In this document: one piece after another, positions 1-64,000 of the stretch
How the letters are laid out: every line of letters starts with the position of its first letter
How positions within the stretch are numbered: the stretch's first letter is position 1
Assembly (NCBI RefSeq): GCF_013409205.1
Contig: NZ_JACCAE010000001.1
Location: 2,170,001-2,234,000, forward strand
Direction of reading: 5' to 3'
DNA length: 64,000 nucleotides
From: Janibacter cremeus
GTDB taxonomy: Bacteria > Actinomycetota > Actinomycetes > Actinomycetales > Dermatophilaceae
Notes under the pieces: generated by a model
What the model saw: the letters and a program-made list of their open reading frames with translations, nothing else
What the model was told of the DNA's origin: nothing
Database searches by the model: none
Program-made: the position numbers and the translations under genes

Positions 1-1059
1 AGCTCGACCGTCGTCAACGGCGAGATGCGTCAGTGGAATGCCAACTTCAACAAGGGCGGCCCCGCCTGCGTGGTCAAGACCCTCGAGGGCCTGACGGGCA
101 TCTTCGTCGACCACGTCGCCGTCGTTGACTTCAGCGGATTCCAGTCGATGGTCGACGGCCTCGGTGGGGTCGAGGTCTGCCTGCCGCAGCCCGTGGACGA
201 CCCCGACGCCCAGATCAGCCTGCCGGCCGGGCGGCAGACGCTCGATGGCCATGACGCACTCGGCTACGTGCGGATGCGCAAGACCCTCGGGACCGGCTCG
301 GACCTGGAGCGCATCGAGCGGCAGCAGGCCTTCATGTCATCGGTGGCGCAGGAGGCCACTCGCAGCTCGTTGCTGCTGCGACCCGACAGGTTGTACGCGT
401 TCCTCGACGCGGCGACCTCGTCGATGACCGCCGACGAGGACCTGGGTCTGAGGAAGATGCTCTCGATCGCCAGGAGCGTCAAGGGTCTGGACATGGACGA
501 GCTCACCTTCGTCACCGTGCCCACCGAGCCCTACCCGGCCGACTCCAACCGGGTCCAGTGGGAGCAGCCCGCGGCGGACGCACTCTGGTCGGCCGTGCGC
601 GACGACACCCTCCTGCCCGGCCAGGCGGAGAAGCAGGGCACGGGGGCGGAACCCGAGTTGACCGTGGCGCCCTCGGAGATCGTCGTGAAGGTCCACAACG
701 ACACGCGCTCGCCGGGGCTGGCCACGCAGGAGGCGTCGTCGCTCGATGTGCAGGGCTTCCAGGCTTCCGTGGTCAACGAGTCCCCGACCGGACAGACCGA
801 GGGCGTCACGGTCACCTACGCGAAGGGGGAGGCGGCCGCAGCCAGGACAGTGGCCGCCGCGTACGACGGTGCCAAGCTGAAGGTCGACGAGGAGTTGCCC
901 GTCGGGACCGTCCGGGTCTCCCTGGGGCTGGGTGCCCCGAACGCGCAGGAGGTGCCGAACCGGGAAGGCGACGCGCCGCTCCCGGAGGGGACGGTGCAGG
1001 CCCCGCCGGCGCCCACGCAGATCGAGACCCGCACGGCCGATGAGGACATCTGCGGCTGA
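1..1059 (+). CDS. LCP (LytR-CpsA-Psr) family protein with LytR_C domain, 5'-truncated
   Basis: The reading frame is open from base 1, so the true start lies left of the window; about 352 codons are visible. Fragment residues 1-190 are the second half of an LCP domain, recognised by the YVRMRK segment followed by the Arg-containing DLERIERQQAF segment that contacts the polyprenyl pyrophosphate head group in this family. After a linker, residues about 225-300 form a LytR_C domain, and the tail is Pro-rich. LCP enzymes attach teichoic acids, capsule or arabinogalactan-type polymers to peptidoglycan on the outer face of the membrane; the N-terminal membrane anchor would be in the missing part. 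tRNA-Ser(GCT) follows 64 bp downstream. The substrate polymer cannot be told. Confidence 0.9.
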   Translation, partial: SSTVVNGEMRQWNANFNKGGPACVVKTLEGLTGIFVDHVAVVDFSGFQSMVDGLGGVEVCLPQPVDDPDAQISLPAGRQTLDGHDALGYVRMRKTLGTGSDLERIERQQAFMSSVAQEATRSSLLLRPDRLYAFLDAATSSMTADEDLGLRKMLSIARSVKGLDMDELTFVTVPTEPYPADSNRVQWEQPAADALWSAVRDDTLLPGQAEKQGTGAEPELTVAPSEIVVKVHNDTRSPGLATQEASSLDVQGFQASVVNESPTGQTEGVTVTYAKGEAAAARTVAAAYDGAKLKVDEELPVGTVRVSLGLGAPNAQEVPNREGDAPLPEGTVQAPPAPTQIETRTADEDICG

Positions 1060-1123
1060 GCGACCAGGCCCGGACCCGACTTTGAGAGCGGCGGGCTCGC
1101 CAGATAGTCTGTCCGGGTTGTCT

Positions 1124-1212
1124 GGAGGCGTCGCCTAGAGGCCTATGGCGCCGCACTGCTAATGCGGTTCGGGTTACCCCCGTCGAGGGTTCAAATCCCT
1201 CCGCCTCCGCCA
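1124..1212 (+). tRNA. tRNA-Ser(GCT)
   Basis: Acceptor arms GGAGGCG (1124-1130) and CGCCTCC (1202-1208) pair fully. The anticodon stem CCGCA/TGCGG encloses loop CTGCTAA, giving anticodon GCT at 1158-1160. A long variable arm and the TTCAAATCC T-loop are present, and CCA is encoded at 1210-1212. The long variable arm is the class II form expected for serine. Confidence 0.97.
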
Positions 1213-1217
1213 GCGCC

Positions 1218-1252
1218 GAAGAGCCCCCGAGCCTATGGCCCGGGGGCTCTTC
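1218..1252. terminator. Hairpin between tRNA-Ser and a convergent gene
   Basis: A perfect 12-bp stem (1218-1229 with 1241-1252, GAAGAGCCCCCG and its complement) has an 11-nt loop. It starts 6 bp after the tRNA and lies between it and a leftward gene, so it could serve both strands. No long T tract follows, which is usual in high-GC actinobacteria. Confidence 0.7.
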
Positions 1253-1340
1253 CCATTCGCCCGGCAGCGGTCAGCCCTTCATCGCCGCAGCGAGTAGCAC
1301 GGGTTGGTCTCGAGGTGCCGACCGCTCTGCGAGCATCCTC

Positions 1341-2543
1341 TCACCACGCCGTCAGGTCTGGATCTGGGTCGCCGGCGAAGATCCACGAGCGCATGGCCAC
1401 GAACTTCACGACTGTGGAAACGACGTTGGCGACCGCGAGGACGATCGTTGCGACCGTGACCGGGGCAGCCGGCCACGAGTCGTCCAGTGCGGCAAGAGCG
1501 GCGGCAGTCGCTGCCCACGTCCCCGCGAAGACAAGGAGTGCTTGTGCATGGTGACGGGCCACCCCTGCGTTGCCGCGGACGCCGAAGGTCCACCGACGGT
1601 TGGCCCAGGTGTTGACGACCGTTGCCAGAAGCAGGGCTGCCGCGTTCGCCACTTGGGTGCTGACACCGACGACGCCGGAAGCCATGATCGCGAAGAGCCC
1701 CAGGTGAAGGACGGTGCAGGCGATGCCCACGACCCCGAAGCGCACCACGTGCGCCCCGACCCCGGACGAAGGGGGGACCCTGCCCATGCGGTCGCGGATC
1801 GTCTCGGTCGGCAAGGCCCCGGACGCAAAGGCTCTCTGCATCCGCCACACCCCGCGCAGGTCGTCCTTGGCCGTGTTGACGACGTCGACCCGGCTGTCCG
1901 GGTCGTCGAACCAGTCGACGGGCACCTCGTGGATGCGCAGTCCGCAGCGTTGCGCTAGGACGAGCAACTCGGTGTCGAAGAACCACGTCCGGTCCTTCAC
2001 GAGCGGGAGCAGTTCTCTGGCCACGTCGGCGCGCACTGCCTTGAATCCGCACTGTGCATCCGAGAAGCGTGCCCCCAAGGTCGTGCGCAGGACGAGGTTG
2101 TAGCAGCGGGAGACGAACTCTCGCTGCGCGCCCCTCACGACGCGGGAGTCACGGTGCAGCCGAGTGCCGATCGCGAGGTCCGAGTGTCCGGACATCAGGG
2201 GGGCCAGCAGTGGCCACAGGCCGTCGAGGTCGGTGGAGAGATCAACGTCCATGTACGCGAGGATCAGAGCCTCTGAGGTGAGCCATGCCTGCGTCAGCGC
2301 GAGGCCGCGCCCCTTCTCGGACAGATGCAGCACGTGGACACCCGGCACCTGAAGGGACAGCCGCTCGGCGACGACGAGGGTCCCGTCGGTGCTCGCGTTG
2401 TCCACGACCGTGATGCGGAAGGGGTAGGGGAAGGTCTCCACGAGGTGAGCGTGGAGACGGTGCACGCACGCGGCGATGGTGACCTCCTCGTTGTACACCG
2501 GGATGACGACGTCAAGGACGGGGGGAGCGAACTGCTCAGACAT
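1341..2543 (-). CDS. GT2 glycosyltransferase fused to GtrA-like membrane domain
   Basis: 400 aa. The N-terminal half is a dolichyl-phosphate-mannose-synthase-like GT2 domain: DVVIPVYNEE near residue 10, VVDNASTDGT near 46, the metal-binding MDVDLSTD segment near 97 and the CGFKA segment near 165. Residues about 265-390 are four hydrophobic segments typical of GtrA/DPMS-like membrane domains. Such proteins move a sugar from a nucleotide donor to polyprenyl phosphate and may help flip or anchor the lipid-linked sugar. The start codon overlaps the end of the upstream ArnT-like gene by 8 bp, so the two are probably coupled: this enzyme would make the lipid-linked donor, the neighbour would use it outside. 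The sugar is unknown. Confidence 0.88.
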   Translation of the reverse strand: MSEQFAPPVLDVVIPVYNEEVTIAACVHRLHAHLVETFPYPFRITVVDNASTDGTLVVAERLSLQVPGVHVLHLSEKGRGLALTQAWLTSEALILAYMDVDLSTDLDGLWPLLAPLMSGHSDLAIGTRLHRDSRVVRGAQREFVSRCYNLVLRTTLGARFSDAQCGFKAVRADVARELLPLVKDRTWFFDTELLVLAQRCGLRIHEVPVDWFDDPDSRVDVVNTAKDDLRGVWRMQRAFASGALPTETIRDRMGRVPPSSGVGAHVVRFGVVGIACTVLHLGLFAIMASGVVGVSTQVANAAALLLATVVNTWANRRWTFGVRGNAGVARHHAQALLVFAGTWAATAAALAALDDSWPAAPVTVATIVLAVANVVSTVVKFVAMRSWIFAGDPDPDLTAW

Positions 2544-4434
2544 CGGTTTGTCCCCCGTCGTCAGGCGTGGTTGTCCGGCTTGATGTGTCGGCCGGCGATG
2601 TGAGGTCGTAGAAGGTGGAGCCGTCGATCGTCACCTTGGTGAAGTGCTCACTGACCCAGGCGGAAATGCGAGACCCCGAGCCACTGCCTCCGGCAGCGGC
2701 TCCCCGGCCGTCCCCAGCGGCGAAGTAGTGGACCCGGCCGTCCTCGACGTACTGCTGGAACTGTTCGAGGGTCGGGGATGGATCGGAACCGTTGAACCCA
2801 CCGATGGACATGACGGGGAGCTGGGTGCCCAACTGCAGTCCGGCGGCATTCTGCGAGCCGACGGCAGCGGCGACCCAGGTGTATGAGCCCGCGTCCGCGG
2901 ACAGCGCTGCGATGACCTCAGTACTCGGGGTGCTGGCGTCGAGGAGGCCTCCTCCTTGCCTGCCGCCGCCACCATCGGGCCCGGCTCCCGGGCGGCCTCC
3001 ACCGGGGTCCCCTCCCGTCGATGGGCCGGCTGTGACGATCGAACCGGAATGGCTCTGGCTGACCGTGGTCAGGCTGTAGGCGGCGGGTCCGGCCAACCCG
3101 GAGAAGAGCGCTGCGGCGATGATGACCGACACCGCACGGGTGTGCACCCTCGTGATCACGAGTAGAAGAAGGGCGGCCGCCATCCCGATGGCCAGGACCG
3201 CCACGCGAAGCCACCCGTAGTCGTCCGTGCGACTGAGCAGGATGAACCCCCATGTCGCGGCGGCTGCCGTCGCGGCTGACAGCGTGATCGAGCCGAGGGC
3301 GTCGGTCCGTCGTTCCCAGGCCTCGGCCGTGCCCATTCCGACGAGGGCGGCGACGGCCGGGGCCAGCGCCACCGTGTAGTACTCGTGGAAGATCCCCGCC
3401 ATGAAGGAGAACGTCGCCATCGTCACGGTGAGCCAGCCGCCCCATACGAGGTAGCCGGCACGGCGGATGTCGGTGCGTGGCGCGCGGCCGCGGAGCCACA
3501 GACCGACGCCGAGCAGAATGAAAGCCGAGGGGATGGCCCAGGAGATTTGTCCACCGACCGTGGAGCCGAACATTCGCAAGAGGCCGGTCTCGCCCCAGCC
3601 GTTGCCGCCGCCGACGGACCCGGCCTCCTCGCCGCTGAGCCGGCCGAGGCCGTTGTAGCCGAAGGTCAGCTCGAGGAAGGAGTTCGTCTGACTGCCTCCG
3701 ATGTAGGGACGCATGCCCTCGGGGACGAGCTCGACCACGGCGACCCACCACCCGGCCGACAGGACCATCGTGGCGGTCCCGACGACCGCGCCGACCACCC
3801 GTCGTCGCACGGTGGTGTCGGCGGCCACCAGGAAGGCGATGCCAAAGAAGGGGACAACGAGCAGCACCTGCAGGGTCTTGGTGAGGAATCCCAGCCCGAG
3901 GAGGAGCCCGGCGAGGGCGAACCATCGGATGGCGCCGGATTCGATAGAGCGCATCGTGGCCCATGCCGCGAGTGTCATGAGCAGGACGAGCAGCGCATCG
4001 GGGTTGTTGAAGCGAAACATCAGTGCGGCCACAGGGGTCAGTGCCAGAACCACCCCCGCGATCAGTCCAGCAGCTGCTCCCCAATGCCGGCGCACGCTCG
4101 CGTGGACGACTCCGACGCTCGCCACGCCCATGAGTACCTGCGGCGCGAGCAGCGCGAACGAGTTGAGGCCGAAGAGCCTGACCGACAGTCCCATGATCCA
4201 CAACGAGGCGGGTGGTTTGTCCACCGTGATCGCATTCGCCGCGTCCGAGGAGCCATAGAAGAGTGCAGTCCAACTCTGCGAACCTGCTTGGGCCGCGGCG
4301 GAGTAGAAGGAGTTCGCCCAGCCGTTCGCGGAGAGGTTCCACAGGTAGAGCACGGCGGTGGCCATGAGTAGGGCGAACAGGGCGGGCCTCGCCCAGGCAG
4401 GGGCGGGTGGTGTTGTCGAGGTCGTCGTGTCCAT
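2536..4434 (-). CDS. ArnT/PMT-type (GT39-like) membrane glycosyltransferase
   Basis: 632 aa, with many hydrophobic segments between residues about 15 and 450. The first extracellular loop holds NSFYSAAAQAGSQSWTALF and ITVDKPP, characteristic of the YkcB/ArnT-like group of lipid-phosphate-sugar-dependent transferases. A Gly/Pro-rich linker (about 480-510) leads to a globular C-terminal domain (about 515-600) of the type seen in YkcA/YkcB proteins. It is predicted to use a polyprenyl-phosphate sugar to glycosylate an extracytoplasmic acceptor. It lies 87 bp downstream of the histidine kinase gene on the same strand and overlaps the GT2-GtrA gene, so it may belong to one transcription unit with the two-component system. 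The acceptor is unknown. Confidence 0.87.
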   Translation of the reverse strand: MDTTTSTTPPAPAWARPALFALLMATAVLYLWNLSANGWANSFYSAAAQAGSQSWTALFYGSSDAANAITVDKPPASLWIMGLSVRLFGLNSFALLAPQVLMGVASVGVVHASVRRHWGAAAGLIAGVVLALTPVAALMFRFNNPDALLVLLMTLAAWATMRSIESGAIRWFALAGLLLGLGFLTKTLQVLLVVPFFGIAFLVAADTTVRRRVVGAVVGTATMVLSAGWWVAVVELVPEGMRPYIGGSQTNSFLELTFGYNGLGRLSGEEAGSVGGGNGWGETGLLRMFGSTVGGQISWAIPSAFILLGVGLWLRGRAPRTDIRRAGYLVWGGWLTVTMATFSFMAGIFHEYYTVALAPAVAALVGMGTAEAWERRTDALGSITLSAATAAAATWGFILLSRTDDYGWLRVAVLAIGMAAALLLLVITRVHTRAVSVIIAAALFSGLAGPAAYSLTTVSQSHSGSIVTAGPSTGGDPGGGRPGAGPDGGGGRQGGGLLDASTPSTEVIAALSADAGSYTWVAAAVGSQNAAGLQLGTQLPVMSIGGFNGSDPSPTLEQFQQYVEDGRVHYFAAGDGRGAAAGGSGSGSRISAWVSEHFTKVTIDGSTFYDLTSPADTSSRTTTPDDGGQTDV

Positions 4435-4521
4435 GGCACCAACGTTCGACAGTGCTGCTGTGCGACGGCTGTGGCCGGATTGTGGTGGTGCGGTGACCTC
4501 ACTTCGCGCGGACGAAGGGAG

Positions 4522-5982
4522 TCAGCTTGTGGGCAGGGTGACCGTGAATGTCGTCTGCCCGGGCCGGGAGGATACGTCGACACGGCCGCCGTGGGCCCGG
4601 GTGACCGCTGCGACGATGGACAAACCGAGACCGGTGCTGCCCGACGCGCGCTGGCGGGAGTCGTCCCCGCGGGTGAAGCGCTCGAAAACGTCGGGCCGCA
4701 GGGCCTCTGGGATGCCCGGGCCGTTGTCCGTGACCCTCAGCTGCACGAGGTCCCCCTCGTGGCGCAGGGAAGCTCGGACCCGGGTGCCTGGTGGGGTGTG
4801 TGTGCGGGCGTTGGCCAGGAGGTTCGCGACGACTTGGTGCAGGCGATCGTGGTCACCGGTGATGTCGACCGGTTCGGGTGGCAGGTCAAGCTCCCAGCGG
4901 TGATCCGGGGAGGCGGCTCGGGCGTCGCTGGTGACGTCCATCGTCAGCAGCGTGAGATCGACGCGGACGCGTTCGAGCGGTCGTCCGGTGTCGAGCCGGG
5001 CGAGGAGCAGCAGGTCCTCAACGAGGGTCTGCATGCGCAGTGACTCGGACTCGACTCGGGCGAGCGCGTGGGTGACGGAGTCCGGGATCGGTTCGGGCTC
5101 TCGCTTCGACAGCTCGGCGTATCCACGGATCGAGGCCAAGGGCGTGCGCAGTTCGTGGCTGGCATCGGCGACGAAGCGTCGCACTCGAGTTTCTGACTCG
5201 TGGCGCGCCCGCAGCGCACCGTCGACGTTGTCGAGCAGACCGTTGAGCGCGAGCCCGACCTGCCCGACTTCGGTGCGGGGGTCGACGTCCGGCACGCGCT
5301 CGGCGAGCGGGACGTCCCCGGAGTCCAGATCGAGCTGGGAGACCCGGCGGGCCGTGCCTGCCACCCGGTCGAGAGGTTGGAGGCTGCGGCGGACCAGGTA
5401 GGTGCTGCCGAGCCACACACCGGCGAGTCCGATGGCGCTTGAGCCGGCCACGATGACCGCGATTGCCCGGACGGTCGAGTCGATGGGGTCGATCGGTACG
5501 CCGGTGACCGCGGTGAGCCCATCCGCGGTGCGGGCCGACACGAGTCGATAGCTCCCGATGTCCTCGCCGAGGTCGACAGTGCTCGGTGCGCGGCCCAACC
5601 CCGCGGTGTTGATCTCGGTGATCTCGTCGCTGTCGAGGCGGTCGTTCTGACCTCTGACGTTGACGGCGTAGTTGATCTCCTGGCCGTGATCATCGACGGC
5701 GACCGTGCCGTCGCGCAGCACGAGATGGAGGACGCCGTTGCCGCTGCCGGCTGGAGGGCCTCCGCGGACGCGCCCGTGGTCGGGAGTGTCGTCGAGCGTC
5801 CCGATGAATCGTTGGGAGGCGCTGAGCAGGTCATCGTCAACCTGCTGTGTCAGGTACTGGCGGGACGAGATGCTCGTCAGGGTGCCGGTGAGGATGGTCA
5901 CGGCGAGGAAGAGCAGGAGCACCGAGGCGACGAGCTTGGCCCTCAGGGTCCACGACGCGGGCCGGCGCAGGCGCCCCGTCAT
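4522..5982 (-). CDS. Two-component sensor histidine kinase
   Basis: 486 aa. Membrane segments are at about 13-38 and 170-197, with an extracellular sensor region of about 130 residues between them. A HAMP region follows (about 200-255), then HisKA with ASHELRTPL (phospho-acceptor His276). The HATPase domain has N box Asn391, G1 DNGPG at 419-423 and G2 GLGLS near 451. The gene overlaps the response regulator by 4 bp (ATGA), so the pair is translationally coupled. The layout is EnvZ/PhoR-like; similar actinobacterial pairs often sit beside cell-surface glycosyltransferase genes, as here. The signal sensed is unknown; the periplasmic domain has no recognised fold. Confidence 0.95.
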   Translation of the reverse strand: MTGRLRRPASWTLRAKLVASVLLLFLAVTILTGTLTSISSRQYLTQQVDDDLLSASQRFIGTLDDTPDHGRVRGGPPAGSGNGVLHLVLRDGTVAVDDHGQEINYAVNVRGQNDRLDSDEITEINTAGLGRAPSTVDLGEDIGSYRLVSARTADGLTAVTGVPIDPIDSTVRAIAVIVAGSSAIGLAGVWLGSTYLVRRSLQPLDRVAGTARRVSQLDLDSGDVPLAERVPDVDPRTEVGQVGLALNGLLDNVDGALRARHESETRVRRFVADASHELRTPLASIRGYAELSKREPEPIPDSVTHALARVESESLRMQTLVEDLLLLARLDTGRPLERVRVDLTLLTMDVTSDARAASPDHRWELDLPPEPVDITGDHDRLHQVVANLLANARTHTPPGTRVRASLRHEGDLVQLRVTDNGPGIPEALRPDVFERFTRGDDSRQRASGSTGLGLSIVAAVTRAHGGRVDVSSRPGQTTFTVTLPTS

Positions 5983-6734
5983 GGTCGCGTTGCCGGCTTG
6001 AGGACGTAGCCGGCGCCGCGCATCGTGTGGATCATCGGGTCGCGACCGGCATCGACCTTCTTGCGCAGGTATGAGACGTAGAGCTCGACGACGTTGGCCT
6101 CGCCGCCGAAGTCGTAGTGCCAGACTCGGTCGAGGATCTGTGGCTTGGACAGCACCCGCCGTGGGTTACGCATGAGATAGCGCAGCAGCTCGAACTCCGT
6201 GGCCGTCAGGAAGATCTCCTGCCCGCCACGGGTCACCTCGTGGCTGTCCTCGTCGAGCGTGAGGTCGCCGACGACGAGCAGGGGGCTCCCTTCGCCGGCC
6301 ACAACGACGCTCCGTCGCATGAGCGCGCGGACCCGAGCCACGACCTCCTCCAGTGAGAAGGGTTTGGTCACATAGTCGTCACCGCCGGCGGTCAACCCGG
6401 AAATTCGGTCCTCGACGGCGTCCCGGGCCGTGAGGAAGAGGACCGGAACATCGGGTGAGTCAGCCCGCATCCGGCGCAGCACCTCCATCCCGTCGAAGTC
6501 CGGGAGCATCACGTCGAGCACGACCGCGTCGGGGCGAAACTCCCTGGCGATGCGCACGGCCTCGGCGCCGGTGCCGGCGGTGCGCAGGTCCCACCCTTCG
6601 TAGCGCAGGGCCATGGCGAGCAGCTCGGTGAGGTTGGTTTCGTCGTCGACGACCAGGACCCGCACGGGCGACCCGTCGACACGGGTCAGAGTCTGCGGCT
6701 GGGTGCTTGGACGCGATGGCATGGCTCCATTCAA
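5979..6734 (-). CDS. OmpR/PhoB-family response regulator
   Basis: 251 aa from the first ATG; a second ATG four codons later (6722) is equally possible. The receiver domain (about 23-140) has the DDE acidic pair, phospho-acceptor Asp74 in VVLDVMLPD and Lys124 in YVTKPF. The C-terminal winged helix (about 155-248) has the ATEFELLRYL and VVELYVSYLRKK segments of OmpR-type DNA-binding domains. It heads the leftward set RR-HK-PMT-GT2 and is divergent from a small anchored protein at 6885. The roughly 150 bp between them would hold both promoters and is the likely place for an autoregulatory site, though no clear direct repeat was found. Confidence 0.95.
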   Translation of the reverse strand: MNGAMPSRPSTQPQTLTRVDGSPVRVLVVDDETNLTELLAMALRYEGWDLRTAGTGAEAVRIAREFRPDAVVLDVMLPDFDGMEVLRRMRADSPDVPVLFLTARDAVEDRISGLTAGGDDYVTKPFSLEEVVARVRALMRRSVVVAGEGSPLLVVGDLTLDEDSHEVTRGGQEIFLTATEFELLRYLMRNPRRVLSKPQILDRVWHYDFGGEANVVELYVSYLRKKVDAGRDPMIHTMRGAGYVLKPATRP

Positions 6735-6884
6735 GCGCGTTGGGGCCGGTGGGAGCCGTGCGTGGGCTGTGTGTTTGCTGTGGACGGGACGCGAAGGGTG
6801 GTGACGGGCCGATCACAGGTTCGGCACAGGTGAGCGCCCGAGCGTAGTCGTTGACCGATCATGCCAATCAACCCAGGAGTCATC

Positions 6885-7256
6885 GTGACCCAGCCGAACC
6901 CATCCGACCCCACCCTCGACGAGTCGACCGCCCCGCTGCCTGCCTCGGTCTCTTCGCCCACCGCCCCGGCGGCGAACCCGCCCCGATGGCGTGGACGCAA
7001 GACAGCCGTCGCCGCCGCCCTGGCGATCGGCCTGGGCTCGGCAGGTGCAGTCACCGCGGCGGCTACCTTGGAACAAGGCGTCTCCACCGGGGACCAGGGT
7101 GGGGGGCAGCCCCCGGGAGGAGGGCAGGGTCCGGGGGGCCAAGCGCCTGGCCCCGGCCAACAGGCGCCAGGCCTCGACCAACAGCAGCAGGATGGCCGGG
7201 GGCCCGGGGGAGGCGGCACTCAGCAGGACGGTCAGGATGCCCAAGGCCCGACCTGA
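6885..7256 (+). CDS. Small membrane-anchored Gly/Pro/Gln-rich protein
   Basis: The GTG at 6885 (protein MTQPNPSDP..., 123 aa) is preferred over the ATG at 6861, because AGGAG sits 6 bp upstream of the GTG and nothing similar precedes the ATG. A positively charged RWRGRK stretch precedes one hydrophobic segment (about residues 40-60), followed by an extracellular tail of about 60 residues made almost only of Gly, Gln, Pro and Asp. There is no enzymatic motif and I do not recognise the family. Being divergent from the response regulator suggests it may be a target or partner of that system. The tail could act as a disordered wall-spanning or sensing element; this is inference only. Confidence 0.6.
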   Translation: MTQPNPSDPTLDESTAPLPASVSSPTAPAANPPRWRGRKTAVAAALAIGLGSAGAVTAAATLEQGVSTGDQGGGQPPGGGQGPGGQAPGPGQQAPGLDQQQQDGRGPGGGGTQQDGQDAQGPT

Positions 7257-7402
7257 TCGCACCTGCGGCGAGGGGTCGAGCCCATCGTCTTCGGCTTCGT
7301 CCCCGGCAGTCAGCCCGCTCCCTGTTCGGGCGGACGCCGATTTCGCTGGTGGGGGGCAGTAGGGGTATTGTCCCTTCGTGTTGTCGACGAGTTCGGCAGC
7401 GG

Positions 7403-7475
7403 GCGCCCGTAGCTCAACGGATAGAGCATCTGACTACGGATCAGAAGGTTTGGGGTTCGAATCCCTACGGGCGCA
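7403..7475 (+). tRNA. tRNA-Arg(ACG)
   Basis: Acceptor arms GCGCCCG (7403-7409) and CGGGCGC (7468-7474) pair, with discriminator A at 7475. The anticodon stem TCTGA/TCAGA encloses CTACGGA, giving ACG at 7436-7438. The T-loop GGTTCGAATCC is standard. CCA is not encoded. Confidence 0.97.
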
Positions 7476-7497
7476 CTCTGTGTTGAGACAGACGGAA

Positions 7498-7530
7498 CAG
7501 GCCCTGCCAGCGGGAACGCGGCGGGGCCTG
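7498..7530 (+). terminator. Hairpin downstream of tRNA-Arg
   Basis: An 11-bp stem (7498-7508 CAGGCCCTGCC with 7520-7530, one T-G pair) has an 11-nt loop. It lies between the tRNA and the wecB-like gene. Confidence 0.65.
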
Positions 7531-7605
7531 ATTCGGTCCCAAGGTTCCTGATCCACCGGCGGCTAGGCTAACCACGCTCTTGACATACGAGGTATTGGGG
7601 AAAAG

Positions 7606-8946
7606 GTGCACCACGATCACGTTCAGCGGCCCCGACGGAAAATTCTGGTGGTTGTCGGAACACGGCCTGAGGCGATCAAGATGGCGCCTTTGGCCCGCGC
7701 CATGGCCGACAGTCATCTGGTGCAGCCGTACATCGTCGCCACTGGGCAGCATCCGGGAATCGTCGACGTGGTTTTTGAGCGTGTAGGACTCACTGTCGAT
7801 GCGGACCTGGGGGCGGGGCGTCCCGGCCTGACCCTTAATGAATTGTTCGCCCACATCCTCACCGGGTTCCAGCAGTTCTTCTTCGAAGAGTTCGGGCTTT
7901 TGGAAGACCGTCCCGCAGACCGTGACTACCGACGATTCCCGGTGGCCTGCCTCGTTCACGGCGACACAACCAGCGCGGCCGCGGTTGCCCTTGCAGCTTT
8001 CCACCTTGGACTACCGGTTGCCCATGTGGAGGCCGGCCTGCGCACCGGTGACATTCGCTCTCCCTTCCCGGAGGAGTCGAATCGCGCGATGATCTCTCGG
8101 CTCGCCTTCTTCCACCTGGCTCCGACGAGCACCAACCAGGAGAACCTCATCCGGGAGAATGTGCCGTCCGAACGAATCTTCGTCGCGGGCAACACCGCAA
8201 TCGATGCGCTCCAGGACGCCGCGGACATGGAGGGCTCCTACGGTGTCGCCGAGCTCGACCAGCTCGAGGCCGACCCTGCTGTACCCGTCGTCGTCGTCAC
8301 AGCGCACCGCAGAGAGAACTGGGGGGGAGGTCTGGAACGGATCGGTGCGGCGATCGCTGAGCTCGCGCATCGATTCGAGACAGTCAAGTTCGTGCTTCCA
8401 CTGCACCCGAACCCGGCTGTCGCGTCGATCCTACGTAGCAAGCTGGACGACCTTCCGAACGTGATCATGGTGGCGTCGCTGGCGTACGTGCCCTTCGCGC
8501 GCCTACTGAAGCGCGCATGTTTGGTCATCACCGACTCCGGCGGCATCCAGGAGGAAGCGCCGGCTGTGGGCACTCCAGTCCTGGTTTTGCGAGAATCCAC
8601 CGAACGGCAGGAGGGGGTGGACGCCGGCACGTTGAAGTTGGTGGGCACGAACGTACAGCGAATCGTGGCCGAGGCCAGTGCGTTGTTGGGCTCGGCCACG
8701 GCTCGCGAGGCGATGACGTCGCGGGAAAACCCCTACGGTGATGGTCACGCCTCGGAACGGATCGTTGCGGCGTTCGAGCACATCGCGTACGGCACTGCGG
8801 CACCGGCTCCCTACGGTGCGGGTTTCAGTCGGCAGGCGTTGCGGCGCCTCGGCGGCTGGGACGAGGTCAGGCAATCTGACGACATCGCTGCGGACGTCGA
8901 AGGGGAGTCCTCAGAGGCCGTCGTGACCAAAACCCTCCAGCAGTGA
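7606..8946 (+). CDS. wecB: UDP-N-acetylglucosamine 2-epimerase (non-hydrolysing, WecB type)
   Basis: 446 aa from the GTG at 7606, preceded by a GGGG-containing tract. The N-terminal VVVGTRPEAIKMAPL, the VHGDTTS and VAHVEAGLRTGD segments, and the ITDSGGIQEEAPAVGTPVLVLRE segment in the C-terminal half are diagnostic for the epimerase that interconverts UDP-GlcNAc and UDP-ManNAc. The usual length is about 370 aa; the last 50 residues here are an extra, low-conservation tail. The stop overlaps the next gene by 4 bp (GTGA), so it is coupled to the GT2 synthase. Together they suggest a ManNAc-containing surface polymer. No UDP-ManNAc dehydrogenase is nearby. Confidence 0.93.
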   Translation: MHHDHVQRPRRKILVVVGTRPEAIKMAPLARAMADSHLVQPYIVATGQHPGIVDVVFERVGLTVDADLGAGRPGLTLNELFAHILTGFQQFFFEEFGLLEDRPADRDYRRFPVACLVHGDTTSAAAVALAAFHLGLPVAHVEAGLRTGDIRSPFPEESNRAMISRLAFFHLAPTSTNQENLIRENVPSERIFVAGNTAIDALQDAADMEGSYGVAELDQLEADPAVPVVVVTAHRRENWGGGLERIGAAIAELAHRFETVKFVLPLHPNPAVASILRSKLDDLPNVIMVASLAYVPFARLLKRACLVITDSGGIQEEAPAVGTPVLVLRESTERQEGVDAGTLKLVGTNVQRIVAEASALLGSATAREAMTSRENPYGDGHASERIVAAFEHIAYGTAAPAPYGAGFSRQALRRLGGWDEVRQSDDIAADVEGESSEAVVTKTLQQ

Positions 8947-10268
8947 CGCTTCCGGACTGGCTCTGGTTGTACCCGGGGCTGCCGTTGGGCATCCAGCTGG
9001 TCTACCTGTTTGCGCTGGTTCTCATCATCGCAACCGTCGGTGACACGGTGATGCTGGCCGTGGTGGCTGGGCGTGAGCGCCGCCGGGAACTGCCTGAGGT
9101 GCCAGAGAGCGACTACCTATGGGTCTTCCTGGTGCCGGCACTCAATGAGCAGGTCACCATTGCCGACAGCGTTGCGCGACTGGACGAAGCGCGGGCCACG
9201 CACAAGGTAATTCTTGTCATCGACGACGGCTCTGATGACGCGACCCCGGAGATCCTGGCGGATCTGACCAGCGACGGCCTGACCGTGCTGCGACGTGACT
9301 TGCCGGACGCCCGTCGGGGGAAGGCCGCGGCGCTCAATGCCGCGTGGAGACGAGTGCACCAACTCCTCAGCGAACCGGCCTATCATCAGTGGCGGCCACA
9401 CGAGGTCCTCGTGGTCGTGGTTGACGCCGACGGTCGCCTTTCCCCGGACGCACCGCAGTGCCTGGCTCGGCATTTCGGCGACCCACATATGGGTGGTGTC
9501 CAGTCCCTAGTGCGCATATACAACCGGCGCGGGTGGTTGACGTGGGCACAGGATGTTGAGTTCGCTGTATTCGGCCGGTTGTATCAGTCCGGACGATCGT
9601 GGTGGGGCACAGCCAACATGGGGGGTAACGGTCAAGCGAACCGTCTGGCCGCGCTGGACACGGTCGTCGAGGGGGACGGTCCATGGCGGCACCGGCTCAC
9701 CGAGGACCAAGATGTCGGTGTCCGGTTGCTTGGGAGCGGGTGGAAGGGTGCTCAGGATCTGGAGGCGACGGTCTCGCAGCAGGGATTGTCGTCCTTGCGT
9801 CGTCTCTACCGGCAGCGGACCCGCTGGTCGCAAGGGGCATGGGAGTCAATCTCGCTGCTTCGCGGTCTGCAACAGGTGGATTGCCGAAGGCTGGCCCGGG
9901 TCGACATCTGGTTCTACCTCATGACACCTGTGGTTCAGATGGTCGTGGGCATGGGCTTTGCCGCCGCTGTGCTTCTGGCGGTAATCAGCGATCTCCCGCT
10001 GTGGGGGACCTCGTGGCAGATCGCCGTGTTCTTCCTCTCACTGTCCTTCTTGTCCGGCGTCATCGGCCTCCTGGGCAGAGCCCGAGGCCTTGCGGCGAAG
10101 CTGCTCGCTGTCGTCCTGCTCGTGCCCTACACCATTTACTCGTGGCTGATCTTCCCGGTCGTGGTCCGTGCACTCATCCGGACGCTTATGGGTCGATCGA
10201 GTTGGGCAAAGACCGCACGTGAGCCGTTGGAGGCCGGCCTGCACGCTGAGGTCGAGCCCGACCCGTGA
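8943..10268 (+). CDS. Membrane-bound GT2 glycosyltransferase (processive synthase-like)
   Basis: 441 aa from a GTG inside the end of wecB. One hydrophobic segment lies at about 15-42. The GT2 domain has FLVPALNEQ, VIDDGSDD, the DADG metal site (near residue 160), the TEDQDVG acceptor/catalytic segment (near 250) and RQRTRW (the QxxRW-type motif, near 285). Three or four C-terminal membrane segments follow (about 320-420). This order matches the hyaluronan/chitin/PNAG synthase group, which polymerises and exports in one step. Coupling with WecB suggests a UDP-ManNAc or UDP-GlcNAc substrate. No export or modification genes are adjacent, so the polymer is unproven. Confidence 0.88.
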   Translation: MTLPDWLWLYPGLPLGIQLVYLFALVLIIATVGDTVMLAVVAGRERRRELPEVPESDYLWVFLVPALNEQVTIADSVARLDEARATHKVILVIDDGSDDATPEILADLTSDGLTVLRRDLPDARRGKAAALNAAWRRVHQLLSEPAYHQWRPHEVLVVVVDADGRLSPDAPQCLARHFGDPHMGGVQSLVRIYNRRGWLTWAQDVEFAVFGRLYQSGRSWWGTANMGGNGQANRLAALDTVVEGDGPWRHRLTEDQDVGVRLLGSGWKGAQDLEATVSQQGLSSLRRLYRQRTRWSQGAWESISLLRGLQQVDCRRLARVDIWFYLMTPVVQMVVGMGFAAAVLLAVISDLPLWGTSWQIAVFFLSLSFLSGVIGLLGRARGLAAKLLAVVLLVPYTIYSWLIFPVVVRALIRTLMGRSSWAKTAREPLEAGLHAEVEPDP

Positions 10269-10300
10269 GACCCATCTGCTCCACTGGTGGGCTCACGACA

Positions 10301-10346
10301 CGACGAAAGCGGCCCCGGTCCTGATGGACCGGGGCCGCTTTCGTCG
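10301..10346. terminator. Strong bidirectional hairpin between convergent GT2 and pckG
   Basis: A perfect 21-bp inverted repeat (10301-10321 with 10326-10346) has a TGAT loop. It lies 32 bp after the GT2 stop and 9 bp before the pckG stop, so it can terminate both convergent genes. Confidence 0.85.
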
Positions 10347-10355
10347 AACGACAGG

Positions 10356-12194
10356 TCAGCTCTGCTCGTCGAGGGCCTTCGTCACTCGGCGGTGCGCCTC
10401 CCAGATCTCCTCCGGCAACCGGTCGAACTGGTTCAGGTGCTCCTCACGGAAGCCCATCTCCTGCTGCCAGCGCGGCACGTCGATGGACAGGATCCGGTCG
10501 AGGTCGGCCTGCGGCAGGTCGAGGCCCTCGAGGTCCAGCTCGTCCTCGGTCGGGATGATGCCGACGGCCGTCTTGCGGCCGGTGACCTCCCCGTCCTTCA
10601 GGCGCATCAGCCACAGGAGCGGGCGCAGGTTCTCACGGAAACCCGGCCACACGTAGTGCCCGTCCTCCGGGTCCTTCTGGAACCAGTTGACGTGCGCGAA
10701 GAGCGGCTTGTCCTTCACCTGGGCCAGCAGGTCCAGGTAGTGGCGCGCGTAGTCACCCTCGCCGTAGGCCATGAACGGCCGGTTGGACATCGGGTCGTAG
10801 CGCAGCTGACCCTCGACGCCCTCGGCGGCGAAGGTCGCCTCGGCGCCCAGGGTCAGGCCGTCGTAGACGCCCTCGGCGACGTCGTGGATCGCACGGATCA
10901 GCGGCTCGCGGTCGCGGGTGCGACCACCGAAGATGATCGCGTCGATCGGCACGCCGGCTGCCTCGTCGAAGTCCTCGGCGGCGTTCGGGACGTTGGCCAG
11001 GGTCGTGGTGAAGCGGCTGTTCGGGTGCGCCCAGGGAGAGGTGTCGCCCGGCTCGCGGTCGGCGATCGGCTCGCCCTTCCAGTCCAGCCACCCGTCCAGG
11101 TCGGCCGGCGGCTCGGGCGTGCGGCCCTCCCACCAGACGTCCTCGAGCTTCGGGTTGTAGGCGACGTTGGTGAAGATGACCTTCGTGCCCGGGTCCATGG
11201 AGTGCAGAGCGGTCGGGTTGGTCTTCTCGTTGGTATCCTTCGCGACGCCGAAGACCCCGAACTCCGGGTTCATGCCCATGAGCTTGCCGGTGGACTCGTC
11301 GACCCAGAGCCATGCGATGTCGTCACCGTAGAAGTCGACTTGGTAGCGGTCGCCCATGGCATCCGGCGGCAGCATCATCGCGAGGTTCGTCTTGCCCGAG
11401 GCGCTCGGGAAGCCACCGGTGATGTGGTACCGCTTGCCGGTCTCCTTGTCGGTGATGCCGATGAGCATGTACTGCTCGGCGAGGAACTTCTTGGTGTCCC
11501 AGCCGTCGTAGGCGCCCTGGCGCAGGCCGTGGGCGATCTTGCCGAGCAGTGCGTTGCCGCCGTAGGAGGAGCCGAAGTGCAGGATCATCCGCTCGTCGGC
11601 GACGGTGACGAAGTAGCGCTTGTCGTCGGGGGTGCCCTGACCGAGGTTCTCCAAGTCGCCGGTGACGTGCACGGCGCGCACGAAGTTGCCCTGCTGCGGC
11701 AGGTCATTGACGTGCTCCACGCCCACCCGGGACATACGCATCATGTGCAGCACGACCGGGCGGCTGTCGGTCAGCTCGACACCTGCGGCCCACTGGGACA
11801 GCTCGTTCTTCCTGGGGGACATCAGGTACGGCAGGACGTACATCGTCTTGCCCTTGGACTGACCGCGCATGAGCTCGGTCAGCTTCTCCTTCATCTCGGA
11901 GGCCGGACGCCAGTTGTTGTAGACGCCCTTGTCCTTCTCGTCGTTGGTCGCGACGATGGTGCGCTCCTCCGAGCGAGCCGTGTCCTTGGAGTAGGAGCGG
12001 GAGTAGTAGCGACCCTCACCGGCGGGCTGGAACTCGCCGGACTCGAGGCACTCCTGGATGAGGCGGTCGTCGTCCTCGGCGCCGATCACCTCGATCCGGT
12101 CCGGCTGGGTGATCTGCGCCCAGTGCTTCACGTACTCGCGGACCGCCTCGTTAGTGAGGCCTGACGCATCCAGCGCGGCGTCGACGTCGACCAT
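10356..12194 (-). CDS. pckG: Phosphoenolpyruvate carboxykinase (GTP)
   Basis: 612 aa from the ATG at 12194 (MVDVDAALD), a normal length for GTP-PEPCK; the frame stays open a further 44 codons upstream but those residues look untranslated, and GAGAGG precedes the chosen start. It catalyses oxaloacetate + GTP to PEP + GDP + CO2, feeding gluconeogenesis. The P-loop reads FPSASGKTNLAMM (about 262-274). In characterised GTP-PEPCKs the residue before GKT is a reactive Cys (FPSACGKT); here it is Ser266, encoded by an unambiguous Ser codon. The metal/OAA region FYGDDIAW and the GRTRDREPL segment are present. It is divergent from the acyl-CoA dehydrogenase genes, fitting joint control of fatty-acid use and gluconeogenesis. 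Confidence 0.96.
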   Translation of the reverse strand: MVDVDAALDASGLTNEAVREYVKHWAQITQPDRIEVIGAEDDDRLIQECLESGEFQPAGEGRYYSRSYSKDTARSEERTIVATNDEKDKGVYNNWRPASEMKEKLTELMRGQSKGKTMYVLPYLMSPRKNELSQWAAGVELTDSRPVVLHMMRMSRVGVEHVNDLPQQGNFVRAVHVTGDLENLGQGTPDDKRYFVTVADERMILHFGSSYGGNALLGKIAHGLRQGAYDGWDTKKFLAEQYMLIGITDKETGKRYHITGGFPSASGKTNLAMMLPPDAMGDRYQVDFYGDDIAWLWVDESTGKLMGMNPEFGVFGVAKDTNEKTNPTALHSMDPGTKVIFTNVAYNPKLEDVWWEGRTPEPPADLDGWLDWKGEPIADREPGDTSPWAHPNSRFTTTLANVPNAAEDFDEAAGVPIDAIIFGGRTRDREPLIRAIHDVAEGVYDGLTLGAEATFAAEGVEGQLRYDPMSNRPFMAYGEGDYARHYLDLLAQVKDKPLFAHVNWFQKDPEDGHYVWPGFRENLRPLLWLMRLKDGEVTGRKTAVGIIPTEDELDLEGLDLPQADLDRILSIDVPRWQQEMGFREEHLNQFDRLPEEIWEAHRRVTKALDEQS

Positions 12195-12311
12195 GCTCTG
12201 TATCCCTCTCACGTGCTCTGGTGTCGGGTGCTCCCACTCGGACTCCCGTTGCGGGCAGGTTACCGCCAGTAGAAGGGGTGGTGTCGGGTGCGACGTGCCT
12301 GCTGTGCCTGA

Positions 12312-12437
12312 GATCACCCGCGGCATTGGATTGAGCGGTGATGATCCGCTGTGCCGCGGATCACCCGGGATCGTAGTGACTCACCGGTTTACCGGTACTC
12401 GCTGTAGCAGGTACTGTCTGTACCGAACACTTTCGGT
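12312..12437. promoter_or_regulatory. Divergent pckG/acyl-CoA dehydrogenase control region with short repeats
   Basis: The 268 bp between the two start codons hold several short symmetrical elements. GATCACCCG occurs at 12312-12320 and again at 12359-12367. A perfect 6-bp inverted repeat ACCGAA-CACT-TTCGGT lies at 12422-12437, only 26 bp before the dehydrogenase start. Repeated ACCGGT/GGTACT elements lie between about 12382 and 12413. These look like regulator sites for the divergent genes, but no known consensus was matched. Confidence 0.35.
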
Positions 12438-12462
12438 TTGCCGCACACGAAGGGGTAGTCCC

Positions 12463-13788
12463 ATGGCTTCCAGTGAAACGATGACCCTGGCCGACAAGGG
12501 CCAGCGCATCGGCCTGCGCCTCATCGCCAAGGCCGGGGGGCTGCCCGGTCTGAAGGACAAGGACGTACGCGCCCGGGTCGAGAAGTACCTGTACAAGGGC
12601 GCCGTGACCGGCTTCAAGGCCCAGACCGCCGCCGGCCGCAGCTTCGCCAGGAAGAAGGCCTCCGGCGACCCGGCCCGACCGGCCCCGACGAAGCCCAAGA
12701 AGACCTTCGACCTCACGCCCACCGAGGACCAGCAGATGATCCAGGGCGTGGCGCGCGAGCTCGCCGAGGAGGTCATCCGCCCCGCCGCGGCGACGGCCGA
12801 TGGCGAGCGCACCGTGCCGGACGAGGTCCGTGCGGCCGCCGCCGACATGGGCCTGCACCTGATCGGTGTGCCGGCCGAGCTGGACGGCATCGCCGAGGAG
12901 CGCTCCGCCGTCACCGGCGCCCTCGTCCTGGAGGAGCTGGCCCGCGGCGACATGGGCATCGCCACCGCGATCATGGCCCGCTCGGCCGTTGCCACCGCGC
13001 TCGCGAGCTACGGCAGCGCGGAGCAGCAGGCCACGTACCTGGCCGAGTTCACCGGCGAGAACCCACCGGTCGCCGCCCTGGCGTTGCAGGAGTCGCAGGT
13101 GCTCTTCGACCCCTTCGCCCTGCGGACCACGGGCCGACGCGAGGGTGGCGAGATCGTCCTCGACGGCGTCAAGGCACTCGTGCCCGGCGCCCAGGAGGCC
13201 GAGCTCTTCATCGTCTCCGCCGAGGTCGACGGTGAGTCCCGTCTGGTCATCGTCACGGCGGGCCTCGAGGGCCTGCAGACCGAGGACGACCCCGCCATGG
13301 GCGTGCGCGCCTCCCGGACCGCGCGTCTGCACCTCGAGGGTGTGCGCGTGCAGGAGGACGACCTGCTCGGCGCCGCTGACGACCACCGCGACGCCGTCCG
13401 TCGCGCCCGCTTGGCCTGGGCCGCGGCCGCTGTCGGCACCTCGCAGGCCGTTCTCGACCAGGTCAGCGAGTACGTCAAGGAGCGCAAGGCCTTCGGCGAG
13501 CCGATCGGCTACCGCCAGGCCGTCGCCTTCACCATCTCCGACATCGCCATCGAGCTCGCCGGGTTGCGCCTGGTGGTGTGGAAGGCCGCATCCCTCCTCG
13601 ACCGCGGTGAGGACGCCAGCGCCGAGATCGCCCAGGCTCGCAGCCTCGCCTCGCGGCACGCCATGTGGATCGGCTCGAGCGGCGTCCAGTTGCTCGGCGG
13701 CCACGGTTTCGTCAAGGAGTTCGACAACGAGCGCTGGTACCGCGATCTGCGGGGCGCCGGAGTCCTCGAGGGCATGCTGCTCGTCTGA
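12463..13788 (+). CDS. Acyl-CoA dehydrogenase, FadE24-like
   Basis: 441 aa from the ATG at 12463 (MASSETMT), with GAAGGGG upstream. After an N-terminal extension of about 80 residues, the FDLTPTEDQQMIQ segment starts an acyl-CoA dehydrogenase fold. The middle domain has the ALQESQVLFDPF loop and the C-terminal flavin domain ends in WYRDLRGAGVLEG, whose Glu is the probable catalytic base. The extension, the LTPTxxQQMIQ segment and the WYRDLR-LEG ending resemble mycobacterial FadE24, which is likewise encoded next to FadE23. It should oxidise an acyl-CoA to the enoyl-CoA with FAD; the chain type is unknown. The next gene, 92 bp on, is a FadE23-like partner, and the two may form a hetero-oligomer. 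Confidence 0.9.
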   Translation: MASSETMTLADKGQRIGLRLIAKAGGLPGLKDKDVRARVEKYLYKGAVTGFKAQTAAGRSFARKKASGDPARPAPTKPKKTFDLTPTEDQQMIQGVARELAEEVIRPAAATADGERTVPDEVRAAAADMGLHLIGVPAELDGIAEERSAVTGALVLEELARGDMGIATAIMARSAVATALASYGSAEQQATYLAEFTGENPPVAALALQESQVLFDPFALRTTGRREGGEIVLDGVKALVPGAQEAELFIVSAEVDGESRLVIVTAGLEGLQTEDDPAMGVRASRTARLHLEGVRVQEDDLLGAADDHRDAVRRARLAWAAAAVGTSQAVLDQVSEYVKERKAFGEPIGYRQAVAFTISDIAIELAGLRLVVWKAASLLDRGEDASAEIAQARSLASRHAMWIGSSGVQLLGGHGFVKEFDNERWYRDLRGAGVLEGMLLV

Positions 13789-13880
13789 TCGGCACCCACC
13801 CACTCACTCTTCCCGGTGGCCGAGGTGCAGAGCGTCCACGGCCGAGCCCGGAGCCACCGACTTACACGAAGGACACGACA

Positions 13881-15191
13881 ATGATCGATCTCGAGGTTCC
13901 GAAGAAGTTCCGTCCGCTCATCTCCCAGGCCCGCGGTATGGCCGAGGAGGTCTTCTGGCCCATCTCGCGCAAGTACGACCGTGCCGAGCACGAGTACCCC
14001 GCCGAGCTCGACCTCGTCTCGGCCGTCATCGACGGCATGGCCGACGGCGGCGCCGGCCAGGGGGCGGGGGCCGCCAACACCACCCGCGCCAAGGACGACG
14101 GTGCACAGGAGGGCGACGTCGCGGCCGTCGGCTCCGGTCGTAGGAGCGCGAAGGGGGAGAAGGAGAACAAGAACGGCTCCAACCTCTCCTCGGTGCTCTC
14201 GATCCTGGAGACCTGCCGCGGTGACGTGGGCCTGACCCTGTCGATCCCGCGCCAGGGCCTGGGCAACGCGGCCATCGCCGCCGTCGCCAGCGACGAGCAG
14301 AAGGAGCGCTACGCCGGCAAGTGGGCCGCGATGGCGATCACCGAGCCCGACACCGGGTCCGACTCCGGCGCCATCCGCACCACCGCCACCAAGGACGGCG
14401 ACCACTACGTCCTCAACGGCGAGAAGATCTTCGTCACCTCCGGCGAGCGCGCCGAGCTGGTCGTCGTGTGGGCGACCCTCGACCGCAGCCTGGGCAAGCA
14501 GGCCATCAAGTCCTTCGTCGTGCGCCGTGACAACCCCGGCCTGCAGCTGGTGCGTCTGGAGCACAAGCTCGGCATCCGCGCCTCCGACACGGCGGCCTTC
14601 GTGCTCGACGACTGCCGCGTGCCCGCCGAGGACCTCCTGGGTGACCCGGAGATCCGGATCTGGGCCCACGGAACCGGTGGCGACGGAGGAGCCAGCGGGT
14701 CTGGGGCGGGTGGCTTCGGTGGTGCCATGCAGACCTTCGACAACACCCGTCCGCTCGTCGCGTCGATGGCCCTGGGCCTCACCCGCGCGTCGCTCGACAG
14801 GACGACGGCGCTGTTGGCCGACGCCGGTGTCGTCGTCGACTGGGACCGTCCCGCGCACGTCCAGTCCGCCGCGGCCGCCCGGCTGATCGCGATGGAAGCG
14901 GACTACCAGAACGCCTACCTCCTGACACTGAGGGCCGCCTGGATGGCCGACAATGGCAAGCCGAACTCGATGGAGGCCTCGATGGCCAAGGCCAAGGCGG
15001 GGCGCACCTGCGTCGACGTCTCCCTCGCCTGCGTCGAGCTGGCCGGAGCCACCGGCTACGCCGAGACCGAGCTGCTGGAGAAGTGGGCGCGCGACTCCAA
15101 GATCCTCGACATCTTCGAGGGCACGCAGCAGATCCAGTTGCTCGTCATCGCACGTCGTGTCCTCGGGTACTCCAGCAAGGAACTGAAGTAG
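13881..15191 (+). CDS. Acyl-CoA dehydrogenase, FadE23-like, with Gly-rich insertions
   Basis: 436 aa. The segments AMAITEPDTGSDSGA, YVLNGEKIFVTSGERA and ILDIFEGTQQIQ (catalytic Glu in FEGT) define an acyl-CoA dehydrogenase. Order and sequence resemble mycobacterial FadE23, the partner of FadE24. Two low-complexity insertions stand out: about 40 residues rich in Gly, Ala and charged residues at about 54-93, and a Gly-rich run (GTGGDGGASGSGAGGFGG) at about 263-280. Both fall where a surface loop is expected, so activity may survive. The gene follows the FadE24-like gene on the same strand, and a shared transcript is likely. Confidence 0.9.
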   Translation: MIDLEVPKKFRPLISQARGMAEEVFWPISRKYDRAEHEYPAELDLVSAVIDGMADGGAGQGAGAANTTRAKDDGAQEGDVAAVGSGRRSAKGEKENKNGSNLSSVLSILETCRGDVGLTLSIPRQGLGNAAIAAVASDEQKERYAGKWAAMAITEPDTGSDSGAIRTTATKDGDHYVLNGEKIFVTSGERAELVVVWATLDRSLGKQAIKSFVVRRDNPGLQLVRLEHKLGIRASDTAAFVLDDCRVPAEDLLGDPEIRIWAHGTGGDGGASGSGAGGFGGAMQTFDNTRPLVASMALGLTRASLDRTTALLADAGVVVDWDRPAHVQSAAAARLIAMEADYQNAYLLTLRAAWMADNGKPNSMEASMAKAKAGRTCVDVSLACVELAGATGYAETELLEKWARDSKILDIFEGTQQIQLLVIARRVLGYSSKELK

Positions 15192-15319
15192 GACGCTCGG
15201 GGGCGCACACTCGCTGAGTGGCTCGTCCGCCGTTCGACGCGCATTCCCGGTCGATCGAGGTCATACTCGTCGAGTCGGTGATGGCAACGGAGCCATCCCC
15301 GAGACTGGGAGGAATGTGC

Positions 15320-17110
15320 ATGCGACACCAACGTATGGTCTCGGTCCTGGGCGCGCTGTCGCTCGGACTGACCGGAATAGCGGCGACCACCAGCGCCACC
15401 GCAGCACCAACTGACAGCACCGGCTCGACCGCCTCATCCGCGTCCAACGGTCCGGAGCACTATGTGGTGCTCGCGGAGCGGGGCGGGAGCGCGGCCGACC
15501 TTGCCGAGCAGCTCGAGGCGAAGGGGGCGACCGTCACCTCTGTCAACGATCAAGTCGGCATGGTGATCGTGACCTCGACGGACGCCAACTTCGCCAAGAA
15601 GGCCCGGTCGATGAAGAACGTCTTCGGGGCCGCGTCGGAGGGTGTCGTGGGACGCTCGCCACGGGACCACAAGAAGGACGCGGTCGAGCGCCCGAATCGG
15701 GGACCGGGCTTCGGCGAAGGCAACGGCAAGAGCCCCGGCAACGGCACGGGCCATGGGCACCACAAGGGTCACCGGGCCGGTAAGTTCGCCCCCGATCCGT
15801 TGGACGACAAGCTGTGGGGCATGGACATGATCAACGCGCCAGAGGCGCAGAGGATCGACTCCGGTGACCGGCGGGTCAAGGTCGGCATCATGGACACCGG
15901 TGTGGACGCCAGCCACCCGGACATCGGGGAGAACTTCGACCACAAGCTCTCGCGCAACTTCGTCACGGACATCCCGGCGATCGACGGGCCGTGCGAGTAC
16001 GAAGGCTGTGTCGACCCCGCGGACGTCGACAACGGCGGCCACGGCACCCACGTAGCCGGCACGGTCGCCGCCGTGAAGAACGGGATGGGTGTCTCCGGCG
16101 TAGCGCCGGGCGTGGGCATCGTCAACGTGCGCGCGGGCCAGGACGCCGGGTACTTCTTCGTCGGCCCGGTCGTCAACGCTCTCACCTACTCTGCTGATGC
16201 CGGCCTCGACGTGGTCAACATGAGCTTCTACGTCGACCCGTGGGCCTACTACTGCCACGGCGGCGCACCCGAGGACAGCCCGGAGGAGGCAGCCGAGCAG
16301 GACATGATCATCGAGTCGGTCTCGCGAGCCCTCAGCTACGCACACGACAAGGACGTCACGCTCGTGGGCGCCCTCGGCAACGCGGCCAACGACCTGGGTC
16401 AGCCGCTGACCGACACCTCGAGCCCGAACTACCCGGAGGGCAACGAGCACGAGCGCACCATCGACCCGGCCAACTGCCTCGACCTGCCGACGCAGCACGA
16501 GGACGTCATCGGCGTCTCCGCGGTCGGTCCGTCGGAGCGCAAGGCCTACTACTCGAACTACACGACGGACATCGACTCCGACCAGATCGAGGTGGCTGCC
16601 CCCGGCGGCGACGCCTACGACTGGCCGAACGCCACGGGCCCGAACCAGGAGAGCATGATCCTCTCCTCGGTCCCGGAGAACGTCGTCAAGGCCGAGGGCA
16701 CGGTCGACGAGGACGGCAACATCACGGAGGCCGGCGAGGGCTCGGTCTTCAAGGACTGCCTGAAGCGCTCACGTCGGGGCAGTCACCGTGGCGAGTTGTG
16801 CGGGTACTACGAGTACTACCAGGGGACGTCGATGGCCGCCCCGCACGCGACGGGTGTCGCGGCGCTCATCGTCTCCCGCTACGGCAAGATGCACGGCAGG
16901 GCCGGCTACGGTCTCGACCCGGACCGGACGGAGAGCATCCTGAGGAGCTCCGCCCAGAACACGTCGTGTCCTGAGCCGCGCCTGTTCGACTACCCGGCTC
17001 CGATTCCGGACTCGTACAACGCGCAGTGCACCGGTGACGCGGACTTCAACGGCTTCTACGGCGACGGCATCATCGATGCCGCCGCCGCGATCGCCCCGAG
17101 GAGACGCTGA
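15320..17110 (+). CDS. Secreted S8 (subtilisin-like) serine protease
   Basis: 596 aa from the ATG at 15320, chosen because GGGAGG lies 7 bp upstream; another in-frame ATG is at 15314. Residues 1-29 are a Sec signal peptide ending near ATAA. A short inhibitor-like propeptide (about 47-102) and a Gly/His/Lys-rich linker (about 125-155) precede the catalytic domain. The triad is Asp192 (MDTG), His241 (GGHGTHVAG) and Ser504 (QGTSMAAP), with oxyanion Asn354 (LGNAAND). Several Cys residues suggest disulfides outside the cell. No membrane anchor or sorting motif is seen at the C-terminus, so the enzyme is probably released. Confidence 0.93.
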   Translation: MRHQRMVSVLGALSLGLTGIAATTSATAAPTDSTGSTASSASNGPEHYVVLAERGGSAADLAEQLEAKGATVTSVNDQVGMVIVTSTDANFAKKARSMKNVFGAASEGVVGRSPRDHKKDAVERPNRGPGFGEGNGKSPGNGTGHGHHKGHRAGKFAPDPLDDKLWGMDMINAPEAQRIDSGDRRVKVGIMDTGVDASHPDIGENFDHKLSRNFVTDIPAIDGPCEYEGCVDPADVDNGGHGTHVAGTVAAVKNGMGVSGVAPGVGIVNVRAGQDAGYFFVGPVVNALTYSADAGLDVVNMSFYVDPWAYYCHGGAPEDSPEEAAEQDMIIESVSRALSYAHDKDVTLVGALGNAANDLGQPLTDTSSPNYPEGNEHERTIDPANCLDLPTQHEDVIGVSAVGPSERKAYYSNYTTDIDSDQIEVAAPGGDAYDWPNATGPNQESMILSSVPENVVKAEGTVDEDGNITEAGEGSVFKDCLKRSRRGSHRGELCGYYEYYQGTSMAAPHATGVAALIVSRYGKMHGRAGYGLDPDRTESILRSSAQNTSCPEPRLFDYPAPIPDSYNAQCTGDADFNGFYGDGIIDAAAAIAPRRR

Positions 17111-17130
17111 CCGGGAGCCCACCGCGGAGT

Positions 17131-17171
17131 GGAGGTATACGCCCCGAGGATTCGTCTGCGCGTATGCCTCC
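17131..17171 (+). terminator. First of two tandem hairpins after the protease gene
   Basis: A 12-bp stem (17131-17142 with 17160-17171, one G-T pair) has a 17-nt loop, 20 bp after the protease stop. It is weaker than the hairpin that follows. Confidence 0.4.
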
Positions 17172-17179
17172 ACCCGAGG

Positions 17180-17225
17180 CGGCGAAGGGAGCCGGTCACC
17201 GCACGGTGACCGGCTCCCTTCGCCG
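17180..17225. terminator. Strong bidirectional hairpin
   Basis: A perfect 21-bp inverted repeat (17180-17200 with 17205-17225) has a GCAC loop. It lies between the protease gene and the convergent BtuF-like gene and could terminate both. Confidence 0.85.
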
Positions 17226-17284
17226 TCGCTCGGTGGTTGAGGCGCGGAAGCCGTCCGCGGCTGACGCCTCGAAACCACGGGCCG

Positions 17285-18043
17285 CTACTCCCTGGCGAGC
17301 GTCTCGTACGCCTCGACCATCGCCGGGCCGTACCACGTCAGCAGTCGACCGCTGACCAGCCGGGTCGGAGCCTGCACGAAGGCCTCCGGACCGTCATCCA
17401 CGGTGAACTCGTACGGCTCGTCCGGCAGGAGCACGAGGTCGACGTCATCCCGATCGATGTCGGCGAGGTCCACGTGTGGGTACCGCTTGTCGGGGTCGGC
17501 ATCCGGCCCCGCGTAGGCATTGCTCCACCCGAGCCGGGACAGCAGGTCGGTGGTGTAGGTCCGCGGCCCGACGACCATCCACGGGTCACGCCAGATGGGG
17601 ACGACGAGGCGACCGCGCGGAGTGGGTGGTGGGGTGCCCCAGAGCTCCTCTGCATGTTCGAGCCAGTCGGGGACCGGCTGCTGCAGGGCCTCGACGAAGA
17701 GCCGGCGCATCGACGTCAGGGCCGAGGGGACGTCCTCGATGTCGGTCACCCAGACCGGGATCCCGCGGTCGCGCATCCGTCGCACGTCGAGCTCGCGGTT
17801 CTCCTCCTTGTTGACCACGACGAGGTCGGGCTCGAGGCCGGCGATCACCTTCAGATTCGGGTTCTTCGTTCCGCGCGCCCGCGTGACGTCGAGGTCCCCG
17901 GGGTGGGTGCACCAGTCGGTGGCGCCGACGAGCACCCCCGGGCAGGAGGCGGCGATCGCCTCGGTCAGGCTCGGCACGAGGGAGACGACCCGCTGCGGGG
18001 GAGGTCCCGGCTCGAGGGTGGCTCCGAGGTCGTCGGTGGGCAT
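17285..18043 (-). CDS. Helical-backbone metal receptor (BtuF-like), without signal peptide
   Basis: 252 aa from the ATG at 18043, which has AGGAG 6 bp upstream; a start nine codons earlier is less likely. RVVSLVPSLTEAI, DWCTHPGDL, KNPNLKVIAGLEPDLVVVNKEENR and WRDPWMVVGPRTYTTDLLSRLGW match the fold of periplasmic binding proteins for B12 or iron-siderophores (two lobes joined by a long helix). There is no signal peptide or lipobox and no permease or ATPase gene next to it, so it may be a cytoplasmic relative rather than a transporter part. It follows a DUF202 gene with one intervening base and is probably cotranscribed. The ligand is unknown. Confidence 0.8.
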   Translation of the reverse strand: MPTDDLGATLEPGPPPQRVVSLVPSLTEAIAASCPGVLVGATDWCTHPGDLDVTRARGTKNPNLKVIAGLEPDLVVVNKEENRELDVRRMRDRGIPVWVTDIEDVPSALTSMRRLFVEALQQPVPDWLEHAEELWGTPPPTPRGRLVVPIWRDPWMVVGPRTYTTDLLSRLGWSNAYAGPDADPDKRYPHVDLADIDRDDVDLVLLPDEPYEFTVDDGPEAFVQAPTRLVSGRLLTWYGPAMVEAYETLARE

Positions 18044-18044
18044 C

Positions 18045-18371
18045 TCAGTCTCCTGGAGTGACGAGGGCAAGCAACTCGGTCAGGGCCATCGCGACGATGG
18101 CCAGGGCGAGGGCGAAGGGGGCGCGACCGTCGCGTCGTCGGGCCGTCTCGCCGGGTGAGAGGTCGTAGCGGTGCCACCCGAGGACGAACGCCGCAACCGC
18201 GAGCCCCGCGGTCCCCAGGAAGAGCAGCAGGGCGACCACGCCGAGTGTCTCGGAGGAGTGCCGTGCGATGACTGCGGCGCCGGCGATGCTGGCGAGGGCG
18301 GTGCGCTGCCAGGACAGGGCCGTCCGCTCGGGCTGGGCGCCGCGAGGGGACGCGGTCGTGAACTCACTCAT
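18045..18371 (-). CDS. DUF202 family membrane protein
   Basis: 108 aa. The N-terminal ERTALSWQRTALASIAG is the DUF202 signature, and three hydrophobic helices follow (about 25-45, 48-68 and 85-104). It lies 16 bp after a second DUF202 gene and one base before the BtuF-like gene, forming a leftward cluster. The family is widespread, with no settled function. Confidence 0.85.
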   Translation of the reverse strand: MSEFTTASPRGAQPERTALSWQRTALASIAGAAVIARHSSETLGVVALLLFLGTAGLAVAAFVLGWHRYDLSPGETARRRDGRAPFALALAIVAMALTELLALVTPGD

Positions 18372-18387
18372 GGGTGCAGCTCCTGCA

Positions 18388-18762
18388 TCAGAGCACCACC
18401 ACGACGACCGCGAGGATCGCGGCGACGAGCAGCACGACGCAGGTGAGCACCACGGCCAGGGCTCCCATGGACGGCAACGGTGTCTCGTGCCGCATGGCCC
18501 GCTCGGCCCTGGCCCACCGCACGAATGCTGTGGCCGGCGTGATCACTCCCAGTCCGAGCAGCAGCGCCGACAGTCCGTGCACCACCCCCTCGGAGATGCC
18601 GAAGTCGATGACGTTCACGGCGACGCCGGCGGCGATCAGCGCGAGGGTCGTGCGCAGCCACGCCAGGAAGGTGCGCTCGTTGGCCAGCGAGAAGCGGAAG
18701 TCGGGCTCATCACCCTCGGCGTAGACCCACGCGGGCCAGCGGTCGGTGCTCACGCCCCTCAC
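18388..18762 (-). CDS. YidH-like DUF202 family membrane protein
   Basis: 124 aa. FRFSLANERTFLAWLRTTLALIAAG near residue 22 is the YidH/DUF202 signature, and hydrophobic helices lie at about 36-55, 65-85 and 101-123. The start is uncertain: GTGs at 18762 and 18753 are both in frame. The tandem arrangement with the shorter DUF202 gene (16 bp apart) resembles E. coli yidH-yidG and suggests that the two form one complex. The function is not established. Confidence 0.85.
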   Translation of the reverse strand: MRGVSTDRWPAWVYAEGDEPDFRFSLANERTFLAWLRTTLALIAAGVAVNVIDFGISEGVVHGLSALLLGLGVITPATAFVRWARAERAMRHETPLPSMGALAVVLTCVVLLVAAILAVVVVVL

Positions 18763-18774
18763 GCTACCGATGCC

Positions 18775-21700
18775 TCACACGTTGCGCCGGTACTGCCCGC
18801 CGACATCGAAGAAGGCCTCGGTCACCTGTTGGAGGGAGCACACCCGTGCCGCGTCCATGAGCACCGCGAAGACGTTCGCATCGCTCGTGGCGGCCTCCTT
18901 CAGGCGCTCGAGTGCTGCGGCCGCCTCGTCACGGTGGGTCTCCTGGAAGGAGTGCACGCGCTCCAGCTGCGAGACCTTTTCCTTCTCGGTGGCGCGAGCC
19001 AGCTCGATCTCATCAGGCTCCCCCTTCTCCCCGTCCTCACGGAGGAAGGTGTTGACGCCGACGATCGGGACCGAGCCGTCGTGCTTGCCGTGCTCGTAGA
19101 CGAGGGACTCGTCCTGGATGCGACCGCGCTGGTAGCCCGTCTCCATCGCGCCGAGGACGCCGCCCCGGTCATTGATCCGGTCGAACTCCAGCAGCACGGC
19201 CTCCTCGACCAGCTCGGTCAGCTCGTCGATGATGTAGCTGCCCTGCAGCGGATTCTCGTTGTAGGACAGGCCCCACTCGCGGCTGATGATCAGCTGGATG
19301 GCCAGGGCCCGACGCACCGACTCCGTCGACGGGGTCGTCACGGCCTCGTCGTAGGCGTTGGTGTGCAGGCTGTTGGCGTTGTCGTAGAGCGCGTTGAGGG
19401 CCTGCAGCGTCGTGCGGATGTCGTTGAAGTCCATCTCCTGGGCGTGCAGCGACCGGCCGGAGGTCTGGATGTGGTACTTCAGCTTCTGGCTGCGCTCGTT
19501 CGCGCCGTACTTCTCCTTCATCGCCACCGCCCAGATGCGGCGCGCGACCCGGCCGAGGACCGAGTACTCCGGATCCATGCCGGAGGAGAAGAAGAAGGAC
19601 AGGTTCGGTGCGAAGTCGTTGATGTCCATCCCGCGGGCGAGGTACGCCTCGACGTACGTGAAGCCATTGGCGAGGGTGAACGCGAGCTGGCTGATGGGGT
19701 TCGCCCCGGCCTCGGCGATGTGGTAGCCGGAGATGCTCACCGAGTAGAAGTTGCGCACGCCCTGCTCGATGAACCACTCCTGGATGTCGGCCATCATCCG
19801 CAGCGAGAACTCTGTGGAGAACAGGCAGGTGTTCTGCCCCTGGTCCTCCTTGAGGATGTCCGCCTGGACGGTGCCGCGGACGGTCTGCAGCGCGTGGGTG
19901 CGCAGCTCCTCGGCCTCCGCGCCCGACGGCTCGCGGCCCTCGCGCTCACGGAAGAGGTCGACCTGCTGGTCCATCGCCGTGTTGAGGAAGAAGGCGAGGA
20001 CCGTCGGCGCCGGCCCGTTGATCGTCATCGACACGCTCGTCGTCGGCGAGACGAGGTCGAAGCCGGAGTACAGGGCCTTCATGTCGTCGAGGGTGGCGAC
20101 GGAGACGCCGGACGTACCGACCTTGCCATAGATGTCGGGGCGCTCACCCGGGTCGCGCCCGTAGAGGGTGACCGAGTCGAAGGCCGTGGACAGGCGGGTC
20201 GCCGGCTGCCCCTGGGAGAGCATCTTGAAGCGACGGTTGGTGCGGAAGGGGTCACCCTCGCCGGCGAACATGCGCGCCGGGTCCTCGTTGTCCCGCTTGA
20301 ACGGGAAGACGCCGGCGGTGAAGGGAAACACCCCGGGCAGGTTCTCCGAGCGCCAGTAGGTGACGAGCTCGCCGTGATCGCTGGTCTTCGGCAGGGCGAC
20401 CCGGGAGATCTTGTTGCCGGAGAGGGACTCCTTGGTCAGCTTGGTGTGCAGTTCCTTGCCCCGGATCGTCACCACCTGCTCGTCGCCCTCGTAGGACTTC
20501 ACGACCGAGGGCCACCCCTCGATCTGGTCAGTGATCTCGGTGGGCATCTCCGCGCGGGCGGCATCGAGCAGCTCGTCGACGCCGTGCCCGTCCTTGCCGG
20601 CAGCAGTCAGCTCGTCATCGACGAGGGCCAGACGCTGCACCCGGCGGGCGTTGTCGGCAAGCTGCTGGGTCTGCTCGTGGTACCCGCGGACGGTCTCGGT
20701 GATCTCCGCGAGGTAGCGCACGCGAGTGGTCGGTACGACCTGCCCGAATCGGGTGGAGTACTTCGTGTCGACACGCTGGAGCTGGCCCTCGTCGACCGAG
20801 AGGCCCTTCTCGGCGAGAAGGTCGCGCAGGTGGTGGTAGAGACCGGTGACACCGTCGTCGTTGAAGGTCGCGGCGGAGGTGCCGAAGACCGGCATCTCCT
20901 CGGGCTTGACGCCGAAGGCCTCCCGGTTGCGCACCAGCTGGCGGGCGACATCGCGCAATGCGTCGGCAGCGCCGCGGCGCTCGAACTTGTTGATCGCGAC
21001 GACCTCCGCGAAGTCGAGCATGTCGATCTTCTCCAGCTGGCTGGCCGCGCCGAACTCCGGCGTCATGACGTACATCGGCACGTCGACGTAGGGGATGATC
21101 GCGGCGTCGCCCTGACCGATGCCCGGGGTCTCGACGACGACGAGGTCGTAGCCCGCGGCCTTGGTGATGTTGATGACGGTCTGCAGCGAGTCGGGGATCT
21201 CGCGCTCGCCGCGGGTGGCGAGCGACCTGAAGAGCACCGGAGAGGATCCTGCGCTGCTCTCGCCGAGGGAGTTCATCCGGATGCGGTCACCGAGCAGCGC
21301 TCCACCGCCTTTGCGGCGGGTGGGGTCGACGGCGATGACCGCGACGCGCAGCTTGTCCTGCTGGTCCACACGGAAGCGACGCACCAGCTCGTCGGTGAGC
21401 GAGGACTTTCCCGAGCCGCCGGTGCCGGTGAGGCCGAGGACGGGCGCGCTGGACTTCTCGGCGGCCTTGGTGACCCCGTCGAGGAAGGCACTGTCGAGCG
21501 CGTCGAGCTCGGCGCCGGAGATCGCGCGCGCGACGGCAGCGCGCTCACCGGCGAGGACCTGGTCGAGCGTCGTCGGACCGATCTGCCAGACGTTGGTGTC
21601 GCAGTCGGCGATGAGGGTGTTGATCATGCCGGGCAGGCCGAGACGTTGGCCGTCCTCGGGAGAGAAGATCGTCACGCCGGCCTTGCGGAGCCGGTCGATC

Positions 21701-22044
21701 TCCTCCGGCACGATGACGCCGCCGCCCCCGCCGAAGACCTGCACGTGCCCGGCGCCCTGCTCGCGCAGTAGTTGGGTGAGGTACTCGAAGTACTCCACGT
21801 GCCCGCCCTGGTAGGACGAGACGGCGACTCCCTGCACGTCCTCGTCGATCGCCGCATCGACGACCTCCTGGACGGAGCGGTTGTGCCCGAGGTGGATCAC
21901 CTCGGCGCCCTGGCTCTGCATGATCCGCCGCATGATGTTGATCGAGGCGTCATGTCCGTCGAAGAGCGCGGACGCGGTCACGAATCGCACCGGGTTGGTC
22001 GGGGAGTGCAGCTCTGGCTTGGCGGGCTTGGCGGGCGCAGACAT
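18775..22044 (-). CDS. icmF: Fused isobutyryl-CoA mutase IcmF
   Basis: 1089 aa, the normal length. Order: B12-binding domain (about 18-150) with DGHDASI carrying the cobalt-ligand His31; a MeaB-like GTPase domain (about 200-490) with P-loop GTGGSGKSS and DPTRRKGGGALLGDR; a linker; then the acyl-CoA mutase barrel (about 540-1080) with AEAGANPISQLAFT. It interconverts isobutyryl-CoA and n-butyryl-CoA (some members also isovaleryl/pivalyl-CoA) with adenosylcobalamin, and its GTPase domain loads and protects the cofactor. It stands alone on the minus strand. Upstream, at 22085-22101, is a motif also found before the adjacent marR gene, suggesting that this regulator controls it. The fused layout separates it from methylmalonyl-CoA mutase. 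Confidence 0.95.
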   Translation of the reverse strand: MSAPAKPAKPELHSPTNPVRFVTASALFDGHDASINIMRRIMQSQGAEVIHLGHNRSVQEVVDAAIDEDVQGVAVSSYQGGHVEYFEYLTQLLREQGAGHVQVFGGGGGVIVPEEIDRLRKAGVTIFSPEDGQRLGLPGMINTLIADCDTNVWQIGPTTLDQVLAGERAAVARAISGAELDALDSAFLDGVTKAAEKSSAPVLGLTGTGGSGKSSLTDELVRRFRVDQQDKLRVAVIAVDPTRRKGGGALLGDRIRMNSLGESSAGSSPVLFRSLATRGEREIPDSLQTVINITKAAGYDLVVVETPGIGQGDAAIIPYVDVPMYVMTPEFGAASQLEKIDMLDFAEVVAINKFERRGAADALRDVARQLVRNREAFGVKPEEMPVFGTSAATFNDDGVTGLYHHLRDLLAEKGLSVDEGQLQRVDTKYSTRFGQVVPTTRVRYLAEITETVRGYHEQTQQLADNARRVQRLALVDDELTAAGKDGHGVDELLDAARAEMPTEITDQIEGWPSVVKSYEGDEQVVTIRGKELHTKLTKESLSGNKISRVALPKTSDHGELVTYWRSENLPGVFPFTAGVFPFKRDNEDPARMFAGEGDPFRTNRRFKMLSQGQPATRLSTAFDSVTLYGRDPGERPDIYGKVGTSGVSVATLDDMKALYSGFDLVSPTTSVSMTINGPAPTVLAFFLNTAMDQQVDLFREREGREPSGAEAEELRTHALQTVRGTVQADILKEDQGQNTCLFSTEFSLRMMADIQEWFIEQGVRNFYSVSISGYHIAEAGANPISQLAFTLANGFTYVEAYLARGMDINDFAPNLSFFFSSGMDPEYSVLGRVARRIWAVAMKEKYGANERSQKLKYHIQTSGRSLHAQEMDFNDIRTTLQALNALYDNANSLHTNAYDEAVTTPSTESVRRALAIQLIISREWGLSYNENPLQGSYIIDELTELVEEAVLLEFDRINDRGGVLGAMETGYQRGRIQDESLVYEHGKHDGSVPIVGVNTFLREDGEKGEPDEIELARATEKEKVSQLERVHSFQETHRDEAAAALERLKEAATSDANVFAVLMDAARVCSLQQVTEAFFDVGGQYRRNV

Positions 22045-22084
22045 GAGGGAACCTCGTCATCGAGTAGTCGGTACCCGACCAATA

Positions 22085-22101
22085 CTAGGACATCCAAGCA
22101 T
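22085..22101. promoter_or_regulatory. Putative regulator site upstream of icmF
   Basis: CTAGGACATCCAAGCAT, 41 bp upstream of the icmF start codon, matches at 15 of 17 positions the sequence just upstream of the marR gene (22719-22735). Sharing between two promoters suggests a binding site, most simply for the MarR protein. A GGACRTCC core is near-palindromic. Confidence 0.5.
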
Positions 22102-22163
22102 TTCTGTGCGACCCCGCTCTGCGGTGCAATCCAAAAGGCATACGGCCCTTGGTCGTTCGTTCC

Positions 22164-22709
22164 TCACTCCCTGAGTCGGGCCGCATCCCCTTTGGCGTGC
22201 ACCGCGGTCACCTGCGCCACCGTGTCCCCGTGGGTGGCGCGAAGGGAGGTGAGCAGCTCGGTCGCTGCCGCGACCTGGTCCGGGTCCAGGCCGGGGGAGG
22301 TGAAGACGCGCGCGTTCAGGTCCGCCGTGGCCGCCTCGACGACCTCGGCCCCCTTCGTCGTGAGGGAGGCGAGGACGACCCGCCGGTCACGCTCGAGGCG
22401 CAGGCGCTCGGCAAGGCCCTGCTTCTCCAGGCGGTCGACGGCGCTCGTGACGCTTGTCGCGTGGACCTGCAGCAGCGAGCCGAGACGGCTCATCGGCATC
22501 GACCGTCGGCGGCTGAAGGCGAGCAGGCGCAGGATCTCGTATCGGGCGAAGGTCAACCCGTGGGGGCGCAGCACGTCCTCGACCCGCTCGACGAGGAGCT
22601 GCTGGGCCCGCGTGATCGAGGTGATCAGGGCCATGCCGTCCGCGGCGTCCGCCCAGCCGTGGGACACCCACTGCTGGCGCGCCTCGGCGATCGGGTCCCG
22701 GTCGGTCAT
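22164..22709 (-). CDS. MarR-family transcriptional regulator
   Basis: 181 aa. Residues about 30-150 form a winged helix-turn-helix: LTFARYEILRLLAF, MSRLGSLLQVHATSVTSAVDRLEKQGLAERL (recognition helix) and DRRVVLASLTTKG (wing). MarR dimers usually repress nearby genes and release DNA on binding small phenolic or CoA-type ligands. It is transcribed in the same direction as icmF, 119 bp upstream of it, and the shared 17-bp motif in front of both genes points to autoregulation plus control of icmF. An acyl-CoA or free branched acid would be a natural ligand; this is inference. Confidence 0.93.
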   Translation of the reverse strand: MTDRDPIAEARQQWVSHGWADAADGMALITSITRAQQLLVERVEDVLRPHGLTFARYEILRLLAFSRRRSMPMSRLGSLLQVHATSVTSAVDRLEKQGLAERLRLERDRRVVLASLTTKGAEVVEAATADLNARVFTSPGLDPDQVAAATELLTSLRATHGDTVAQVTAVHAKGDAARLRE

Positions 22710-22718
22710 GGCCTGATC

Positions 22719-22735
22719 CTAGGACGTCCACGCAT
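22719..22735. promoter_or_regulatory. Putative autoregulatory site upstream of marR
   Basis: CTAGGACGTCCACGCAT begins 9 bp upstream of the marR start codon and differs from the icmF-proximal copy at two positions. The GGACGTCC core is a perfect palindrome. Binding here would block initiation or the ribosome site. Confidence 0.5.
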
Positions 22736-22758
22736 CGGTCGCCGAGTGGTGTCGGACC

Positions 22759-23115
22759 TCAGGTCGTCAGCCACCAGCCGAGCGAGGCGAGCGCCACCCC
22801 GAGCACGAGGCTGACAACGAGGTCGGTCACGGCATGGCCGACCCGCTGCTCCCGCACGGCCGCCGTGATGTGGAGCGCGTGACTGGCGAAGGTCGTGAAG
22901 CCGCCGCAGAACCCGACCCCGAGGAGCGGGAGGAGCCAGTCGGGGCCACCGGAGGTGACGACCCCGGCGACGAGCCCGAGCAGGAGCGACCCGGGGAGAT
23001 TGACCAGCATCGTTGCCCCGGATGCGGTGGCGCCCCGGCGTCGGGCCGCGGTGGTTACCTCGTGACGGCCCAGCGCGCCGAGGGCGCCGCCGATGCTCAC
23101 GAAGAGCCAGGTCAC
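22759..23115 (-). CDS. crcB: Fluoride channel subunit, FluC/CrcB (second of pair)
   Basis: 118 aa from a GTG at 23115 that overlaps the preceding crcB gene by 4 bp. The GGALGALGRHE start, the VNLPGSLLLG segment (Asn lining the pore) and the GFCGGFTTFASHA segment (the TM3 break and Phe box) are typical of FluC. Four hydrophobic helices are visible. FluC exports F- passively across the membrane as a dual-topology dimer; many Gram-positive bacteria encode two subunits in tandem, as here, that assemble as an antiparallel heterodimer. No fluoride riboswitch is visible upstream of the pair. Confidence 0.93.
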   Translation of the reverse strand: MTWLFVSIGGALGALGRHEVTTAARRRGATASGATMLVNLPGSLLLGLVAGVVTSGGPDWLLPLLGVGFCGGFTTFASHALHITAAVREQRVGHAVTDLVVSLVLGVALASLGWWLTT

Positions 23116-23546
23116 AGCTCGTCCTCGTCCGCGATGTGCTCGGTCAATTCGGGCAGGAACACGAACCAGCGCTCTCCGATGAGCAACCCGGCCAAGCTCG
23201 CACCGACGCCGAGGACGATCGTGGTCACGACGTAGCCGAGTGCGGACACCACACCCTGGTCGTCCATGACCGTGTGCGCGTCCAGCGCGAAGGTCGAGTA
23301 CGTCGTCCACCCGCCGAGCAGGCCGACGGCAGCGAAGGGTCGCACCAGTGGGTGGCCCATCCGTGCCGACAGCCAGGCCACGAGCAACCCCATGGCAAGG
23401 GCCCCGGTGACGTTCACCGTCAGCGTCGCCCAGCCCCACCCGGGTCCGGCTGCGGGCAGGGATGCCCCGACCCACCACCGACCGAGCGTGCCGAGAGCAC
23501 CGCCAGCCAGCACGGCGAGGCGGGTCCCCTCCTCTTTCATGGGCAT
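23112..23546 (-). CDS. crcB: Fluoride channel subunit, FluC/CrcB (first of pair)
   Basis: 144 aa from the ATG at 23546; the ATG at 23540 is an alternative. Features are GGALGTLGRWWVG, TLTVNVTGALAMG (pore Asn) and GLLGGWTTYSTFALD. The last differs from the partner, having Trp and Tyr where the box usually has Phe, which fits the division of labour between heterodimer subunits. The C-terminus carries an extra acidic tail (HIADEDEL). It is translationally coupled to the second subunit and begins only 18 bp after the aminotransferase gene's 3' end region on the same strand. Confidence 0.92.
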   Translation of the reverse strand: MPMKEEGTRLAVLAGGALGTLGRWWVGASLPAAGPGWGWATLTVNVTGALAMGLLVAWLSARMGHPLVRPFAAVGLLGGWTTYSTFALDAHTVMDDQGVVSALGYVVTTIVLGVGASLAGLLIGERWFVFLPELTEHIADEDEL

Positions 23547-23564
23547 GTGCTCATGGTCACCTGC

Positions 23565-24782
23565 TCACGACCGCTTGGTCTCCAGGAAGTCCGCGATCCG
23601 GCCGATGGCCTCGGTGAGGACGTCCTCGTCGGGAAGGGTCACCAGGCGGAAGTGGTCCGGTTCGGGCCAGTTGAAGCCGCTCCCGTGGGTGACCAGGATC
23701 TTCTTCGCCCGCAGCAGATCGATGACGAAGGCCTCGTCGTCCTCGATCGGGTACACCTCCGGGTCGAGGCGAGGGAAGCAGTAGAGCGCGCCGCGCGGCT
23801 CGACGCACGAGACGCCGGGTATCTCGTTGAGCAGCCGGGAAGCGAGCTTGATCTGGTCGTGGTAGCGCCCGCCGGGCACGATGAGCTCGTCGATCGACTG
23901 GTATCCGCCCAGGGCGGTCTGGATCGTGTGCTGCGCCGGGACGTTGGAGCACATCCGCATGTTGGCCAGCAGGGTCAGGCCCTCGAGGTAGTCCTGCGCC
24001 AGGTGCTTCGGTCCGGAGATCATCACCCAGCCGGCACGGTAGCCGCACACACGGTAGGCCTTGGACAGGCCGGAGAAGGTGAGGCAGAGGACGTCGTCGC
24101 CGGCGTACTTCGCGGCGTGATGGTGGACGGCATCGTCGAAGATGATCTTCTCGTAGATCTCGTCCGCCATGACCACGAGATCGTGCCGCCGCGCGATGTC
24201 GACGAGGCCGCGCACGATCTGGGGCGAGTAGACGGCGCCGGTCGGGTTGTTGGGGTTGATGATCACCAGGGCGTGGGTGTTCTCGGTGATCTTCGACTCG
24301 ATGTCGGCCAGGTCGGGGTTCCACCCGTTGCTCTCGTCGCAGCGGTAGTGCACCGGGGTGCCTCCCGCGAGCGAGACCGCGCCGGTCCACAGCGGGTAGT
24401 CCGGGGCGGGGATGAGGATCTCGTTGCCGTCGTCCACGAAGGCCTGCAACACCATCGAGATCAGCTCGGAGACGCCGTTGCCGATGTAGACGTCCTCGAC
24501 GGTCGTGTCCTTCAGCCCCTTGGACTGGTAGTACTGCGCCACCGCGGTCCGCGCCGAGTAGATCCCCTTGCTGTCGACGTACCCTTGCGAGCCGGACAGG
24601 TGCCGGGTCATGTCGGCGACGATCGCCTCGGGGGCCTCGAAGCCGAAGGGCGCGGTGTTGCCGATGTTCAGCTTCAGGATCTTGTGGCCCTCGGCCTCGA
24701 GGCGCTGGGCCTCGACGAGGATCGGGCCGCGTACGTCGTAGCGTACGTCCTTCAGCTTTAGGCTCTGGCGGATCTGGCGCAT
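23565..24782 (-). CDS. alaA: Alanine-type aminotransferase (AlaA-like)
   Basis: 405 aa from the ATG at 24782 (MRQIRQSLKL), which follows AGAGGA; the longer frame upstream shows no conserved residues. The fold type I PLP site is seen in INPNNPTGAVY, VMADEIYEKIIFDD and the Schiff-base Lys in SGLSKAYRVCGYRAGW. The N-terminus SLKLKDVRYDVRGPI and NIGNTAPFGFEAP are typical of E. coli AlaA and its actinobacterial relatives, which convert pyruvate and glutamate to alanine and 2-oxoglutarate. It is divergent from the MFS transporter gene. Confidence 0.92.
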   Translation of the reverse strand: MRQIRQSLKLKDVRYDVRGPILVEAQRLEAEGHKILKLNIGNTAPFGFEAPEAIVADMTRHLSGSQGYVDSKGIYSARTAVAQYYQSKGLKDTTVEDVYIGNGVSELISMVLQAFVDDGNEILIPAPDYPLWTGAVSLAGGTPVHYRCDESNGWNPDLADIESKITENTHALVIINPNNPTGAVYSPQIVRGLVDIARRHDLVVMADEIYEKIIFDDAVHHHAAKYAGDDVLCLTFSGLSKAYRVCGYRAGWVMISGPKHLAQDYLEGLTLLANMRMCSNVPAQHTIQTALGGYQSIDELIVPGGRYHDQIKLASRLLNEIPGVSCVEPRGALYCFPRLDPEVYPIEDDEAFVIDLLRAKKILVTHGSGFNWPEPDHFRLVTLPDEDVLTEAIGRIADFLETKRS

Positions 24783-24861
24783 GTGCGTGATCCTCTCACT
24801 CCCTCCGGACGGGTCGCGCAGGATCCACCCCATGTGGATGACTGGTGAGTAGCATCGCGCC

Positions 24862-26202
24862 ATGGAGGCATCTTCGGCAGCGCTGCCGGCGCGGGTGCGG
24901 CGCGGCTACGGTCTGGGCTCGGTGGTCACGGGCGCCTTCCCGACCGTGCCGGGACTGCTGCTGCTGCCCTACCTCACCGACCGTCTGGGGATCGCCGCCG
25001 GACTGGCCGGCCTGATCGTCCTGCTGCCCAAGGCCTGGGACGTCCTGCTCAACCCCATCGCCGGGCGCATCTCCGACCGCAGCACCCACCCGGACGGGCG
25101 CCGGCGTCCGTTTCTCCTGCGCGGCGGCATCGCCCTCGCGGTGCTCTTCGCCCTCCTCTTCGCCGGACCGACCTCGCCACAGGGGCTCGCCGCGACCTGG
25201 GTGGTGCTGCTCTTCCTCGCCTGCGCGAGCGCCTACGCGTTCTTCCAGGTGCCGTACGTCGCGATGCCATCCGAGCTGACGAGGGACTACGGCGAGCGCA
25301 CCCGCCTGATGACCTGGCGGGTGGTCGTGCTCTCCCTGGCGATCCTCGTCTCCGGAGGGTTGTCCCCGGCACTGCGGGACGCGCTGGGCCCGCACTGGGG
25401 GTACCCCGCAGTGGGGGTCTTCGTGGGCCTGCTCATCCTCGGTGGCGCCGTGGGCGCGTGGTGGGCGACGAAGGGGGCCGCGCCGGTCGTCCACGTCACC
25501 GCCAGCGGGTCCCTGCGGGACCAGCTGCGGATCGTCGCCCGGGCACGGGACTTCCGCGCGCTGCTGCTGACCTACTCCGTGCAGGCGCTCGCGACCGGCG
25601 TCATGCTCGCCGGCGTCGACTACACCGCGCGCTGGGTCCTCGGGAGCCCGGGGGCCTCCACCTACCTCTTCGTGGCCTTCGTCGCGCCGGCGTTGGTCGT
25701 CACTCCGTTGTGGGAGCGAGTGGGGATGCGTACGGGCAAGCGGCCGGGATTCGTCGCCGCCACGGTGTGCTTCGCCGTGGGTGCCCTGCTGGTGTGGGTC
25801 CTGCGCGACCACGGGATCGGTGCGATCGCCGGGGCGATCGCGCTCGTCGGCGTCGGTTATGCGGGCGCGCAGATGTTCCCGCTGGCGATGCTTCCCGACG
25901 CGGCGGCCGTCGATGCCGACCGCACGGGGGAGAACCGTGTCGGGGTCTACACGGGGGTGTGGACGGCGGTCGAGACCCTCGGGCTGGCCTTCGGCCCCGG
26001 GGTCTACGCGCTCGTGCTCGTGGTCGGTGGCTACGTCTCCTCGACCGGAGGCGTCGTGGACCAGCCCGACTCGGCCCTGACCGCGATCGTCCTCGGCTTC
26101 AGCGTGCTGCCGGCACTGCTCTTCGTCGCCTCCCTGCTCCTCCTGCGCCACTACCGGATCGACGAGGCCGCCGTGCTGGCGGCCGGGAAGGACCTGCCAT
26201 GA
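24862..26202 (+). CDS. MFS transporter, GPH sugar:cation symporter-like
   Basis: 446 aa, twelve predicted membrane helices. The features KAWDVLLNPIAGRISDRS, DGRRRPFLLRGG and VPYVAMPSELTRDYGERTRL are those of the glycoside-pentoside-hexuronide:cation symporter branch of the MFS. Its stop overlaps the PLP-enzyme start by 4 bp (ATGA), so transporter and enzyme are made together. This suggests that the transporter carries the substrate or product of the decarboxylase, which would not be a sugar; the fold group alone does not fix the substrate. Confidence 0.88.
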   Translation: MEASSAALPARVRRGYGLGSVVTGAFPTVPGLLLLPYLTDRLGIAAGLAGLIVLLPKAWDVLLNPIAGRISDRSTHPDGRRRPFLLRGGIALAVLFALLFAGPTSPQGLAATWVVLLFLACASAYAFFQVPYVAMPSELTRDYGERTRLMTWRVVVLSLAILVSGGLSPALRDALGPHWGYPAVGVFVGLLILGGAVGAWWATKGAAPVVHVTASGSLRDQLRIVARARDFRALLLTYSVQALATGVMLAGVDYTARWVLGSPGASTYLFVAFVAPALVVTPLWERVGMRTGKRPGFVAATVCFAVGALLVWVLRDHGIGAIAGAIALVGVGYAGAQMFPLAMLPDAAAVDADRTGENRVGVYTGVWTAVETLGLAFGPGVYALVLVVGGYVSSTGGVVDQPDSALTAIVLGFSVLPALLFVASLLLLRHYRIDEAAVLAAGKDLP

Positions 26203-27653
26203 ACCCGAGAGCCACGCCCCTCGACTGGAGCCGTGCGGCGGGAGCCGACGAAGTGCGGGCCGCGCTCGCGGACCTGCGCGCGGGGGACCTGCCCACCCAC
26301 GGCGGCCGGACCCTCAGCTATGTCTACGACTCGGGGATGGCCGCGGTCGACGAGATCGGACGCGAGGCACTCACCGCCTTCGCCGCGTCCAACGGCCTGG
26401 ACCCGACCGCCTTCCCGTCACTGGCCAGCATGGAGACCGACCTCGTGGGTCTCGCCCGTGACCTGCTCGACGGGCCCGCGAGCACGGTCGGTGTGGCCAC
26501 CTCGGGCGGGACCGAGTCGCTCGTCCTGGCCGTGCTCGCCGCCCGGGACGGCAACCCGCAGATCACCCGCCCGCAGGTCGTTGCCCCCGAGACCGTGCAC
26601 GCGGCCGTGCACAAGGCCGGCCACCTCCTGGGAGTCGAGGTGGTGACCGTGCCGGTGGACCCGCACACCTTCCGACCCGACCCCGACGACATGGCTGCGG
26701 CCGTCACGGACTCGACGGTCCTGCTCCTGGCCTCGGCGCCGTCGTACGCGCACGGGGTGATCGACCCGGTCGAGGAGATCGCGGCGGTTGCTGCTGCGCG
26801 GGGCATCCGCTGCCACGTCGACGCGTGCATCGGTGGCTGGGTGCTGCCCTTCCTCGAGGGCCTGCCGCCGTGGACCTTCGCCGTGGAGGGCGTCACGAGC
26901 ATCTCCGTCGACCTGCACAAGTACGCCTACACGCCCAAGGGGATCTCGCTGCTGCTGCACCGGGACCCTGCGCTTCGTCGCGGCCACTTCTTTGCCTGCG
27001 CGGACTGGCCCGGCTACACGGTGCTCAACACGACCCTCCAGTCGACGAAGTCCGGCGGCCCCCTCGCCGCGGCCTGGGCGGTCGTGCACGCGATCGGGCG
27101 CGACGGCTACGGCGAGCTCGCCCGCAGCGTCCGGGACGCGACCCTGCAGGTGGCCGCCGTCGTGGACGAGATCGATGGGCTGCGCGTGGTCGTCGCACCC
27201 GACTCCACGCTGCTCGCCCTCGCGACGGACGAGCGCTGTGACGTCTTCACCATCGCGGACGAGATGGGCTCGCGCGGCTGGCTGGTCCAACCGCAGATGT
27301 CCTTCGCCGGACACCCGGCGACGCTGCACCTCTCCCTGTGCGCGGCCACCGCCACCCGGGTGGAGGAACTGGTCTCGGCACTGACGCAGGCGTCGGCCGA
27401 GGCGGTGCGAAGGGGGCCGGTCCGGGTCGATCCGCAGCTTGCCGCAGCGGCCGAGGCCCTCGACCCCGCCGGGCTCGATGACGCAGCCCTCGACGGGCTC
27501 CTCGCCATCGCGGGGCTGGTCGGCGACGGTGGTGGCGTGGAGGTGCCCGAGCGCATGGCCGAGGTCAACGCCCTGCTGGACATCGCCCCACCGCCGCTGC
27601 GCGAGGCGCTGCTGACCGCAGTCCTCGATCGGCTCACCCGGACACGACCCTGA
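26199..27653 (+). CDS. PLP-dependent decarboxylase / sphingosine-phosphate-lyase-like enzyme
   Basis: 484 aa from the ATG at 26199, inside the end of the transporter gene. SGGTESLVLAVLAARD binds the cofactor phosphate, HVDACIGGWVLPF carries the pyridine-N Asp, and SISVDLHKYAYTPKG carries the Schiff-base Lys. This set belongs to group II PLP decarboxylases, closest in style to sphingosine-1-phosphate lyase and bacterial tyrosine/aspartate decarboxylases. The C-terminal 70 residues are an Ala/Asp-rich helical tail. The substrate is unknown. Strict coupling with an MFS permease suggests an uptake-and-cleavage or export pair. Confidence 0.87.
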   Translation: MNPRATPLDWSRAAGADEVRAALADLRAGDLPTHGGRTLSYVYDSGMAAVDEIGREALTAFAASNGLDPTAFPSLASMETDLVGLARDLLDGPASTVGVATSGGTESLVLAVLAARDGNPQITRPQVVAPETVHAAVHKAGHLLGVEVVTVPVDPHTFRPDPDDMAAAVTDSTVLLLASAPSYAHGVIDPVEEIAAVAAARGIRCHVDACIGGWVLPFLEGLPPWTFAVEGVTSISVDLHKYAYTPKGISLLLHRDPALRRGHFFACADWPGYTVLNTTLQSTKSGGPLAAAWAVVHAIGRDGYGELARSVRDATLQVAAVVDEIDGLRVVVAPDSTLLALATDERCDVFTIADEMGSRGWLVQPQMSFAGHPATLHLSLCAATATRVEELVSALTQASAEAVRRGPVRVDPQLAAAAEALDPAGLDDAALDGLLAIAGLVGDGGGVEVPERMAEVNALLDIAPPPLREALLTAVLDRLTRTRP

Positions 27654-27720
27654 CACCGTCGGGCCCGACATGGCTCAGCCGCGTGTGCGGTGAGGCCCTG
27701 GGGAGGCGACGCGGCCCCTG

Positions 27721-28248
27721 TCAGTTCTCGCGAGCCACGAAGGGGGTCACGCTGGAGGAGTCCCCGATGTCGTCGCGGCCGATGACTCCGAGGCTTCCGT
27801 CGCGCAGGAGCAGCACGGTGTGCACCTCCTCGAGGGAGCCCTTGCCTGCACCGCGCACGGCTTCGTGCACGTCGTCGTCGATGAGTCGGTGGCGACGAAG
27901 GGCGCGATCGCGCATCCGGCCGTCCTCGTAGAGCACCACGGGCGGGTGGTCCAGGAGTCGGCGGAAGAATGTCGACCGGGACCGCAGCCACGCCAGGAGC
28001 CACTGCAGGGCGATGAGGAAGACCAGCAGCCAGAGCAGCTGACTGACCGTCGACTTCTCTGCCGTGAGGACGCGGCCGAAGGCCGACCCGAGAGTCACTG
28101 CGAGGACGAAGTCCAGCGGGCTCATCTTGGACATGGTGCGTGGCCCGGTGGTGCGCAGCAGCAGCACCAGGGCGAGGTAGCCGACGCTCGCCATGAGCGT
28201 CACCTGGATCAAGGGCGTCCAGCCGTTCCAGAACAGAGGGGATGTCAT
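27721..28248 (-). CDS. DUF421 (YetF-like) membrane protein
   Basis: 175 aa from the ATG at 28248; the open frame continues upstream without conserved content and the ribosome site is weak. Three N-terminal hydrophobic helices (about 10-33, 44-65 and 68-90) precede a soluble YetF/YcaP-type domain with RLLDHPPVVLYEDGRM and SLEEVHTVLLLRDGSLGVI. The family is common in Gram-positive bacteria, with spore-germination and stress links in Bacillus but no known enzymatic role. It is convergent with the decarboxylase gene, 67 bp apart. Confidence 0.87.
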   Translation of the reverse strand: MTSPLFWNGWTPLIQVTLMASVGYLALVLLLRTTGPRTMSKMSPLDFVLAVTLGSAFGRVLTAEKSTVSQLLWLLVFLIALQWLLAWLRSRSTFFRRLLDHPPVVLYEDGRMRDRALRRHRLIDDDVHEAVRGAGKGSLEEVHTVLLLRDGSLGVIGRDDIGDSSSVTPFVAREN

Positions 28249-28401
28249 CCCGGCACAGTGGCACACCCCGCTGGGCGTCTGCATGCCAGGAGTGCCTGAG
28301 CGTTTGCACAGGACCGTCGTACCTCGCAGCAGCCCTTTGGCTGGCCTAGTCTGGTGACCTGCCCGCAGCCGCGGGTACGCCCCTTCGCCTCGGAGGTCAC
28401 G

Positions 28402-28575
28402 ATGGTCCGGCTGCTCATACCGCTGCTGCTGATGTCCGCAGCCGGTGGCCGCGAGCCCGCTGAGCACACCGTCTGGGATGACGAGGACGAGGCTCGCGAG
28501 GCAGCCTTTGATGCCGCGGAGGCAGCGGAGGCAGCGGAGGACGACGATACCGGGAGCGCACCGCCCCAGGAGTGA
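28402..28575 (+). CDS. Small acidic protein with hydrophobic N-terminus, hypothetical
   Basis: 57 aa. The ATG at 28402 has GGAGG 5 bp upstream. [16 protein letters not shown] looks like a short signal or anchor, followed by a strongly acidic, Ala-rich helix-prone stretch ([23 protein letters not shown]). No family was recognised. It stands alone between divergent genes, 164 bp upstream of pntA. Coding is supported only by the ribosome site and the coherent composition, so it could be spurious. Confidence 0.4.
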
Positions 28576-28739
28576 GTCCTGCGGCGCGTGGCCCGCCTGT
28601 GCCGCTCCGTGAGACGCACCGCCGTCTCACCACGTGGCCCTGTGATCATCATCCCCATCACAAAGTCGTGGGTTTTGCTGTGCACTGTCGTAGGTTGCGC
28701 ATCGACCCACACCCACCACACCCCAGTACTGGAGTGACG

Positions 28740-30272
28740 ATGCGAATTGGCGTACCCAAGGAGTCGAAGGCCGGGGAAACCCGTGTTGCCGCGACTCCCA
28801 AGACCGTCGCGCAGATGATCAAGCTGGGCTACGACGTGATCGTCGAGCCCGGCGCAGGAGAGGCCTCGGCCTACCCCGACCAGGGGTACGTCGATGCCGG
28901 AGCGAGCCTCGGTGAGAGCGCGGAGGTGTGGGCCAGCGACATCGTCGCCAAGATCAACGCCCCCACCGACGGCGAGGTGCCGCAGTTGCGTTCGGGGACG
29001 GTCTTGGCCTCCCTGCTGGCGCCTGCCCTGAACCCGGAGAAGGTCGAGGCGCTGCGCGAGCAGGGCGTGACCGCGATGGCGATGGACGCCGTGCCGCGGA
29101 TCTCGCGGGCGCAGTCCCTCGACGTGCTCTCCTCGATGGCCAACATCGCGGGATACCGAGCCGTGGTCGAGTCCGCGCACGAGTTCGGTGGTCTGTTCAC
29201 CGGGCAGGTCACGGCCGCGGGCAAGGTCCCGCCGGCCAAGGTCCTCGTCTGCGGCGCCGGCGTGGCCGGTCTCGCGGCGATCGGCGCCGCCGGTTCCCTC
29301 GGCGCGATCGTGCGCGCATTCGACGTGCGCCCGGAGGTCGCCGAGCAGGTCGAGTCGATGGGCGCCGACTTCCTCGAGATCGACGTCCAGCAGGAGATCT
29401 CCTCGGATGGCTACGCGAAGGAGGCCTCCGAGGACTTCAACGCCAAGGCCGCCGAGCTGTATGCGCAGCAGGCGCAGGACGTCGACATCATCATCACCAC
29501 GGCCCTGATCCCCGGCAAGCCCGCTCCGCGGCTGATCACCGAGGAGATGGTCGCCTCGATGAAGCCGGGGTCGGTCATCATCGACATGGCTGCCGGTACC
29601 GGTGGCAACGTCGCCGGCTCCGTCGCGGACGAGCGGGTCGTCACCGACAACGGTGTGCGCATCATCGGCTACACCGACCTGGCCGGCCGCCTGCCCACGC
29701 AGGCCAGCCAGCTGTACGGCACCAACATCGTCAACCTCCTGAAGCTGGTCACTCCGGAGAAGGACGGGCAGGCCGCCCTCGACATGGAGGACACCGTCGT
29801 GCGTGGCATGACCGTGACGAGGGAGAAGGAGACGCTCTGGCCACCGCCACCGGTGCAGGTCTCGGCCGCACCGGCAGCGCCCGCGGCCAAGGAGCCCGCG
29901 CCGGAGCCTGAGCCGAAGAAGCCGGTCGACCCGAATCGCAAGTTCTGGCTCATCGGCGGCGCCGCCGCGCTGTTCCTCGTCGCGGCCGCATTCATGCCGG
30001 CGGCCTTCCTGTCGCACTTCATTGTCTTCGCGCTGGCCGTCGTCATCGGTTTCTACGTCATCGGCAACGTGGCCCATGCCCTGCACACGCCGCTGATGTC
30101 GGTGACCAATGCGATCTCCGGGATCATCGTCGTCGGCGCCCTGCTCCAGGTGACGTCGTCGAACCTTGCCATCCAGGTGGTCGCGGCAGCAGCGATCTTC
30201 TTTGCCAGCATCAACGTCTTCGGTGGCTTCACCGTCACGCAGCGGATGCTCAACATGTTCCGGAAGGGCTGA
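28740..30272 (+). CDS. pntA: Proton-translocating NAD(P) transhydrogenase subunit alpha
   Basis: 510 aa from the ATG at 28740 with GGAG upstream; the length equals E. coli PntA. Residues 1-380 are the NAD(H)-binding dI domain: [30 protein letters not shown] (Rossmann fold) and [16 protein letters not shown] Pro/Lys/Glu linker leads to four C-terminal membrane helices (about 400-505), so this is the undivided alpha form rather than the split PntAA/PntAB form. With PntB it couples hydride transfer from NADH to NADP+ to proton entry, supplying NADPH. pntB follows after 3 bp. Confidence 0.96.
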
Positions 30273-30275
30273 GTC

Positions 30276-31727
30276 GTGCTTTCCACAGTCGTCACCGCCG
30301 CGTACATCGTCGCGGCCCTGTTGTTCATCCTCAGCCTCGCCGGGCTGAGCAAGCACGAGTCCGCCAAGCACGGCAACTGGTTCGGCATCGCCGGCATGGT
30401 CATCGCCCTCGTGGCCACCATCGCGCTGGTCGTCAAGGGCGTCTACGACGGGCCCGGTGCGGCCCTCGACGCCGGCAAGTGGGGCCTGGGCGTGCTCGTG
30501 GTCACCATGGCCCTCGGTGGGGCCATCGGTGTGCGGATCGCCCGTCGCGTCGAGATGACCGGTATGCCGGAGCTCATCGCGATGATGCACTCCTTCGTCG
30601 GTCTGGCCGCCGTGCTCGTCGGTTACAACTCCTTCCTCGGCGCGCACGGGGACTCCGCCGAGGCGGTCGCGGCGCACCGGGCGCTCGAGGCCATCGACAT
30701 GGTCGGGATCCACAACGGGGAGGTCTTCGTCGGCGTCTTCATCGGTGCCCTGACCTTCACCGGCTCGATCGTGGCCTACCTCAAGCTCAGCGCGAAGATG
30801 AAGTCCGCGCCGCTGGTACTGCCGATGCGCCACTGGCTCAATCTGCTGGCCGTACTGGTCTCGTTCGCGCTCGGCGTGTGGTTCGTGGTCTCGCCGTCGC
30901 TGCTGCCGCTGGCGATCATGACCGTCATCGCGCTGGCCTTCGGGTGGCACCTGGTCGCCTCCATCGGTGGCGGTGACATGCCGGTCGTCATCTCGATGCT
31001 CAACAGCTACTCGGGCTGGGCCGCGGCCGCGGCGGGCTTCATGCTCTCCAACGACCTGCTCATCGTCACCGGTGCGCTCGTCGGTTCCTCCGGTGCCTTC
31101 CTCTCCTACATCATGTGCAAGGCGATGAACCGCTCGTTCATCTCCGTCATCGCCGGTGGGTTCGGTGCCGACGCGCCGGCCGCCAGCGGAGACGAGGACT
31201 ACGGCGAGCACCGTGAGACCAACGCCGAGGCAGTCGCCGAGATGCTCGGGGATGCTTCCTCGGTCGTCATCACCCCCGGGTACGGCATGGCCGTGGCCCA
31301 GGCGCAGTACCCGGTCGCCGACCTCACGGAGCAGCTGCGGGCGAAGGGCGTGGACGTCCGGTTCGGCATCCACCCGGTGGCCGGTCGCCTGCCCGGCCAC
31401 ATGAACGTCCTCCTCGCGGAGGCGAAGGTGCCCTACGACGTCGTGCTCGAGATGGACGAGATCAACGACGACTTCCCGGCCACGGACGTCGTCCTGGTCA
31501 TCGGCGCCAACGACACGGTCAACCCGGCCGCGGCAGAGGACCCGAGCAGCCCGATCGCCGGGATGCCGGTCCTGGAGGTCTGGAACGCCAAGGACGTCAT
31601 CGTCTTCAAGCGGTCGATGGCCACCGGCTACGCCGGGGTGCAGAACCCGCTGTTCTTCAAGGACAACACCCAGATGCTCTTCGGTGACGCCAAGGAGCGG
31701 GTCGGGGAGATCCTCAAGTCGATCTGA
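30276..31727 (+). CDS. pntB: Proton-translocating NAD(P) transhydrogenase subunit beta
   Basis: 483 aa from a GTG, 3 bp after pntA. The N-terminal 270 residues form the membrane domain ([48 protein letters not shown]). The C-terminal NADP(H)-binding dIII domain has [46 protein letters not shown] and [11 protein letters not shown]. All landmarks of the beta subunit are intact. A strong hairpin follows the stop codon. Confidence 0.97.
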
Positions 31728-31742
31728 TCAGCTCACGCCACA

Positions 31743-31784
31743 CGAAGGGCGGTGCTCACCCGATCGGGTGAGCATCGCCCTTCG
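31743..31784 (+). terminator. Terminator hairpin after pntB
   Basis: A 19-bp stem (31743-31761 with 31766-31784, one G-T pair) has loop GATC, starting 15 bp after the pntB stop and isolating it from the padR promoter. Confidence 0.85.
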
Positions 31785-31861
31785 TCATGTCCGCCCGCCA
31801 CCTCCGCCGTACCCAGCTCTCGCAGCCGCGTGGGCGGGTGCGGAGGGCGAAGGGAGTGCCA

Positions 31862-31891
31862 TGGACAATAGTGTGCGACGCACACTATTGT
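31862..31891 (+). promoter_or_regulatory. padR promoter with embedded perfect palindromic operator
   Basis: Half-site CAATAGTGTGCG (31866-31877) and its exact complement (31879-31890) flank one central base: a 12-bp perfect inverted repeat. A -35-like TGGACA (31862-31867) and a -10-like TATTGT (31886-31891) are 18 bp apart, so the palindrome fills the spacer. The predicted transcription start is at or next to the padR ATG at 31899, giving a leaderless or nearly leaderless mRNA. This fits repression by PadR of its own operon. Confidence 0.75.
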
Positions 31892-31898
31892 GTCGAGC

Positions 31899-32234
31899 AT
31901 GGACGAGGGCGTGCTGGGGGGACACCTTCAGGAGCTGCGGCGCGGCACCGTCGTGCTCGCCGCCTTGGCGACCCTGACGACCCCGAGGTACGGCTACGCC
32001 CTGCTCGAGACGCTCGATCGCGCGGGCTTCCCGGTCGACGGCAACACGCTCTACCCGCTGCTGCGACGCCTGGAGAAGCAGGGTCTGCTGACCAGCGAGT
32101 GGAACACCGACGAGGCGCGCCCGCGGAAGTTCTACCGGACCAGCCCGGCGGGGGACGAGCTGCTCGCGCATCTGCAGACCCACTGGCGATCGCTGGACTC
32201 GGCGATCGAGGCGCTGGACGGAGACCAGTCGTGA
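31899..32234 (+). CDS. PadR-family transcriptional regulator
   Basis: 111 aa from the ATG at 31899 (a GTG at 31890 is inside the operator and less likely). The winged helix has RRGTVVLAALATL, YGYALLETL, GNTLYPLLRRLEKQGLL and the wing RKFYRTSPAGDELL, all typical of short PadR proteins. It probably represses its own two-gene operon through the palindrome immediately upstream. Its stop overlaps the start of the HAAS-type membrane protein gene by 4 bp (GTGA). PadR plus HAAS-domain protein is a recurring pairing in Gram-positive bacteria. Confidence 0.93.
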   Translation: MDEGVLGGHLQELRRGTVVLAALATLTTPRYGYALLETLDRAGFPVDGNTLYPLLRRLEKQGLLTSEWNTDEARPRKFYRTSPAGDELLAHLQTHWRSLDSAIEALDGDQS

Positions 32235-33220
32235 CCACGACGACGAGCCTGACCGACCGCTACGTGTGGACCGTGTCGCGCCAGCTGCCCGACGAGATCG
32301 GCCCTGACGTGGCCCGAGAGCTGCGCGGCGCCCTCACCGAGACCATCGAGGCCAAGGTCGCCGCCGGTACTGACCCGAGGGAGGCCGAGCTGGCTGCCGT
32401 GCGCGAGCTCGGGGACCCGGACGTGCTCGCCCGTGAGTACCTGGGGCGGCCCAGCCACCTCATCGGCCCACGCTTCTACGCAGAGTGGGTCCGGGTGCTG
32501 ACCTTTCTCCTGTCGTTCGTCCTGCCCGTGATCGTTCTCGTCACCGTCGGCGTCCAGGTGCTGGCGACCGACAAGGGCGTCGGAGCCCTCATCGGCACAG
32601 GGATCGGGCTCGCGGTACAGGTCGCCCTCCACCTCGTCTTCTGGACGACGCTCGCCTTCGCTCTCGTCGAGCGCTACGGCAGCGGTGGTGAGGGCGAGCG
32701 CTTCGTCTCCGAATGGGACCCGGCTGACCTCGCCGACCCCGATGTCCTGTGGCGCCGCCCCGGCACCCTCGAGGTGTTCGGCGATGTGCTCTTCGGCGTG
32801 ATCGTCACGCTCCTCGTCGTCTGGCAGTTCGCCGGTGTCGGTGGGCGCGGGATCCAGGTGCTCGACCCCGACCTCTCGCTCGGTTGGCAGGCCACAGTCG
32901 TGGGCCTTCTCCTGGCCGAGGTCGCAGCCACCCTGCTGGTCTGGATGGCCGGTCGGTGGCGGGTGGTGTTCTCGCTCGCCCATGCCGCCACCAACGTCGC
33001 ACTGGCCGTCGTGCTCATCCACCTCGTCCTCGATGGACGTCTGCTCACCGATCTGCCGCAGGTCCTCGGCGAGAAGTTCGGCTGGGACGTCGACTGGAGT
33101 GTCTCGACGCCGGCGGTGGTGCTCGGCGTCGTCGTCGTGTGCGGCTGGGACGTGGTCACCTCGTTGACCCGGTTGGTCCGTAGCGCGCGGATGCGGCGCC
33201 ACCGGGGGGTGGGTCAGTAG
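32231..33220 (+). CDS. HAAS/permease-prefix-domain membrane protein
   Basis: 329 aa from a GTG overlapping the padR stop. Residues 1-80 are a helical cytoplasmic domain (LTDRYVWTVSRQLP, ARELRGALTETIEAKVAAG, LAAVRELGDPDVLAREYLG) of the HAAS/permease-prefix type. Five or six hydrophobic helices follow (from about 90 to 315). Such proteins are usually controlled by a cotranscribed PadR and are thought to act in envelope stress or as membrane signalling parts. The exact role is not known. Its last 7 bp overlap the convergent PH-domain gene. Confidence 0.85.
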   Translation: MTTTTSLTDRYVWTVSRQLPDEIGPDVARELRGALTETIEAKVAAGTDPREAELAAVRELGDPDVLAREYLGRPSHLIGPRFYAEWVRVLTFLLSFVLPVIVLVTVGVQVLATDKGVGALIGTGIGLAVQVALHLVFWTTLAFALVERYGSGGEGERFVSEWDPADLADPDVLWRRPGTLEVFGDVLFGVIVTLLVVWQFAGVGGRGIQVLDPDLSLGWQATVVGLLLAEVAATLLVWMAGRWRVVFSLAHAATNVALAVVLIHLVLDGRLLTDLPQVLGEKFGWDVDWSVSTPAVVLGVVVVCGWDVVTSLTRLVRSARMRRHRGVGQ

Positions 33221-33906
33221 CCGTACGGGTCGTACGGCGGCAACTCGCCGGTGTCGGCGTCGCGGTCGCGCCGTACGAGGTCGCTGCTGCGGTAGATCGA
33301 GGCGTGATCCCGCCGCTCATCGGCCCAGGAGTCCTCGTCCGTGTCGTCGGCGCCGTCGTGGCGCGAGGTCTCCCACGCCGGGTCGTCGTCATCGTCGAGG
33401 GTCGGGTCGGTCAGACCGAAGACGACGGCGCAGATCGCCCGGTAGTTGTCGTCCGGGTTCGGGACGAAGGAGATCTGCGACAGGGCCTGGTCCTGACCGG
33501 CGCTCTCGAGGATGAAGGTGCCGTAGCCGAGGACGCGGCCGAGCAGGGATCGCTTGTACCCCATGTCCGTGACCTTCTTCAGCGGCATCATCGAGACCTT
33601 GTGGTTGATCCACCCCTCGAAGAGGACGATCCGCTTGTCGGTGGCCACGACCTGGGTGTGGCGCCACTCGATCCACTGCCAGGCGGCCCAGAGGCAGGCG
33701 ATGATCCACAGGATCCAGACGTACTTCAGGATCCCGCTGTGGGCGATGCTGACGGACAGGTCCAGCCACAGCGCGATCGCTGTGGCGGCGAGGACGATCA
33801 GGGCCGGCTTGAGCAGGACGATCGGGTGGTAGTGGATCTCCGCGGCCGGTGTCTCACCGGGGAGCAGGTACCGCTGGACACCGCCGTGGTCGACGCGCGC
33901 CGACAC
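33214..33906 (-). CDS. Bacterial PH-domain membrane protein
   Basis: 230 aa. Two hydrophobic helices (about 30-50 and 60-80) are followed by a bPH2-type domain: TQVVATDKRIVLFEGWINHKVSMMPLKKVTDMGYKRSLLGRVLGYGTFILESAG. After it comes a long acidic tail (DDDDDPAW, DDTDEDSWADE) ending in PPYDPYGY. The family is common in actinobacteria, with no assigned biochemical role. It runs with the small membrane protein gene upstream (4 bp apart) and overlaps the HAAS-type gene tail-to-tail by 7 bp. Confidence 0.88.
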   Translation of the reverse strand: MSARVDHGGVQRYLLPGETPAAEIHYHPIVLLKPALIVLAATAIALWLDLSVSIAHSGILKYVWILWIIACLWAAWQWIEWRHTQVVATDKRIVLFEGWINHKVSMMPLKKVTDMGYKRSLLGRVLGYGTFILESAGQDQALSQISFVPNPDDNYRAICAVVFGLTDPTLDDDDDPAWETSRHDGADDTDEDSWADERRDHASIYRSSDLVRRDRDADTGELPPYDPYGY

Positions 33907-33910
33907 GGCG

Positions 33911-34084
33911 TCACCTGCTGATCAGTGAGTCGAAGAAGCGACCGATGTTCTCCACGCCGTTGGCGAGGATCTCCCAGGCGGTGCCGACCATGTCGGCGGC
34001 GTCCGAGGGGGAGGTCAGGATCGCGTAGAGGAGGAAGATCGTGACCAGCCAGAGGACGATCTTCTTGATCGGCGGCGTGTTCAT
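33911..34084 (-). CDS. Small single-helix membrane protein
   Basis: 57 aa from the ATG at 34084, with GGAGAAG 8 bp upstream; the longer frame is not supported. Residues 6-24 are hydrophobic (IKKIVLWLVTIFLLYAILT), followed by a soluble amphipathic tail (TAWEILANGVENIGRFFDSLIS). Small proteins of this build are seen next to PH-domain genes in related actinobacteria. It lies 4 bp from the PH-domain gene, so the two are likely cotranscribed. The function is unknown. Confidence 0.75.
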   Translation of the reverse strand: MNTPPIKKIVLWLVTIFLLYAILTSPSDAADMVGTAWEILANGVENIGRFFDSLISR

Positions 34085-34193
34085 GGGTCGTTCTTCTCCG
34101 TCTTCGGGCGGCTGGGCCCGTGAGGGCGCAGTGGGACGCCCCAGTGTTGCAGATGTGACCAGTGGGACTGGCGACCCTGCATCCGCAGGCGCG

Positions 34194-34832
34194 TCAGACG
34201 ATGCCGTAGAGGCGGTCTCCGGCATCGCCGAGTCCGGGGACGATGTAGCCGTTCGCGTCGAGCTTCTCGTCGATGGCGCCGGTGACCAGTCGGATCGGCA
34301 CGTCCAGCCCCCCCAGGTCCCGCTCGAGTGCGTCGATGCCCTCTGGTGCCGCGATCAACGTGACGGCGGTGATGTCGTCGGCGCCCCGCTCGACGAGGTA
34401 TCGGATCGACATCGCCAGGGTGCCGCCGGTGGCAAGCATCGGGTCGATGACGTAGCACTGTCGGCCGGAGAGGTCATCGGGCAGTCGGTTGGCGTAGGTG
34501 ACGGCCTCGAGCGTCTCCTCGTTGCGCAGCATCCCGAGGAAGCCGACCTCGGCGGTCGGCAGCAGGCGGACCATGCCCTCCAGCATCCCGAGCCCCGCAC
34601 GCAGGATCGGCACGACGAGCGGCTTGGGCGTCGACAACTTCAGTCCGGTCGTCGGACCGACGGGTGTGGTGATGTCGAAGGGCTCGCACCGCACCTCCCG
34701 GGTTGCCTCGTACGCCAGGAGCGTGACCAGTTCTTCGGCGAGCCGACGGAAGGTCGGGCTGTCCGTGTCCTTCTTCCGCAGGTAGGTCAACTTGTGGGCG
34801 ATGAGTGGGTGGTCCGGGACGGTGACGCGCAT
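34194..34832 (-). CDS. upp: Uracil phosphoribosyltransferase
   Basis: 212 aa, a normal length. [30 protein letters not shown] (PRPP loop) and the C-terminal [15 protein letters not shown] (uracil site) identify UPRTase, which converts uracil and PRPP to UMP in pyrimidine salvage. It is divergent from tadA, with only about 30 bp between starts, a pairing frequent in actinobacteria. Confidence 0.97.
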
Positions 34833-34864
34833 GAGCCGAACCTACCGTGCGGGAGACTGTGGGG

Positions 34865-35353
34865 GTGAGCCATGACCCGACCCGTCCGCAACGCCCTGCC
34901 GAGGAGGCGTGGATGGAGCGCGCCCTGCACCTGGCGAGGCAGGCTGCCGCCGACGGAGATATCCCCGTGGGCGCGGTCGTCGTCGACGCGGACGGCGTGA
35001 TCATCGGCGAAGGGAGGAACACCCGCGAGCGTGATGGTGACCCCACGGGCCACGCCGAGGTGGTCGCCCTTCGCTCGGCGGCGGCGGCGAAGGGGGAGTG
35101 GCGCCTGACGGGGTGCACCCTCGTCGTCACGCTGGAGCCGTGCCCGATGTGCGCCGGCGCGAGCGCCCTCGCCCGGGTCGACAGGATTGTTCTCGGAGCC
35201 TGGGACCCGAAGATGGGCGCCTGCGGCTCGGTGTGGGACATCGTGCGCGACCGACGCTCGACCCACCGGGTCGAGGTCGTCGGGGGTGTCCATGAGGCGG
35301 AGTGTGCCGCGATGCTGCTCGAGTTCTTCGCTCGACAGCGCGGGGCCGGCTGA
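34865..35353 (+). CDS. tadA: tRNA adenosine(34) deaminase
   Basis: 162 aa from the GTG at 34865; GTG at 34847 and ATG at 34913 are alternatives, but the EEAWMERAL segment conserved in TadA lies before the ATG. GHAEVVAL (zinc His and proton-shuttle Glu) and LEPCPMCAGA (zinc Cys pair) form the deaminase site, and the C-terminal ECAAMLLEFF helix is typical. It converts A34 to inosine in tRNA-Arg(ACG), and such a tRNA is encoded at 7403 in this window. Confidence 0.94.
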   Translation: MSHDPTRPQRPAEEAWMERALHLARQAAADGDIPVGAVVVDADGVIIGEGRNTRERDGDPTGHAEVVALRSAAAAKGEWRLTGCTLVVTLEPCPMCAGASALARVDRIVLGAWDPKMGACGSVWDIVRDRRSTHRVEVVGGVHEAECAAMLLEFFARQRGAG

Positions 35354-35470
35354 CCCTCGCACGGTCCTTCACAGTCCACCTGTTGACGGGTCCACGGTGT
35401 TCCACCACGCTGGAAGTCCTGTCGATGCGGCAGCAGGCTACGCCCTCGTGGCGAGAAGGTGGTGTCTCGC

Positions 35471-36379
35471 ATGGGCACGGAGGACATGGTTCGCCTCGAC
35501 GGCGGTACTTTCCGGATGGGCTCTCAGGAGTTCTACCCCGAAGAGGGGCCGGTGCATGAGCACACGGTGGCCGCCTTCGCCATCGACCGTCATGCCGTGA
35601 CCAACGCTGACTTCGCCGCCTTCGTGGCGGACACCGGCTACGTCACCGTCGCCGAGCGCGACATCGATCCCAATGACTTTCCCGGTGCGGTGGAGGACCT
35701 CGCCCCGGGCGGTCTCGTCTTCACGCCGACCGCGGGACCGGTGGATCTCAACGACTGGCGCCAGTGGTGGCGGTGGGTGCCGGGAGCCTCGTGGCGGGCC
35801 CCCGAGGGGCCCGGCTCGACGGTGGAGGGCAGATCGCGTCATCCGGTGGTGCAGGTGGCATTCGAGGACGCGGTCTCCTACGCCACCTGGGTGGGCAAGA
35901 GGCTGCCCACGGAGGCGGAGTTCGAGTACGCCGCGCAGGGTGGGCGTGACGACCAGCGCTTCGCGTGGGGGGATGATCCGTACCCGGGTGGGGTCCCCCG
36001 CGCTAACACCTGGCTGGGTCGGTTTCCGTACGAGCGGGTCGGCGACCACGGTGGTCGGACGGCGCCGGTGGGTTCCTACCCCCCGAACAGTTACGGACTG
36101 GTGGACATGATCGGCAATGTGTGGGAGTGGACGAGTGGTGTCTACACCGCTCGCCATGCCGCGGACGGCCGGGGCCCGAGCCATGACCCCACAACGGGCG
36201 GCGCCACGTGCTGTGGCGGCGGCGCACCGCCCATCTCGCCCGTTGCCGCGCTGCGGACGATCAAGGGGGGCTCATTCCTGTGCACCCCCGAGTACTGCTT
36301 TCGCTTCAGGCCGGCAGCGCGCTCGCCGCAGAGCGAGGACACGGCCACGGTGAACATCGGCTTTCGGTGTGCGCGCTGA
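35471..36379 (+). CDS. Formylglycine-generating enzyme (sulfatase-activating)
   Basis: 302 aa from the ATG at 35471; in-frame GTGs at 35459 and 35462 are possible. RLDGGTFRMGSQEFYPEEGPVH starts an FGE-sulfatase domain that runs to the end, with RLPTEAEFEYAA, GLVDMIGNVWEW and KGGSFLCTPEYCFRFR. Cys271 and Cys276 match the copper-binding pair of bacterial and human FGE, so this is an active-type copper enzyme, not a generic family member such as EgtB. It oxidises the Cys of a CxPxR motif to formylglycine in the cytoplasm. Its evident client, a CAPTR sulfatase, is encoded 640 bp downstream. Confidence 0.95.
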   Translation: MGTEDMVRLDGGTFRMGSQEFYPEEGPVHEHTVAAFAIDRHAVTNADFAAFVADTGYVTVAERDIDPNDFPGAVEDLAPGGLVFTPTAGPVDLNDWRQWWRWVPGASWRAPEGPGSTVEGRSRHPVVQVAFEDAVSYATWVGKRLPTEAEFEYAAQGGRDDQRFAWGDDPYPGGVPRANTWLGRFPYERVGDHGGRTAPVGSYPPNSYGLVDMIGNVWEWTSGVYTARHAADGRGPSHDPTTGGATCCGGGAPPISPVAALRTIKGGSFLCTPEYCFRFRPAARSPQSEDTATVNIGFRCAR

Positions 36380-36459
36380 GGCACTGCCTCGGACCTACCG
36401 GCTGAGTGGACCCGCAGCGGTCTCCGGTCCCCCTGCGGCGGGAGACCGCTGCGAGAGCG

Positions 36460-36837
36460 TCAGGTGAGAGCGGACGCCTTGAGGGCGTCGAATTCATCGC
36501 GGGTGATCGCGCCGGAGGAGAGTAGGGACTGGGCTCGCTCGATCTCCTCTGCCTTGGACGCGGATGCGTCTCCGGTGCTGCTCGCACGAGCAGGGTCCGG
36601 CATGACCTGCGCGTTCCGGGCAGCCATGGCGTCGCCACGGGTGATCAGGTAGAAGAGCACTCCCAGGAGAGGCAACAGAACGAGGAAGATCAGCCACACG
36701 GCCTTTGCCACACCGCTGAGGTCATGGTCGCGGAAGAGGTCGAAGACGACTGCTACGAAGACCCAGATGCTGGCCACCGCGACCCAAGCGAACAGAAACC
36801 AGAAGAAGAAGTCCCAGAAGTCCATGGTCGTGTCCAT
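36460..36837 (-). CDS. Small membrane protein with SHOCT domain
   Basis: 125 aa from the ATG at 36837; a second ATG at 36825 (MDFWDFFF) is equally plausible. Two hydrophobic helices (about 8-32 and 45-66) resemble the PLDc_N/phospholipase-D-leader type, and the C-terminus (EEIERAQSLLSSGAITRDEFDALKASAL) is a SHOCT motif. It is antisense-oriented between the FGE and sulfatase genes. SHOCT proteins are thought to mediate oligomerisation at the membrane; there is no evident link to sulfate chemistry. Confidence 0.82.
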   Translation of the reverse strand: MDTTMDFWDFFFWFLFAWVAVASIWVFVAVVFDLFRDHDLSGVAKAVWLIFLVLLPLLGVLFYLITRGDAMAARNAQVMPDPARASSTGDASASKAEEIERAQSLLSSGAITRDEFDALKASALT

Positions 36838-37018
36838 TTCCCGTCGGTGAGAGGGCACGAACGTGCCCCGTGCGGGAAACATAGGAGCAGCGTCGACGTC
36901 GAGGCATCGCGCAGATCGAGTGAAGGTTCGAGGAGTGGTCCCGGCTTCGTCCAAGAAGGGTGATGACGTGTTGTGGGCGCGGTGCCATCGTCACGGGATC
37001 GACGCCGAGAGGACCACC

Positions 37019-39394
37019 ATGACGAACCCAGCCGACCAACACGCGCGATCCACCTTGCCGATCCCGGATCGTCCGCCGATGAGGCACACGACGTACGACG
37101 CCAAGGACCCTGAGACCTCATACCCGCCGATCGAACCGCTGCTACCGCCGGTGGGCGCTCCCAACGTCCTTGTGGTGCTGCTGGACGACGTCGGATTCGG
37201 TGCGTCCAGCGCTTTCGGCGGGCCCTGCCACACGCCCGTCGCCGAACGGCTCGCCAGCGCCGGCCTGCGTTTCAACCGCTTCCACACCACGGCATTGTGC
37301 GCACCCACGCGCCAGGCGCTTCTCACTGGACGCAATCACCACTCGGTGGGGATGGGGAGCATCACGGAGACGGCGACCTCGGCACCCGGCAACAGCTCTG
37401 TTCGTCCGAACACGAAGGCCCCGCTGGCGATGACGTTGAAGCTCAACGGTTACTCCACAGCGCAGTTCGGCAAGTGCCACGAGGTTCCCGTGTGGCAGTC
37501 ATCGCCGATGGGCCCGTTCGATGCGTGGCCATCAGCGGGCGGTGGTTTCGAGACCTTCTACGGTTTCATCGGCGGCGAGAACAACCAGTACGACCCGGCT
37601 CTGTACAACGGCACCACGCCTGTGGAACCACCCGCCACGGCAGAGGAGGGGTACCACCTCACCGAGGACCTGGCGGACCGGGCCTGCGCCTGGGTGCGCC
37701 AACAAAAGGCGTTGATGCCGGACCGGCCCTTCTTCATGTACTTCGCTCCCGGGGCCACCCACGCCCCGCACCATGTTCCGCTGGAGTGGGCCGACAAGTA
37801 CGCCGGTCAGTTCGCGCAGGGATGGGACGCCCTGCGGGAGCAGACGCTCGCTCGCCAGAAGGAGCTCGGTGTGGTCCCCCAGGACGCAGTGCTCACGCCG
37901 CGGCACGACGAGATCCCGGCGTGGGACGACATGCCGGACGAGCTCAGGCCCGTCCTGGAGCGACAGATGGAGGTGTACGCAGGGTTCCTGGAGCACACCG
38001 ACCACCACGTGGGCCGGGTCGTCGACGCGATCGACGATCTCGGGGTCCTGGACAACACGATCATCTACTACATCGTCGGCGACAACGGCGCATCGGCCGA
38101 GGGCACGACGCAGGGCGCCTTCAACGAGATGGCCAACTTCAACGGCATGGCCGCCCTGGAGACTCCGGAGTTCATGGTCGCCAAGATGAACGAGTTCGGC
38201 ACGCCGAGTTCCTACAACCACTACGCGGTCGGCTGGGCCTGGGCGCTGAACTCACCCTTCCAATGGACCAAGCAGGTCGCGTCGCACTGGGGCGGCACCC
38301 GCAACGGGACGATCGTGCACTGGCCGGAGGGGATCGACGACCCGGGTGGGTTGCGCTCCCAATTCGCCCACGTCATCGATATCGCGCCCACGATCCTGGA
38401 GGCGGCCGGGTTGCCCGAGCCGACGAATGTCAACGGCGTGCAGCAGTCGCCCATGGAGGGCACGAGCATGCTCTACAGCTTCCGCGGTCAGGACGAGCCG
38501 GAGCGCCACGACCTGCAGTACTTCGAGATGTTCGCCAACCGGGGCGTCTACCACAAGGGGTGGAGCGCGGTCACCAAGCACCGCACCCCGTGGGTGATGG
38601 TGGGCGGCGATCTGCCGGCCTTCGACGATGACGTCTGGGAGCTGTACGACGGCAACGACGACTACAGCCAAGCGCGCAACCTGGCGGCCGAGCATCCGCA
38701 GATGCTGGCCAAGCTGCAACGACTCTGGCTCATCGAGGCGGTGAAGTACAACGTCCTGCCGATGGACGACCGCACCGCGGAGCGGCTCGTGCCTGAGAGC
38801 GCAGGGCGACCGACGTTGGTCCATGGAACCTCACAGTTGTTCTACCCCGGAATGGGACGCCTGTCGGAGAACAGCGTCATGAGCATCAAGAACAAGTCCT
38901 TCTCGGTGACCGCGGAGATCAGCGTGCCCGAGGGGAAGGCCGCACACGGCGTGCTCATCGCCCAGGGGGGCCGGTTCGGAGGATGGGCGCTCTACGCGCG
39001 GGAAGGGAAGGTGAAGTTCGTCTACAACGTCTTGGGGATCCACTCCTTTGCCGTGGAGGCCGAGGTGCTCATTCCTTCGGGCACGCACCAGGTCCGCATG
39101 GAGTTCGCCTACGACGGTGGGGGCCTCGCCAAGGGCGGTGATGTGACCCTGTACCACGACGGCACTGCGGTGGGATCCGGTCGGGTGGAGATGACGCAGC
39201 CGATGGTCTTCTCCGCGGACGAGACCACGGACATCGGGTACGAGTCCGGGACCACTGTCGCCGACGACTACACCAGCCGGACGAGTCACTTCACCGGCAA
39301 GCTCCACTGGGTGCAGATCGATCTGGGCCTCGATGACCACGATCACTACATTGACCCGGACGAGCGATTCCGGATCGCGATGGCGCAGCAATGA
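37019..39394 (+). CDS. Type I arylsulfatase (Cys-type)
   Basis: 791 aa from the ATG at 37019, with GAGAGG 7 bp upstream; the frame extends further upstream without conserved content. VLLDDVGFG gives the calcium-binding Asp pair, and ALCAPTRQALLTGRN is the sulfatase signature with Cys94 to be converted to formylglycine; GDNGAS completes the metal site. The C-terminal 180 residues form an extra beta-rich domain. There is no signal peptide, so the enzyme appears cytoplasmic, as for several large mycobacterial arylsulfatases. It hydrolyses sulfate esters, a route to sulfur scavenging. The FGE gene needed for activation is next to it. Confidence 0.95.
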   Translation: MTNPADQHARSTLPIPDRPPMRHTTYDAKDPETSYPPIEPLLPPVGAPNVLVVLLDDVGFGASSAFGGPCHTPVAERLASAGLRFNRFHTTALCAPTRQALLTGRNHHSVGMGSITETATSAPGNSSVRPNTKAPLAMTLKLNGYSTAQFGKCHEVPVWQSSPMGPFDAWPSAGGGFETFYGFIGGENNQYDPALYNGTTPVEPPATAEEGYHLTEDLADRACAWVRQQKALMPDRPFFMYFAPGATHAPHHVPLEWADKYAGQFAQGWDALREQTLARQKELGVVPQDAVLTPRHDEIPAWDDMPDELRPVLERQMEVYAGFLEHTDHHVGRVVDAIDDLGVLDNTIIYYIVGDNGASAEGTTQGAFNEMANFNGMAALETPEFMVAKMNEFGTPSSYNHYAVGWAWALNSPFQWTKQVASHWGGTRNGTIVHWPEGIDDPGGLRSQFAHVIDIAPTILEAAGLPEPTNVNGVQQSPMEGTSMLYSFRGQDEPERHDLQYFEMFANRGVYHKGWSAVTKHRTPWVMVGGDLPAFDDDVWELYDGNDDYSQARNLAAEHPQMLAKLQRLWLIEAVKYNVLPMDDRTAERLVPESAGRPTLVHGTSQLFYPGMGRLSENSVMSIKNKSFSVTAEISVPEGKAAHGVLIAQGGRFGGWALYAREGKVKFVYNVLGIHSFAVEAEVLIPSGTHQVRMEFAYDGGGLAKGGDVTLYHDGTAVGSGRVEMTQPMVFSADETTDIGYESGTTVADDYTSRTSHFTGKLHWVQIDLGLDDHDHYIDPDERFRIAMAQQ

Positions 39395-39450
39395 GATGGG
39401 GTGCGGCCTGCGATTCGGGATGAGGGCGGCTCTCTTGTATCGTGCTTCGC

Positions 39451-39537
39451 GGTGGCGTGTCCGAGCGGCCTAAGGAGAACGCCTCGAAAGCGTTTGTCGG
39501 TTGACGCCGACCGTGGGTTCAAATCCCACCGCCACCG
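39451..39537 (+). tRNA. tRNA-Ser(CGA)
   Basis: Acceptor arms GGTGGCG (39451-39457) and CGCCACC (39530-39536) pair. The anticodon stem AACGC/GCGTT encloses CTCGAAA, giving anticodon CGA at 39485-39487. A long variable arm and T-loop GGTTCAAATCC are present. CCA is not encoded. Confidence 0.97.
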
Positions 39538-39543
39538 CCCGAA

Positions 39544-39572
39544 GGCCCCGCCCGGTTGATCCGGGCGGGGCC
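39544..39572 (+). terminator. Hairpin after tRNA-Ser(CGA)
   Basis: A perfect 12-bp GC-rich stem (39544-39555 with 39561-39572) has a 5-nt loop, 6 bp after the tRNA. Confidence 0.75.
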
Positions 39573-39672
39573 CTCCGCATGTCTGGGCGTGCCCAGAAGG
39601 GACCCTCTGTGCAGGAGGGGCGAAATCCGTGGGGTGTCGGTTCCATAGGGTTCCCCGAGGGATCGGTCAGGA

Positions 39673-40173
39673 TCAGCAGTCGGGGACTGCGGCCTTGTCC
39701 ACGAGGCCATCGAACTGCGGGCCGAGGACGACATCGACACTCGTTCGGGTGCGCTCGTCGACCTTCCGGGCGAAGCTGCCGACGGTGTCGTCGACGAGAT
39801 CGGCGCCGCTCTTGCCCTGCTCCCCGTAGCGCAGCTCGCCCCGACCGGTCAGCTCGGCACGCTTGGGATCGTTGGCGACGGTCTTGACGACGAAACCTCG
39901 CTGGCGCAGCCCCTTGGCAACCTGCGCGGCCAGCCCGGCCCGGTTGGTCGCGTTGTAGACGTTGACCTCCACGTCTTTGGGGGCGAGGTCGCACGAGGTC
40001 GTGGTGGAACTCGTGGTGGGGGAGGCGCTGCGAGTGTCGTCGACCCGGAGGTAGGACAACGCGTACCACGCTGCGAAGAAGAGCATCAGGATGACGAGGC
40101 TGAAGGTGATGATCGACCGGCGGCTTCTCGCGCGGGTCTCGCTGGACTCTCCGTAGTGGTGCTTGTCGGTCAT
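39673..40173 (-). CDS. LytR_C domain membrane-anchored protein
   Basis: 166 aa from the ATG at 40173 (MTDKHHYGE). A basic stretch (RARSRRS) precedes one membrane helix (about 22-44). A Ser/Thr-rich linker and then a LytR_C domain (about 70-160) follow: VEVNVYNATNRAGLAAQVAKGLRQRGFVVKTVAND, ELRYGEQGKSGADLV and VDVVLGPQFDGL. It has no LCP catalytic domain. LytR_C alone is thought to bind wall polymers or partner LCP enzymes. It is one of three LytR_C proteins in the window (with 1-1059 and 48808-49731). Confidence 0.87.
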   Translation of the reverse strand: MTDKHHYGESSETRARSRRSIITFSLVILMLFFAAWYALSYLRVDDTRSASPTTSSTTTSCDLAPKDVEVNVYNATNRAGLAAQVAKGLRQRGFVVKTVANDPKRAELTGRGELRYGEQGKSGADLVDDTVGSFARKVDERTRTSVDVVLGPQFDGLVDKAAVPDC

Positions 40174-40383
40174 GGTCCGTCTTCCCGATCGCGGGGAGTG
40201 TTCCGACCGTGGCCCGGGCAGGGGCGGCTGTCGCCGACGGTCTGGAAGATCACCCGGACACGATATGAGGGGTGGTGTGGGTTGGCCGCACCGGCCCCGT
40301 GCTTGTGATCGACTCGTCACTCCTTCGGGACCTGGCCGTGGTCCCCACGCAGCTCGCCTCGATCACGACGAAGAGTGCTGGTA

Positions 40384-40848
40384 TCAGGAGGTCGGGACGG
40401 GTGGGCCGATGAAGAGGGCCGCGCCGGTGAGGACCGCGACTGCTGCGACGAGGACGAGGGCGGCCAAGCCTGGGCGGACCAGCGCGCCGGAGACGAGCTT
40501 CTCGAGGGCGGTGGCGGCCGCCCCCTTCGTCCGAAGGCGCCATGTGGTGCCGAGGTGGCCGTCGCGATCGAGCCAGCGCTCGGTCCACAGTGTCGCCAGC
40601 GGCGGGACGGCTGTGGCCAGGGCGATGAGGCCGCGCTTGGCAGCCCACCGCTGGTCGACCCACACGATGACCGTCACGAGCACGTACGCGATGAAGACCA
40701 CCCCGTGCAGCATCCCGCCGATACGCACACCCATCTGGGTGGTCTGGGTGACGTACTTCAGGAACATGCCGATGAGCAGCAGGGACCAGGTCACGGCCTC
40801 GGCGGTCGCGACCGTCACGAACAGGCGGCGGGGGGAAGGGAGGGGCAT
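40384..40848 (-). CDS. DUF3817 family membrane protein
   Basis: 154 aa from the ATG at 40848 (MPLPSPRRLF). ATAEAVTWSLLLIGMFLKYVTQTTQMGVRIGGMLHGVVFIAYVL is the DUF3817 signature, and four hydrophobic helices are seen (about 8-30, 44-64, 75-95 and 125-148). The family is common in actinobacteria and has no known role. It is divergent from tRNA-Ser(GGA). Confidence 0.83.
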   Translation of the reverse strand: MPLPSPRRLFVTVATAEAVTWSLLLIGMFLKYVTQTTQMGVRIGGMLHGVVFIAYVLVTVIVWVDQRWAAKRGLIALATAVPPLATLWTERWLDRDGHLGTTWRLRTKGAAATALEKLVSGALVRPGLAALVLVAAVAVLTGAALFIGPPVPTS

Positions 40849-40931
40849 GCTTCCATGGTCGCCGACAGGTGGCGAAGGTGGGTAATCGTCCCGATTTCGG
40901 GCACGCGGTTCGCTCGGGTAATCTCTCCCGC

Positions 40932-41019
40932 GGAGGATTCGCATAGTGGCCTAGTGCGCGCGCTTGGAAAGCGCGTTGAGTGAAAGCTCTCAGGGGTTCG
41001 AATCCCCTATCCTCCGCCA
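40932..41019 (+). tRNA. tRNA-Ser(GGA)
   Basis: Acceptor arms GGAGGAT (40932-40938) and ATCCTCC (41009-41015) pair. The anticodon stem CGCGC/GCGCG encloses TTGGAAA, giving GGA at 40966-40968. A long variable arm is present, and CCA is encoded at 41017-41019. Confidence 0.97.
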
Positions 41020-41022
41020 CTG

Positions 41023-41052
41023 CACGGCCCCGGTCCACGGATCGGGGCCGTG
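41023..41052 (+). terminator. Hairpin after tRNA-Ser(GGA)
   Basis: A perfect 10-bp stem CACGGCCCCG (41023-41032) with 41043-41052 has a 10-nt loop, directly after the tRNA. Confidence 0.7.
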
Positions 41053-41184
41053 TTCGTTGTCCGGGGCGAAGGCTTCGAGGGAGGGCACGCGTCCCTCGAG
41101 TCGGAAGGCGGGCTGTGCCGGGGGTGCTCGGGGGCGCAGGTCGCTCTGCGACGGTGATCCCCCGAGTGTGTAGACTTTGCGATC

Positions 41185-41278
41185 GGCACCCCGCGTGGTG
41201 GTACCTCACCGAACTCCCCCAGGGCAGGAATGCAGCAAGGGTAGGCGAGCTCTTCCAGGTGCGCGGGGTGTCCTTTTT
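41185..41278 (+). ncRNA. ffs: Signal recognition particle RNA (4.5S, small bacterial type)
   Basis: An 11-bp closing stem pairs GGCACCCCGCG (41185-41195) with CGCGGGGTGTC (about 41262-41272). Inside is the domain IV Ffh-binding hairpin with the asymmetric loop and CAGGAATGCAGCAAGGG apex (41220-41240 region). A T tract (41274-41278) follows the closing stem and would end transcription. The position between tRNA-Ser and dnaX is the usual one in actinobacteria. With Ffh it targets membrane and secreted proteins cotranslationally. Confidence 0.92.
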
Positions 41279-41411
41279 GTGCCCTGCGGGACCGGCAATC
41301 CGGGCCGGCGCAAACTTGCCCCCTCGTCTCGACTGGCGCGTGGCCCAGATCCGCTTAGCGTTGACTCCAGAGCGACCGTGACCGCGGTCGCCTCCGCGAA
41401 GGAGGAGCTCC

Positions 41412-42299
41412 ATGGACAACCAGTGGATCTGGATCATCGTCGCTGTCATCGTCGTCTTGGTGCTCGTCGCCCTGGTGGGCATGCTCGTCAAGGGCGCCAA
41501 GCAGAAGAAGATCGAACACGACCGCGCCGAGGCCGATCGGATGCGTGCCGAGGCGGTCGAGCGGGAGCGGGACGTGCGTAGTAGGGAGGCCGACGCCCGG
41601 GCGAGTGACGCCGATGCCCGCGCCGCGCGGGCGGACGCAGAGCTCAGCGCCGCGGAGGCAGACCAGCAGGCGGCCGACGCCGAGCGCCGTCGCGTGGACG
41701 CCGAGCGCCTCGAGGACGATGCTCGGCTGAAGGCAGAGGACGCCGACCGTGAGAAGTTCGCTCACGAGGAGCAGCTGCGGGCTGCGGCCGCCAAGGACCC
41801 CGACACCCGGACGCAGGACGGCGCCCCGGTGGACGGTGGCCGTACGGACCAACGCGTCCACGGTGCCGGGACGGTCGCGGGCGGCGCGGGAGCCGTCGGC
41901 GCGGGTGGCGGCGCACACGCATCGTCGGAGGGCGGCTTCGCCGATCGTCCGGTCGAGCAGCGCGAGGACTTCGCATCCGAGGGGGCCGTCGGTCAGGAGG
42001 ACGGCCTCGGCTCGGACCGGCCGTTGGGTCGGGACGACGGTCTCGGCTCGGACGGCCAGCCGGGCCCTGACGAGGGCGTCGGTTCTGATCGTCCCGTCGA
42101 CCAGCCCGGCACCGTGGGTGGTGACGGCCTCGAGCGCGATCGTGGCCTCGGCGCCGACCCCGGCGAAGCGGGTCGAGATCACCTCGCCGCAGAGTCGCGG
42201 CCGGACGGCCCGCAGCACGCGAAGCGCGAGGGTCTGATGGACAAGGTCCGCGACAAGGTCGACGAGGCGCGTGGTCGTGACGACGACCCACGCGTCTGA
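41412..42299 (+). CDS. Membrane-anchored coiled-coil and Gly/Asp-rich protein, hypothetical
   Basis: 295 aa, with GGAG upstream of the ATG. One N-terminal membrane helix (about 6-27) precedes a long charged coiled coil rich in Ala, Asp, Glu and Arg (about 30-130), which contains short quasi-repeats such as READARASDADARAARADAE. The rest is a disordered Gly/Asp-rich region with repeated GLGSDRP-like units (about 195-235) and ends in a charged helix (MDKVRDKVDEARGRDDD). No family was recognised with certainty. The build suggests a scaffold on the cytoplasmic or outer face of the membrane. Confidence 0.75.
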   Translation: MDNQWIWIIVAVIVVLVLVALVGMLVKGAKQKKIEHDRAEADRMRAEAVERERDVRSREADARASDADARAARADAELSAAEADQQAADAERRRVDAERLEDDARLKAEDADREKFAHEEQLRAAAAKDPDTRTQDGAPVDGGRTDQRVHGAGTVAGGAGAVGAGGGAHASSEGGFADRPVEQREDFASEGAVGQEDGLGSDRPLGRDDGLGSDGQPGPDEGVGSDRPVDQPGTVGGDGLERDRGLGADPGEAGRDHLAAESRPDGPQHAKREGLMDKVRDKVDEARGRDDDPRV

Positions 42300-42373
42300 C
42301 ACGTCCACGAGCGGGCCCGCCGCCCCGCCCGGGGTGGCGGGCCCGGTTCGGTCCGCAACCGCGAAGGGGTTTC

Positions 42374-42521
42374 GTGAAGATCGCCATCATCCTCGGCGGC
42401 ACCCGTCCCGGCCGGTTCGGACGTGCTCTTCCCGGAGTGCGGGCGCCGCCCCAACGAGATGCGCAACCTGCTCGCCCAGCTGAGGAAGGTCACCGAGGCG
42501 ACCGACTCCCTTCGTCCCTGA
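42374..42521 (+). pseudogene. Probable remnant: NAD(P)H-dependent FMN reductase start joined to another frame
   Basis: GTG at 42374, after GAAGGGG, encodes MKIAIILGGTRPGRFG, the typical flavin-binding N-terminus of NADPH-dependent FMN reductases. At 42419-42422 the coherent reading moves to another frame, giving DVLFPECGRRPNEMRNLL and ending at TGA 42519-42521. Only about 50 codons remain against about 190 in the family, and the second part does not look like the C-terminus of that family. It therefore appears to be a deletion scar joining two gene ends. A random ORF cannot be excluded. Confidence 0.4.
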
Positions 42522-42588
42522 CCTGGCCGTCCACAGCCGGCCCCGGCTCAAGGGGCCGGCTGTCGGGGACCGCAAGTAGGGTCGTGCC

Positions 42589-44850
42589 GTGAGCACCGCC
42601 CTGTACCGCCGCTACCGGCCAGAGACCTTCGCCGACGTCATCGGCCAGGAGCACGTCACCGAGCCGCTGATGCAGGCGCTGCGCTCCGGGCGGGTCAACC
42701 ACGCCTACCTCTTCTCCGGCCCGCGCGGCTGCGGCAAGACCACGAGCGCGCGCATCCTCGCCCGCTGCCTCAACTGCGAGCAGGGGCCGACCCCCACGCC
42801 GTGCGGCGAGTGCGACTCGTGCGTGGCGCTGGCCCGTGGGGGTGCCGGCTCCGTCGACGTCATCGAGATCGACGCGGCCAGCCACGGTGGCGTCGACGAT
42901 GCGCGTGACCTGCGCGAGCGGGCCTCCTTCGGTCCGGCGCAGAGCCGCTACAAGATCTACATCATCGACGAGGCGCACATGGTCACGCCGCAGGGTTTCA
43001 ACGCCCTGCTGAAGATCGTCGAGGAGCCGCCGGAGCACGTGAAGTTCGTCTTCGCGACGACCGAGCCGGAGAAGGTCATCGGCACGATCCGATCGCGCAC
43101 CCACCACTACCCCTTCCGTCTCGTCCCGCCAGCACGACTGCAGGACTACATGGAGCAGCTCTGCGCGGCCGAGGACGTGGCCCTGGAGCCCGGCGTGCTC
43201 TCCTTCGTCGTCCGGGCCGGAGGTGGGTCGGTCCGAGATTCGCTGTCCGTCCTCGACCAGCTCATCTCCGGTAGCGACGAGCGCGGCCTGACCTACGAGG
43301 GAGCCGCCTCGCTCCTGGGGTTTACCGACGACGAGTTGCTCGACCGTGCGGTCACGGCCTTCGGTGCCGGTGATGCCGGAGGCGTCTTCACCGTCATCGA
43401 CTCGGTCATCGAGACCGGCCTGGACCCGCGCCGTTTCGTCGAGGACCTGCTCGAGCGCTTCCGCGACCTCATCGTCATCGCGGCCGCACCCGAGGGCGCC
43501 GCGGCGATCCTGCGGGGACTGCCCGGTGACCAGATCGAGCGGATGCGTCAGCAGTCCGGCGTCTTCGGCCCCGCGTCGCTCTCCCGTGCCGCCGACATCA
43601 TCAACGCCGGCCTGACGGAGATGACCGGGGCCACCTCGCCGCGGGTCCAGCTGGAGATCATCGCCGCTCGAGTGCTCCTCCCGGCCGCGGCCGGAGAGTC
43701 CGGCCACGCGGCCCGCCTGGACCGTCTCGAGCGTCGCCTCGACGTCGGGGGAGTGCCCACGGGCGAAGGCGGTGTCCTGAGGCGCGACGAAGGAGCCTCG
43801 AGAGGGGGCGCCGCCCCGCCTCAAGCCACTGCGCGCCAGCGGCCCGCGTCCGTCCCGCAGCAGGCAGCGCCTGCGGCGCCGGCGCGCGCATCCACCCCGC
43901 ACGAGCCCGCTGTGCAGTCGACACCTGAGCCGGCGCGATCCGCAGCCGTGACGGAGGCATCGGCGCCGGACCGGAGTGAGCAGCCCGCAGACCGCCCGGG
44001 TCAGGCACAAGGAGACCCCGCAGCAGCCCGAGGGCCAGCCCACCAGCCATCCCCGGAACCGCCCCGAGGGCCGTCCCCGGCGGCCCGGACGCCGGCAGCC
44101 GCAGCCCCTGGACCGGAGCAGCCCGCAGCCGCCGAAGCGGCCCCGGACGCGTCAAGCAGCCACATCGATGTCGAGGCCTTGCGTCGGGCCTGGCCGGACG
44201 TCCTCGGGCGGATTTACCAGATGCGTCGGGCGACGTGGACCTTCCTGTCCGAGCACGCGCAGGTGCTCTCCTACGACGGGCAGCGGCTCGTCCTCGGGAT
44301 CGCGACGACCGGGCTGGCCAACGCCTTCCGCAACGGCTCCCACGCCGAGGTGGTCCGTCAGGCCCTGATCGACGCCCTCGGTGTCGATGCCCGCGTCGAG
44401 GGTGTGCCCCACTACGAGCAGAGCGGCCAACCACCGGCCGGTGGCGGAGCCCAGGCGACGTACTCGCCACCGCCGCAGGCCGTGCCCGCGACCCCTGCCT
44501 CCGGCGAAGGGGGTGCCCCCGCAGCTCCCGGTGGCGCACGGACCTCGCCCCCGGCGAGTGACGTGGGCGTCCCGGCCTCGGCTCCGGGCCCGACCGGCGC
44601 GGACTGGGGTTCGGCCCCAGCAGCGGCCTCGTCCCCTCCCTCGTGGGCCACGGCCGACAGGACGGACGCGGCGAGTGGGATCGAGCAGACGGCCGGCTCC
44701 CGTTCGCCATCCGTCCCGGAGCCGCAGCCACCACGCGAGCCGGACGACGCGTCCGTCAGCGACGACGACGAGGACATCGTCGATGCCGGTGCCGCCGGAC
44801 CGGCGGTCGTCGAGCGGATCCTCGGCGGGACCGTCATCCGTGAGGAGTGA
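42589..44850 (+). CDS. dnaX: DNA polymerase III subunit gamma/tau
   Basis: 753 aa from a GTG. The AAA+ clamp-loader domain (1-240) has FADVIGQEHV, Walker A GPRGCGKTTSAR, the zinc site CLNCEQGPTPTPCGECDSC, DEAH and the TTEPEKVIGTIRSRT sensor/Arg-finger segment. Domain III follows to about 365. Residues about 370-520 are a long Pro/Ala-rich linker, then a tau-like globular region (about 523-610, IDVEALRRAWPDVLGRIYQMR) and a second disordered tail. It loads the beta clamp and links core polymerase to helicase. recR follows after 58 bp, without the YbaB/EbfC gene often found between them. Confidence 0.97.
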   Translation: MSTALYRRYRPETFADVIGQEHVTEPLMQALRSGRVNHAYLFSGPRGCGKTTSARILARCLNCEQGPTPTPCGECDSCVALARGGAGSVDVIEIDAASHGGVDDARDLRERASFGPAQSRYKIYIIDEAHMVTPQGFNALLKIVEEPPEHVKFVFATTEPEKVIGTIRSRTHHYPFRLVPPARLQDYMEQLCAAEDVALEPGVLSFVVRAGGGSVRDSLSVLDQLISGSDERGLTYEGAASLLGFTDDELLDRAVTAFGAGDAGGVFTVIDSVIETGLDPRRFVEDLLERFRDLIVIAAAPEGAAAILRGLPGDQIERMRQQSGVFGPASLSRAADIINAGLTEMTGATSPRVQLEIIAARVLLPAAAGESGHAARLDRLERRLDVGGVPTGEGGVLRRDEGASRGGAAPPQATARQRPASVPQQAAPAAPARASTPHEPAVQSTPEPARSAAVTEASAPDRSEQPADRPGQAQGDPAAARGPAHQPSPEPPRGPSPAARTPAAAAPGPEQPAAAEAAPDASSSHIDVEALRRAWPDVLGRIYQMRRATWTFLSEHAQVLSYDGQRLVLGIATTGLANAFRNGSHAEVVRQALIDALGVDARVEGVPHYEQSGQPPAGGGAQATYSPPPQAVPATPASGEGGAPAAPGGARTSPPASDVGVPASAPGPTGADWGSAPAAASSPPSWATADRTDAASGIEQTAGSRSPSVPEPQPPREPDDASVSDDDEDIVDAGAAGPAVVERILGGTVIREE

Positions 44851-44908
44851 ACCCGCCCACGGCTCCGCGATGACCCGCGTGGTCACCGGTGGGGCGTAGA
44901 GTCGAGAC

Positions 44909-45508
44909 GTGTATGAAGGTGTGGTCCAGGACCTGATCGACGAGCTCGGCCGACTGCCCGGGGTCGGTCCCAAGAGTGCCCAGAGGATCGCCTTCCACCT
45001 CCTGCAGGCCGACCCGCAGGACGTCCAACGGCTGGTCCAGACCCTCAGCGAGGTCAAGGACAAGGTCTCCTTCTGCGAGACGTGCGGCAACGTCGCCGAG
45101 GGCCCGCAGTGCCGCATCTGTGCCGACACCCGTCGGGATCCCAGCGCCATCTGTGTGGTCGAGGAGCCCAAGGACGTCATCGCGATCGAGCGCACCCGCG
45201 AGTTCCGCGGCCGCTACCACGTCCTCGGCGGGGCGATCTCCCCGATGGACGGTGTGGGCCCGGACGACCTGCGGTTCACCGAGCTGATGTCGCGGCTGTC
45301 CGACGGCAGCGTCGCCGAGGTGATCATCGCGACCGACCCGAACCTCGAGGGGGAGGCCACCGCGTCCTACACGGCCCGGCTGCTCTCTCCCTTCGGGATC
45401 AAGGTCACCCGTCTGGCCTCCGGGCTGCCCGTGGGCGGTGACCTCGAGTACGCCGACGAGGTGACCCTCGGTCGCGCGTTCGAAGGGAGGAAGTTGCTCG
45501 ATGCCTGA
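44909..45508 (+). CDS. recR: Recombination protein RecR
   Basis: 199 aa from a [27 protein letters not shown] is the helix-hairpin-helix, the zinc finger is [16 protein letters not shown] (about 56-71), and the TOPRIM domain (about 80-175) has [13 protein letters not shown] and [14 protein letters not shown]. RecR works with RecO/RecF to load RecA at gaps. It overlaps the DUF5063 gene by 8 bp. Confidence 0.97.
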
Positions 45509-46055
45509 CGAGACCACCCTGCTGGCCGACGAGTGCGCCGCGGAGGCGAGCGCTTGGCTGGCCACCGTCGCCGAGATCGCCTCGGGTGCCGCTCCCGAGA
45601 GCGCCATCCCGCTCCTGCTGCTCACGACGAGCCAGATCCAGCTCGTGGGCGCCCGGCTCGGAGCGATCAACGACATCGTGCTCGAGCAGCGCTTCGAGGA
45701 CGACGCGGGCCCCGACACCGACCTCGACCCTTTGCGTACCGGACTGGCCCAGTTGCTGTCCGAGGTCGACGAGTACGGCGACGTCGCCGACCCGGTCACC
45801 TCGCCGGAGCCGACGACCGGCTCGTTGAGCAATGACCTGGCGATCATCGCCGGCGCGCTCACGCACGGGCTGGCCCATCACGGGGCCGGACGGACGACAG
45901 AGGCGCTGTGGTGGTGGCAGTACAGCTACCTCGCCGACTGGGGCGACCGCGCGGCGATGGCCGTGCGGGTGCTGCAGACGCTGCTCGCGCACCTGCGGCT
46001 GGACGCCGACGATGACATCGTCGGTGAGGCCGAGTTCGACGCGCTGCACTCCTGA
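45501..46055 (+). CDS. DUF5063 domain protein
   Basis: 184 aa. The ATG lies inside the recR end (8-bp overlap), so translation is coupled. It is all-helical by composition, with [42 protein letters not shown] and [44 protein letters not shown]5063 proteins are found next to recR across actinobacteria and have no assigned role. Constant linkage suggests a part in recombinational repair or replication restart; that is inference. Confidence 0.85.
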
Positions 46056-46256
46056 CCCGATGGCCGGTCGGCCCCTCGCGTGGTGGGTGACCAGCCTCAC
46101 GACCGGGCCTGGGGCCTGCCTGCTGAGCGTCCACGCGGGTCTCGGATGGTAACGGTCTGGTGGACGGATGCGGCGCCCGACCCGCCGGGTCGTTATCCTT
46201 CGGGGTGACGCGCCGGCCCGTGCCCGGGCCGGACCCGCAGATCACGGAGTTCTCCT

Positions 46257-47531
46257 TTGAGTCTGGTTGTCCAGAAGTACGGCGGTTCCTCGCTCGGTGA
46301 TGCCGAGAGCATCAAGCGAGTCGCACACCGCATCGTCGAGACGAAGAAGGCGGGCAACGACGTATGTGTCGTCGTCTCCGCCATGGGTGACAGCACCGAT
46401 GAGTTGCTGGATCTCGCCGAGCAGGTCAGTCCGGTTCCTCCACCACGCGAGATGGACATGCTGCTGACCGCCGGCGAGCGGATCTCGATGGCGCTCGTCG
46501 CTATGGCCATCGCCGACCTCGGCCACAGCGTGCGCTCCTTCACCGGGAGCCAGGCGGGGGTCATCACCGACACCTCGCACGGCAAGGCGAAGATCATCGA
46601 CGTCACGCCCGGCCGCATCACCGAGGCGCTGGGCAAGAAGCACATCGTCATCGTCGCCGGGTTCCAGGGAGTCAGCCAGGGGACGAAGGAGATCACGACC
46701 CTCGGCCGAGGTGGCTCCGACACGACCGCGGTGGCGCTCGCGGCCGCGCTCGAGGCCGACGTGTGCGAGATCTACACCGACGTCGACGGAATTTTCACCG
46801 CCGATCCGCGCATCGTCTCCAAGGCGCACAAGATCGACCGCATCTCCCACGACGAGATGCTGGAGATGGCCGCCAGTGGCGCCAAGATCCTCCACCTGCG
46901 GTGCGTGGAGTACGCGCGTCGCTCCGAGATGCCCATCCACGTGCGTTCGTCCTTCTCCCCGAAGGAGGGCACGTGGGTCCTGCCCCCCGAGACCGAAGGA
47001 AACCAGGACATGGAAGAGCCCATCATCGCCGGCGTCGCGCACGACGCCAGTGAAGCCAAGATCACCGTCGTCGGCGTGCCGGACGAGCCGGGCCGTGCCG
47101 CGCAGATCTTCAGGACCGTGGCCGACGCCCAGGTCAACATCGACATGATCGTGCAGAACGTCTCCGAGTCGGAGACCGCCCGCACCGACATCTCCTTCAC
47201 GCTGCCGATGGCAGACGGGCAGGTCGCCGTCGAGGCGTTGATGGAGACGAAGGACGAGGTCGGCTTCGAGTCGATCCAGTACGACGACCAGATCGGCAAG
47301 CTGTCGTTGATCGGTGCCGGCATGCGCACCAACCCGGGTGTCTCCGCGACTTTCTTCAAGGCACTTGCCGAGGCGGACATCAACATCGAGATGATCTCGA
47401 CCTCCGAGATCCGCATCTCCGTGGTCACGCGCGCCGACCAGCTCGACGGCGCGCTCCAAGCGCTGCACACGGCCTTCGGCCTGGACTCCGATGACGGCGA
47501 GGCCGTTGTCTACGCGGGCACCGGGCGGTGA
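46257..47531 (+). CDS. lysC: Aspartate kinase
   Basis: 424 aa from a TTG at 46257, with GGAG about 10 bp upstream. [14 protein letters not shown] starts the kinase domain, [13 protein letters not shown] and [17 protein letters not shown] follow, and two ACT domains (about 265-420) provide feedback control by lysine/threonine. It phosphorylates aspartate as the first step to lysine, threonine, methionine and diaminopimelate. As in Corynebacterium, an internal start could give a separate regulatory subunit. The stop overlaps the next gene by 4 bp. That gene would normally be asd; here its product lacks the catalytic Cys. Confidence 0.97.
47010..47531 (+). CDS. lysC: Internal start for aspartate kinase beta (regulatory) subunit
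   Basis: An in-frame ATG at 47010 has GAAGGA 9 bp upstream and would give a 173-aa protein, [19 protein letters not shown]..., consisting of the two ACT domains. Corynebacterium and Bacillus aspartate kinases make such a beta subunit from the same gene, starting at the equivalent residue (about 250). This supports an alpha2-beta2 enzyme but is not proven by sequence. Confidence 0.5.
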
Positions 47532-48625
47532 CCGCGTCCCCGTCGCCGACCACCGGGCCGACTCTGGCCCTGGTGGGGGCGACGGGGCGCTTCGCGCAGG
47601 CCATTGCCGCTGCGCTCGCCCTGCGGGATGACTCGTGGGGCGAGATCCGGCTCTACACGCCGGGGGTGTCCACCCGCACCCTGACCGTGCGCGGTCGCGA
47701 GCAGCCGGTGGAGACCCTTCGGGAGGACTCTTTCGGCGGTGTTGACGTCGCGCTGTTCAACCTCTCGTCGGACCAGACCAGGGAATGGGCACCTCGGGCG
47801 GTTGCCGCCGGTGCGGTCGTCGTCGATGCGAGCTCGACGCACCGCGGGGATGACGACGTCCCGTTGGTCGTCCCGGGCATCAACTCCGAGTTGGTGGCCC
47901 ACCGTCCCCGCGGCATCGTGGCCCTGCCCGGGCCAGTCACGTGGGGACTCATCGACGCGGCGCACGTCCTGCACCAGGGCTGGGAGCTGCAGCATCTCGT
48001 CGTCACCGGGCTCATCGCTGCGGTGTCAGCGTCCGACCGTGGCGTGGCCCGACTGCGCGAGGAGCTGCACACCGTCGCCTCCGAGCCGACGATCGGGCAG
48101 CACCCGGGGGACGTGCGAGGGGCCGTGTCGGACCTGCCAGTCGCTTCTCCCTTCCCGGCGCCGTTGGCGCTCAACGTCATCCCGTGGGTGGGGCAGCCGA
48201 CGGACGACGGCTTCACCTCGGCCGAGCGGGCGGTCGACCAGGAGGTGCGCAAGGTCCTCGACCTCGCGGACACGGTCCCCGTCGTGGTCACCCTCGTCCA
48301 GGTGCCGGTCGTCCTGGCGCACTCGATGGCGTTGCACGCGCGGTGCGCGCGACCGGTGTCCACGGACAAGATCCGAGCGGCATGTGTGGCCGCACCGTCC
48401 CTGGTCCACCTCGACGAGCGGACCGGAGAGGTGCCCACGCCGGTCGACAGCGTGGGCATCGACCCGCGCTTCGTGGGCCGGATCCGGCAGCCGAAGGGAG
48501 CTGGGCACCACATCGACATGTTCGTCAGCGCAGACACCACCCGTAGGGGGGCGACCGCGATGCTCGCCGTCGCGGAGTTGATCGGGCACGAACGACGTGA
48601 GGGCATGTCTGCGCAGTGGACCTGA
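47528..48625 (+). CDS. Aspartate-semialdehyde dehydrogenase homologue lacking the catalytic Cys
   Basis: 365 aa from a GTG overlapping lysC. The fold is recognisable: [10 protein letters not shown] (nucleotide loop), [63 protein letters not shown] (the His region) and [13 protein letters not shown]. But the active-site PNCT segment reads ALPGPVTW, so the nucleophilic Cys is gone. By motif alignment the Gln of TYQAVSGAG is Ala (IAAVSA) and the Lys of the EExKM segment is Ala (AERAV). The substrate Arg seems kept. Bases are unambiguous, with no frameshift. It is probably not a working Asd; a regulatory partner of LysC or a new activity are options, and a true asd should exist elsewhere. Confidence 0.85.
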
Positions 48626-48780
48626 CCGTATCGCCAGCGGATCCTGACCATCGTGCAACCGGTTCACCAGCTCGGACGTCGATAATGAGGGTGCGTCGCT
48701 CGGCATCGGTATCGGTACGGGAACGATGGACTTGTGTTGCTTGTGTGACTCGTGTGACTCATGAGGGGATGGGGATCACC

Positions 48781-48786
48781 TACAAT
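48781..48786 (+). promoter_or_regulatory. -10 element of the LytR_C/pfp operon
   Basis: TACAAT lies 21 bp upstream of the ATG at 48808, with a strong ribosome site GGGGAGG at 48794-48800 between them. No good -35 is seen at 17 bp; short GTGTGACTC repeats lie at about 48740-48760. Confidence 0.45.
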
Positions 48787-48807
48787 GGACGCAGGGGAGG
48801 GACGTAG

Positions 48808-49731
48808 ATGACCGATCAGAATCAGGGTACGGACCCGCACGACGAGGGGCCCGTGTCGTATCGCGTTGTGGGCTTCGACGAGCTCGAGGGTGCCGCAGCC
48901 AGGCACTTCCGTCGGCAGCGTCGCCGCCGACTCATCCTCTTCGTCACCCTGCCCGGCCTCGTGCTGGGCACAGCGACAGTCGCTGCGGCCTACAGCACCG
49001 GTCTGCTCGGCATGAAGGAGACCGTGGCGTGTGCTCCGGTCTCCGCTGAGGCACCTGAGCGCGAGTCCTTCAAGATCAAGCTCCTCAACAGCGCCGACAC
49101 CGCCGGTCTGGCGAGCGAGGTCGGGCGCGAGTTGGAGTTGCGTGACTTCAAGGTCGCCTCGATCGGGAACGCGGACAGTTCCGTCTATGTCGAGGGGCCC
49201 GCCACGATCTACTTCGGTGACGAGGGCCTGGAGAACGCCCTGCTGGTGCAGAAGCAGATCCCCGGCTCCCAGTTGTGGAACGACGCCCGGTCCGGGGACA
49301 GCGTCCAGCTCGTGCTCGGATACGGCTTCGAAAAGCTCGTCGGCGAGCCCGACCCGCCGCTGCCGGCTCCCTCGGAGATCGCCCTCAACGTCTACAACAC
49401 GACGTGGCACGTGGGGCTGGCCGCTGACGTGAGCAAGACTCTCGAGCAGCGCGAATTCACGGTCAAGAAGACGGGCAACGATCCGCAGATGTCCTTCCTC
49501 GAGAAGGAGGTCGGGGTCATCCGCTTCGGTCCCGAGGGAGAGCGAGCCGCCAAACGGCTGGCCGAGCAGGTCGAGGACGTCCAGATGCAGAAGGACGACC
49601 GCAGCGGCACCACGCTCGACCTGGTCCTCGGCAACAAGTGGGATGGGCTGAAGCCGCAGACCAAGGTCCCGCAGGTCGAGCCCTACGAGCGTCCGCCAGA
49701 GACGATCCAGTTGCCCTGCGAGAGCGAGTGA
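48808..49731 (+). CDS. Membrane-anchored protein with two LytR_C domains
   Basis: 307 aa, with GGGGAGG 7 bp upstream of the ATG. The cytoplasmic head of about 45 residues ends in RRQRRRR, and one membrane helix follows (about 46-66). Two tandem LytR_C domains are FKIKLLNSADTAGLASEVGRELELRDF (from about 88) and IALNVYNTTWHVGLAADVSKTLEQREF (from about 192), each ending in a VLGxxxDGL-like strand. There is no LCP catalytic domain. A duplicated LytR_C unit points to a polymer-binding or scaffold role in wall assembly. Its stop overlaps the phosphofructokinase start (GTGA), an odd partner for a wall protein. Confidence 0.88.
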   Translation: MTDQNQGTDPHDEGPVSYRVVGFDELEGAAARHFRRQRRRRLILFVTLPGLVLGTATVAAAYSTGLLGMKETVACAPVSAEAPERESFKIKLLNSADTAGLASEVGRELELRDFKVASIGNADSSVYVEGPATIYFGDEGLENALLVQKQIPGSQLWNDARSGDSVQLVLGYGFEKLVGEPDPPLPAPSEIALNVYNTTWHVGLAADVSKTLEQREFTVKKTGNDPQMSFLEKEVGVIRFGPEGERAAKRLAEQVEDVQMQKDDRSGTTLDLVLGNKWDGLKPQTKVPQVEPYERPPETIQLPCESE

Positions 49732-50927
49732 GCGTTCGCACAGTTGCGATGCTGACGGCCGGGGGCATCGCCCCGTGCCTCTCGTCCGCGGTCGGCGGCC
49801 TCATCGAGGGCTACACCCGGCGCGCCCCGCAGGCGCGTCTCATCGGCTACCTCGACGGCTACGCCGGGCTGCTCGAGGGCCGCAGCATCGAGGTCACCGA
49901 CGAGGTGCGGGCCACCGCCGACCGACTGCACTCTTTCGGTGGCTCCCCGCTCGGCAACTCCCGGGTCAAGCTGACCAATGCCCAGGACCTCGCCCGACGC
50001 GGTCTCGTGGCCGAGGGGGCGGACCCCCTTCGCATCGCAGCGGAGCAGCTGGTCAAGGATGGCGTCGACGTCCTGCACACGATCGGCGGCGATGACACCA
50101 ACACCACGGCCGCCGACCTCGCGCGCCACCTCGCGGAGCACGGCCATGATCTGAGGGTGATCGGACTACCCAAGACGATCGACAACGACATCGTCCCGAT
50201 CCGGCAGAGCCTGGGGGCGTGGACCGCAGCGGAGCAGGGAGCGGTCTTCGCCCGCAACATCATCGGGGAGCACTCATCGAACCCCCGGATGCTCATCGTC
50301 CACGAGGTCATGGGCCGCCACAGCGGCTGGCTCACGGCCGAGACCGCGCGTCGGTACCGCGAGCAGCTGCTCGAGCGCGAGTTCGTGCCCGGTATCGGCA
50401 ACGACCCGCGCCGGTGGGACGTGCACGCGGTCTACGTCCCGGAGGTGCCTGTCGATCTCGACGCCGAGGGAGACCGGCTCAGGGAGGTCATGGATGCCAT
50501 CGGGTGCGTCAATGTCTTCATCGCGGAAGGTGCCGGTGTCGACGACATCGTCGCCTCGCTCGAGGCCTCCGGGCAGCAGGTACCGCGCGACGCGTTCGGC
50601 CACGTCGCCCTCGACGAGGTCAACCCCGGCGCGTACTTCGCGGAGAACTTCGCCGAGCGGCTCGGTGCGCACAAGGCCAAGGTGTGGAAGTCGGGGTACT
50701 TCGCCCGCTCCTCCGCTCCGAACGCCCGGGACCGGGAGCTGATTGCCCGCTGCACCGACCTGGCGGTCGAGACCGCGCTCGACGGGGGCTCGGGTGTCAT
50801 CGGCCAGGACGTGGAACGCGGCGACGAGCTGCGCGCGATCGAACTGGACCGCATCGCCGGTGGTGGCGCCTTCGACCCGACCGTCGACTGGTTCGTCGAT
50901 CTGCGTGGAGCCATCGGCCAGATCTGA
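49728..50927 (+). CDS. pfp: 6-phosphofructokinase, probably PPi-dependent
   Basis: 399 aa from a GTG overlapping the upstream gene by 4 bp. TAGGIAPCLSSAVGGLI, HTIGGDDTNTTAADLA and LPKTIDNDI form the phosphofructokinase site. In ATP-dependent enzymes the GGDGS loop has Gly after GGD; here it is GGDDT, with the extra Asp that blocks ATP and marks PPi-dependent enzymes. The DEVNPGAYFAE and KVWKSGYFARSS segments are typical of this actinobacterial clade. It interconverts fructose 6-phosphate and fructose 1,6-bisphosphate reversibly. Confidence 0.9.
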   Translation: MSVRTVAMLTAGGIAPCLSSAVGGLIEGYTRRAPQARLIGYLDGYAGLLEGRSIEVTDEVRATADRLHSFGGSPLGNSRVKLTNAQDLARRGLVAEGADPLRIAAEQLVKDGVDVLHTIGGDDTNTTAADLARHLAEHGHDLRVIGLPKTIDNDIVPIRQSLGAWTAAEQGAVFARNIIGEHSSNPRMLIVHEVMGRHSGWLTAETARRYREQLLEREFVPGIGNDPRRWDVHAVYVPEVPVDLDAEGDRLREVMDAIGCVNVFIAEGAGVDDIVASLEASGQQVPRDAFGHVALDEVNPGAYFAENFAERLGAHKAKVWKSGYFARSSAPNARDRELIARCTDLAVETALDGGSGVIGQDVERGDELRAIELDRIAGGGAFDPTVDWFVDLRGAIGQI

Positions 50928-50938
50928 CCGAAGCAGAA

Positions 50939-51676
50939 TCAGGCGCCGTGCTTGCGGCGCAAGGACCACATCTGCGGAGAGTGCTCGACCTCGACCGCGG
51001 CGTCCCACGCCAAGCCGCCGGGAGCGGTCTCTCGACGGAAGCTGCGCAGCACCCGACGGGCCAGGTCCGGGTCGGCCGCGGCACGGGCAGCTACCGCCCG
51101 GGCCGCGTCCTCCACATCGGCGTCCTCGTGGGCGGACCACGCGATCCCGAGGTCGACGGCACTGGTGCCGTCGACCTCCTCGCCGAAGAGGCCCATGGCA
51201 GCCGTGGCTTCCCGGCCCGCGACCCGGTGCAGCAGGTGCAAGTGGCCGCCGCCGGGATGGATGCCGATCTGCGCGAAGCCGGGCAGGAACCGGGCCGAGC
51301 GTGAGACGACTCGAAGGTCGGTGGACAGGGCCAGGTTGAGTCCCGCTCCCACAGCCGCGCCCCGCACCGCCGCGATCGTCGGCACGTCGATGGACCCGAT
51401 CGTCGTGAACGCCGCGTAGACGGTCTCGAGGTCGCGGTATGCGGTGTCCTCGACCGGGTCCTTGCCGGTCTCGGTGAGGACGGAGCGGACGGCTCCGGCG
51501 CAGAAGTGCTCGCCCCCGGTGACGACGACCGCGCCCACGCCGGCGTCCGACTCGGCCGTGCGAGCAGCGTCCATGAGCTCGCGCGACATCTCCACCGACA
51601 GAGCATTGCGCCGCTCCGGCGCGGCCAGGGTGATCGTCGCGATGCCTTCGGTGACCTCGTAGCGGACCTCGGTCAT
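50939..51676 (-). CDS. Enoyl-CoA hydratase/isomerase family protein
   Basis: 245 aa from the ATG at 51676, with GGAGGG upstream. VTEGIATITLAAPERRNALS, EHFCAGAVRSVL (first oxyanion segment) and AAVRGAAVGAGLNLALSTDLRV (second) define a crotonase. The catalytic Glu pair of true hydratases is not evident: the second region reads PGFAQIGIHPGGG. It may be an isomerase, hydrolase or other crotonase. It overlaps the YchJ-family gene by one base and is convergent with pfp. Confidence 0.88.
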   Translation of the reverse strand: MTEVRYEVTEGIATITLAAPERRNALSVEMSRELMDAARTAESDAGVGAVVVTGGEHFCAGAVRSVLTETGKDPVEDTAYRDLETVYAAFTTIGSIDVPTIAAVRGAAVGAGLNLALSTDLRVVSRSARFLPGFAQIGIHPGGGHLHLLHRVAGREATAAMGLFGEEVDGTSAVDLGIAWSAHEDADVEDAARAVAARAAADPDLARRVLRSFRRETAPGGLAWDAAVEVEHSPQMWSLRRKHGA

Positions 51677-52038
51677 CAGCTTCCCTCCGTGTAGAACCAG
51701 CGTCCTGCGCGCCGGGTGAATTCGCTGCGCTCGTTCAGCTCGCCCCCGACGTGTCGGGCGGTGAAGGACACCGTCCCGGTCATGTCCTCGGGCCCCCCGC
51801 CGACGACCTCCGTGACCTCCAAGCCAGTCCATTGCGCCTCGCCGGGGTTGACCACCGTCGGTCGGGTGCGGCCGTCCCACGTGCGCCACAGGTGCTCCGC
51901 ATTGCCGAAGACGTGCGCCGTGTACCGGCTGCGCATGAGCTCCTCGGCCGTTGTGGCCAGACGCTCGGTCGTCAGCAGCGGTCCGCAGCACTGGGACAGT
52001 ACCCGGCCGGTGCCGCAGGGGCAGGGCTCGTCACTCAT
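51676..52038 (-). CDS. YchJ-family (UPF0225) SEC-C/zinc-binding protein
   Basis: 120 aa. The N-terminal CPCGTGRVLSQCCGPLL is the SEC-C-like Cys cluster that binds zinc, followed by AEELMRSRYTAHVFGNAEHLWRTW and an NTF2-like domain (VSFTARH, LNERSEFTRRAGRWFYTEG) typical of YchJ. The biochemical role is unknown. It sits in a leftward set with DUF1275 upstream (13 bp) and the enoyl-CoA hydratase downstream (1-bp overlap). Confidence 0.9.
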   Translation of the reverse strand: MSDEPCPCGTGRVLSQCCGPLLTTERLATTAEELMRSRYTAHVFGNAEHLWRTWDGRTRPTVVNPGEAQWTGLEVTEVVGGGPEDMTGTVSFTARHVGGELNERSEFTRRAGRWFYTEGS

Positions 52039-52051
52039 GGGCCCAGCGTAG

Positions 52052-52819
52052 TCAGAGAAGGCCTTCCGCCCTGGCGCCGAGGTCGGCCAGCAACGGTTGG
52101 TAGGAGACGATCAGCAGGAGCAAGGCACCGGGGACCAGGATGGCGAAGCCGATGGACAGATAGCCGGTTGCGCCGATGACGCCGCCCACGATGAAGAGTG
52201 AGATGAGCATGCAGTGCAGTGCGATCTGCCTGCGGTTGCCGCGCACCCGGTCCATCTCGGGGTGTCGGTTGCGGTAGAAGAGCTTGCCCAGCTCGATCCC
52301 GATGTCGGTGACCATCCCGGTCACGTGGGTGGTCCGGATCCGGGCGCCGGAGATCTTGGTGATGACGGCGTTCTGCAGCCCCATCGTGAAGCACAGGACC
52401 GGCACGAAGACCAGCTCGCGGCCATCGCCGGTCAGCTCCTCGGCGAGCAGCCCGAAGACGAGCATCAAGGCGCCCTCGAGGAGCAGAACGTTGGCGTAGC
52501 GGCTGCGTAGTTCCCGTCGACGCCCCCAGTTGAAGACGATCGCGCACGTCATCGCACCAGCGACGAAGGAGACCACGGACAGCACGCCAACCGCGACGAT
52601 GTACCACTCGCCGACGACGATCTGGTCGGCGATGAGGGCCGTGACGCCGGTCATGTGCGAGGTGTAGAAGGCAACCGCGACGAAGCCCACCGAGTTGAGG
52701 ACGCCGGCCACGAGTGCCAAGAGGCAGGCGAGCTGGTGGTTCAGGATGGGCGTGCGCTCCGGTCCGGCCATCCGCAGCAGGTAGCCGGATGCCCCCGCTG
52801 CCCGGGATGATCGCTTCAT
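52052..52819 (-). CDS. DUF1275 (YoaK-like) membrane protein
   Basis: 255 aa. AGVLNSVGFVAVAFYTSHMTGVTALIADQ, PVLCFTMGLQNAVITKISGARIRTTHVTGMVTDIGIELG and six or seven hydrophobic helices define the DUF1275/YoaK family. Members are assumed to be transporters, without a known substrate. The start MKRSSRAAG gives a short basic cytoplasmic N-terminus. It lies 7 bp after the VOC protein gene. Confidence 0.9.
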   Translation of the reverse strand: MKRSSRAAGASGYLLRMAGPERTPILNHQLACLLALVAGVLNSVGFVAVAFYTSHMTGVTALIADQIVVGEWYIVAVGVLSVVSFVAGAMTCAIVFNWGRRRELRSRYANVLLLEGALMLVFGLLAEELTGDGRELVFVPVLCFTMGLQNAVITKISGARIRTTHVTGMVTDIGIELGKLFYRNRHPEMDRVRGNRRQIALHCMLISLFIVGGVIGATGYLSIGFAILVPGALLLLIVSYQPLLADLGARAEGLL

Positions 52820-52826
52820 GTGCAGG

Positions 52827-53252
52827 TCACGTGGCGAAGATCTGGGACTCGTCCGCGAAGGACTTGAACTCCAGGGCGTTGCCGGCAGGGTCGAGCAGGA
52901 ACATCGTCCACTGCTCGCCCGGCTGCCCCTCGAACCGCACGTAGGGCTCGATGACGAACTCGAACTGTGCCGCCTTCAACCTCGCGGCGAGATCGTGAAA
53001 GTCGTCGTGGTCGAGCACGAGCCCGAAGTGGGGGACCGGTACCTGGTGGTCATCGACCCGGTTGTGCCCCGCCGGACCGGGCGAGCCGTCGTGGGTCTCG
53101 TGGGTGACGAGTTGGTGGCCGTAGAAGTCCCAGTCGACCCACAGGGTGTCCGAACGACCCTGCCCGAGCCCGAGGACCTCGCCGTAGAACTTCCGAGCGG
53201 CATCGATGTCGTCGACCGGGATGGCCAGGTGGAAGCACGGGCGATGGGTCAT
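52827..53252 (-). CDS. VOC/glyoxalase superfamily protein
   Basis: 141 aa from the ATG at 53252, which has AAGGAG 7 bp upstream. CFHLAIPVDDIDAARKFYGEVLG, GHQLVTHE, PHFGLVL and FLLDPAGNALEFKSF give the paired beta-alpha-beta-beta-beta units and metal ligands (His, His, Glu) of the vicinal-oxygen-chelate fold. Annotated relatives are dioxygenase or glyoxalase-like, with untested substrates. It is first in a leftward run VOC-DUF1275-YchJ-crotonase. Confidence 0.88.
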   Translation of the reverse strand: MTHRPCFHLAIPVDDIDAARKFYGEVLGLGQGRSDTLWVDWDFYGHQLVTHETHDGSPGPAGHNRVDDHQVPVPHFGLVLDHDDFHDLAARLKAAQFEFVIEPYVRFEGQPGEQWTMFLLDPAGNALEFKSFADESQIFAT

Positions 53253-53370
53253 GGGCATCTCCTTCGGGGCGGGTCCTCCCAGTAGACCGCACCTGCCGAC
53301 GTAGCTCATGAGCGGGACGACCAGAGACGAGAACACCGGCTCCGATCCGTGGACCAGAGCCGGTGTCAGG

Positions 53371-53447
<77 letters not shown>

Positions 53448-53543
53448 AGGTGTGTCGTCACCGCGGTGGGCAACGACAAGGAAGAATAACCCAGAGACTG
53501 CTTCGACCCGTAATCGGGGGGCGGTCTGCGCCCTCGTGGTCCC

Positions 53544-54485
53544 TCATCGAGGGTCTCCTGATGCCGTCAACGTCATCAGGGTCGCCTCGGGCCGGCAGGC
53601 GAAGCGAACTGGTGCGAATCGCGAAGCGCCCAGCCCGGCGGAGACGTGCAACCAGGCCGCGTCCGAGGGCTGTTGCTGACCGGAGCCCGCGCCCGGCCAC
53701 CAGCGGGAGACTCCCTTCGCCCGACCGCGGTCGAGGTCGCAGTTGGTGACGATCGCCCCGAAGCCGGGCACGCACAGCTGCCCGCCGTGGGTGTGGCCGG
53801 CCAGAAGCAGTCCGGCTCCGTCAGCGGTCATGGCATCCAGGACGCGTTGGTAGGGCGCGTGCAGGACCCCGATCGTCAGGGCGGCATCGGGGTCCGCGGG
53901 CGCGCTCACGGACGCGTAGTCGTCGCGCGCGATGTGCGGGTCGTCCACGCCGACGAGGTCGATCCGGCCGGCCTCCATCGCCACCGTGGTGCGGGCGTTG
54001 TCGAGATCGACCCAGCCCCGGTCAGTCATCCCGGCGCGCAGCTCCCCGGTCGGCAGTGTGGTGCGCCCGAGCGGCGCGGCGGCATAGTCTCGGGTGAGGT
54101 ACCGCGCCGGGTTCTTCAGCGTCGGCGCGTAGTAGTCGTTGGACCCCAGGACGAAGACCCCGGGCCGCTCGAGCAGCGGAGCCATCGCCTCCAGCGCCGC
54201 GGGCACGGCATCCATGTGGCTCAGGTTGTCGCCGGTGTTGACCACGAGGTCGGGCTCGAGGGCGGTGAGGGAACGGATCCACTGCTGCTTGGCCCGCTGA
54301 CCCGGAACCATGTGGATGTCGCTGATCTGGAGCACCCGCAGGGGCCGTGAGCCCCGTGGGAGGAGGGGCAGAGCGTACCGGCGCAGGGCGAACGCGCGCG
54401 GCTCGACGAGGGTGGCCCAGGCCAGGGCGGCCGCGCCGGTGGTGGCGCCGTAGGCCGCGAGGCGGACGGGCAGAGGAGTACTCAC
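53544..54485 (-). CDS. Metallophosphoesterase, membrane-associated (YkuE/Rv3683-like)
   Basis: 313 aa from the GTG at 54485; longer starts are possible. A hydrophobic stretch (about 8-25) may associate with the membrane. The metal-binding motifs are in order: QISDIHM, NTGDNLSH, GSNDYY, LHAPYQ and AGHTHGGQ. This is a calcineurin-like phosphoesterase, with lipid or nucleotide substrates in the family. Its place next to ponA2 matches M. tuberculosis Rv3683-Rv3682, so a cell-wall role is plausible. Confidence 0.92.
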   Translation of the reverse strand: MSTPLPVRLAAYGATTGAAALAWATLVEPRAFALRRYALPLLPRGSRPLRVLQISDIHMVPGQRAKQQWIRSLTALEPDLVVNTGDNLSHMDAVPAALEAMAPLLERPGVFVLGSNDYYAPTLKNPARYLTRDYAAAPLGRTTLPTGELRAGMTDRGWVDLDNARTTVAMEAGRIDLVGVDDPHIARDDYASVSAPADPDAALTIGVLHAPYQRVLDAMTADGAGLLLAGHTHGGQLCVPGFGAIVTNCDLDRGRAKGVSRWWPGAGSGQQQPSDAAWLHVSAGLGASRFAPVRFACRPEATLMTLTASGDPR

Positions 54486-54541
54486 CCGAGCATCATCCCA
54501 AAACGTCTCCGGCGAGGTGGGGCCCTGCGACAATCAGGTCC

Positions 54542-55000
54542 ATGAGCGACTCCTTGAAGGCAATCCTGCGCACCGACCTGCACGCCGCGATGCGAGCCCG
54601 CGAGCAAGTCCGTGTGGACACCCTGCGGATGGTCCTCACCGGCATCAGCAATGCGGAGGTCTCCGGCACGCAGGCCCACGAGCTCAGCGAGGCGGAGACC
54701 CTCAAGGTCGTGGTCAAGGAGGCCAAGAAGCGCAAGGAGTCGGTCAGTGCCTATCGTGACGCCGGCCGTCCCGACCTCGCTGCGCGCGAGGAGGCCGAGC
54801 TGGAGGTCCTGCAGGCATACCTGCCCGAGCAGCTCGGCGACGACGAGCTGGCCGGGATCGTCGACCGGGCGATCGGCGAGGTGGGTGCGACCTCCATGGC
54901 CCAGATGGGGCAGGTGATGAAGCTCGTCCAGACCACGGTCGCCGGCCGCGCAGAGGGTGGCGCCGTCGCCGCCATGGTCAGGACCCGCCTCGCCGGCTGA
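54542..55000 (+). CDS. GatB/YqeY domain protein
   Basis: 152 aa from the ATG at 54542 (MSDSLKAILRTDLHAAMRA). LRMVLTGISNAEV, AKKRKESVSAYRDAGRPDLAAREEAELEVLQAYLPEQL and TSMAQMGQVMKLV match YqeY, the stand-alone relative of the GatB tail domain that binds the tRNA elbow. Function is unclear; a tRNA-related role is assumed. It is divergent from the metallophosphoesterase gene and convergent with ponA2. Confidence 0.93.
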   Translation: MSDSLKAILRTDLHAAMRAREQVRVDTLRMVLTGISNAEVSGTQAHELSEAETLKVVVKEAKKRKESVSAYRDAGRPDLAAREEAELEVLQAYLPEQLGDDELAGIVDRAIGEVGATSMAQMGQVMKLVQTTVAGRAEGGAVAAMVRTRLAG

Positions 55001-55053
55001 CCCGTCTGACGCAGGACGAAGACGGTGCCCTGAGGCACGACGCAGGAGCCGCG

Positions 55054-55090
55054 AAGGGGACTGGTCGCCGTGGTGGTGACCAGTCCCCTT
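55054..55090. terminator. Bidirectional hairpin between yqeY and ponA2
   Basis: A perfect 13-bp stem (55054-55066 with 55078-55090, AAGGGGACTGGTC and its complement) has an 11-nt loop. It sits 10 bp before the ponA2 stop and 53 bp after the yqeY stop. Confidence 0.75.
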
Positions 55091-55100
55091 CCGCCTGCTG

Positions 55101-57617
55101 TCAGTCCTCGGAGGACGACGCGGTCGAGCTGGGCTCGTCCTCGTCCTCGTTCTTGTTCGAGTTCCCGTTGGTCGTCGCGCTCGCGGACGAGGTCGACGAC
55201 GGGGTCGAGGCCGAGCTCGTCGACGGCGGTGGGGGTGGCGCCTGGGTCGTCGGCTCCGGCGGTGGGGGCGGGGGCGGCGTGTACGGCGGAACCCCGCTGG
55301 AGATGTACATGGTCACCGTCGACCCCTTGAGCGCCTCGTCCCGTGGGTCGGTGTAGGCGACTGCTCCGGCTTGCTGGTTGCTGTTGACGTAGCTACCACC
55401 CTCCTTCGCCTTGAAGCCGGCGTCCTCGAGGGCCTCCTTCGCCTGGGTGGGGCCCTCGCCCACGACATCCGGGATGTCCCGCAGGTCGCCCTTGACGATC
55501 TTCTTGCCGGGCTTCTTGAAGTCCTTCTCCTTCATGCCCTTGGATGCGGTGTTCATGATGTTGTTCCAGACCGGAGCGGCGATGGTGCTGCCGAAGACGC
55601 TGCCGTAGAACTGACCACCGATGGAGACGTTGTCCATTGCGTACTCGGTGATCGGGGAGCCGACCCAGATGGCGGTCGACAGCTGCGGGGTGTACCCGGC
55701 GAACCAGGACTGCTTGTGGTTGTCCGTGGTCCCCGTCTTGCCGGCGGCCTGACGGCCACCGTCGAGGTCCTGCCCCGCTGCGGTGCCGCCCGCCTCGAGG
55801 GGCCCACGCAGCAGCTGGGTGACGCCGCGGGCGATGCCCTTGTCGATGACCTGCTTGCACTTCGGCGGCTTGATCTTCATCTTGGAGCCGTCGGCGCGGG
55901 TGATGGACTCGATCGGTGTCGGCGGGCAGTACTTGCCGTCCGCGGCGAGGGTGGCGTAGGAGGAGGCGAGCTGCAGCGGTGACGTCGAGTCGGACCCGAG
56001 CACGAGGTTGGAGATCGCGTACTTGCCCTTGATCTTCTCGCCGCCGGCGCGAGCCAGGCCGTAGGGGAGCCCGTAGCCGTCGGTGAGGCCCATCTTCGCC
56101 ATGACCTTCGGGATCTTGCACGAGCCGATGTCGGCCGCGAGCTGGGCGAAGCCGGTGTTGATGGACTTCTTGGTGATCTCGGCCAGGGTCAGTGTCCCGC
56201 CGACCTGGTAGTCGTTGGATACGGCCCACGTCGGGGCGCTGGTGCTGCAGCCGTCCTGGAAGTCATCCGGGTCGAAGTGGTGCGGGTTCTTGATGCCGGC
56301 AGAGGGTGCATCGACCGTCGCCCTCATCGGCATACCCTTCTCCAGGGCCGCGACGAGCGCGTACATCTTGGCGGTCGACCCGATGGCGAAACCGTTGGTC
56401 CCGCCGTACTGCGCCGGGACGCTCCACGCCTGCTCGGAGTACTGCGTCGTCGCCTCCTCCATCCCGACCTTGTACTTGGAGGTCTGCGCGACGGCACGGA
56501 CCTTGCCGGTACCGGGCTCGACGACGGCACCGGCTGCACCGAACCTGTCGTTCCCGTTGGGCACCTTGTCCGTCAGGTCGTCCTTGAGTGACTTCTGCCA
56601 GTCGCGGCGCAGGGTCGTCTCGATCCTCAGGCCGGCGGTGTTGACCGTCTGCATGCGAGCGTCCGGGTTCGGGCCCAGCTCCGGCATCTGCTTCAGGTAG
56701 GAGATGACGTAGTTGCAGAAGTACGGGTCGGCCGCCTTGGAGCAGGTGCCCCCTTCGTTCTGGCGGATGGTGAGCAGGTCCGCCAGGTCCTTGGCCTTGG
56801 CCTCCTTGCCCTCCTCCTGAGTGGCCCAGCCCAACTCGACCATTCGGTCGATGACGACGTCGCGCCGCTCCTGGACCTCTTTGGTGTTCGTGCGCAGGTT
56901 GAGGCGGCTGGGTGACTGGACGACCCCGGCGAGCGAGGCAGCCTCGGCCAGCTCGAGGTCCTTCGCGTGCTTGCTGAAGAAGTGCAACGACGCGGCCTCC
57001 ACGCCATAGGCCTGGTCGCCGTAGTACGCGAGGTTCAGGTAACTGCCCAGGATCTGCTTCTTGGTGTGTGTCTTCTCGACGTTGAGCGCGTACTTCAGCT
57101 CTTGGAGCTTTCGGGCGTACGTCTGCTCCGTCGCCGCCGCGACGCCCTCGCGGTTGTCGTTGCGGGCGGCCTGCTCCACCAGCATCATCTTCACGTATTG
57201 CTGGGTGATCGACGATCCACCCTGCGTCGCCTGGGAGGTCAGGTTCGACACGAGGGCGCGGCTGGTGCCGCGGATGTCGATCCCGCCGTGCTCGTAGAAG
57301 CGGCTGTCCTCGATGGCCAGCTGCGCCTTGCGCATCACCGGCGCGATCTGGTTCAGGGGTACGACGATGCGGTTCGCGTCGTAGGGGGTGGCAAGCAGCT
57401 TGTCGTCCGCGGAGAAGATCTTCGACTGCTGGGCAAGGGGGTTGGCCGTGAATTCGTCATCGAGGTTGTTGAACCCCTGCGCAGTGGCCTTGGCGGCATT
57501 GCCGGAGGCGGCGGCGAACGGGATGACGAGTCCGGCACCGACGAGGCCCATGCCGACCGCCACGGCGACGAAGGCACCGAGCAGCCGGGCAAGATGTGGC
57601 ATCCGGGAGGCAGACAT
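55101..57617 (-). CDS. Class A penicillin-binding protein with PASTA domain (PonA2-like)
   Basis: 838 aa from the ATG at 57617; the frame stays open far upstream but that part is antisense to the ATPase gene. There is a short cytoplasmic part, one membrane helix (about 13-37), then the GT51 transglycosylase with AIEDSRFYEHGG (catalytic Glu), GGSSITQQYVKMM and LNLAYYGDQAYGVEAAS. The transpeptidase has SxxK in GSTAK (active Ser), SxN in KSINT and KTG in AGKTGTT. One PASTA domain follows (IPDVVGEGPTQAKEALEDAGF), then a Pro/Ser/Thr-rich acidic tail. It builds and cross-links peptidoglycan. The neighbourhood equals that of mycobacterial ponA2, but without the WhiB gene. Confidence 0.95.
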   Translation of the reverse strand: MSASRMPHLARLLGAFVAVAVGMGLVGAGLVIPFAAASGNAAKATAQGFNNLDDEFTANPLAQQSKIFSADDKLLATPYDANRIVVPLNQIAPVMRKAQLAIEDSRFYEHGGIDIRGTSRALVSNLTSQATQGGSSITQQYVKMMLVEQAARNDNREGVAAATEQTYARKLQELKYALNVEKTHTKKQILGSYLNLAYYGDQAYGVEAASLHFFSKHAKDLELAEAASLAGVVQSPSRLNLRTNTKEVQERRDVVIDRMVELGWATQEEGKEAKAKDLADLLTIRQNEGGTCSKAADPYFCNYVISYLKQMPELGPNPDARMQTVNTAGLRIETTLRRDWQKSLKDDLTDKVPNGNDRFGAAGAVVEPGTGKVRAVAQTSKYKVGMEEATTQYSEQAWSVPAQYGGTNGFAIGSTAKMYALVAALEKGMPMRATVDAPSAGIKNPHHFDPDDFQDGCSTSAPTWAVSNDYQVGGTLTLAEITKKSINTGFAQLAADIGSCKIPKVMAKMGLTDGYGLPYGLARAGGEKIKGKYAISNLVLGSDSTSPLQLASSYATLAADGKYCPPTPIESITRADGSKMKIKPPKCKQVIDKGIARGVTQLLRGPLEAGGTAAGQDLDGGRQAAGKTGTTDNHKQSWFAGYTPQLSTAIWVGSPITEYAMDNVSIGGQFYGSVFGSTIAAPVWNNIMNTASKGMKEKDFKKPGKKIVKGDLRDIPDVVGEGPTQAKEALEDAGFKAKEGGSYVNSNQQAGAVAYTDPRDEALKGSTVTMYISSGVPPYTPPPPPPPEPTTQAPPPPPSTSSASTPSSTSSASATTNGNSNKNEDEDEPSSTASSSED

Positions 57618-57681
57618 GGGCAAAAGGGTAGCGCTCGAACCTGAGCGGATCCGGCAACCTCCGCGGCGGTTCGACAGGCCG

Positions 57682-58839
57682 TTACGGTCGGCCGGCGAGC
57701 GCCTTCCCGATGTCACGCAGCCCGGCGAGGTCGTGGATGTCGACCGGGTGCGCCGGGACCGTGCCCACCGGCACGCCGGGGTGGGACGTGCGGAACCGGG
57801 TGATGACCGCCCGGTGGCGAGCGGCGCTCTCGGCGGCCTCGGCGTGCACCCGCAGCAGTGAGACGGCGAGCGCGTGGCCGCCCAGGGCCTGGAGCCGGTC
57901 GGCGGCGTCCTCGGCGCGCCCGGCACTGAGCTGCTTGGCGGCGGTGACGCGTACCCGGTTGACCAGGAGCCCGGCCAACGGCATCTGCTCGCTGGCCAGC
58001 CGCTCGATGAAGAAGCCGGCCTCACGCATCGCGTCGCGCTCCGGTGCGGCGACGACGAGGAAGGCCGTCTCCGGGTGGGCGAGCAGCGCGTAGGTCTGGT
58101 CCGCCCGTTGGCGGAAGCCTCCGAACATGGTGTCCATGGCGGCGACGAAGGTCTGCACGTCGCGCAGCATCTCCCCGCCGAGCAGCTTCGCCATGATCCC
58201 GCTCGCCAGAGAGACGCCGGCACCGAAGACGCGAAGGGAGGCGCGGCCTCCCACCTTTGCCGGCGCAGTGAGCAGCCGGATGAAGCGTCCGTCGAGGAAG
58301 GACCCCAAGCGCTTGGGCGCGTCGAGGAAGTCCAGAGCCGACCGTGACGGCGGGGTGTCGACGATGATCAGGTCCCAGTCGCGTGAGCCGTCCGTGACCT
58401 GGCCGCGCAGTTGCCCGAGCTTCTCCATCGCCATGTACTCCTGGGTCCCGGCGAAAGAGCTGGATACCGCGATGTAGAAGGGGTTGGCCAAGATCTGGGC
58501 GGCCTTGTCCGGTGCGGCATGGGCTTCGACCACCTCGTCGAAGGTCCGCTTCATGTCGAGCATCATCGCGTCCAGCGAGCCACCACCCGAGGTGTCCAGG
58601 CCCGTCACGGGGCGTGGCGTGTTGTCCAGCTCGTCGAGTCCGAGGGACTGGGCCAGCCGTCGGGCCGGGTCGATGGTCAGGACGACGACTCGACGTCCCT
58701 GCTCGGCGGCACGCACGGCGAGCGCGGCAGCGGTCGTCGTCTTGCCGACGCCACCGGAGCCGCAGCACACGATGATCCGACGGGCGGGGTCGGCGATGAC
58801 TGCGTCGAGGTCGAGGCCGGTCTCGGGGCGGGCAGCCAT
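57682..58839 (-). CDS. ArsA/GET3-family ATPase (downstream member of pair)
   Basis: 385 aa from the ATG at 58839; a GTG one codon earlier (58842) would give a GTGA overlap. The deviant Walker A CGSGGVGKTTTAAALA, TIDPARRLAQSLGL (switch I region) and IIVDTPPSRSALDFLDAP (switch II) define the ArsA/GET3 fold. No Cys triplet for arsenite is seen, so arsenical transport is unlikely. With the overlapping partner gene it corresponds to mycobacterial Rv3679/Rv3680, which form a heterodimeric ATPase linked to membrane or tail-anchored-protein and glycerol-related metabolism. Confidence 0.92.
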   Translation of the reverse strand: MAARPETGLDLDAVIADPARRIIVCCGSGGVGKTTTAAALAVRAAEQGRRVVVLTIDPARRLAQSLGLDELDNTPRPVTGLDTSGGGSLDAMMLDMKRTFDEVVEAHAAPDKAAQILANPFYIAVSSSFAGTQEYMAMEKLGQLRGQVTDGSRDWDLIIVDTPPSRSALDFLDAPKRLGSFLDGRFIRLLTAPAKVGGRASLRVFGAGVSLASGIMAKLLGGEMLRDVQTFVAAMDTMFGGFRQRADQTYALLAHPETAFLVVAAPERDAMREAGFFIERLASEQMPLAGLLVNRVRVTAAKQLSAGRAEDAADRLQALGGHALAVSLLRVHAEAAESAARHRAVITRFRTSHPGVPVGTVPAHPVDIHDLAGLRDIGKALAGRP

Positions 58840-59834
58840 CACACGCCCCCCTGGTCGGCGAGGGACTCGGAAAGCAGCCGCAGGCCCCCCGACTCCACGC
58901 CGTCGGCCAGGTGCGGCAGCGTGCGCACGGGCACCGGCAGGTCACCCAGCACCTGCCGCTGCTCGACCTGGAGCTCGGCCCGCAGCACGTGGTCCCTGCC
59001 CTCGCGGAGCAGGCCGGAGATCATCGCTGGCCCGGCCTTGATGCCGACAGCGCCGAGTGCCTCGCTGACTGCGTCGCGCACCTCGGGCGCCTCCTGCGCG
59101 ACTGCAGCGGCGTGCTCGTCCGCGACAAGTGGCTGGCGGACTCCGTTGGCGATGACCGAGCCGACCCGCAGGGACAGGCCGCCGAGCTCGGCGATGGCGT
59201 CCCGCGTCTCCTGGACCGGCATCTCCTCCAGGAGGGTGACGACGTGTACCGAGGTGGTCGGGCTCTGCAGCACCCGGGTGATCGACTCGGCCTGGCTGTG
59301 GATCGGACCCATCCGGGCCACCTCCGAGACCTCCTCGTTGACCGCGAGGAACCGACCGATCCGTCCGGTGGGTGGGGCGTCGAGGACCACGGCGTCGTAC
59401 ACGGGGCGCTTGCGGGCCCCCTTCGTCTGCCGGCCGACGGCCTCGTAGATCTTGCCGATGAGCAGCACGTCCCGCACACCCGGCGCGATCGTCGTGGCGA
59501 AGTCCACCGCCCCGACCTTCTCCAGGACCGAACCGGCGCGGCCGAGCCTGTAGAACTTCTGCAGGTACTCCAGCAGTGCGCTCTTGGCGTCCACGGACAG
59601 CCCGAAGAGCTCCCCGCCGGACGGATCCCCCACGAGGTGACGCTCGCTCGAACCGAGCGGAGCGACGTCGAGCACCTGGGAGATCCCCTGACGGCCCTCG
59701 ACCTCGGCGAGCAGCACCCGCTGTCCGCGAGCGGTCAGGGCCAGTGCCATCGCGGCGGCGACGGTCGTCTTGCCCGTCCCGCCCTTGCCGGTGACGACAT
59801 GTAGTCGCACACGGGGGTCCGAGGGGGAGTTCAC
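58839..59834 (-). CDS. ArsA/GET3-family ATPase (upstream member of pair)
   Basis: 331 aa from the GTG at 59834. VTGKGGTGKTTVAAAMALAL is the deviant Walker A motif, LLAEVEGRQGISQVL follows, and VVLDAPPTGRIGRFL is switch II. The C-terminal part is helical and variable. Its end overlaps the second ATPase gene, and the order and strand match the conserved actinobacterial pair. It is divergent from the DUF4177 gene, with 29 bp between the start codons, so promoters are very compact. Confidence 0.92.
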   Translation of the reverse strand: MNSPSDPRVRLHVVTGKGGTGKTTVAAAMALALTARGQRVLLAEVEGRQGISQVLDVAPLGSSERHLVGDPSGGELFGLSVDAKSALLEYLQKFYRLGRAGSVLEKVGAVDFATTIAPGVRDVLLIGKIYEAVGRQTKGARKRPVYDAVVLDAPPTGRIGRFLAVNEEVSEVARMGPIHSQAESITRVLQSPTTSVHVVTLLEEMPVQETRDAIAELGGLSLRVGSVIANGVRQPLVADEHAAAVAQEAPEVRDAVSEALGAVGIKAGPAMISGLLREGRDHVLRAELQVEQRQVLGDLPVPVRTLPHLADGVESGGLRLLSESLADQGGV

Positions 59835-59863
59835 ACTCGTCAGCCTACGAGTAGGGTGCCCAC

Positions 59864-60022
59864 ATGACCCAGTGGGAGTACGCAACAGTGCCGCTCATCG
59901 TCCATGCCACCAAGCAGATCCTCGACCAGTGGGGCGAGGACGGGTGGGAGCTCGTCCAGGTCGTCCCCGGCCCGGACGGGACCAACCTGGTGGCCTACCT
60001 CAAGCGAGCCAAGAGCGCCTGA
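59864..60022 (+). CDS. DUF4177-type small protein
   Basis: 52 aa, MTQWEYATVPLIVHATKQI...: an N-terminal strand, one helix, then GEDGWELVQVVPG and VAYLKR. This short protein is conserved between the ATPase pair and ridA in many actinobacteria. Its stop shares one base with the ridA start (TGATG). No role is known. Absence of a membrane segment suggests a cytoplasmic partner of the neighbours. Confidence 0.85.
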   Translation: MTQWEYATVPLIVHATKQILDQWGEDGWELVQVVPGPDGTNLVAYLKRAKSA

Positions 60023-60486
60023 TGGGACGCATCGACGACCGTCTGGCCGAGCTGTCCATCACGCTTGCCGAGCCGGCAGCTCCGGCGGGCGCCTATGTGC
60101 CGGCCCTCGTGGACGGCAACCACGTCCTCACCTCCGGGCAGCTGCCGATGGTCGACGGGCAGCTGCCCGCGGTCGGTCACGTCGGCAGCGAGGTCGACCC
60201 GGACCGGGCCAAGGAGCTCGCGAGGACGTGCGCGATCAACGCGCTCGCGGCGATCAAGTCCGCCATCGGTGACCTCGATCGCGTCGAGCAGGTCACCAAG
60301 GTCGTCGGTTTCGTCTCCAGCGCGCCTGACTTCACGGGCCAGCCCGGCGTCATCAACGGCGCGAGCGAGTTCTTGGGCGAGGTCTTCGGCGAAGGGGGCA
60401 CGCACGCCCGGTCTGCCGTGGGCGTCGCCGCGCTCCCTCTCGGCTCGCCGGTTGAGGTCGAGGTGACCGTGAGGCTGCGCGACTGA
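60022..60486 (+). CDS. RidA/YjgF-family protein
   Basis: 154 aa. LVDGNHVLTSGQLPM, ARTCAINALAAIKSAIGDLDRVEQVTKVVGFVSSAPDF and VGVAALPLGSPVEVEVTVRLRD are RidA segments; the Arg of the classic RNAxRP..R deaminase site is not evident, so it may not be an enamine/imine deaminase. It equals Rv3678c in synteny. It is coupled to the genes on each side by one-base overlaps. Confidence 0.9.
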   Translation: MGRIDDRLAELSITLAEPAAPAGAYVPALVDGNHVLTSGQLPMVDGQLPAVGHVGSEVDPDRAKELARTCAINALAAIKSAIGDLDRVEQVTKVVGFVSSAPDFTGQPGVINGASEFLGEVFGEGGTHARSAVGVAALPLGSPVEVEVTVRLRD

Positions 60487-61319
60487 TGGTCCAGCGGGAC
60501 TTCCTGGTCGACGTCGACGCCCAGCGGACGCTCGGGGTGGCGCAGGGCAACCGGGCTCCCGCCGATCCGGTCACGCCGCGGCTGGCGTCGACCGTCATGT
60601 TGCTGCGCGACGACGAGGGCCCGCTCGAGGTCTTCATGCTCCGTCGGGTCGCCCAGATGGAGTTCGCCGCGTCCATGCACGTCTTCCCCGGGGGCGGGGC
60701 CGACCAGCGCGACGCCGAGGACGAGCTGCCGTGGGCCGGACCGGCAGTGGAGGAGTGGGCCGAGCTGCTCGGCACCGATGAGGCCTCTGCGCGGATGCTC
60801 GTCGCCGCTGCCGTGCGCGAGGTCTTCGAGGAGACCGGCGTCCTGCTGGCCTCCCCCGTCGAGGCGGAGGACGGGCCCCCGCAGCTCGACCTCGACGATG
60901 CGCGTGAGTTGCGCCGGGCCCTGGTGGCCCGTGAGGTCGGCTTCGGTCAGGTGCTGCTTGAGCGTCAGCTGGTCCTGCGAAGTGACCTGCTGCGCTACCG
61001 GGCACACTGGATCACCCCCGTCATCGAGTCGCGGCGCTATGACACCCGGTTCTTCGTCGCCGCCGTCCCTGCCGGGCAGGACCCAGACGGTGACACCAGC
61101 GAGGCGGACCAGTCGGGCTGGACCCGACCGCAAGCGCTGCTCGACGCCTTTGCCGACGGTCAGGTCATGCTGATGCCCCCGACGATCGTCTGCCTCGAGC
61201 AGCTCGCCGAGGTGAGCACGGTGCGCGCAGGCCTGGAGCAGGATCTGGCGATCGCGCCGGTGCTGCCCGAGTTCGTCATCTCCGACGCGGGCCCGGCCGT
61301 GCGAGCGAGCCTGCCGTGA
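60486..61319 (+). CDS. NUDIX hydrolase (NUDT7/19-like)
   Basis: 277 aa. RLASTVMLLRD starts the Nudix fold and HVFPGGG begins the box, but an insertion of about 45 residues separates it from AAVREVFEETGVLL, the REUXEE helix that binds Mg2+. This long-insert layout is that of NUDT19/CoA-diphosphatase-like members, so a CoA or acyl-CoA substrate is possible. It overlaps ridA by 1 bp and the MBL gene by 4 bp, forming a tight operon. Confidence 0.9.
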   Translation: MVQRDFLVDVDAQRTLGVAQGNRAPADPVTPRLASTVMLLRDDEGPLEVFMLRRVAQMEFAASMHVFPGGGADQRDAEDELPWAGPAVEEWAELLGTDEASARMLVAAAVREVFEETGVLLASPVEAEDGPPQLDLDDARELRRALVAREVGFGQVLLERQLVLRSDLLRYRAHWITPVIESRRYDTRFFVAAVPAGQDPDGDTSEADQSGWTRPQALLDAFADGQVMLMPPTIVCLEQLAEVSTVRAGLEQDLAIAPVLPEFVISDAGPAVRASLP

Positions 61320-62146
61320 GCCCCGCCATCGCACCCGAGCCCTCCGCCCCCTTCGGGGAGTGGAGTGGCGGTCAGGTCACCCCGAACGCCCACTGCCTCC
61401 TCCAGGGCAACCCCGGCCCCATGACGCTCGACGGGACCAACACCTGGGTGCTGATGTCGCCCGGTGGGACCGAGGCGATCGTGATCGACCCGGGTGAGGA
61501 CGAGGCTGAGCACCAGCAGCGTGTCGTCGACCACGTCGCAGCGCACGGGGCTCGCGTTGGCCGGATCGTGCTCACGCACGGCCACTACGACCACAGCGAG
61601 GGAGCCCCACGGTTGGCGCGGCTCACCGGAGCGCCCGTCCAGGCGGTCGGCCGCGGGCACGACGACCTGTCCGACGGCGATGTGCTGCGGGCCGGGGACC
61701 TGGAGATCCGCGTCGTGACCACCCCGGGGCACACCGCCGATTCGATCTCCTTCGCGCTCGAGTCCGACAACGCGCTGCTGACCGGTGACACCGTCCTCGG
61801 GCGCGGGACCACGGTCGTCGCCCACCCTGACGGGGAGCTGGCGGCCTACCTCGACTCGCTCGAGCGCATCAAGGCGCTCACCGGTGGGGGAGAGGTCACC
61901 TCGATCCTTCCCGGCCACGGACCGACGGTCCCCGATGCTGCGTCGATGGTCGACTTCTACCGCATGCACCGGCGCGAGCGCCTCGACCAGGTCCGTGCTG
62001 CGCTCTCCGATGGTGCGCACACCGCCGACGACGTCGTGGCGACGGTCTACGCGGACGTCGATCGGTCTGTCTGGCCCGCCGCGAAGATGTCGGTTCTCGC
62101 GCAGATGGCCTACGTTCTCGCGCAGATGGCCTACCTCGAGGCCTGA
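61316..62146 (+). CDS. MBL-fold metallohydrolase (LACTB2-like)
   Basis: 276 aa from a GTG overlapping the NUDIX gene. LTHGHYDHSEGA is the HxHxDH zinc site, with TTPGHTADSISF, LLTGDTVLG and ILPGHGP supplying the remaining ligands. The C-terminal helical part (MVDFYRMHRRERLDQV) matches LACTB2-like enzymes, some of which are endoribonucleases. The end of the protein repeats VLAQMAY twice because of an exact 21-bp tandem duplication (62093-62134). Synteny equals Rv3677c. Confidence 0.93.
   Translation: MSPAIAPEPSAPFGEWSGGQVTPNAHCLLQGNPGPMTLDGTNTWVLMSPGGTEAIVIDPGEDEAEHQQRVVDHVAAHGARVGRIVLTHGHYDHSEGAPRLARLTGAPVQAVGRGHDDLSDGDVLRAGDLEIRVVTTPGHTADSISFALESDNALLTGDTVLGRGTTVVAHPDGELAAYLDSLERIKALTGGGEVTSILPGHGPTVPDAASMVDFYRMHRRERLDQVRAALSDGAHTADDVVATVYADVDRSVWPAAKMSVLAQMAYVLAQMAYLEA
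62093..62134 (+). repeat. Exact 21-bp tandem duplication inside the MBL gene
   Basis: Bases 62093-62113 are repeated without change at 62114-62134, adding VLAQMAY a second time near the C-terminus, in frame. Confidence 0.95.
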
Positions 62147-62331
62147 CCGTCGAGCGTCGGGCGAAGTGATTGGCCGGTCCGGGGTCCACGGGCGCAGGGA
62201 CGGGACGCACTTGGCGCGAAGTCCGGCCCACCGTGTCCATCTCCGTCGACCAGGTTTGACAGGCCGGACTCCGGCCTGGGCCGTGCCGACCCCGTCCGTG
62301 TGCCCGCTTCAACGCGCCCCTGCGCCAGACA

Positions 62332-62366
62332 GAAGGCCGCGTGCTCACCAGGAGCGCGCGGCCTTC
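62332..62366. terminator. Bidirectional hairpin between the MBL gene and crp
   Basis: A 15-bp stem (62332-62346 with 62352-62366, one G-T pair) has a 5-nt loop, located 18 bp before the crp stop. The remaining 185 bp after the MBL gene show nothing recognisable. Confidence 0.8.
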
Positions 62367-62384
62367 GTCGTGTCGTGGTATGCG

Positions 62385-63062
62385 TCAGCGCGCGCGGCGG
62401 GTGAGGCGCTCGACGTCGGTGAGCAGCACGGCCCGGGCCTCGAGGCGCAGCCAGCCACGCCCGGCGAAGTCGGCGAGCGCCTTGTTGACCGTCTCCCGGG
62501 AGGCGCCGACGAGCTGGGCGAGCTCCTCCTGGGTGAGGTCGTGGCCGACCATGACACCCTCCTCGACGGGGCGACCGAATCGCTGGCTCAGCTCGAGCAG
62601 AGCCTTGGCCACGCGCCCGGGGACGTCCGTGAAGACGAGGTCGGCGAGGTTCTCGTTGGTGCGGCGCAGACGGCGGGCCAAGGCGGCCAGCAGCGTGCCT
62701 GCGATGTGCGAGTGGCTCCCCAAGAGGGTGACCAACTGCTCGTGACCCAGGCCGATGAGCTGCGTCTCGGCCACGGCGGTCGCCGTGGCCGTACGCGGAC
62801 CGGGGTCGAAGAGGCTGAGCTCCCCCAACATCTCGGACGGGCCGAGGATCGCCAGCAGATTCTCCCGGCCGTCCGTGGAGGAGCGGCCGAGCTTGATCTT
62901 GCCCTCGGTGATGACATAGAGACGATCACCCTGGTCGCCCTCGTTGAAGAGGACGTCCCCGCGCTCCATGCGCACAGGGGTCATCGTCGCCATCACCTCA
63001 GCGGCGTCGGCGTCGTCAAGAGTCGCGAAGAGCGGGGCGCGGCGTACGACATCGAGGTTCAC
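62385..63062 (-). CDS. crp: Crp/GlxR-type cAMP receptor regulator
   Basis: 225 aa from a GTG. The cyclic-nucleotide pocket is seen in GELSLFDPGPRTATATAVAE (Glu and Arg contacts to cAMP). A dimer helix with LARRLRRTNENLADLVFTDVPGRVAKALLEL follows, then the helix-turn-helix LTQEELAQLVGASRETVNKALADFAGRGWLRLE. This is closely similar to M. tuberculosis Crp (Rv3676) and Corynebacterium GlxR, a global regulator. The gene lies back-to-back with nth, 50 bp apart. Confidence 0.96.
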   Translation of the reverse strand: MNLDVVRRAPLFATLDDADAAEVMATMTPVRMERGDVLFNEGDQGDRLYVITEGKIKLGRSSTDGRENLLAILGPSEMLGELSLFDPGPRTATATAVAETQLIGLGHEQLVTLLGSHSHIAGTLLAALARRLRRTNENLADLVFTDVPGRVAKALLELSQRFGRPVEEGVMVGHDLTQEELAQLVGASRETVNKALADFAGRGWLRLEARAVLLTDVERLTRRAR

Positions 63063-63112
63063 ACAGCGCAGTGTGCCACGAGAGAGATTCTCGTGGGGCC
63101 TAGGCTGCGGGG

Positions 63113-63844
63113 GTGTCTGCTGATCGCGTCGAGTCCCCGCTCGCCCTGACTCGTCGAGCTCGCCGCATGTACCGCACGTTGCACGGGCAGTACCCGTACG
63201 CGCACTGCGAGCTCGACTTCGACAACCCGTTGCAGCTGCTCGTCGCGACAGTGCTCTCGGCGCAGACGACGGATGTCACGGTCAACCGGGTCACTCCTGC
63301 TCTGTTCTCCCGATGGCCCACTGCGGCCGACCTCGCGTCGGCCGATCGGAGTGAGATGGAGGAGGTGCTGCGCCCGACCGGCTTCTTCCGGGCCAAGACC
63401 AACTCCGTGCTCAAGCTGGGCGCGGCCCTCGTGGAGGACCACGACGGGCAGGTACCACCGCGCCTGAAGGATCTGGTGAAGTTGCCGGGGGTGGGCCGCA
63501 AGACGGCGAACGTGGTCCTGGGCAATGCCTTCGGTATCCCGGGGATCACGGTCGACACGCACTTCGGCCGGTTGTCACGGCGCATGGGGTGGACGGACGA
63601 GGAGGACCCCGTCAAGGTCGAGCACGCGGTCGGTGGGCTCATCCCGCGCAAGGAGTGGACGATGCTCAGCCACGTCGTGATCTTCCACGGCCGCCGGACC
63701 TGCCACGCGCGACGACCGGCGTGCGGCGCCTGCCCCGTGGCCCGGTGGTGTCCGTCGTACGGGGTGGGCGAGACCGACCCCGAGGCGGCGGCCGCGCTCC
63801 TGAAGTACGAACTGGCGCCCGGAGCGGAGGCGAAGAGGGTATGA
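63113..63844 (+). CDS. nth: Endonuclease III
   Basis: 243 aa from a [39 protein letters not shown] contains the helix-hairpin-helix, the catalytic Lys (GRKTA) and the catalytic Asp (VDTH). The C-terminal 4Fe-4S site is Cys-x6-Cys-x2-Cys-x5-Cys ([17 protein letters not shown]). It removes oxidised pyrimidines and nicks abasic sites in base-excision repair. Its stop overlaps the next gene by 4 bp (ATGA). Confidence 0.97.
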
Positions 63845-64000
63845 ACCACGTCGAGTCGCCGCCACCCGGGTGGTTGGTCAGGTGCGCGGCGAACCTCCAC
63901 GCCGACCTTCCGGACTGGTTCACCCGTTTCGAGCCACCGGAGGACCCGCCGCGACGCTCTGCGGTCCTCATGCTCTTCGGACCGGGCGAGGACGGCCCGC
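63841..64000 (+). CDS. NUDIX hydrolase, CoA pyrophosphatase-like, 3'-truncated by the window end
   Basis: Only the first 53 codons are present. [30 protein letters not shown] is typical of the start of the NUDIX CoA-pyrophosphatase found after nth in actinobacteria (Rv3672c-like). The catalytic Nudix box lies beyond the window. The start overlaps the nth stop (ATGA). Confidence 0.75.

What the first reader, a model, noticed from the sequence alone, without database searches (positions are those of the whole stretch)
47528..48625. Aspartate-semialdehyde dehydrogenase homologue without its catalytic cysteine, coupled to lysC
The protein keeps the Asd fold and its usual place after lysC, but the PNCT active-site segment reads LPGPVT, so the Cys nucleophile is missing. 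The conserved Gln and the EExKM Lys also appear replaced by Ala. The frame is intact over 365 codons and coupled to lysC, so it is not a fresh pseudogene. It may be a repurposed regulator or scaffold for aspartate kinase, or a new enzyme.
Basis: partly seen in the sequence, partly recalled or inferred. Interest (0 to 1): 0.75.

Follow-up and report, generated by a model that had tools for sequence, protein, structure and literature searches.

The report
Dead twin of a lysine-pathway enzyme
Next to the aspartate kinase gene, Janibacter and many relatives keep an intact copy of the next pathway enzyme that has lost its active-site residues, while a second, normal copy elsewhere can do the chemistry; this suggests the dead copy was kept for a non-catalytic job such as regulation.

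Summary
The window (a Janibacter-like genome) has an intact 365-codon Asd-fold gene at 47528-48625, overlapping lysC by GTGA. A second, fully equipped Asd lies elsewhere in the genome. Nine named Janibacter records share the Pro, Ile and Gln, so it is no sequencing error. The gene descends from a lysC-linked Asd ("type B") of many actinomycetes, usually intact where it is the only Asd. In the window's family, 81 of 99 type-B proteins found in 149 genomes lack the Cys; all 99 lie behind lysC; dN/dS of Cys-less same-genus pairs is 0.04-0.33. One clade has Ala at the Cys site with the other substrate residues kept in 40 of 41. Loss occurred many times, also in a Streptomyces-sized genus, and nearly always where another Asd exists. 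This is a retained pseudoenzyme. Its function is not shown; likeliest is a non-catalytic partner of AsdA and/or LysC. E. coli Usg shows a similar loss but belongs to another family. Ten searches of an open-access library found no description.

The parts
46257..47531 (+). lysC, aspartate kinase (AA_kinase + ACT domains); the only lysC match in the genome
47528..48625 (+). asdB', type-B Asd-fold protein without catalytic residues (365 aa, GTG start)
47528..47531 (+). GTGA overlap of the asdB' start with the lysC stop (translational coupling inferred)
   Evidence: read directly
47924..47941 (+). active-site segment L-P-G-P-V-T (codons 133-138) in place of N-P-N-C-T-T
48014..48016 (+). codon 163, Ile in place of the conserved Gln
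48221..48232 (+). codons 232-235, A-E-R-A in place of E-E-x-K
48299..48301 (+). codon 258, Gln in place of the substrate-binding Arg
48320..48322 (+). codon 265, active-site His retained

Best explanation
The gene encodes a conserved pseudoenzyme. The ancestral lysC-linked type-B Asd became redundant in lineages that also carry a type-A Asd, lost its catalytic residues (repeatedly, in different ways), and was kept as an intact protein encoded directly behind lysC. Shown: loss of the nucleophile and partner residues, an Asd fold (model), a canonical second Asd, lysC linkage, purifying selection, repeated loss. Inferred: it has no Asd activity, and it works as a non-catalytic partner, either a hetero-oligomer subunit that tunes AsdA or a scaffold/allosteric subunit that holds LysC and helps to hand over the unstable aspartyl phosphate. 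The clade with Cys-to-Ala but intact ligand residues would be a ligand-sensing form; Janibacter, with the substrate Arg and Gln gone as well, a purely structural or re-targeted form.
For: Six of eight site residues lost here, all eight present in the second Asd of the genome. H. influenzae Asd mutants in the PDB titles are at R103, C136, E243, K246, R270 and H277, and their spacing fits the columns scored. Family: 81 of 99 type-B proteins lack the Cys, in 27 genera, all 81 of 351-396 aa; lysC lies upstream on the same strand in 99 of 99, with asdA between in 21. dN/dS of same-genus pairs with 0.1<dS<1: Janibacter median 0.204 (36 pairs), Ala clade 0.145 (108 pairs, 7 genera), other Cys-less with lost Arg 0.168 (19 pairs), intact type B 0.099 (13 pairs). 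A clade of 41 rows, found on a tree built without the active-site columns (SH-aLRT 94), has G-A for N-C in 41 of 41 and keeps the six other scored residues in 40 of 41. Of 77 Cys-less cases in genomes at least 90% complete, 74 have a full canonical Asd, 2 a fragment and 1 none; of 11 fully intact ones, 9 have none. Outside the family, 75 of 76 type-B proteins from genomes with one Asd match are fully intact (53 of 53, 19 of 19, 3 of 4).
Against: No binding, activity or expression data. 48 of 149 family genomes have a match of type A but none of type B, so the role is dispensable. Selection is weaker than on lysC or intact type B in most comparisons, as slow decay would also give. Partner not identified. 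In the Streptomyces-sized genus about half of the type-B proteins are intact although a second Asd is nearly always there. The link with a second Asd has no formal phylogenetic support: too few independent contrasts differ.
Confidence: 0.6

Rival explanations
1. Slowly decaying redundant paralogue without a function of its own, kept for now by its place behind lysC.
For: Loss is seen nearly always where a second Asd exists; catalytic residues drift in many directions in the Streptomyces-sized genus; 48 of 149 family genomes lack type B.
Against: Full-length frames in 81 of 81 Cys-less proteins of the family and dN/dS 0.04-0.33; one Ala clade of 41 rows in 10 genus codes with the same G-A pair throughout and the other ligand residues kept in 40 of 41; retention in 27 genera.
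Confidence: 0.22
2. Repurposed enzyme: the fold, part of the nucleotide site, Arg106 and His265 serve a different, Cys-independent reaction or another substrate.
For: Gln-to-Ile and Arg-to-Gln with His kept both in Janibacter and in E. coli Usg; Arg/Gln state needs at least 7 changes on the tree.
Against: Other site residues vary between lineages; the third Gly of GxxGxxG is Ala in the Janibacter group; place behind lysC points to the same pathway.
Confidence: 0.12
3. Active Asd that uses another residue.
For: Scores just above the NCBIfam PRK14874 cut-off (225.6 versus 223).
Against: Six of eight site residues replaced, and a canonical Asd is in the same genome.
Confidence: 0.03

Closest known systems
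Aspartate-semialdehyde dehydrogenase, bacterial type (TIGR01296 / PRK14874; 3tz6, 2gz3)
   Different: No nucleophilic Cys; Gln, Glu, Lys and substrate Arg replaced; fails the asd_B cut-off (198.6 versus 324.2).
USG-1 / E. coli Usg (NF005957; pdxB-usg-truA)
   Same: Asd homologue without the Cys; Gln to Ile and Arg to Gln with His kept.
   Different: Far below the Usg cut-off (118.9 versus 273); other operon; on the tree Usg is a very long branch whose place is unsure. I know of no established function for Usg (recall).
HisZ of ATP phosphoribosyltransferase
   Same: Analogy only: a regulatory protein that activates the first enzyme of an amino-acid pathway (start of abstract of PMC9734150, seen); that it is a dead paralogue of histidyl-tRNA synthetase is recalled.
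   Different: Unrelated fold; no complex is shown here.

Membership tests
Aspartate-semialdehyde dehydrogenase (active enzyme) | Asd fold, NAD-binding and dimerisation domains | tested here: met
Aspartate-semialdehyde dehydrogenase (active enzyme) | nucleophilic Cys in PNCT | tested here: not met
   Pro136
Aspartate-semialdehyde dehydrogenase (active enzyme) | conserved Gln, Glu, Lys and substrate Arg | tested here: not met
   Ile163, Ala232, Ala235, Gln258
Aspartate-semialdehyde dehydrogenase (active enzyme) | active-site His and first substrate Arg | tested here: met
   His265, Arg106
Aspartate-semialdehyde dehydrogenase (active enzyme) | score above curated model cut-offs | tested here: inconclusive
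   PRK14874 225.6 versus 223 passed; asd_B 198.6 versus 324.2 failed
Aspartate-semialdehyde dehydrogenase (active enzyme) | catalytic activity | not testable with these tools
   needs assay or complementation
USG-1 / Usg family (NF005957) | score above family cut-off | tested here: not met
   118.9 versus 273 bits
USG-1 / Usg family (NF005957) | loss of Cys with Gln-to-Ile and Arg-to-Gln, His kept (pattern seen in one Usg, not a published definition) | tested here: met
   read as convergence
Type-B, lysC-linked actinomycete Asd (clade named here) | groups with type B apart from type A, and lies behind lysC | tested here: met
Pseudoenzyme (retained, catalytically dead paralogue) | catalytic residues lost, frame intact, purifying selection | tested here: met
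Pseudoenzyme (retained, catalytically dead paralogue) | demonstrated non-catalytic function | not testable with these tools
   no experiment available
Pseudogene | broken frame or neutral evolution | tested here: not met

The most novel reading that the evidence does not exclude
Actinomycetes have repeatedly turned the lysC-linked Asd into a dedicated non-catalytic subunit of the aspartate pathway: a ligand-sensing or structural partner that controls LysC and/or AsdA. This would be a regulatory layer on the supply of lysine, threonine, methionine and diaminopimelate, evolved many times in parallel and now likely to be annotated as an ordinary enzyme.
Probability: 0.4. Interest if true: 0.8.

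Novelty: new variant of a known kind. Interest (0 to 1): 0.62.

Why it matters
The aspartate pathway feeds the cell wall and several amino acids and is a target of strain engineering and drug discovery. The dead proteins pass NCBIfam's general Asd model (PRK14874, cut-off 223 bits: 225.6 for the window's protein, 362.5 for an Ala-clade member, 295.3 for a tandem-type member), so automatic annotation is likely to name the lysC neighbour as the working Asd when the working one lies elsewhere. Repeated loss of catalysis without loss of the gene is a natural experiment on what a metabolic enzyme does besides catalysis, and a deletion plus pull-down would test it directly.

Tried and rejected
Sequencing error: rejected by nine named Janibacter records. 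Fresh pseudogene: rejected by frames and dN/dS. Restricted to Janibacter: rejected. Member of the Usg family: cut-off not met. Distance-correlation test for the partner: partial r(B,A given lysC) 0.53, partial r(B,lysC given A) 0.36, 21 genomes; both exceed nearly all of 2000 permutations, as shared descent alone would give, and there was no outside control gene; inconclusive. Independent contrasts of Cys loss against presence of a second Asd: 10 pairs on well-supported branches, most not differing in the second trait; for loss of any of the eight residues 5 pairs; no conclusion.

Results against the simple rule. Three family genomes carry a fully intact type B plus a canonical Asd (G041, G086, G107) and three more a type B that keeps the Cys but not all eight residues plus a canonical Asd. 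Two f47 genomes have both types intact, and four f33 genomes have an intact type B plus a divergent Asd-like gene. In the Streptomyces-sized genus about half of the type-B proteins are intact although only one of the 91 genomes with type B has a single Asd match; most of the others there keep the Cys and some may be active. Five Cys-less family cases have no full canonical copy (three none, two a fragment), all in drafts of 160-410 contigs. G158 is degenerate with no second Asd found, at 91% completeness.

Limits. The 53 single-Asd proteins were the best-scoring ones; the 19 were chosen lower in the ranking to offset this. In some searches only 7 candidates a genome were scored, so a second Asd could have been missed there. 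Groups were picked by motif, so the state of the scored columns within them is by construction; the clade evidence is that. dN/dS is a simple pairwise estimate from my own script. flags one stop inside the match for several type-B genes; read outwards from the middle of the match, all 81 Cys-less frames are 351-396 aa, so those stops lie at the far end of the match. Trees are quick ones with many weak branches and long-branch warnings. Two Asd rows are the same gene (L206 and L233).

Full report

Second Asd. The same genome (one contig, 100% complete) holds one other Asd-like gene, at G000:C1:2967287-2968297, with the full set of residues, and a single lysC match. In nine of nine named Janibacter records the Cys, Gln and Arg columns carry the same Pro, Ile and Gln, while the Glu and Lys columns read Ala, Ser or Thr; that excludes a sequencing error.

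Family survey. Of 149 genomes drawn from the window's family, 99 in 34 genera carry the window's type of Asd, which I call type B; I fetched all 99. All lie downstream of lysC on the same strand, and in 21 a canonical type-A asd sits between. Type B lacks the Cys in 81 of 99 (27 genera), has all eight residues in 15 (7 genera), and keeps the Cys but not all eight in 3. In two tandem-type proteins (L096, L100) a Cys stands one position earlier; they are counted as Cys-less. All 33 type-A proteins among the loci have all eight residues. Of the other 50 genomes, 48 have type A only and 2 (58% and 75% complete) no match.

Relation to the second Asd. Among genomes at least 90% complete, 74 of 77 with a Cys-less type B have a full canonical Asd, 2 a fragment and 1 none; 9 of 11 with a fully intact type B have none. 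In a thinned set of 212 type-B rows, 131 of 133 rows with any of the eight residues changed come from genomes with another Asd, against 41 of 79 intact rows. A test on the tree had too few informative contrasts; exceptions are listed under Tried and rejected.

Origin. Outside the family, type B is the lysC-linked Asd of many actinomycete families. In genomes with one Asd match it has all eight residues in 53 of 53 (best-scoring), 19 of 19 (lower-scoring) and 3 of 4 (low-scoring; one of them cut by a contig end), the exception being G158. It is degenerate in G163 and G304, both of which carry a type-A Asd. One search examined 89 of them: 43 fully intact, 46 with at least one of eight residues changed, 8 of these without the Cys. 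On a 273-row tree built without the scored columns, the Cys state needs at least 13 changes, 11 of them forced by well-supported branches; counting losses only, there are 17 events including E. coli Usg.

Selection. Pairwise Nei-Gojobori dN/dS (own script; same-genus pairs, dS 0.1-1): Janibacter 0.10-0.32 (median 0.204), Ala clade 0.04-0.27 (0.145), other Cys-less with the Arg lost 0.07-0.33 (0.168), intact type B 0.03-0.22 (0.099). In the Streptomyces-sized genus three groups of changed proteins have medians 0.146, 0.187 and 0.231 against 0.150 for intact ones (pairs capped at 25-40). All 81 Cys-less family proteins are 351-396 aa. Of 120 columns at least 97% conserved in intact type B, 87 are kept in the Ala group, 75 in the Janibacter group, 74 in the tandem group and 94 in the changed proteins of the large genus. 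On the tree, built without the active-site columns, 41 rows from 10 genus codes form a clade (SH-aLRT 94, not starred) in which N-C is G-A in 41 of 41 and the six other scored residues are kept in 40 of 41. That is not what random decay gives; it fits a protein that can still bind ligand but not turn it over. Janibacter has gone further.

Function. Not shown. The lysC linkage points to LysC; the presence of a second Asd wherever the site is lost, and the oligomeric nature of Asd (recalled), point to AsdA. A correlation test among 21 loci with all three genes leaned slightly to AsdA but has no outside control. I commit to 'non-catalytic partner of AsdA and/or LysC' at 0.6 with the partner open; on rechecking I moved 0.02 from it to the decay rival, because 48 of 149 family genomes lack the gene and selection in the large genus hardly differs between intact and changed proteins.

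Known relatives. E. coli Usg also lacks the Cys and shows Gln-to-Ile and Arg-to-Gln with His kept, but it scores in another NCBIfam family, for which the window's protein is far below the cut-off; I read the likeness as convergence. In PMC6358828 (passages seen) usg is called a putative Asd and linked to intracellular survival of Salmonella. HisZ is an analogy (listing and starts of abstracts). The passages of PMC2705460 that I saw mention no aspartate kinase-Asd fusion. Ten searches of the open-access library (listings seen) showed no paper on this; most subscription journals and all preprints are not held, so absence from print is not established.

Annotation. The window's protein and representatives of the Ala clade and the tandem group pass the NCBIfam PRK14874 cut-off, and the Ala-clade one also passes asd_B (330.9 versus 324.2). 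They are likely to be labelled as active Asd in public genomes; I did not look at public labels.

Noticed in passing
   Followed up: no
L056, L077, L086-L088, L090, L093, L096-L109: Tandem lysC-asdA-asdB' in 21 family genomes, with asdB' lacking the Cys at its usual place in 21 of 21.
   Followed up: yes
L096 and L100, second Asd of the locus: A Cys appears one residue before the lost catalytic position.
   Followed up: no
G452, G466, G518, G551: A further divergent Asd-like gene, 42-46% identical to the canonical query, in genomes with an intact type B.
   Followed up: no
L241:3637-4650: E. coli Usg lacks the Asd Cys, Gln and substrate Arg, so it looks like an Asd pseudoenzyme as well.
   Followed up: partly
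window 45501-46055: DUF5063 protein just upstream of lysC.
   Followed up: no
window 48808-49731 and 49638-50927: LytR_C-domain protein and a phosphofructokinase-family protein downstream of asdB'.
   Followed up: no
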